Source of the DNA: a bacterium
Lineage (GTDB): Bacteria > UBA4055
Reading direction: 5' to 3'
Assembly (NCBI GenBank): GCA_029559475.1
Contig: JAKQBN010000011.1
Span: 1-24,251, forward strand
DNA length: 24,251 nt
Part shown: piece after piece, positions 1 through 24,251 of the stretch
Layout of the letters: each line of letters opens with the position of its first letter
Numbering within the stretch: the first letter of the stretch is position 1
The notes under the pieces: model-generated
The model's input: only the letters and a program-made list of their open reading frames with translations
What the model was told of the DNA's origin: nothing
Databases searched by the model: none
Made by a program: the position numbers and the translations under genes

Positions 1-1695
1 GTGATACATTTAGAATTTTACGGAATTGATCTTTTTAGCGGGTTAAATCTGAACCCTGTGCTGCAGTCCGTAAGAAAAAAAGCCCTTGAAGGCAGATATC
101 TTGAAGATATTATAAACGATCTGCTTCTTGATGAAAAGAAAACAGCCGTAGTAATCTTAAAACCCGATCATAATGCGGGGCAGGAAAAGATTAAGAAAGA
201 AACCGAAAAGCTTGCATCTTTCGAAAGATCACTTACTGCTGAACAAAAAAACGAACTATTCAGAAACATCGGCGAGTTTAAAAATTATCAGGACAAAGAA
301 AATTCGGATGAGGATCTGGCCAAAATACCTAAGCTCGAAATAAAGGATATTGACAGACGGCCGCTTTTTCTGATACCGGAAGCTGAAAAAATTGACGGCA
401 TAGAATATTTATCAAACGAGATGTACACCAACGAAATTGTCTATATCAGTTTCGGATTCGATCTGGGAAGGATTCCGGTGGATCTTCTTCCGTATTTGAA
501 TCTTCTCACAGATCTTTTTAAAGAAACCGGCACAAAATCCAGGCCGTATGATGTGCTTTTCAGAGAAATTTCAACATATTTCGGCGGATTCGACTTTTCT
601 CTGTCAATGATCGACGACATAAAAGATCAAAGCAGTTACAGGCCGGTTTTATATCTCGAGATACGCACTTTTAAAAAGTATCTTTCTAAGGCTGTTGAGA
701 TTATCCGCGATATCTTAACGAATATAATTTTTACAGATAAAGAGCGTCTAAAGGAGATAATTTCATCCAGGCATCTTGCCCGAGAGCTTAATCTGAAGTC
801 GGAAGGTTATAATTATTCGATCACGAGGCTTAAAGCCGGAGTAAACGAAAGGGGAAAATTTCTTGAGGCTGTTAAAGGACTGACTTCATATTATGTTTAT
901 AAAACACTTAATGATGAATTTGACAGCGTTCTCGATGATTATATAGTAAAAGTTAAAAAGCTTTTCAGCCTCGTATTCAACAGACAGGGATTACATATAG
1001 GGATCACTTCAGATCAGGAAGGAATAAGACTCGCAAAATCATCCTGCAGAGATCTCGTGTCATCGCTCTCTGATATTAAACTTCAAAAAGGCAGAATAAT
1101 CTATCCTGAAACACCGCAAAATGAGGCATTTATAATTCAGTCGGACGTAAACTTCGTTTCTCTGGGCGGAAACTTTCTCAAAGAAGGCGTAAAATATTCA
1201 GGTAAACTTGAAGTAGTAAAAAACTATCTGTCTTCAGATTATCTTTTTGACACGGTCAGACTGAAAGGCGGTGCTTACGGATCATGGATCTATTTTAATA
1301 ATATTTCAGGGTTCCTGTCAATTACCAGCTACAGGGATCCGAATGTCGGAAAAACGCTGGAAGTATATCATAAAATACCAGAACATCTTCAGAATTTCAG
1401 CATGGATCCTTCATCGTTTACAAACATAAAGATAGGAGCTTACGCTGCTTTCGATCCGCTCCTAAGTCCGTATCTTAAGGGTAAGAAATCCAAAGAGGAT
1501 TATATGACAGGCATAACGCGGGAATTTGTTGAAAAAACGGCATGCGATATTCTGAGCACAACTCAGAAAGATATACGTGAAACTGCCGACCTGTTCGCCG
1601 GATTTTTAAATGATTCCGTGATCACTGCTATGGGGAATGAAGAAAAGCTCAAAAAGGATAAATATCTTTTTTCCGCTGTGATCGAGCTAAAATAA
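1..1695 (+). CDS. M16C-family zinc peptidase (presequence protease-like), C-terminal part
   Basis: This is the 3' part of a gene whose start lies before the window. Frame 1 is open from base 1, and the GTG there is not a credible start because the protein begins in the middle of a domain. The 564 visible residues fit the second half of the M16C peptidases (PreP/Cym1/falcilysin type, usually near 970 residues). First comes a helical M16C-associated linker (about residues 1-105), ending in the proline-bounded segment 'IPKLEI' near residue 110. Two M16-fold domains without catalytic residues follow. The zinc motif HxxEH of this family is in the N-terminal domain and cannot be checked here. Family members degrade unfolded peptides, closing around them like a clamshell. 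No signal peptide can be assessed. A lipoprotein gene follows after 13 bp, probably co-transcribed. Confidence 0.8.
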   Translation: MIHLEFYGIDLFSGLNLNPVLQSVRKKALEGRYLEDIINDLLLDEKKTAVVILKPDHNAGQEKIKKETEKLASFERSLTAEQKNELFRNIGEFKNYQDKENSDEDLAKIPKLEIKDIDRRPLFLIPEAEKIDGIEYLSNEMYTNEIVYISFGFDLGRIPVDLLPYLNLLTDLFKETGTKSRPYDVLFREISTYFGGFDFSLSMIDDIKDQSSYRPVLYLEIRTFKKYLSKAVEIIRDILTNIIFTDKERLKEIISSRHLARELNLKSEGYNYSITRLKAGVNERGKFLEAVKGLTSYYVYKTLNDEFDSVLDDYIVKVKKLFSLVFNRQGLHIGITSDQEGIRLAKSSCRDLVSSLSDIKLQKGRIIYPETPQNEAFIIQSDVNFVSLGGNFLKEGVKYSGKLEVVKNYLSSDYLFDTVRLKGGAYGSWIYFNNISGFLSITSYRDPNVGKTLEVYHKIPEHLQNFSMDPSSFTNIKIGAYAAFDPLLSPYLKGKKSKEDYMTGITREFVEKTACDILSTTQKDIRETADLFAGFLNDSVITAMGNEEKLKKDKYLFSAVIELK

Positions 1696-1708
1696 AGGGG
1701 AGAGATTT

Positions 1709-2284
1709 ATGAAAACAAAATTTATTCTGTTCTTATTTATAACCGGGGCGATATTTATATCATGTACGCCCGATATCGAGGATGATTATCTGAATATCAA
1801 ATTCAGCAGATCGAACAAGTGCCAGTCATTCAACTCGGGAGCTCTGAATATTGTTTTTGCTAAAGCTGTTTATAACGGCGAACTCAGCCGTAATGGAGTC
1901 TTTGTCGACAGCGTTTCATATTCTGAGAACGCTTTACTTAAGTATAACGGAATAACAAGCTACAAGTATTCTGTATACCCGTGCGTCTTAAGCACGGATT
2001 CAAATTTATACGCCGTCAAATGTGATACATCGCAGATATATTTCAGAAAGATCTCGATAATTGATCAGAGCAGTCTTATTTACGGAGACACTCTGTTCAG
2101 GATAGCTTTTAATAATCCCGAAACAACAGATACTATTCTGAGTTTTGATTCTGCGGCGTTTACCCAGGCTCTGCCTTTTATGAACGATTCGACAGAAGCT
2201 TATATCGACAGCCTGAATAATTCCGCAAAATGGTATAAAACATATCGTCAGTGGCAGGATGAGATCATAAATTTAAACAGATAG
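1709..2284 (+). CDS. Small lipoprotein of unknown function
   Basis: A 191-residue protein with a bacterial lipoprotein signal: MKTK, a hydrophobic stretch (residues 5-17), then a lipobox-like FISC with the acylatable Cys at 19. The following Thr-Pro-Asp-Ile-Glu-Asp is acidic, which is common for the tether of exported lipoproteins. The mature part is rich in Ser, Asn, Tyr and Asp, has no recognisable catalytic motif, and contains three further Cys (38, about 92 and 105). The ribosome-binding site AAGGGGAG sits 6-9 bases before the ATG. It lies 13 bp after the peptidase gene, so the two are likely co-transcribed. Its last 12 bp overlap the 3' end of ispD on the other strand. I do not recognise a family; membrane anchoring is a prediction from the signal sequence only. 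Confidence 0.72.
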   Translation: MKTKFILFLFITGAIFISCTPDIEDDYLNIKFSRSNKCQSFNSGALNIVFAKAVYNGELSRNGVFVDSVSYSENALLKYNGITSYKYSVYPCVLSTDSNLYAVKCDTSQIYFRKISIIDQSSLIYGDTLFRIAFNNPETTDTILSFDSAAFTQALPFMNDSTEAYIDSLNNSAKWYKTYRQWQDEIINLNR

Positions 2285-2989
2285 GTAATCGAGAAGCGCT
2301 TCAGCTATAATAAGATCGTTCGGGTCGGTGATCTTGATATTGAATGATCTGCCGTCAACGGCGATTATCTTCGGCTTTCTTCCCAGTATATTTTCCCCGT
2401 ACTTCTCTGCGAGAGCTGAGTCGTCAGTAGCGTTGAAACCATCCTTTAATGCAAGTTCATAGCATTTAAGTATAAAACCGTACCTGAATGTCTGAGGTGT
2501 CTGTACTGAAATAAGAGAATTTCTGTCGAGAGTACTTTCTATCACCGATCCCGATATAATTTTTATCGTGTTCACGGGTTTTATACCGACGATCGAGCCG
2601 TCTGCATTTCCTGTTGAAATTATGCATTCATTAATTATATCATGAGAAATGAATGGTCTTACGCCGTCGTGAATAAGGATGATGTCTTCATCGGAAGCAC
2701 GAATTTCAGACAGCGCGTTAAATACCGACTCCTGTCTCTGTTCTCCGCCCTTTATAATATGTTTTACTTTCGAGAAATTGTATTTTTCAACGATCGATTT
2801 TTTAACGAACTCGATATCTTCGGCAGGAACTGCAAGAACGATCTCGTCGACTTTATCGGTAACCTGAAAATTATTGACTGTATGCGCGAGGATCGGTTTT
2901 TTACCGATCTCGATGTACTGTTTCCTTGTCTCGGTTCTCATTCTTAAACCGGATCCGCCTGCGGTGATAATAGCTATTACTTTTGACAT
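2273..2989 (-). CDS. ispD: 2-C-methyl-D-erythritol 4-phosphate cytidylyltransferase
   Basis: IspD couples CTP to 2-C-methyl-D-erythritol 4-phosphate in the non-mevalonate isoprenoid pathway, in the cytoplasm. The 238-residue protein has the family's normal length and its motifs: glycine-rich nucleotide loop ITAGGSGLRM (8-17), KQY (23-25), IHDGVRPF (106-113), LDRNSL with the conserved Arg 156, TPQTF (164-168) and NIKITDPNDL (217-226) with the conserved Lys 219. The start is chosen at base 2989. An in-frame ATG two codons upstream (2995) touches the AAGGA ribosome-binding sequence, while the ATG at 2989 sits 6 bases after it. The gene converges on the lipoprotein gene, overlapping it by 12 bp. 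A good promoter is visible upstream at 3017-3045. IspF is not next to it. Confidence 0.93.
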   Translation of the reverse strand: MSKVIAIITAGGSGLRMRTETRKQYIEIGKKPILAHTVNNFQVTDKVDEIVLAVPAEDIEFVKKSIVEKYNFSKVKHIIKGGEQRQESVFNALSEIRASDEDIILIHDGVRPFISHDIINECIISTGNADGSIVGIKPVNTIKIISGSVIESTLDRNSLISVQTPQTFRYGFILKCYELALKDGFNATDDSALAEKYGENILGRKPKIIAVDGRSFNIKITDPNDLIIAEALLDYLSV

Positions 2990-3016
2990 GATCATTCCTT
3001 TTTTTGTCAGGAATGT

Positions 3017-3045
3017 AATTTAGCAATATGATGCTTTAATGTCAA
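3017..3045 (-). promoter_or_regulatory. Predicted ispD promoter
   Basis: Read on the minus strand: -35 TTGACA (3045-3040), 17-bp spacer, -10 TAAATT (3022-3017). A start near 3010 would give a leader of about 20 nt before the ispD ribosome-binding site. The -35 is a perfect sigma70 match; the -10 matches 4 of 6 but recurs at other promoters in this window. Confidence 0.6.
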
Positions 3046-3075
3046 TATTTCAAATTTTAACTATAAAAAATTACC

Positions 3076-3103
3076 TTGCTTTTAAAATTTAAACCCTTAT
3101 ATT
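3076..3103 (+). promoter_or_regulatory. Possible promoter of the COG2403-type gene
   Basis: TTGCTT (3076-3081), 16-bp spacer, TATATT (3098-3103). The -10 is good and the -35 weak (3 of 6). It lies about 70 bp before the chosen start of the next gene, in an AT-rich intergenic stretch shared with the divergent ispD promoter. Confidence 0.33.
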
Positions 3104-3171
3104 TTGGACTCTTGAAATACGGTCATGTTAAAGAATAAACTTAAAATATAAAAAACAACATGGAGAAAAGA

Positions 3172-4545
3172 ATGGCAAAAGAGAATGTAATCATCATTGG
3201 CGCTGCGGGAAGAGATTTCCACAACTTCAATACTTATTACAGAAACAACAAGGACTTTAATGTTGTAGCTTTTACAGCTGAACAGATCCCCGGCATAGAT
3301 ACCAGGGTATATCCGAAGGAGATCGCAGGGAAAGAACTTTATCCGAAAGGAATCCAGATCTATCCCGAAAGCCAGCTTCCCGAACTGATCAAAAAATTTA
3401 AAGTTGACGAATGCGTTTTCGCATACAGCGACAAACCTTACGAATACGTGATGAGAGTGAGCGCGATAGTTAACGCCGCCGGAGCAAATTTTACTCTTAT
3501 GGGCCCTAAAGACACCATGCTTAAATCGACAAAACCGGTTATAGCTGTTGGCGCAACACGTACAGGATGCGGAAAATCACAGACTTCAAGAAGAATAATC
3601 GAAGTGCTTACCGAAATGGGCTTGAGAGTAGTTGCAGTACGTCACCCTATGCCTTACGATCAGGATATGAACAAGCAGGTCTGCCAGCGTTTCGCTACAG
3701 TAGCGGATCTTAAAAAGCACAACTGCACCATTGAAGAAATGGAAGAATACGAACCGCACGTTGTTTCGAAAAGGAACGTGATCTACGCAGGTGTTGATTA
3801 CGAAAAGATCCTTAGAGCAGCAGAAAAAGATCCTGACGGATGCGATGTCGTATTATGGGACGGAGGAAACAACGACTTTCCGTTCTACAAACCCGATCTT
3901 TTCGTAGGCGTCGCAGACCCGCTTCGTCCCGGCGCTGAAGTAAGCTATTATCCCGGTGAAGTGGTCGCGCGTATGGCTGACGTTATCGTTATAAATAAAA
4001 TTGATTCGGCTTCTTTGGAAAACATCAACAAGGTCAGAGCCAATCTGGCAAGCATCAATCCGAAAGCCACTATAGTTGACGCGGCTTCTATACTCACAGT
4101 TGACAAACCCCAGGCTATAAAAGGTAAAAAAGTCCTCGTTATAGAAGACGGACCGACCCTGACTCACGGCGAGATGAAGATAGGAGCTGGAACAGTTGCA
4201 GCTATGAAATTCGGCGCTGCGGAACTTGTAGACCCAAGACCTTACACAGTCGGCGATATTACAACAACATTCAAGAACTATCCGAATATAGGAGTTCTTC
4301 TTCCTGCAATGGGTTACGGCGAAAAACAGGTTAAAGACCTGGAAAAAACGATCGCAAAAACACCGTGCGACGCAGTCGTGATCGCAACACCTATCGATCT
4401 GCAGCGTTTTGTAAAAATTAACAAACCGTGCGTTAAAGTAGGATACGAACTTCAGGAGATCGGAAAACCGACACTTGAAGAAATTTTAAAGGATTTCGTT
4501 AAAGAGCATAAACTTATCGCAAAAAAAGTTTCAAAAAAGAAATAA
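3172..4545 (+). CDS. P-loop GTPase/cyclic 2,3-diphosphoglycerate synthetase-like protein (COG2403 type)
   Basis: A 457-residue cytoplasmic protein resembling COG2403 predicted GTPases, often annotated as cyclic 2,3-diphosphoglycerate synthetase after the archaeal enzyme. An N-terminal Rossmann-like unit opens with VIIIGAAGRD (6-15). The central nucleotide loop GATRTGCGKS (127-136) is a deviant Walker A, since a classical GxxxxGK spacing is not met. Next come WDGGNND (229-235), a plausible metal/switch region, and NKID (275-278), matching the guanine-specifying NKxD motif. The C-terminus is Lys-rich. The start is at 3172 because GGAG (3162-3165) lies 6 bases before this ATG; the in-frame ATG at 3160 overlaps that GGAG. 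It is a single-gene unit ending in a terminator. The archaeal reaction (cyclisation of 2,3-bisphosphoglycerate using ATP) is known; whether bacterial members do this is not settled, so the product name is provisional. Confidence 0.72.
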   Translation: MAKENVIIIGAAGRDFHNFNTYYRNNKDFNVVAFTAEQIPGIDTRVYPKEIAGKELYPKGIQIYPESQLPELIKKFKVDECVFAYSDKPYEYVMRVSAIVNAAGANFTLMGPKDTMLKSTKPVIAVGATRTGCGKSQTSRRIIEVLTEMGLRVVAVRHPMPYDQDMNKQVCQRFATVADLKKHNCTIEEMEEYEPHVVSKRNVIYAGVDYEKILRAAEKDPDGCDVVLWDGGNNDFPFYKPDLFVGVADPLRPGAEVSYYPGEVVARMADVIVINKIDSASLENINKVRANLASINPKATIVDAASILTVDKPQAIKGKKVLVIEDGPTLTHGEMKIGAGTVAAMKFGAAELVDPRPYTVGDITTTFKNYPNIGVLLPAMGYGEKQVKDLEKTIAKTPCDAVVIATPIDLQRFVKINKPCVKVGYELQEIGKPTLEEILKDFVKEHKLIAKKVSKKK

Positions 4546-4576
4546 TTCTGCAGTATAAATGTTTTTACAGCATAAG

Positions 4577-4600
4577 AAAGGGAGCTTTGCGCTCCCTTTT
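4577..4600 (+). terminator. Rho-independent terminator after the COG2403-type gene
   Basis: A 9-bp perfect stem AAAGGGAGC / GCTCCCTTT with a 5-nt loop TTTGC, running into TTTT. It lies 32 bp after the stop codon and insulates the pil operon downstream. Confidence 0.88.
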
Positions 4601-4642
4601 GTATTATAGCAAATTTGTTTACGGAAATAATAATAATTGAAC

Positions 4643-4671
4643 TTGACTTTAAAAGCAATAAACTTTATTTT
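4643..4671 (+). promoter_or_regulatory. Predicted promoter of the pilT-pilB-pilC-iorAB-acd unit
   Basis: TTGACT (4643-4648), 17-bp spacer, TATTTT (4666-4671). It is the best sigma70-like match between the terminator at 4600 and the pilT start at 4743, and implies a leader of about 65 nt. Confidence 0.5.
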
Positions 4672-4742
4672 TTTATCTTATCAGTTATATGCTGCTGATT
4701 AGTTCGACAACATGATAAATTATTTGAAAATTTGGAGATTTT

Positions 4743-5813
4743 ATGGCGGACATTGTTGAATTACTCGAAATAACCATTCAGGAAGGCGCATCGGATCTTC
4801 ACATCTGCGCGGGAAGCCCTCCCGTCATCAGGATAGATGGCGATCTGGTAAGACTTAACAGACCTGTTCTTATGCCTAAGGAAACGAAAGAGATCGCTTA
4901 CAGCGTACTCAACGAATATCAGAAGAACGAATTTGAGAAAAAGCTGCAGGTCGACCTTTCAACAGGTATCAGGAACTTGGGCAGGTTCAGGGTGAACGTT
5001 TACAGCCAGAGAGAGGCAATTTCGATAGCTTTCAGAGCGATCCCGAACGACATTAGATCGTTCGATGAAGCAGGGATCCCGTCGATAGTTTCAACCCTGT
5101 GCGATAAACCGAATGGTATAGTCCTTGTTACAGGACCGACAGGATCGGGTAAATCAACAACGCTGGCGACAATGATAGACAAGATCAACAGCGAATATCC
5201 CGTGCATATTCTGACCATTGAAGATCCAATTGAGTTTTTGCATAAATCAAAAAAAGCGATTATAAACCAGAGAGAGCTGGGCACAGACTTCAGGCAGTTC
5301 CCCGATGCTTTAAGAGCCGCTCTCCGTCAGGACCCCGATGTTATTCTGGTCGGCGAGATGAGGGACAGAGAGACAATGGAGCTTGCGTTAAGAGCCGCAG
5401 AAACCGGGCACCTTGTTATGACAACTCTTCACACTAACTCCTGTTCGCAGACCATAGGCAGGATCATAGATACTTTCCCTGAAAACATGCAGGAGCAGAT
5501 CAGAACTCAGCTCGGTATGATGCTTCAGGGAGTCGTAACCCAGAAACTACTCCCGAAAGTGGGAGGAGGCAGGGTACTCGGCTGCGAGATCATGATCGGA
5601 ACACCGGCTATCAATTCACTTATCAGGGAAAACAAAGTCCATCAGCTTGACAGTATTATTCAGGTGAGCCAGAAATACGGTATGATGACGTTCAACCAGC
5701 ACCTCGTACAGCTGGTAAAAGAAGGCCTGATCACAAAAGAAACTGCAATACACGTATGTAATACTGAGATCAGCGTCCTTGTCGACCTGATGAGCAGGGA
5801 AGGTATCAGATAG
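4743..5813 (+). CDS. pilT: Type IV pilus retraction ATPase PilT
   Basis: Hexameric cytoplasmic ATPase that depolymerises type IV pili at the inner-membrane platform, driving twitching. The protein has 356 residues, in the usual PilT range. An N-terminal PAS-like half carries the PilT-typical 'EGASDLH' (14-20). The ATPase half has Walker A GPTGSGKST (131-139), the Asp box IEDPIEF (159-165), Walker B DPDVILVGEMRD (197-208, catalytic Glu 205) and the His box GHLVMTTLHTNS (222-233). AINSLIRE (289-296) corresponds to the AIRNLIRE retraction motif that separates PilT from PilB. It lacks the zinc tetracysteine of PilB, as expected. The start ATG at 4743 has GGAG 7 bases upstream (4732-4735). It is the first gene of the pil-ior unit, 27 bp before the PilB-type gene. 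No pilin or PilM-Q genes are in the window. Confidence 0.95.
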   Translation: MADIVELLEITIQEGASDLHICAGSPPVIRIDGDLVRLNRPVLMPKETKEIAYSVLNEYQKNEFEKKLQVDLSTGIRNLGRFRVNVYSQREAISIAFRAIPNDIRSFDEAGIPSIVSTLCDKPNGIVLVTGPTGSGKSTTLATMIDKINSEYPVHILTIEDPIEFLHKSKKAIINQRELGTDFRQFPDALRAALRQDPDVILVGEMRDRETMELALRAAETGHLVMTTLHTNSCSQTIGRIIDTFPENMQEQIRTQLGMMLQGVVTQKLLPKVGGGRVLGCEIMIGTPAINSLIRENKVHQLDSIIQVSQKYGMMTFNQHLVQLVKEGLITKETAIHVCNTEISVLVDLMSREGIR

Positions 5814-5840
5814 TTATTAAAAAACGAAAAAGGTTGAATC

Positions 5841-7991
5841 ATGGCTGAAGACATTTTTAAATCGAGTATAATAATTATTGACGACGATGATGAACTGAGA
5901 GAGACATATTACGATCTTCTGATCGCCGAGGGATTTAAAAATACATTTCAGGCGGAAAATGGCGTTGTAGCTCTGCAGATGGCGAAGACGCAGAAGTTCG
6001 ATCTAATAATCTCGGATCTTAACATGCCCGAAATGGACGGTATCGAGACCATCAAGAAGATAAAAGAGCTTCACCCGAATGTAATGTCTATGATCCTGAC
6101 AGGTTTCGGCAACATGGATGTGGCTATAAAAGCATTTTCTGAAAGTCATATTAACGATTTCCTCTCAAAACCCGTTGAGAACGATGAACTTCTTGAAAAA
6201 ATAAAAAGCCATCTTTCGAAAATGGGTTCTGCCCAGACAGAAACGAATATGTCGGACATGGTAAGAAAAGAATTCGGAAGCCAGAGGAATTATTTCGGAC
6301 AGTACCTGATTGACAACGGCTACATTACTGAGGAAGACCTTCTTGAGGCCCTTCAGAAACAAAAAGAGACCGGCAAAATGCTGGGAGACACGCTTGTCGA
6401 AATGAAACTGATGACGGCTGACGAGCTTGTTAACGCGCTTTCTGAACAGAAAGGCTATTCTATAGCTGACGATAAAACTTTAGCCCAGATCCCTGAAGAC
6501 GCGCTGATGAAAGTGCCTGTAGATTTTGCAAGACAGCACAATCTTGTCCCGATAGGTATTGAGGATAACAGCCTTAAAGTAGCCATGGTCAATCCTGACG
6601 ATCTTGCGGTTACCGACAATTTGAAGATGATCGCTCAAATGTCGATCATTCCGTTCTATTCGACGAAGGAAAAGATAGATAAAGCTATCGACCTTTTCTA
6701 TAAAAAATTGGAATCAACTGCCAGTGCTAATTCCGCACTAAGCGAGATATTCGCAGAAGACGATGTTAAGGTTGAAGAGATTAATGTAAAAGACATTAAA
6801 GATGAGGACAATCCCGATTCAGCACCGATAATCAATCTTGTAAACAGTATTCTGGCAAAAGCGGATCTCGACGGCACTTCTGATATTCATATTGAGCCTC
6901 AGGAAAAATATGTTCAGATAAGGTTCAGGAAGGACGGAGATCTGTATATACCAACCGGATACGAAAGGCTTCCAAAAAAACTTCAGTCATCTCTTGCAGC
7001 AAGGATCAAGGTATTGACCAAGACAATGAAGCTGGATATAAAATTAAGGCCGCAGGATGGAAAGATCCGTATGAAATTAAGAGGGAGAGAGATTGACTTT
7101 AGGGTCGGTACATTACCTACTATCCACGGCGAGAAGATCGTGCTCCGTCTCTTGAAAACAGAACAGCTTTTCCCGATCGAGGGAATATTCAGCGGTAACC
7201 AGACTTATATAGATACTTTCGTAAAGAATATTCAGAGACCGGACGGAATGGTTCTGGTTACGGGACCTACAGGATCAGGAAAAACAAATACACTGGCATC
7301 GGCTCTCAATTACATTAAGAACGTAACGATAAATATTGTATCTGTTGAAGACCCGGTCGAGATCCAGAACGAGGGTATCATTCAGGTTCAGATAAACATT
7401 CAACAGGAACTTACATTCCAGACAGCTTTAAGGCAGATCCTCCGTCAGGACCCTGATGTTGTGCTCATAGGAGAGATGAGGGACTACGAAACTGCGCACA
7501 TAGGATGTGAGGCGGCTCTTACGGGACACCTTGTTTTCAGCACTCTTCACACGAACGATGCGCCTTCAACCGTTACACGTTTTATCGAGATGGGGATCAA
7601 GGATTATCTTGTGGGAACTGTAATAAGACTTATCATTGCACAAAGGCTTGCAAGGTCAATATGTAAAATGTGTAAGAAAGAATATGAATACGATAAAAAA
7701 GCGCTTATCGGACTGGGATTGACTGAAGAGGACATCGAAGGGCATAAGTTCTATAAGGGCGAAGGCTGTCCGAACTGCAAAGGCACCGGAAGAGCAGGAA
7801 GGGTCGCTGTAATTGAAATGATGGAGATGACAAAAAAGATAAGCTCTGCTGTAATGAGAGGAGCAACAGCGCTCGAGATAGGGGACATTGCTAAGGCTGA
7901 AGGCGTTTACTGGACACTAAAAGAAGATGCCCTCAGGCATTTCAAGAATGGCAAGATCGATCTTGAAGAAGCTATGTATTTCGCACTGTAA
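5841..7991 (+). CDS. pilB: PilB-type pilus extension ATPase with an N-terminal response-regulator receiver domain
   Basis: A 716-residue assembly ATPase, about 130 longer than usual PilB because of an added N-terminal domain. Order: REC receiver domain (about 8-125) with acidic pocket D14-D17, phospho-acceptor D59 in 'ISDLNMPEMDG', T87 and K110, all present. Then a MshEN/T2SSE-N domain (about 150-290) with two 24-residue motifs (151-174 and 180-203), each with GxxL early and a final Gln, separated by 5 residues, the layout of c-di-GMP-binding MshEN domains. Then the ATPase: Walker A GPTGSGKTNT (475-484), Asp box VEDPVEI (502-508), Walker B DPDVVLIGEMRD (537-548), His box GHLVFSTLHTND (562-573), and zinc tetracysteine C608/C611/C643/C646. 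The role of family members is ATP-driven pilin polymerisation through PilC. Control by phosphorylation and c-di-GMP is inferred from the domains. RBS AAAAAGG precedes the ATG; pilC follows after 36 bp. Confidence 0.93.
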   Translation: MAEDIFKSSIIIIDDDDELRETYYDLLIAEGFKNTFQAENGVVALQMAKTQKFDLIISDLNMPEMDGIETIKKIKELHPNVMSMILTGFGNMDVAIKAFSESHINDFLSKPVENDELLEKIKSHLSKMGSAQTETNMSDMVRKEFGSQRNYFGQYLIDNGYITEEDLLEALQKQKETGKMLGDTLVEMKLMTADELVNALSEQKGYSIADDKTLAQIPEDALMKVPVDFARQHNLVPIGIEDNSLKVAMVNPDDLAVTDNLKMIAQMSIIPFYSTKEKIDKAIDLFYKKLESTASANSALSEIFAEDDVKVEEINVKDIKDEDNPDSAPIINLVNSILAKADLDGTSDIHIEPQEKYVQIRFRKDGDLYIPTGYERLPKKLQSSLAARIKVLTKTMKLDIKLRPQDGKIRMKLRGREIDFRVGTLPTIHGEKIVLRLLKTEQLFPIEGIFSGNQTYIDTFVKNIQRPDGMVLVTGPTGSGKTNTLASALNYIKNVTINIVSVEDPVEIQNEGIIQVQINIQQELTFQTALRQILRQDPDVVLIGEMRDYETAHIGCEAALTGHLVFSTLHTNDAPSTVTRFIEMGIKDYLVGTVIRLIIAQRLARSICKMCKKEYEYDKKALIGLGLTEEDIEGHKFYKGEGCPNCKGTGRAGRVAVIEMMEMTKKISSAVMRGATALEIGDIAKAEGVYWTLKEDALRHFKNGKIDLEEAMYFAL

Positions 7992-8027
7992 AGCGATATA
8001 AAGTTTAATATAAAATGAGGTTGAATT

Positions 8028-9260
8028 ATGCCAAAATTCAGATACGTTGCAAAGGATTTTTCGGGTAAGACCGTAACCGGGGAGATAATGGCCGGAGGTC
8101 AGACAGATGTGGTCAACAAGCTTCAGACCCAGAACATGATCCCGATGAGCGTGACAGAGGTCAGCATGCAGCAGAAGGGCGGAGGATTTCAGGCCATCAA
8201 TGATAAGATAACAATGCTGACTACAAAAGTTACTCTGGCCGATAAAGTGTTCTTTACTAACCAGATGGTGACTTTTCTTAATGCCGGTGTCACACTGACC
8301 AAGAGTATCAAGAATATCGCTGATTCACAAAAGAACGTTGTAGTAAAAGCCGTATTAAATCAGCTATACGACGACATTAATGCCGGTTCAGATTTCTCGG
8401 CGGCTCTTGCAAAACATCCAAAAATATTCGATCAGATGTACATCAACATCGTAAAAGCCGGTGAAACTTCAGGTAACCTCGACAAAGCTCTTAAATCGCT
8501 TGCAGGCTATATGGAGAAAAGCCAGCAGATGCAGTCGGCTATCAAATCTGCGATGATGTACCCGAAATTCGTTGTTATCTTTACAGTTGTTATAGTTTTT
8601 GTTATCCTGTGGAAGATCATTCCTGTATTCCAGAGCCTTTTCTCATCATTCGGAGGAGAATTACCGGGACCTACGCAATTGCTGGTCGATGCTTCAGACG
8701 TAATTCAGAATCATTTCTTTCTAATCCTTTTAACGATCGGCGGTATCTGGTACGGTATAAAATATGCTTTTAAATTCAAGCAGGTTCGCGATAATTGGGA
8801 TAAGTTCGTTATAAGCGCTCCATTATTCGGCGAGATGGTAAGGCAGATCATAGCTGCAAGGGTAGCAAGCGTTCTCGCGCTTCTTCTCAGTTCAGGTACA
8901 TCAATGCTCGAATCTATAGAGATAGCCTCAAAGGTAGCAAATAACAGTGTTTATGAGGATGCTTTAAAAAAATCAGCTACGGACGTAAGTAATGGTATTG
9001 AACTGTCGGTCGCATTTAAAAAACAGAACAGGTTCGATGATGTCTTTATACAGCTTCTCGAAACAGGCGAGGAAACAGGTAAGATCGACGACCTGATGAA
9101 GAAGATAGCTGAGTATTATGACGGTGAGGTCGCCGTAAAAGTTAAAGGATTTTCATCATTAATGGAGCCTTTACTTATTGTCTTCATGGGTGTCGTGGTC
9201 GGAGGTATCGTGGTAGCTATATATCTGCCGATATTTACTATGGGTGAAGTTATTCAGTAA
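8028..9260 (+). CDS. pilC: Type IV pilus inner-membrane platform protein PilC
   Basis: A 410-residue integral membrane protein of the T2SSF/GspF family, the platform on which PilB and PilT act. Two homologous cytoplasmic domains carry the paired family signature: IVKAGETSGNLD (141-152) in the first and LLETGEETGKIDDLM (343-357) in the second. Three hydrophobic segments at about 181-200, 229-249 and 381-401 match the standard topology. The N-terminal 'FRYVAKDFSGKTVTGEI' (4-20) is typical of PilC/GspF. It follows pilB by 36 bp and precedes the DUF5683-like gene by 9 bp, so it is inside the operon. Nothing is unusual in length or motifs. Confidence 0.95.
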   Translation: MPKFRYVAKDFSGKTVTGEIMAGGQTDVVNKLQTQNMIPMSVTEVSMQQKGGGFQAINDKITMLTTKVTLADKVFFTNQMVTFLNAGVTLTKSIKNIADSQKNVVVKAVLNQLYDDINAGSDFSAALAKHPKIFDQMYINIVKAGETSGNLDKALKSLAGYMEKSQQMQSAIKSAMMYPKFVVIFTVVIVFVILWKIIPVFQSLFSSFGGELPGPTQLLVDASDVIQNHFFLILLTIGGIWYGIKYAFKFKQVRDNWDKFVISAPLFGEMVRQIIAARVASVLALLLSSGTSMLESIEIASKVANNSVYEDALKKSATDVSNGIELSVAFKKQNRFDDVFIQLLETGEETGKIDDLMKKIAEYYDGEVAVKVKGFSSLMEPLLIVFMGVVVGGIVVAIYLPIFTMGEVIQ

Positions 9261-9269
9261 GGATAAGAA

Positions 9270-9746
9270 GTGCGTAAATTCGGTATCGGAGTAATAATTT
9301 TCGGATTATTATTCTTTACATTGAATGCAGAAACCGGGGAACCGAACCATAAAGTTCCCCTTTTTCTTTCTTTTATCTGCCCCGGTGGCGGTCAGATATA
9401 TAACGGCCGGTATTTAAAAGCCGGAATATATGCTGCAATTGAAGGCGCGCTTATTTACGGTGCGATCAGACAGAATGAAAGGCTTAACGATGCAAAAGAC
9501 AAGTTGGATTATTACAAAGAGACCGGCGATTTTAATATGATCAACGAATATGAATTTTATGTAGATACATATACAGGTGAACGCAACAATTTCATATGGA
9601 TGAGTGTTGGAGCAGTTTTTTTATCGGCCGGAGATGCCTATGTTGATTCGCATTTTAAATCTTTTAAAAGGGATTTGTTTAAAGATGGTGATAAACTTGA
9701 GTTAATACCGTCAGTAAACAAGCTCACTTTAACTTATGAATGGTAA
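9270..9746 (+). CDS. Small DUF5683-like membrane protein
   Basis: A 158-residue protein starting with GTG; AAGGA (9259-9263) lies 6 bases before it, supporting this start. It has a signal-peptide-like N-terminus (residues 4-20), then a hydrophobic region with 'LSFICPGGGQIYNGRYLKAG' (33-52). This Pro-Gly-Gly-Gly-Gln-x-Tyr-Asn signature is typical of DUF5683/TM2-like small membrane proteins found widely in FCB bacteria. A second hydrophobic segment (53-66) and a third near 110-125 follow, with a charged Lys/Asp/Tyr-rich hairpin between them. No enzyme motif is visible. It lies 9 bp after pilC and 24 bp before iorAB, so it joins the pilus and oxidoreductase parts of the operon. A role in envelope or pilus function is possible by position only. 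Confidence 0.62.
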   Translation: MRKFGIGVIIFGLLFFTLNAETGEPNHKVPLFLSFICPGGGQIYNGRYLKAGIYAAIEGALIYGAIRQNERLNDAKDKLDYYKETGDFNMINEYEFYVDTYTGERNNFIWMSVGAVFLSAGDAYVDSHFKSFKRDLFKDGDKLELIPSVNKLTLTYEW

Positions 9747-9770
9747 TTTTATAAATAAATCGGAGTTAAA

Positions 9771-12281
9771 ATGTCCGCTTTTGAAAATATCATAAACTCA
9801 GAGAAAGGAACGAAGCTGATTGCTCAGGGAAATGAGGCCTTTGCGCTGGGAGTAATTCATGCAGGTTATCACGCCGCAGACGGATATCCCGGTACGCCGA
9901 GTACGGAAGTTATCGATAAATATCTGAGCAAAGTGCAGGATAAGATCAATGTCGGCTGGTCCGTTAACGAAGCGGTCGCAGTAGCGGTCGGTATCGGACA
10001 TTCTATCGCGGGATTCGATACAGTGGTAACGATGAAAACACCCGGAGCTTTTCAGGCCGGCGATCCAATCACGACATCGGCTTTCTATACCGCGGAAGCT
10101 GGTGCATTCGTGCTTTATGTAGCTACAGATTATGTTCCTTCAAGCACTCAGCATGTTATTGATCTGAAGTACTTCTTCGCTTCAGCAAGAATTCCCGTGC
10201 TTGAACCGAGAGATCATCAGGAAATGTACGATATTGCTTTTACTGCTGCTGATATCAGCAGGAATTTCAGGACACCGGTGGTGATCTTAGCTTCAGGAAT
10301 TCTTGCTCACTCCGAGGGGCTTATTCAGACAAAGGAACCGAGGAAAATAGTTCCGAAGGAACTGAAATCCGATATGAAGTCATGGATCATCATGCCGGGT
10401 GTTGCGAGGAGAAATTACGATGAAGCTACTCAGAAAAGGATACCGGCGGTTCAGGAGTATTTTGAAAGATCGCAGCTCGTCAGCGAGACCATTTCAGCTG
10501 AGAGCGAGATCGGGATCATAGTCAGCGGAGAAACGACTATAATTCTTAAAGAAGTACTTGGACAGCTGGGAATAAAACCTTCCTTTATGACGCTGTCAAC
10601 GCTATACCCGGTGCCTGAAAAGAGTATTCTGGATTTCGCGAAGAAGATCAAAGGAAAAATTTTTATTTATGAGGACGGCGACAGGTTTCTGGAAGAAAAA
10701 GTCCGGCTTTTAGGCATAAATGTAATTGGAAAAGAGAAAAATTCAGTTATTACGAACTGGACGCCTGAACTTCTTATGAGCGATCTGTGCAGAAAGCTCG
10801 GAATGAAATGCGATTTCACGCCAAAAAAAATCGAAGCTGAACCTTTAAAAAGGCCGCCTTCGATCTGTCCGGGATGTCCGTATAAAGCATTCGGACTTAC
10901 AGTCAACAAATTCAAACAATCAGGAAAAATATACGCGTCTTTCGGGGATATAGGCTGCTCAACTCTTTTATATTTCATGAACGCGCTCGACACCGTGCTC
11001 TGCATGGGAGCAGGCGATTCAGTCAGACAGGGATTTGTCCTTTCAAGACCGGAATATGCGCATAAAACTATAAGCATAATCGGAGATTCATGCGAATGTC
11101 ATTCGGGACTAGACGCAACAAGGAACGCGGTATTCAGGAACACTCCGGGCGTGAAGGTCGTTCTCGACAACAGGATCACCGCGATGACGGGCGGGCAGCC
11201 TGCGCCGAGTTCGGAATTTAATCTGGCCGGAGTTCAGAACAGATTCAATCTTGTCAAGGCTCTTGAGGCTGAGCAGGCGAAAGTTGTAGTAGCGAGATCA
11301 TACGACATTAAGCAGGTCGAGAAAGTATTAGCTCAGGCTCTTGCCGATGCAGAAAACGGCGAATTTACCACGCTGGTTCTTGAAGGGCCGTGCATACATC
11401 AGGTGGAGAACAAGGCTAAAGTCAGAAAAGTTCAATTCAACAGAGAAAAATGCAGACGCTGCGGTAAGTGCAATATGTGTCAGGGGATCGAGTTCGACGA
11501 GGATAAATGGCCTCATTTTACTCAGCTCTGCACTAACTGCGCAGGTCATGATCAGGTTTGTAAACAAATCTGCCCTTTCGGTGCTATTGAATTCATCACC
11601 GAAGAAACCAAGATACAGGCACCATCTCTGCCGGAAGTCGGAAAATACGAAGAAATTAAGATCGACCCTAAATCGCTTCCATCGTCGCTCAGAGTGGCTG
11701 TAAGAGGCATAGGCGGACAGGGAAACCTTTTCTTCGGAAAAGTGCTTGCAGAAATATCACTCAATACTCCTTACGGAGATACTCATATAGTTAAGGGCGA
11801 TACTCACGGAATGGCACAGCTCGGCGGTCCGGTTATTTCAACATTCGCCTGCGGTGCAGTTCATTCACCGACTCTACTTCCGGGCACAGTTGATGTCATA
11901 GTGGTCATGGAAAGATCGGAAATATTAAGAGAAGGGTTCCTCGATCTGTTAAAAGACGGCGGAACAATAATTCTGAACAGCTACAAAGCGCTGCCTCCGA
12001 GAACAAGCATTCACGATTATCCGAAAGATGAAGTTATAGATAAAATGCTCGACGGATATAAAGTTATAAGGATAGATGCGGAAAAGATAGCTAAGAACTT
12101 CGGGGACGAACAGGGAAAGACGGCAAATGTCATCGTTCTCGGCCTTTTATCAACTATCGAACCGTTCAATAAAATACCTGAAGGCATCTGGATAGGCGCA
12201 TTAAAGAAATTATCACCGAATGAAAACATATTTAAAGCTAACATTACAGCATTCAACGGAGGAAGGAACCATGATAAATAA
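9771..12281 (+). CDS. iorAB: Single-chain indolepyruvate:ferredoxin oxidoreductase (IorA-IorB fusion)
   Basis: Oxidatively decarboxylates aryl-2-oxoacids (indolepyruvate, phenylpyruvate, 4-hydroxyphenylpyruvate) to aryl-acetyl-CoA, reducing ferredoxin; cytoplasmic and typical of anaerobes. The 836 residues comprise: pyrimidine-binding domain (about 15-180, 'DGYPGTPSTEV'), a transketolase-C-like domain (245-345), the linker 'PPSICPGCPYKAF' (362-374), the TPP domain with GDS (438-440) and DNRITAMTGGQPAP (466-479), a Cys-rich Fe-S segment (561-601), and an IorB/gamma-type domain (640-836) opening with RGIGGQGNLFFGKV and containing THGMAQLGG. IorA (about 600 aa) and IorB (about 200 aa) are usually separate. 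The Fe-S cysteines are C561-x2-C564-x2-C567-x2-C570 and C587-x2-C590-x6-C597-x3-C601-P. This differs from the standard CxxCxxC...CP ferredoxin pattern. The end overlaps acd by 11 bp, so translation is probably coupled. Confidence 0.9.
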   Translation: MSAFENIINSEKGTKLIAQGNEAFALGVIHAGYHAADGYPGTPSTEVIDKYLSKVQDKINVGWSVNEAVAVAVGIGHSIAGFDTVVTMKTPGAFQAGDPITTSAFYTAEAGAFVLYVATDYVPSSTQHVIDLKYFFASARIPVLEPRDHQEMYDIAFTAADISRNFRTPVVILASGILAHSEGLIQTKEPRKIVPKELKSDMKSWIIMPGVARRNYDEATQKRIPAVQEYFERSQLVSETISAESEIGIIVSGETTIILKEVLGQLGIKPSFMTLSTLYPVPEKSILDFAKKIKGKIFIYEDGDRFLEEKVRLLGINVIGKEKNSVITNWTPELLMSDLCRKLGMKCDFTPKKIEAEPLKRPPSICPGCPYKAFGLTVNKFKQSGKIYASFGDIGCSTLLYFMNALDTVLCMGAGDSVRQGFVLSRPEYAHKTISIIGDSCECHSGLDATRNAVFRNTPGVKVVLDNRITAMTGGQPAPSSEFNLAGVQNRFNLVKALEAEQAKVVVARSYDIKQVEKVLAQALADAENGEFTTLVLEGPCIHQVENKAKVRKVQFNREKCRRCGKCNMCQGIEFDEDKWPHFTQLCTNCAGHDQVCKQICPFGAIEFITEETKIQAPSLPEVGKYEEIKIDPKSLPSSLRVAVRGIGGQGNLFFGKVLAEISLNTPYGDTHIVKGDTHGMAQLGGPVISTFACGAVHSPTLLPGTVDVIVVMERSEILREGFLDLLKDGGTIILNSYKALPPRTSIHDYPKDEVIDKMLDGYKVIRIDAEKIAKNFGDEQGKTANVIVLGLLSTIEPFNKIPEGIWIGALKKLSPNENIFKANITAFNGGRNHDK

Positions 12282-14322
12282 AGAACTCGTTAACCCGAAA
12301 TCTATAGTCGTAATCGGTGCGTCTGAAAATATAAAAAAACCGGGCGGAAAAGTACTGTACAACATCCTTCTCGGCGATTATAAAGGAAAACTTTACGCGA
12401 TCAATCCTAAAGAGGAGAAAGTTCAGGGCGTAAAGTGCGTAAAACCCGAAGATCTGCCGTCTGTCGAATTAGCGATCATCTCCGTAGCGGTTGATCATGT
12501 AAAAGGTTATGTTGAATATCTGGCTAAAGAAAAGAAAACAAAGGCGTTTATAATTTTGTCGGCAGGTTTCGGCGAGATGGGCGAAGAGGGTAAAAAACTC
12601 GAAAAAGAAATAGTTGCGATCGTTAATAAATACAAAGCTTCTTTGATCGGGCCGAACTGTATCGGTGTATTGACCACACATTATAACGGGATATTCGCAG
12701 GACCGATCCCCAAGCTGGATCCGGCAGGATGCGATTTCGTTTCAGGTTCAGGCGCGACAGCCGTGTTCATTATAGAGAACGGTATCACACTCGGATTATC
12801 ATTTGCGAGCCTTTATTCAGTCGGGAACAGCGCTCAGATAGGCGTCGAGGAAGTGTTAAAATACTGGGATGAGACATATGACCCTAAAACAAGTTCTAAG
12901 GTCAAGCTGGTTTATATGGAAAATATAAATAAACCGGATATGTTTTTAAAACACGCTTCTTCATTAATTAATAAGGGATGCAGGATCGCTGCCATAAAGG
13001 CAGGGAGCTCGGACGCGGGATCGAGAGCGGCATCATCCCATACCGGCGCTCTGGCTACACCCGACAAAGCTATTGATTCTCTTTTCAAAAAAGCCGGGGT
13101 TGTCAGATGCTACGGCAGACTCGATCTGATTTACACAGCTTCAGTACTCATGAACAAATATCTCAAAGGTAAAAATATAGCGATAATCACCCACGCGGGC
13201 GGCCCCGGCGTGATGCTTACAGACGCGCTTTCCAACGGCGGTCTCGAAGTGCCTCATATCGAAGGTAAACACGCAAAAGAACTTCTCGGAAAGCTTTTTC
13301 CGGGATCATCGGTTGCCAACCCGATAGATTTCCTCGCTACCGGATCGGCTGAACAGCTCGGGACGATAATTGATTATGTCAACGACAAATTTACAAATAT
13401 TGACGGAATGGCGGTTATTTTCGGAAAACCCGGACTAGGCGATATCTACGATGTGTGCAAGGTGATCGACGAGAAGATGAAAACTTCAAAAAAGCCGATT
13501 TATCCCCTACTTACATCCGCAGTAACTTCCGCTGAAGAGATAGAATATTTCAAATCTCTAGGCAGAATATATTTTTCCGATGAGGTCACGCTCGGAAGAG
13601 CTATAGTGAATGTAGCTAACACACCAAAACCATATACAAAATTCAAAGAAGTAAAAATAGACGATAAAAAAGTTAGAGCGATAATAAGCAAAGCTAAGGA
13701 CGGATATCTAAAACCGGAACAAGTCGCAGAGATGCTCGATGCGGCAGGAATACCGAGAGTTCCTGAGTTCGTCAGCAATAAAAAAGAGAAGATCGTCGCT
13801 AAAGCTAAAGAATTAGGCTTCCCGCTAGTGATGAAAGTGGTCGGCCCTGTGCATAAATCCGATGTCGGCGGTATAGCATTAAACCTCAAAACAGAAAAAG
13901 AGATCGAAAAGACTTTTGATAAAATGATGAAGATCAAAGATTCAAAGGGCGTCATGATCCAGCCGATGATCTCCGGAAAAGAGTTCTTCGCCGGTATAAA
14001 TCACGAAGGAAAGTTCGGTCATTCGATATTATGCGGTCTCGGCGGAATATTTATCGAGGTATTCAAAGATACTGCCAATAATCTCGCACCGTTCGGGCAG
14101 GATAAGGCACTCGAAATGATCAGATCGTTAAAAAGCTATAAGATCATTCAGGGCGTAAGAGGTCAGAAAGGAATAGACGAGAATAAATTCGCAGAAGTGA
14201 TCGCAAGACTTTCAAGCCTGACGCAAGCCGCTCCCGAAATCATGGAAATGGATATAAATCCGCTTCTCGGCAACGAGAAAGACCTTGTCGCCGTTGATGC
14301 CAGAATAAGAGTGAAGAAGTAA
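12271..14322 (+). CDS. Acyl-CoA synthetase (ADP-forming), fused alpha-beta
   Basis: Converts an acyl-CoA plus ADP and phosphate to the acid, CoA and ATP; with IorAB next to it, aryl-acetyl-CoA is the likely substrate. The 683 residues comprise: CoA-binding Rossmann domain (about 1-125, 'SIVVIGASEN'), ligase-CoA domain with GPNCIGVL (127-134) and the phospho-His loop SSHTGALAT (255-263, His 257), a third domain (about 300-455), and a C-terminal ATP-grasp domain (about 465-683). The ATP-grasp domain carries VHKSDVGGI (527-535) with the second conserved His 528. Both histidines of the known phosphate-relay mechanism are therefore present. Alpha and beta are fused, as in many bacterial members; in Pyrococcus they are separate. 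The start at 12271 follows GGAGGAAGG by 2-9 bases; an in-frame ATG at 12220 has no such site and lies inside iorAB. A terminator follows. Confidence 0.9.
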   Translation: MINKELVNPKSIVVIGASENIKKPGGKVLYNILLGDYKGKLYAINPKEEKVQGVKCVKPEDLPSVELAIISVAVDHVKGYVEYLAKEKKTKAFIILSAGFGEMGEEGKKLEKEIVAIVNKYKASLIGPNCIGVLTTHYNGIFAGPIPKLDPAGCDFVSGSGATAVFIIENGITLGLSFASLYSVGNSAQIGVEEVLKYWDETYDPKTSSKVKLVYMENINKPDMFLKHASSLINKGCRIAAIKAGSSDAGSRAASSHTGALATPDKAIDSLFKKAGVVRCYGRLDLIYTASVLMNKYLKGKNIAIITHAGGPGVMLTDALSNGGLEVPHIEGKHAKELLGKLFPGSSVANPIDFLATGSAEQLGTIIDYVNDKFTNIDGMAVIFGKPGLGDIYDVCKVIDEKMKTSKKPIYPLLTSAVTSAEEIEYFKSLGRIYFSDEVTLGRAIVNVANTPKPYTKFKEVKIDDKKVRAIISKAKDGYLKPEQVAEMLDAAGIPRVPEFVSNKKEKIVAKAKELGFPLVMKVVGPVHKSDVGGIALNLKTEKEIEKTFDKMMKIKDSKGVMIQPMISGKEFFAGINHEGKFGHSILCGLGGIFIEVFKDTANNLAPFGQDKALEMIRSLKSYKIIQGVRGQKGIDENKFAEVIARLSSLTQAAPEIMEMDINPLLGNEKDLVAVDARIRVKK

Positions 14323-14328
14323 AAAGTT

Positions 14329-14365
14329 CATATAAACACTAAGCCCCTGATTGACAGGGGCTTAA
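14329..14365 (+). repeat. Direct repeat copy A flanking the toxin-antitoxin island
   Basis: A 37-bp sequence matching 16524-16560 at 36 positions (the one difference is in the hairpin loop, G here and T there). The identity starts 11 bases before the hairpin (CATATAAACAC) and ends right after it. The bracketed 2.16 kb holds three antitoxin genes, two toxin genes and one secreted-protein gene. Confidence 0.9.
14340..14364 (+). terminator. Terminator of the pil-ior-acd unit
   Basis: A 10-bp perfect stem TAAGCCCCTG / CAGGGGCTTA around loop ATTGA, followed by ACTTATTTTAATT. It begins 18 bp after the acd stop. It is part of a 37-bp sequence repeated at 16524-16560. The U-tract is imperfect but the stem is strong. 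Confidence 0.82.
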
Positions 14366-14399
14366 CTTATTTTAATTATTAAGAAAAGCTGTTTTAATT

Positions 14400-14428
14400 T
14401 TGTTACAGATTAAATAATTTCGTATATT
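14400..14428 (+). promoter_or_regulatory. Predicted promoter of the Unstab_antitox/RelE-ParE pair
   Basis: TTGTTA (14400-14405), 17-bp spacer, TATATT (14423-14428), 26 bp before the antitoxin ATG. The -10 matches 5 of 6. Confidence 0.5.
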
Positions 14429-14454
14429 ACTTATAGGAAATAAAGAGGTTATTT

Positions 14455-14667
14455 ATGATTACTGAAGAATTGAAACAAGAGACTTTGAAACTTAATCCAG
14501 TTGAGAAAGTAAAGCTGGTCGAGCTGATTCTTAAAAGCTTGGACGAGATAGATCCTGTAGTAGAAAATGCATGGGTTGCAGAATCAGAAGCCAGATACGG
14601 TGATTTTAAATCCGGCAAATTAGATTCGGTGTCTTTAAGTTCGGTCAGGAAAAGTTTAAATAAATGA
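14455..14667 (+). CDS. Antitoxin of a RelE/ParE-type module (addiction-module component, Unstab_antitox type)
   Basis: A 70-residue protein with the pattern of the 'putative addiction module component' antitoxins (Pfam Unstab_antitox). It has a helical N-terminus with LNPVEKVKLVELILKSLDE (14-32), then a Trp (residue 43 of 'AWVAESEARY') and the E-x-R-Y/G segment that precedes the toxin-wrapping tail. These proteins bind and neutralise a RelE/ParE-fold toxin and usually repress their own promoter. Its last codons overlap the toxin start by 4 bp (ATGA, 14664-14667), the classic coupled arrangement. AGAGG (14443-14447) is the ribosome-binding site, 7 bases before the ATG. It is the first gene of the repeat-bracketed island. 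Confidence 0.87.
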   Translation: MITEELKQETLKLNPVEKVKLVELILKSLDEIDPVVENAWVAESEARYGDFKSGKLDSVSLSSVRKSLNK

Positions 14668-14954
14668 AAATTGAATTTCTACGACCGGCAGCATTAGAAT
14701 TAATAGATGCTGTCGAATATTATAATGACCAGCTGCAGGGTTTGGGAGATCAGTTCTTTGTAGAGTTTGAAACAGGTATTGATCTTGTTAGAAAGTTTCC
14801 GAAGGCATGGCAGTTGATAGGTACGAACACAAGAAGGTTCATTATGAAAAGATTTCCTTATATGATATTATTTATTTATGAGAAAGACGGCATCATTATT
14901 ACTGCTGTAGCTCATCAGCACAGACATCCGGACTCTTATATGCGTGAGAAGTAG
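14664..14954 (+). CDS. RelE/ParE-family toxin
   Basis: A 96-residue protein with the RelE/ParE fold signature: basic N-terminal strand followed by the helix 'PAALELIDAVEYYNDQLQGLG' region (8-28), then a beta segment with 'FPKAWQLIGTNTRRFIMKRFPYMILFIYEKDGIIITAVAHQHR' features (45-87). The family's R-R-x-x-x-x-x-F-P-Y and late A-V-x-H-x-x-R motifs are visible; the C-terminal 'HRHPDSYMREK' is the usual ending. ParE members poison gyrase and RelE members cleave mRNA on the ribosome; the sequence alone does not decide which. It is translated in coupling with the antitoxin before it (ATGA overlap). A ParD-like gene starts 32 bp after its stop. Confidence 0.87.
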   Translation: MKIEFLRPAALELIDAVEYYNDQLQGLGDQFFVEFETGIDLVRKFPKAWQLIGTNTRRFIMKRFPYMILFIYEKDGIIITAVAHQHRHPDSYMREK

Positions 14955-14985
14955 TAATTTCATAAAACATTTCAGAGGAGGTGCA

Positions 14986-15156
14986 ATGCCTAAAGCAATA
15001 AAAATATCTGATAAACTTTCTGTTGAAGCAAAGATCAGTAAATGTGCCGAAGAAAATCCAGAACTGACTTGCGAGCTGATAAATGAAATACTGCTCGGAT
15101 TAGAGGAGCTCGATAACGGCGATAGAACCGAATATGAGTTCGGAAAAGCTCTATGA
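14986..15156 (+). CDS. ParD-like antitoxin without an adjacent toxin
   Basis: A 56-residue protein opening with 'MPKAIKISDKLSVEAKISK', which closely follows the start of the ParD-like antitoxin family (Pfam ParD_like, 'xKAxKISDELxxEA'), a ribbon-helix-helix type DNA-binding fold. The second half is acidic and ends in 'EYEFGKAL', again like that family. The start at 14986 follows a strong GAGGAGG (14975-14981) by 4 bases; an in-frame ATG at 14944 inside the toxin gene lacks a site. Its stop overlaps the next start by 4 bp (ATGA, 15153-15156), so it is coupled to a gene that is not a toxin. It may bind the ParE-type toxin just upstream, or be a relic, or regulate the gene it is coupled to. None of these can be decided here. 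Confidence 0.62.
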   Translation: MPKAIKISDKLSVEAKISKCAEENPELTCELINEILLGLEELDNGDRTEYEFGKAL

Positions 15157-15860
15157 GATTCTGGATACTGCATTTCTTAGTTTTGATTATATTTTCCCCG
15201 TTATTTAGTCAGTTTAACGAAATACAAACTACAAAAATTGGGATTGAAGATTTACCTTTTGGTATTAAAGTTAAAGGTAAAATAGTCGAAATATTTAGAT
15301 GGGATGATAAAAATGGTACTAATTACTTTATATCATCTGCAATTGGTCCCCATAGGAAAAGATTTGAAGACCATGAAGATGAAGTATCAAAACAGATATT
15401 TGCAGAACAATATGTTATCAAAAATGACAGCCTTGAAATCTTATGGAATTTTGATCTGAAACTGACTTGTCAAATGAATTTAGAATTATTAATTATCCCA
15501 AATTCAGTTTGTATTACAGATTTGGACAAAAACGGTGTTACTGAAACAACATTCGTTTACAAAACTGCAAATAGAAGTGACGTTTCCCCAGCAGATATTG
15601 AATTAATAATGCATGAGAATAAAAACATATTTTCTTTAAAAGGTAAGACATTTATACGATGTTCAGAACATTTGATGGATATTGATTTTAATGACTACGA
15701 ATTAAGCCTTGAGAATATTACAGATACTTTAAAGCCGCCTTATTTATTAACAAAAGAATACGGCCGTTACATAAATGATGATGATTTCGCAAATTCACCC
15801 AACATATTTCTACAATTTGCAATTCATATATGGAAGAAACACATCGAAGAAAAATGTTAA
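15153..15860 (+). CDS. Secreted protein of probable M949_RS01915 type
   Basis: A 235-residue protein with a signal peptide (about 1-20, hydrophobic core WILHFLVLIIF, ending 'PLFSQ'). The body has 'GKIVEIFRWDDKNG' (42-55), 'DLDKNGVTETTFVYK' (123-137) and 'RSDVSPADIELIMHE' (141-155). These motifs fit my recollection of the M949_RS01915 family, which was named after a Riemerella gene linked to surface polysaccharide. The function is uncertain even there. D123-x-D125-x-N127-G-x-x-E131 resembles an EF-hand-like calcium loop. The gene is visibly AT-richer and uses more AAT, ATT and TTA codons than the pil and ior genes, suggesting separate origin. It is translationally coupled (4-bp overlap) to the ParD-like gene and ends 73 bp before vapB. 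Exported location is predicted from the signal peptide. Confidence 0.6.
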   Translation: MRFWILHFLVLIIFSPLFSQFNEIQTTKIGIEDLPFGIKVKGKIVEIFRWDDKNGTNYFISSAIGPHRKRFEDHEDEVSKQIFAEQYVIKNDSLEILWNFDLKLTCQMNLELLIIPNSVCITDLDKNGVTETTFVYKTANRSDVSPADIELIMHENKNIFSLKGKTFIRCSEHLMDIDFNDYELSLENITDTLKPPYLLTKEYGRYINDDDFANSPNIFLQFAIHIWKKHIEEKC

Positions 15861-15883
15861 GTAAATCAATGTCGTTTTAATCA

Positions 15884-15920
15884 TTGACTTAGTATGCATA
15901 AATCATTACATTAGTGCATA
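15884..15920 (+). promoter_or_regulatory. vapBC promoter with overlapping operator
   Basis: TTGACT (15884-15889), 17-bp spacer, TACATT (15907-15912). The inverted repeat TATGCA (15893-15898) / TGCATA (15915-15920) straddles the -10, where VapB-VapC complexes would be expected to repress. AGGAGG follows at 15922-15927, then the vapB ATG at 15934. Confidence 0.6.
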
Positions 15921-15933
15921 TAGGAGGTATAAA

Positions 15934-16128
15934 ATGAGAACAACGCTCGACCTGCCCGAAGATCTTCTCGTAGAGGCTATGAAAACCACACATATCAAAA
16001 CCAAAACAATGGTTATAATCACCGCTCTTGAAGACCTGATACGCAAAAATAAGATCGCCGGCCTTAAAAATTACAAGGGGAAGATCGATCTTGATATTGA
16101 TCTCGATACCTTAAGAGCAAGAACTTGA
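15934..16128 (+). CDS. vapB: VapB-type antitoxin
   Basis: A 64-residue protein with an N-terminal ribbon-helix-helix start 'MRTTLDLPEDLLVEAMK' typical of VapB antitoxins (VapB_antitoxin family), a central helix (27-40), and an acidic toxin-binding tail (about 48-64, 'KIDLDIDLDTLR'). VapB blocks the VapC active site and, with VapC, represses the operon. A strong AGGAGG lies 6 bases before the ATG. The stop TGA overlaps the TTG start of vapC (16125-16128). A promoter with an inverted repeat lies upstream. Family membership is clear from pattern and from the PIN toxin behind it. Confidence 0.88.
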   Translation: MRTTLDLPEDLLVEAMKTTHIKTKTMVIITALEDLIRKNKIAGLKNYKGKIDLDIDLDTLRART

Positions 16129-16505
16129 AGGTCCTTGTTGACACATCGGTCTGGATAGATTTTTTCAGAGACGGGAAAAATTCAGGCAAACTGGATCTTT
16201 TGATCGATGAAAATCTTATTGTAACAAATGACCTTATCTTAACAGAACTAATCCCGTATTTAAGACTCAAGAAACAAAACAAAGTTATCGGGCTTTTAAC
16301 CGAAATTTCTAAGAATGAAATGAATATAAACTGGAAGCAGATCACGGATTTCCAGACACTCTGCCTGCAAAAAGGTTACAACGGTATAGGTATTCCTGAT
16401 CTGGTGATCGCTCAGAACGCGCTTCAGAACGACTGCGGGATATTTACGCTGGACAACCACTTTGAAATGATAGCATCAATTATAAACATCAAGGTGTTTA
16501 AATGA
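16125..16505 (+). CDS. vapC: VapC-type PIN-domain ribonuclease toxin
   Basis: A 126-residue PIN-domain endonuclease. The start codon is TTG at 16125: translation from it gives 'MKVLVDTSVWIDFFR', the standard VapC beginning, and overlaps the vapB stop by 4 bp, so coupling is likely. The acidic active-site residues are visible: D6 in VDTSVW, E41 in LTELIP, D92 in GIPDLVIA and D110 in TLDNHF, which would bind the metal ion. Known VapC proteins cut tRNA or rRNA; the target here is unknown. No further gene follows before repeat copy B, which begins 18 bp after the stop. Confidence 0.9.
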   Translation: MKVLVDTSVWIDFFRDGKNSGKLDLLIDENLIVTNDLILTELIPYLRLKKQNKVIGLLTEISKNEMNINWKQITDFQTLCLQKGYNGIGIPDLVIAQNALQNDCGIFTLDNHFEMIASIINIKVFK

Positions 16506-16523
16506 AAAGTGCAAGTAAAATCG

Positions 16524-16560
16524 CATATAAACACTAAGCCCCTGATTTACAGGGGCTTAA
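16524..16560 (+). repeat. Direct repeat copy B flanking the toxin-antitoxin island
   Basis: Second copy of the 37-bp sequence at 14329-14365 (36 of 37 identical). It begins 18 bp after the vapC stop and ends just before a stump of another gene. Confidence 0.9.
16535..16559 (+). terminator. Terminator after vapBC (within repeat copy B)
   Basis: The same 10-bp stem TAAGCCCCTG / CAGGGGCTTA as at 14340-14364, with loop ATTTA, followed by ATTTTGG. It ends the vapBC transcript. Confidence 0.8.
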
Positions 16561-16579
16561 TTTTGGAGGAGGAGGAGTA

Positions 16580-16630
16580 ATGAAGAAGTTTGTGTTTGTT
16601 ACGACTCTTATACATTCCCAAATATTGTAA
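16580..16630 (+). pseudogene. Stump of a secreted-protein gene
   Basis: A very strong ribosome-binding site (GGAGGAGGAG, 16565-16577) precedes an ATG that opens only 16 codons, reading MKKFVFVTTL then IHSQIL and a stop. The start looks like a signal peptide, but the frame ends before any mature part. This fits the 5' end of a gene cut when sequence was inserted or deleted beside repeat copy B. A real 16-residue peptide is possible but less likely. Confidence 0.45.
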
Positions 16631-16707
16631 AGTTCAAAAATAAATTATTTATTTTCATTTTATACTCAAAAAGATTATATTTAAAGTACATTTTATGCGG
16701 AGAACAA

Positions 16708-17475
16708 ATGAAAATCCATCTTTTACAAATATCTGTCGATGAAAAAAATACTGAACGGAATCTTTCAAAGGCGGCTGAACTATTCAGAAAAATCGAGGGG
16801 AAAGGGATCGCTGTTCTTCCGGAAATGTTCATTCCGGGTTATAACAGGGATAATATGGAATACTGGTCAGATAAGTGGAAAGATGTCGTTCTGGAATTTT
16901 CCGGAATAGCTAAAGAAATTTCGACTGCGGTTGTATTTACAACTCCGGTAAAAGAAAAAGGAAAAATATATAACCGCGCTTTTTTTATAGATGATGAAGG
17001 AAAAGTTCTGTCGGTTTACGATAAGATCCATCTATTCAGGCTGATGGACGAGGATAAGATATTTCATCAGGGAAACGGGCTTCATGCTTTCGGATTTAAG
17101 GAATGGCATATAGGCATGAATATCTGCTATGACCTGAGGTTTCCGGAGAGTTTTAGAAAATTGTGGCTGAAAGGAGCGAATCTGATCATTCTTCCGGCAT
17201 CGTGGCCTTTTAAAAGGGTAGATACGATGGTCAAGTTAGCTTATGCGAGAGCGATTGAAAGCCAAAGTTATTTCGTGCTGGTCAACAGAGCTAACGGCAG
17301 GTCAGACTATCCCGATTACGGCGGAAATTCGATGGTAATTTCTCCAGACGGAATGATCGTTTCAGGGTGCGGAACAGAAGAAGTGATAAAGTCTGCCGAT
17401 ATCGATTTATCTCAGGTTGCCGAATACCGTAAAATGATAGACTGCAGAGCTGACAGACGGGGCGATCTGTATTAG
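16708..17475 (+). CDS. Nitrilase-superfamily amidohydrolase, probable omega-amidase
   Basis: A 255-residue cytoplasmic carbon-nitrogen hydrolase with the superfamily triad visible: E39 in VLPEMF, K106 in YDKIHLF and C140 in NICYDLRFPE. 'DKIHLFRLMDE' and 'CYDLRFPE' resemble YafV/NIT2-type omega-amidases, which hydrolyse 2-oxoglutaramate or 2-oxosuccinamate to the dicarboxylic acid and ammonia. Such enzymes clean up after glutamine transaminase, whose amino acceptors include aryl-pyruvates. That would fit the IorAB enzyme 4 kb upstream, but this link is inference. GGAG (16699-16702) is the ribosome-binding site. The gene is transcribed alone, after an AT-rich gap of 77 bp behind the stump. N-carbamoyl-hydrolase or another amidase activity is the alternative. 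Confidence 0.8.
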   Translation: MKIHLLQISVDEKNTERNLSKAAELFRKIEGKGIAVLPEMFIPGYNRDNMEYWSDKWKDVVLEFSGIAKEISTAVVFTTPVKEKGKIYNRAFFIDDEGKVLSVYDKIHLFRLMDEDKIFHQGNGLHAFGFKEWHIGMNICYDLRFPESFRKLWLKGANLIILPASWPFKRVDTMVKLAYARAIESQSYFVLVNRANGRSDYPDYGGNSMVISPDGMIVSGCGTEEVIKSADIDLSQVAEYRKMIDCRADRRGDLY

Positions 17476-17594
17476 TTTTTTCGGATTTCAGGTTTTTTTG
17501 AACATAAAAAAAATATTAATTTATTTTTGTTTAAAGTGGGGAATTAATTAAATTTATTATCTGCAGAGAAAAAATTAAAATAGGCGGGAAATTT

Positions 17595-19214
17595 ATGAAG
17601 AAACTGGATCTCACTAAGTACGGAATCACCGGTGCGAAAGAAATTTACCACAATCTTTCGTACGAGGAACTTTATAAACACGAAACAGACCCCAAACTCG
17701 AAGGATTTGAAAGGGGTTTCGTGACAGATATGGGCGCAGTTGCCGTTGATACGGGAATATTCACGGGCCGTTCTCCAAAAGACAAATACATCGTCTTCGA
17801 GGACGAAAGTAAGGGGAATGTATGGTGGAGAGACGACAAAAATCTTACATCGGATAACAAACCGATCTCCGAAGATGTCTGGAAACACCTTTATCAGCTG
17901 AGTAAAAACCAGCTTTCCGATAAAAAGCTGTATGTTCAGGACGGGTATTCAGGGACCAATGAAGGTACAAGGCTGAAAATAAGAGTAATAACAGAAGTTG
18001 CGTGGATGGCTCATTTTGTGAAAAACATGTTCATCAGACCGACTGATGAAGAACTTGAGAATTTCGAACCTGATTTCGTGATGCTAAATGCCTGCAAGAT
18101 ATCGAATCCGATATGGAAAGAGCAGAAACTGCACAGCGAAGTTTTTGCAGTATTTAACATAAAAGCAAGGCTTTCAGTAGTCGGCGGAAGCTGGTACGGC
18201 GGAGAGATAAAAAAGGGATTTTTCTCTATGATGAATTATTTCCTACCTCTCAAGCATATCGCTGCTATGCACTGTTCGGCAAATCAGGGTGAAAAGGGCG
18301 ATACGGCTCTCTTCTTCGGCCTTTCAGGAACAGGCAAGACAACTTTATCAGCCGACCCGAAAAGGTATCTGATCGGTGATGACGAACATGGCTGGGACGA
18401 TGAAGGCGTCTTCAATTTCGAAGGCGGATGTTATGCGAAAACGATAGACCTTGATCCAGCAAAAGAGCCGGATATTTTCAGGGCGATAAAAAAAGATGCT
18501 CTTTTAGAGAATGTGGCATTCGACGAGAAAACCGGAAAGATCGATTTTCACGACATTCACAAAACTGAGAACGGCAGGGTTTCTTATCCGATATATCATA
18601 TACCTAAGATCGTAAAACCTGTTTCAAAGGGCGGTCATCCTAAAAATGTTATATTCTTATCGGCGGACGCATTCGGCGTTCTTCCTCCAGTCTCAAAACT
18701 TACTCCGGGGCAGACTGAGTATTATTTCCTTAGCGGATATACAGCTAAAGTCGCGGGTACTGAAAGAGGAATTACTGAACCTGTGCCATCATTCTCGGCC
18801 TGTTTCGGTGCGGCTTTCCTTCTGCTGCATCCCACGGTTTATGCTGAAGAGCTTCTCCGCAAAATGGAAGAACACGGCTCTACCGCATGGCTTGTGAATA
18901 CAGGCTGGATAAAGGGTAAATACGGCGTTGGCGAGCGTATCAGCATCAAGGCGACCAGAGCGATAATCGACGCTATTTTAGACGGATCGTTACTTAAAGC
19001 TGAGTATCAGACTATGGATATTTTCGGTCTTCAGATCCCTAAGGCAGTAAACGGTGTCGATCCGGCTCTGCTGAACCCTAGAGAGCAGTGGGCTGATAAA
19101 GCTGAATACGATTCAGTTGCAAAAGGTCTTGCTGCCAAATTCGTTAAGAACTTCGAGAACTATACGAACAATGAAGATGGAAAAGCTCTCGTTAAGCACG
19201 GTCCGAAATTGTAA
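17595..19214 (+). CDS. pckA: Phosphoenolpyruvate carboxykinase (ATP)
   Basis: Interconverts oxaloacetate + ATP and PEP + CO2 + ADP; in fermenters it often runs in the carboxylating direction and yields ATP. The 539 residues match the ATP-dependent family (about 530-540). Visible motifs: the Arg-containing '[10 protein letters not shown]' (56-65), the substrate/metal region with K206/K207 and 'MHCSAN' His 226, P-loop [10 protein letters not shown] (241-250), metal site GDDEHGW (261-267), and the C-terminal '[16 protein letters not shown]' region (435-450). The start ATG at 17595 has GGCGGG about 6 bases upstream. The AT-rich leader of 119 bp holds only a weak promoter candidate (TTGAAC 17498-17503, then TATTTT 17522-17527, 18-bp spacing). 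It is a single-gene unit with its own terminator. Confidence 0.96.
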
Positions 19215-19233
19215 TCAAATAATTATTTGTTGT

Positions 19234-19258
19234 AAGGCGGAGAGATCCGCCTTTTTTA
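19234..19258 (+). terminator. Rho-independent terminator of pckA
   Basis: An 8-bp perfect stem AAGGCGGA / TCCGCCTT with loop GAGA, followed by TTTT, 20 bp after the pckA stop. Confidence 0.88.
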
Positions 19259-19278
19259 TTCTATTCATTAATCCTGAT

Positions 19279-19475
19279 ATAACTTCATTCGGGCATGCAC
19301 TCCCGTTTCTCAAAATATTTGACTCGACTTATAACCTCCATAGGTCATGGATCGAGACATAATTCATGAAGGATCGATATCCGTTACGTATTTAATCTCG
19401 CCGGTACGCGTAAAGATTGTAGGAGCAATTGAACGGATTGCTGCAGGATGAGATCCAGAATGAAGTTATGTCTCG
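19279..19475. repeat. Intergenic inverted repeats between pckA and the membrane-protein gene
   Basis: ATAACTTCATTC (19279-19290) is repeated inverted at 19458-19469. CGAGACATAA-TTCAT (19353-19367) is also inverted against 19460-19475 with one base missing. The right arms reach into the last codons of the minus-strand gene. The stretch holds no convincing gene; it may be the remnant of a small mobile or intergenic repeat element. Confidence 0.5.
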
Positions 19476-19906
19476 CTATCCGATTTAAGAGGAGCTTCGA
19501 TCTTGGCCTTTAAAAACACCATGACTTCGGTTCTTTTGTCTTTCGGAATACGGAGAAGGATGCCTCTGAATGATTCAAGCCGGGTTTCATAGCGGAAAGG
19601 AGATAAAAATATTCCGTTCTTATCATTCAGCACTTTTTTATAATAAGAATATTCATGTTTCACCTTATAAAAAAAACGGTCGACGATTATGCCGTTTTCA
19701 TAAAGCGCATATTTGAAGGGGAAAAATATTTCTGTAAGTGATAATATAGTTAAAATAACAGAGATCATACCGAATGTCGGACTGAACATATAATAAATGA
19801 ATATATTAACGACAAAAACTGTCAGAACGGCCAGATAGAACTTACGCGGTTCATCCTTTAGCGTGTTCACGACGAATAAATATACAGGTTTTTTTTCTTT
19901 ATCCAT
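19466..19906 (-). CDS. Small two-helix membrane protein with PH-like tail
   Basis: A 146-residue protein: charged N-terminus, two hydrophobic helices close together (about 22-41 and 45-63), then a cytoplasmic-looking, basic domain with 'YALYENGIIVDRFFYKVKHEYSYYKKV' features (66-92) and 'RGILLRIPKDKR' (114-125). Two helices followed by a beta-rich domain reading L-Y-E-N-G-I resembles bacterial PH-like (YcxB/YdbT-like) membrane proteins. That is a topology-based guess, not a firm family call. It is divergent from aroB with 62 bp between starts, and the two predicted promoters overlap. Its 3' end lies in an inverted-repeat region. The ATG at 19906 has only a poor ribosome-binding site (GGGGAT). 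Confidence 0.6.
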   Translation of the reverse strand: MDKEKKPVYLFVVNTLKDEPRKFYLAVLTVFVVNIFIYYMFSPTFGMISVILTILSLTEIFFPFKYALYENGIIVDRFFYKVKHEYSYYKKVLNDKNGIFLSPFRYETRLESFRGILLRIPKDKRTEVMVFLKAKIEAPLKSDSET

Positions 19907-19934
19907 TTGATAATCCCCAAAATTGTGTTAAATT
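19907..19934 (+). promoter_or_regulatory. Predicted aroB promoter
   Basis: TTGATA (19907-19912), 16-bp spacer, TAAATT (19929-19934). Its -10 overlaps that of the divergent membrane-protein promoter in the palindrome TAAATTTA (19929-19936). Confidence 0.45.
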
Positions 19935-19959
19935 TATGCAATGAAGTGAGAAATTACAA
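19931..19959 (-). promoter_or_regulatory. Predicted promoter of the membrane-protein gene
   Basis: On the minus strand: TTGTAA (19959-19954), 17-bp spacer, TAAATT (19936-19931). The start would be near 19924, giving an 18-nt leader. Confidence 0.45.
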
Positions 19960-19968
19960 GGCAATTAA

Positions 19969-20979
19969 ATGAACTCGGATAACAGGATAATATTTGCCGA
20001 CGCACACGGAACTTTAAAGCAAGAGCTTAAAGGAAAGAGCTTTGTGTTCATAACCGATGAAAACGTCTTTGAGGTTTACAAGAACAAATTATACAAAAAC
20101 TGCGTAACTCTGATACTAAAAAGCGGTGAAAGAACTAAAAGCATCCGCACGATCGAATGTATTTATGAGCATCTCTTAGACATCGAAGCCGACAGAAAGA
20201 CGGTCATCGTCGGAGTAGGAGGAGGTGTAGTTTGCGATATAGCCGGGTATGTATCAGCTACTTTTAAAAGAGGAACAGGACTCGTTTTAGTGCCGACTAC
20301 ACTTCTTGCCCAGGCTGATGCTGCGATCGGCGGAAAGAACGGGGTCAATTTTAAAAGGTTCAAGAACATAATAGGCACATTCAGACAGCCTGATAAAATA
20401 ATAATCGATACAGCCCTTTTAAAAACTTTAGACAGGCGGAATTTTAATAACGGAGCAGCGGAAGTTATAAAGACTGCCTCTGTCGGAGATAAAAAACTGT
20501 TTAAGCTTCTAAGTAAAAAACCGCTTTCGGAGCTTACAAAAGCGGAGATGAATGAAGCTGTAAAGACTTCTGCGAAGATAAAAGAAGGAATTGTATTACA
20601 GGATCCGACAGATAAAGGTATACGAAAAATTTTGAATTTCGGGCACACGCTTGGTCATGCCATAGAACTGATCGGCAAAAAAATGATGCACGGTGAAGCG
20701 GTTTCGATCGGGATGGTCGCCGCATGCAGAATTTCTGAAAAACTTTCAGGTCTTGATAAGAAAGTGACTGAAAAGTTTAAGAAGGTTCTCGAAATGAATT
20801 CACTTCCTTTTGAAATTCCGGCTAAAATTTCAACCGAACAGATAATAGGATCAATCATTCAGGATAAAAAGAAGGAGTCTGACAACATAGATTTTATCAT
20901 GCTGGAAGAAATCGGACATCCGGTAATTAAGAGAATAGAGATAAAAAAACTCAGGAAGCTGATAGATGATATTCGTTAG
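19969..20979 (+). CDS. aroB: 3-dehydroquinate synthase
   Basis: Second step of the shikimate pathway: DAHP to 3-dehydroquinate, with NAD+ and a divalent metal. The 336 residues carry the NAD-binding 'VGVGGGVVCDIAGYVSATF' (81-99), PTTLLAQADAAIGGKNGVN (109-127) and GAAEVIK (162-168). The metal ligands E165, H226 (FGHTLGH) and H241 (MHGEAV) are present. It is slightly shorter than the E. coli enzyme (362), mostly at the N-terminus. The start ATG at 19969 follows 'CAAGGCAATTAA'; AAGG is a modest ribosome-binding site about 7 bases away. It overlaps aroD by 14 bp, so the two are coupled. No other shikimate gene is in the window. Confidence 0.94.
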   Translation: MNSDNRIIFADAHGTLKQELKGKSFVFITDENVFEVYKNKLYKNCVTLILKSGERTKSIRTIECIYEHLLDIEADRKTVIVGVGGGVVCDIAGYVSATFKRGTGLVLVPTTLLAQADAAIGGKNGVNFKRFKNIIGTFRQPDKIIIDTALLKTLDRRNFNNGAAEVIKTASVGDKKLFKLLSKKPLSELTKAEMNEAVKTSAKIKEGIVLQDPTDKGIRKILNFGHTLGHAIELIGKKMMHGEAVSIGMVAACRISEKLSGLDKKVTEKFKKVLEMNSLPFEIPAKISTEQIIGSIIQDKKKESDNIDFIMLEEIGHPVIKRIEIKKLRKLIDDIR

Positions 20980-21607
20980 CATATCAAATCCTGATATTGA
21001 TAAATGCGTTGGGCTTATAGAAAAATATAAGAATGTAGAACTCAGGCTCGATCTGATAAACCCAGATCCTGATGACATCGGAATTCTTCTTTCAAAAGCC
21101 GAAACGTCCATCTGCACTTTTTCAGATATTTCAGATATTCCGAAATGTATGGATTATTTAATTAAAAGCATAGATTTTGGAGCTGACCTTGTGGATGTTA
21201 GTCTGAATTTGCCGGCAGATGAGATCAGGCAGTTAGTAAATCATGCGAAGAATGAAGATAAAAGGGTCATGCTCTCGTATCATAATTTTCAATCGACTCC
21301 CGACCGTGAATTTCTCGACGGGATCATCAATGAAGCAGATGTTTACCAACCGAATTATATAAAGATCGCCTGCTTAGCCAATTCCGAAGAGGACAGTGAG
21401 ATGCTTCTTTCGCTTATGCAGGTCAATGATCGGATCATACCCGTTCCTATGGGCGAGAACGGCAAAAAGGGCAGACTGAAAGCATATTTTAACGGCTCTC
21501 CGATAGTTTACGCATATCCGGATGATGAAAAACCGACAGCTCCGGGACAATTACCATTTTTAGATTATAAAGATATGGATAAAATCTTAAGCCTGATCTA
21601 CCGTTAG
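20966..21607 (+). CDS. aroD: 3-dehydroquinate dehydratase, type I
   Basis: Converts 3-dehydroquinate, the product of the gene before it, to 3-dehydroshikimate by a Schiff-base mechanism. The 213 residues show the class I residues: ELRLD (25-29, Glu 25), SYHNF with the catalytic His 106, IKIA with the Schiff-base Lys 133, and TAPGQLP (191-197) with the substrate-binding Gln 195. It is shorter than E. coli AroD (252) but near the length in archaea and FCB bacteria. It starts inside aroB (14-bp overlap), giving tight coupling of two consecutive steps. Its stop overlaps the dut stop on the other strand by 4 bp (TTAG). No terminator is visible between the two. Confidence 0.9.
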
Positions 21608-22035
21608 AAACCTGTTGAACCGAAGCCGCCTTCTCCCCTTCGCGTATCTGAAAGTTCATCCACTTCAATAATTTCAGCCTGATATACGGGGCTTATCACT
21701 ATTTGGGCGATCTTCATTCCGGCGGTTATTAAAAAGTCTTTTTTCGAGTGATTTATTAAAATCACGCCGACTTCACCCCTGTAGCCTTCATCAATAGTTC
21801 CGGGGGTATTGAGAACGGTAATGCCCTCTTTTAGCGCAAGTCCGCTTCTCGGTCTGACCTGGGCTTCAGTGTTGGCAGGAAGCTCGATCTTGATCCCTGT
21901 TTTAATAAGAGCGGATTCGCCTGAACGGATAAGTCTTTCCTCGTCTGAAAACACATCCATACCCGCATCTCCGGGGTGCGCATAAACGGGAAGTTTTGCC
22001 GTTTCAGATATTTTTTTAACTTTTAATTTATACAT
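21604..22035 (-). CDS. dut: dUTP diphosphatase (trimeric dUTPase)
   Basis: Hydrolyses dUTP to dUMP and diphosphate, keeping uracil out of DNA and supplying dTMP synthesis. The 143 residues contain all five trimeric dUTPase motifs: DAGMDV (23-28), TGIKIELP (46-53), RPRSGLA (61-67), [10 protein letters not shown] (79-88) and the glycine-rich C-terminal [10 protein letters not shown] (133-142), which closes over the active site. The catalytic Asp is D82 in motif 3/4. The start ATG at 22035 fits the family's usual 'MxxLKVKK' opening. It converges on aroD (stops overlapping by 4 bp) and is divergent from radC with 139 bp between starts. Confidence 0.95.
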
Positions 22036-22093
22036 GGGTCGGAATAAATCAAATTCGAATTAAAAAATCAAGCGGAAAAAAAAATATGCAAAA

Positions 22094-22128
22094 AAAAGAT
22101 GAGTGTCATTAGATGAACGTCATCTTTT
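22094..22128. other. Perfect hairpin between dut and radC
   Basis: AAAAGATGA (22094-22102) pairs with TCATCTTTT (22120-22128); inside it TCAT (22107-22110) can pair with ATGA (22114-22117) around TAG. A-tract before and T-run after make it look like a bidirectional terminator, yet it lies in the leader region between two divergent genes, 46 bp before radC. Confidence 0.5.
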
Positions 22129-22174
22129 ATTATATTACAATCATGTTAAAACTAATTAAGGAAAGTTAAAAGTT

Positions 22175-22861
22175 ATGCAGGTAAGTGATTACATCGTAAA
22201 AAAATACGGTAGGACGGTTATGCCCCGCGAGTCGATGATAGAAGGAAGAACCGAGGAAATGGATCTTGCAGATCTGATAGCGGTTATTTTAGGCAAAGGG
22301 TCGAAATATGAGAGCGTGTTCTCGATCTCGGAAAGGATCATAAAGGAATACGGATCAAAAACGATAGCCGGAATAAAAGACCCTAAAAAGATAGATGATA
22401 TGCTAAAGATCGGGTTGGTAAATTCGTGCAAGCTTGTCGCGGCATTCGAGCTGGGAAGAAGGTTCTACGACCCGCCTTCAAAAAGACGTATTCTCATCAG
22501 AGGACCGGAGGATATTTATAATTATTCCAGAGAGATGTCCTCTTACGTAAAGGAATTTTTCAGAGGGATATATCTGAATACGAGAAATTATGTGATCCAC
22601 GACGAGAATATTAGCGTCGGGCATCTGACTGGATCGCTGGTTCATCCCAGAGAAGTGTTCAAAACCGCTATCGACTGCTCAGCTCATTCCGTGATCGTTG
22701 TCCACAACCATCCTTCCGGTGAAAATGAACCGTCAAAGAATGATGACGAAATAACCAAGATTCTCAAAGAAACGGGAGAGATACTTCAGATACCTGTTGT
22801 CGATCATGTGATCATAGCTGAAAACGGCTATTACAGTTACAGTAAAGCGGGAAGATTATAA
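22175..22861 (+). CDS. radC: RadC/UPF0758 family JAB-domain protein
   Basis: A 228-residue protein of the RadC (UPF0758) family. An N-terminal helix-hairpin-helix-like part ('ADLIAVILGKGSK', 32-44) is followed by a JAB/JAMM metalloprotease-type domain (about 105-228). The JAMM residues are present: E160 in VHPREV and HNHPSG (177-182; H177, H179) with D190. The family's name comes from an old link to DNA repair that was later disputed; the molecular role is unknown, and members are often encoded near mobile elements. AAGG (22160-22163) is a weak ribosome-binding site 11 bases before the ATG. It faces an IS110 element 186 bp downstream. Confidence 0.9.
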   Translation: MQVSDYIVKKYGRTVMPRESMIEGRTEEMDLADLIAVILGKGSKYESVFSISERIIKEYGSKTIAGIKDPKKIDDMLKIGLVNSCKLVAAFELGRRFYDPPSKRRILIRGPEDIYNYSREMSSYVKEFFRGIYLNTRNYVIHDENISVGHLTGSLVHPREVFKTAIDCSAHSVIVVHNHPSGENEPSKNDDEITKILKETGEILQIPVVDHVIIAENGYYSYSKAGRL

Positions 22862-22881
22862 AAAATCTTTAATTCTAAACC

Positions 22882-22910
22882 TTGACACAGGATTATAATT
22901 TATATAAATT
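22882..22910 (+). promoter_or_regulatory. Orphan promoter facing the IS110 element
   Basis: TTGACA (22882-22887), 17-bp spacer, TAAATT (22905-22910), the same pattern as the ispD promoter. It points at the IS element, but only ORFs of a few codons follow: ATG at 22928 opens 10 codons and ATG at 22949 opens 3. Confidence 0.5.
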
Positions 22911-22959
22911 AGCAAAAAAACTAATTAATGGAGTCAACTATTAATAAAATGAATTTTTA

Positions 22960-24251
22960 GAACCGCCCAAAACCCGTTCATTGACATAGTCAAGACAGTC
23001 CAAAAAAATCACGCTATTTCAAAGAGCATAAGACATTGATATTATGGCTAAGCATTCGCAGGACAAACAAAATGAGTTCTGTTTTTCAGCAGTGCGAATA
23101 AAACTCTGAGCAACTTGTTTGCTGTGGCGATAACCGCTTTTTTGTATTTCATTCCTTCATCACTTTTTTTCTGGAAGTAAGTTTTGAAGTACGGATTGCA
23201 CCTTATCACGCACACAGCCATAATCCAGATGGTTCTTCTAAGATGGGCATTGCCGCGCTTGGTGATCTTCCCATTGCTGTGAACGGAAGTTCCGCTTTGT
23301 TTAACAGAAGGATCTGTTCCGGCAAAAGCTATAAGCTGCTTTGCAGATGCGAACTTATCTATATCGCCGACTTCAGCTATGAAAGCACTTGATGTGCCTT
23401 TTCCGATACCGTCAACTGAAGAGAGAATGGTGTGGTCATCGTTGTCGTTTTTGTTAATCTCTTCTTCGATGATACGATCGAACCTTTTAATCTCTTTTAT
23501 GATGTATAAAAGGCGATCCACTTTTGAAATGAGAGTTATTTCAGAGTATTCTGCATCTATACCGATAGAGTTTGCTGCCAGCTCGAAAAGCAGTTCTGTT
23601 CTTATCCTGGTTTTATTTGCAGTAGCCTTGTTAAGCTCTTTTTCAAGCTTTTTGAGGTTGTATTTTCTGACGCTTTTTGCGCTTGGAAATACTCTCAGAA
23701 TCTCGAGATTACTCTGCGTAAAGATGCCTGTTTCGGTTAACAGTTCCGGGAATGTATAATTCAGAATGGCTTTAATCTCAGTTTTCAGCTTAGCGTTATC
23801 ACGAGACAGAGATTCTCTTTCTCGCAAGACCACTCTGAGAGAATCAAGTTTTCTTTCGGTAATAATTTCGATCTCAGGCGATGACTTCTCGGCGTATTTA
23901 GCTATAGAATGAGCATCCTTCTTATCATTCTTTGTTTTCCTTAGTGTTTCTGATCTGATAAAATTGTTTATCAGTTGCGGATTGACCACAGAAACATGGA
24001 AATCCTGTAGCAAAAGAAATGAGAGCAAAGTATAATGATACGAGCCCGTTGATTCCATCACGATGAGAACTTTTTGTTTATCATATTCTGACAGCTGAAG
24101 ACTAAGCTCACTGAAATCATCAGAGTCCATTTTAAACTTAAAATGAACAGGCTTGATCTTACTGTGATCAAGAATGCATACATCGAAGCTCGACTTCGAG
24201 ATGTCTATGCCTACGAAAGTAGTGTACATGCACCCTCCTTAGGTTAGTTTT
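22960..24251 (-). mobile_element. IS110-family insertion sequence (partial)
   Basis: The transposase gene (23048-24229) is essentially complete, but the upstream end of the element lies beyond the window. The downstream boundary is not sharply visible; I place it near 22960, where the AT-rich leader of the chromosomal promoter gives way to a more mixed sequence. A small palindrome TTGACATAGTCAA (22981-22993) lies in this end. IS110 elements lack classical terminal inverted repeats and encode a guide (bridge) RNA in a non-coding end. Only 88 bp of likely downstream end and 22 bp upstream of the gene can be seen here. Confidence 0.7.
23048..24229 (-). CDS. IS110-family transposase
   Basis: A 393-residue RNA-guided recombinase of the IS110 family. 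The N-terminal RuvC-like DEDD domain shows D9 (GIDISK), E59 (MESTG), D102 and D105 (NDKKDAHSIAKY). A long helical middle (about 125-260) follows. The C-terminal Transposase_20 domain (about 265-390) has 'DGIGKGTSSAFIAEVGD' features (273-289), AFAGTDPS (301-308) and QSGTS (311-315) with the catalytic Ser, probably S312. All key residues are present and the frame is open throughout, so the enzyme may be active. AAGGAGG (24233-24239) lies 3 bases before the ATG. The transposase cuts and joins DNA through the Ser and acidic residues, with target choice by a bridge RNA in known members. Confidence 0.93.
   Translation of the reverse strand: MYTTFVGIDISKSSFDVCILDHSKIKPVHFKFKMDSDDFSELSLQLSEYDKQKVLIVMESTGSYHYTLLSFLLLQDFHVSVVNPQLINNFIRSETLRKTKNDKKDAHSIAKYAEKSSPEIEIITERKLDSLRVVLRERESLSRDNAKLKTEIKAILNYTFPELLTETGIFTQSNLEILRVFPSAKSVRKYNLKKLEKELNKATANKTRIRTELLFELAANSIGIDAEYSEITLISKVDRLLYIIKEIKRFDRIIEEEINKNDNDDHTILSSVDGIGKGTSSAFIAEVGDIDKFASAKQLIAFAGTDPSVKQSGTSVHSNGKITKRGNAHLRRTIWIMAVCVIRCNPYFKTYFQKKSDEGMKYKKAVIATANKLLRVLFALLKNRTHFVCPANA

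Follow-up and report, generated by a model that had tools for sequence, protein, structure and literature searches.

The window, a stretch of 24,251 nt, contains a pil operon in the order pilT-pilB-pilC followed by a DUF5683 gene, an order that recurs in a distant member of the same family (G004). The pilB-type gene, encoded together with pilT and pilC, specifies a motor protein of 716 amino acids in which a receiver domain (REC) and an MshEN domain precede the ATPase. The features of the locus, in window coordinates, are as follows:

4743..5813, plus strand: pilT, retraction ATPase (pilT_fam 482 bits, cut-off 319)
5841..7991, plus strand: REC-MshEN-PilB extension ATPase, 716 aa (open reading frame, Pfam and NCBIfam domains, AlphaFold2)
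5865..6215, plus strand: receiver domain, aa 9-125 (PF00072 94.6 bits, invariant residues, model)
6216..6290, plus strand: REC-MshEN linker, aa 126-150 (pLDDT <50 at 131-147, alignment)
6291..6362, plus strand: MshEN motif I, aa 151-174, with Y1 F2 G3 G10 L17 L21 Q24 (sequence, NF053729)
6363..6377, plus strand: five-residue spacer KETGK, aa 175-179 (sequence)
6378..6449, plus strand: MshEN motif II, aa 180-203, with M1 L2 G3 K10 L17 L21 Q24 (sequence, NF053729)
6450..6713, plus strand: C-terminal subdomain of MshEN, aa 204-291, with NPDD at 251-254 (PF05157 at 215-291, fold)
6714..6812, plus strand: disordered linker to the motor, aa 292-324 (pLDDT <50 at 295-324)
6813..7976, plus strand: T2SSE/PilB ATPase, aa 325-712, with Walker A GPTGSGK at aa 475-481 (PF00437 367.9 bits)
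8028..9260, plus strand: pilC/GspF platform protein (PF00482; NCBIfam GspF/PilC matches)

The first-pass annotation described PilT as free of added domains, and Pfam indeed finds only the ATPase in it. No histidine kinase gene lies beside the pil operon within the window. Elsewhere in the window are a gene for an 836-aa protein with parts resembling the alpha and beta parts of indolepyruvate oxidoreductase (9771-12281; both curated matches below cut-off), a short VapC-like PIN protein (16125-16505; match below cut-off) and, at the window end, an IS110-family RNA-guided transposase (23048-24229, minus strand; 255 bits, cut-off 140).

The order REC, MshEN, ATPase on one motor, originally read from the open reading frame, was confirmed by Pfam and NCBIfam searches. 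In Pfam, Response_reg covers residues 10-122 (cut-off 30.2 bits), MshEN residues 215-291 (63.9 bits, cut-off 23.1) and T2SSE residues 325-712 (above cut-off). The Pfam MshEN model mainly represents the C-terminal half of the domain; the ligand-binding half was detected via the NCBIfam model NF053729. Among curated families, the ATPase scores best with type_IV_pilB, at 521.9 bits, yet under the PilB equivalog cut-off of 675.65, followed by GspE (458.0) and pilT_fam (166.0), and the top Foldseek matches of the predicted structure are Geobacter PilB (5tsh and 5zfr). The protein is an extension ATPase of type IV pili and resembles PilB more than it does GspE or PilT. Its AlphaFold2 model has a mean pLDDT of 88.8, with most blocks above 90; because the pTM is only 0.56, the position of REC relative to the motor is not fixed by the model. 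The linker between REC and MshEN is modelled with low confidence and includes a stretch, DMVR(K/G)EFG, that is conserved in the family alignment.

The receiver domain contains the residues expected of a phosphorylatable REC: the acidic pair D14/D15, the phospho-acceptor D59 (nt 6015-6017), T87, F107 and K110. All six are invariant across the nine complete proteins of the family, and no relative that extends over D14/D15, D59, T87 and K110 lacks them; the original assignment of the phosphorylation residues was correct. In the AlphaFold model, the domain adopts a five-stranded receiver fold with the acidic pair at the end of strand 1, D59 at the C-terminal end of strand 3, T87 at that of strand 4 and K110 at that of strand 5, which is the CheY arrangement. 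Since the model shows this fold with D59, T87 and K110 at strand ends, the objection that D59 might lie outside a REC pocket falls away. The solved structures nearest to the domain in sequence are the Spo0F, FleR and NtrC receivers. Thus, REC is complete, conserved and correctly folded in the model, and phosphorylation would be expected at D59.

The MshEN domain comprises two 24-residue motifs, YFGQYLIDNGYITEEDLLEALQKQ (motif I) and MLGDTLVEMKLMTADELVNALSEQ (motif II), whose coordinates and five-residue spacing had been given correctly by the first-pass annotation. NF053729, a curated 53-residue model of the c-di-GMP motif with a cut-off of 38 bits, aligns to residues 152-203 over its positions 2-53 and scores 67.0 bits when the whole protein is searched and 71.3 bits when only a fragment is. 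In the deep-branching Delongbacteria relatives it scores 60.3 and 54.2 bits, which gives a range of 54.2-71.3 bits for Delongbacteria. The strict consensus of these motifs is RLGxx(L/V/I)(L/V/I)xxG(L/V/I)(L/V/I)xxxxLxxxLxxQ (PMC5013675), from which motif I departs at positions 1 and 2 and motif II at positions 1 and 10. In particular, position 1 is Tyr151 in motif I and Met180 in motif II (Leu/Met in the deepest relatives). Two substitutions had gone unlisted: position 2 of motif I is Phe in place of Leu throughout the family, and motif II holds Lys at position 10 here, where two relatives have Glu and the others Gly. The position-3 Gly and the last Gln are present in both motifs; the last Gln of motif II is replaced by Asn or Ser in the two deepest relatives.

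The weight of these substitutions can be gauged from characterised proteins. In MshE, the R9A replacement abolishes 83% of binding (PMC4624772). GSPII-B of PilF, which has Lys and Leu at position 1, binds c-di-GMP at 6 nM, and reversion of either residue to Arg weakens binding; consequently, the consensus at this position has been widened to R/K/L, and a large hydrophobic residue there has been proposed to predict high affinity (PMC11731258). In the non-binding GSPII-A of PilF, the decisive changes are the loss of both last Gln residues, Ser at position 1 and the loss of the position-3 Gly (PMC12002112); moreover, its first helix is capped (PMC12002112). In the model of the 716-aa motor, the first turn of the MshEN helix borders on a stretch of low confidence. 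The literature search found no binding value for Tyr or Met at motif position 1. The first-pass annotation was right about Tyr and Met at this position, but its doubt about binding is weaker than thought, given the PilF data (PMC11731258) and a score above the NF053729 cut-off. The motif looks intact and conserved, and its sequence suggests that it may bind c-di-GMP.

The named relatives belong to Candidatus Delongbacteria, a group of little-known uncultured bacteria. REC is joined to the motor in 12 of 13 genomes of the family, nine of which carry the full-length fusion; in three others (G001, G003 and G009) the gene is a fragment cut by contig ends, although the REC-MshEN junction is still seen (from residue 81 in G003), and in the thirteenth (G010) the contig ends before REC. 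No unfused version was seen among the 13 genomes. An architecture this constant within the family is no artefact of assembly and goes far beyond chance. Among the nine complete proteins, mean pairwise identity is 80.6% for REC versus 76.9% for the ATPase (67.9% versus 66.7% across the deepest split) and 78.5% for the MshEN motif half (66.2% across that split), while the linkers reach only 50-55%. REC and the motif half are thus as conserved as the ATPase and the linkers far less so, which argues that both inputs are under constraint. Two Delongbacteria genomes also contain PilB-like ATPases of about 400 aa in a row (G012 contig C131:3857-8660 and G010 contig C121:65-3634), which match only the ATPase part of the query.

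How often this domain order occurs was surveyed, as the first-pass annotation had proposed, in 386 genomes, of which 373 belong to other families; six candidates per genome were scored, and the counts are thus lower bounds. Outside Delongbacteria the order occurs without a stop in at least two of the 373 genomes, G276 (locus L113, family f210) and G239 (L117, family f193), and two further genera of the latter's family carry it as well (L195 and L196). None of the other eight genomes of G276's class has a fusion that matches that of G276 along its length. In G276, locus L156 (contig C54) holds a REC-MshEN-ATPase fusion clustered with a histidine kinase, an MglA-like GTPase, other receivers and HD-type proteins resembling HD-GYP. 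In a maximum-likelihood tree of the motor domains, L113 adjoins L198, and the f193 fusions fall inside a supported clade of unfused motors, apart from the Delongbacteria clade. Because f193 nests, with strong support, among unfused motors and away from Delongbacteria, one shared ancestor for all fusions is not favoured; most likely, the fusion arose several times, including in at least two other lineages. The other N-terminal fusions fall below the NF053729 cut-off (35.7 bits in L113 and 32.2 bits in L117), and the motif glycines are lost in all three members of f193. Within the sample, only Delongbacteria were found to have REC and the c-di-GMP motif both intact on one motor.

Receivers accompany MshEN motors in other arrangements as well. 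Three tandem receiver genes lie directly upstream of the motor in L114, and in L121 the motor has a kinase gene and a receiver gene close by; both loci were rejected as fusions, as the stop inside the match sets the motor apart from receiver genes that immediately precede it. In L198, two receiver genes precede the motor, whose C-terminus holds the start of another receiver. L029-L031, which had appeared as full-length fusions in the tblastn table, were rejected: their motors begin with TPR repeats, and the receiver belongs to an adjacent gene (about 400 aa) just downstream. Two Acidobacteria carry REC behind the ATPase (L027:3962-6121 and L028:3245-6079), and in L027 the c-di-GMP motif is degenerate (18.7 bits with NF053729). 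As a control, no receiver was found in 16 other MshEN-motor loci within flanks of about 0.7-1.5 kb. These split and permuted forms, together with the control, indicate that receivers go with a minority of MshEN motors, in several arrangements. Long-frame candidates from other phyla (L185-L187, L189, L191 and L192) proved to carry extra MshEN copies, a cNMP-binding domain or unassigned extensions in place of REC, and L188 is a sigma-54 regulator. The motor in L191 (1033-3285) illustrates another added input module, a C-terminal cyclic-nucleotide-binding domain behind MshEN and the ATPase.

The signalling genes of the source genome were also inspected. Two GGDEF proteins carry the GGEEF sequence, and two GAF proteins carry an HD-GYP-type sequence, HHExxxGSGYP; judging from these apparently catalytic diguanylate cyclases, the cell probably makes c-di-GMP. 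The search for receptors covered PilZ, MshEN and the c-di-GMP-I riboswitch in a genome that is 92% complete: neither PilZ nor the riboswitch gave a match, and the single MshEN copy is that of the 716-aa motor. About 20 HATPase-type kinase matches are present. In contig C7 (L155:1252-5204), a TPR-GGDEF cyclase gene is directly followed by the gene of a 749-aa TPR histidine kinase, and this pair is conserved in six Delongbacteria genomes (including loci L177-L181); no receiver gene stands beside the kinase gene in the stretch read. It is conceivable, though rather unlikely, that this cyclase and kinase, which share a sensor type, feed MshEN and REC respectively as a closed two-input circuit; the motor would then be a two-signal gate as well as the cell's only recognised c-di-GMP receptor.

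Taken together, the 716-aa protein is best read as a doubly gated motor for type IV pilus extension in a Delongbacterium, in which two separate signals enter ahead of the ATPase, a reading to which we assign a probability of about 0.68. The proposal of the first-pass annotation that a histidine kinase and c-di-GMP could set pilus extension on the same polypeptide fits everything found. In the mechanism that we infer, which extends from phosphorylation and ligand binding to their effect on the motor, the direction of control and the identity of the kinase, c-di-GMP from the GGEEF cyclases would bind MshEN and favour extension in the manner of MshE and Thermus PilF. Asp59 would receive a phosphate from a histidine kinase, and phosphorylated REC, being flexibly tethered, would dock on the N-terminal ring of the hexamer or on the ATPase and alter turnover. 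The motor would thus have c-di-GMP as its accelerator and phosphorylation as a second input, probably a braking one, a proposal that draws on two precedents. In MshE, c-di-GMP slightly raises ATPase activity and is required for pilus export (PMC4624772). EmvR, a single-domain receiver of Xanthomonas oryzae, binds PilB but not PilT and cuts the ATPase activity of PilB by about 40% in a non-competitive manner (Vmax lowered, Km unchanged); the D15A, D59A and T87A substitutions abolish this effect (PMC11973254). By analogy with EmvR, we lean slightly towards a braking role for phosphorylated REC.

A different possibility is that only REC signals and that MshEN persists as a structural domain of the ring that no longer binds c-di-GMP. 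This is what the degenerate motifs of the other N-terminal REC fusions suggest for those proteins, and the non-consensus residues at motif positions 1, 2 and 10 would be in keeping with it here. In Delongbacteria, however, the motif scores 54-71 bits and its half of MshEN is as conserved as the ATPase, in a genome that appears to make c-di-GMP and shows no other PilZ or MshEN receptor; the loss of ligand binding is therefore unlikely.

The role of REC is likewise open to other readings. It might serve as a localisation or docking module whose phosphorylation sets the site of the motor (the pole, or polarity proteins) and not its speed. The FrzS, RomR and PilG/PilH receivers have been described as acting on pilus polarity or placement in other bacteria, and the linker of the 716-aa motor is long and, in the model, flexible; direct action of EmvR on PilB catalysis in vitro argues mildly against this reading, to which we give a low probability, below that of a silent MshEN. 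A phosphate sink, or a passenger without effect on the motor, is a very improbable role for REC: some receivers are sinks, and PilH has been proposed as one, but here all readable members of the family retain REC, which is conserved to the same degree as the catalytic domain and has been recruited to such motors repeatedly, with three separate tree placements in addition to the C-terminal and neighbouring-gene forms.

The routes by which signals reach the pilus motor are an open question, and in the preferred reading of a motor with two inputs, two signalling systems end on one polypeptide; cross-talk between them would therefore be measurable with a single purified protein. As the genome shows a single MshEN and neither PilZ nor a c-di-GMP-I riboswitch, c-di-GMP signalling in Delongbacteria may have its main outlet in this motor. 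Judging by the split forms in other lineages, receivers may control extension motors more commonly than the literature shows. The literature search found no paper on a receiver fused to PilB. An association of MshEN with REC was mentioned in 2016, in a paper whose main text gives no ATPase-specific detail (PMC5013675), and a review from 2024 on how PilB is controlled deals with many separate partner proteins and never uses the word "receiver" (PMC11656802).

Among known systems, MshE of Vibrio cholerae and PilF of Thermus thermophilus likewise have MshEN before a T2SSE ATPase that drives pilus extension, with tandem 24-residue motifs and a five-residue spacer (PMC5013675, PMC11731258). They differ from the 716-aa motor at motif position 1 (Arg/Arg in MshE and Lys/Leu in PilF GSPII-B versus Tyr/Met), and a receiver domain has been described in neither. 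EmvR, a receiver with D15, D59 and T87 that acts on PilB, is comparable to the REC of the motor; however, it is a stand-alone protein whose target is the unfused PilB of another phylum, whereas the REC of the motor shares its polypeptide with the ATPase, and the c-di-GMP motif lies between the two. The f193 and f210 fusions have the same domain order on one polypeptide as the Delongbacteria motor but are placed separately in the tree, and their c-di-GMP motif is below cut-off in L117 and L113. In the FimX-PilZ-PilB and PdeK-PdeR systems of Xanthomonas, two-component and c-di-GMP signals also meet at PilB (PMC11656802), although separate proteins do there what domains of the motor would do here.
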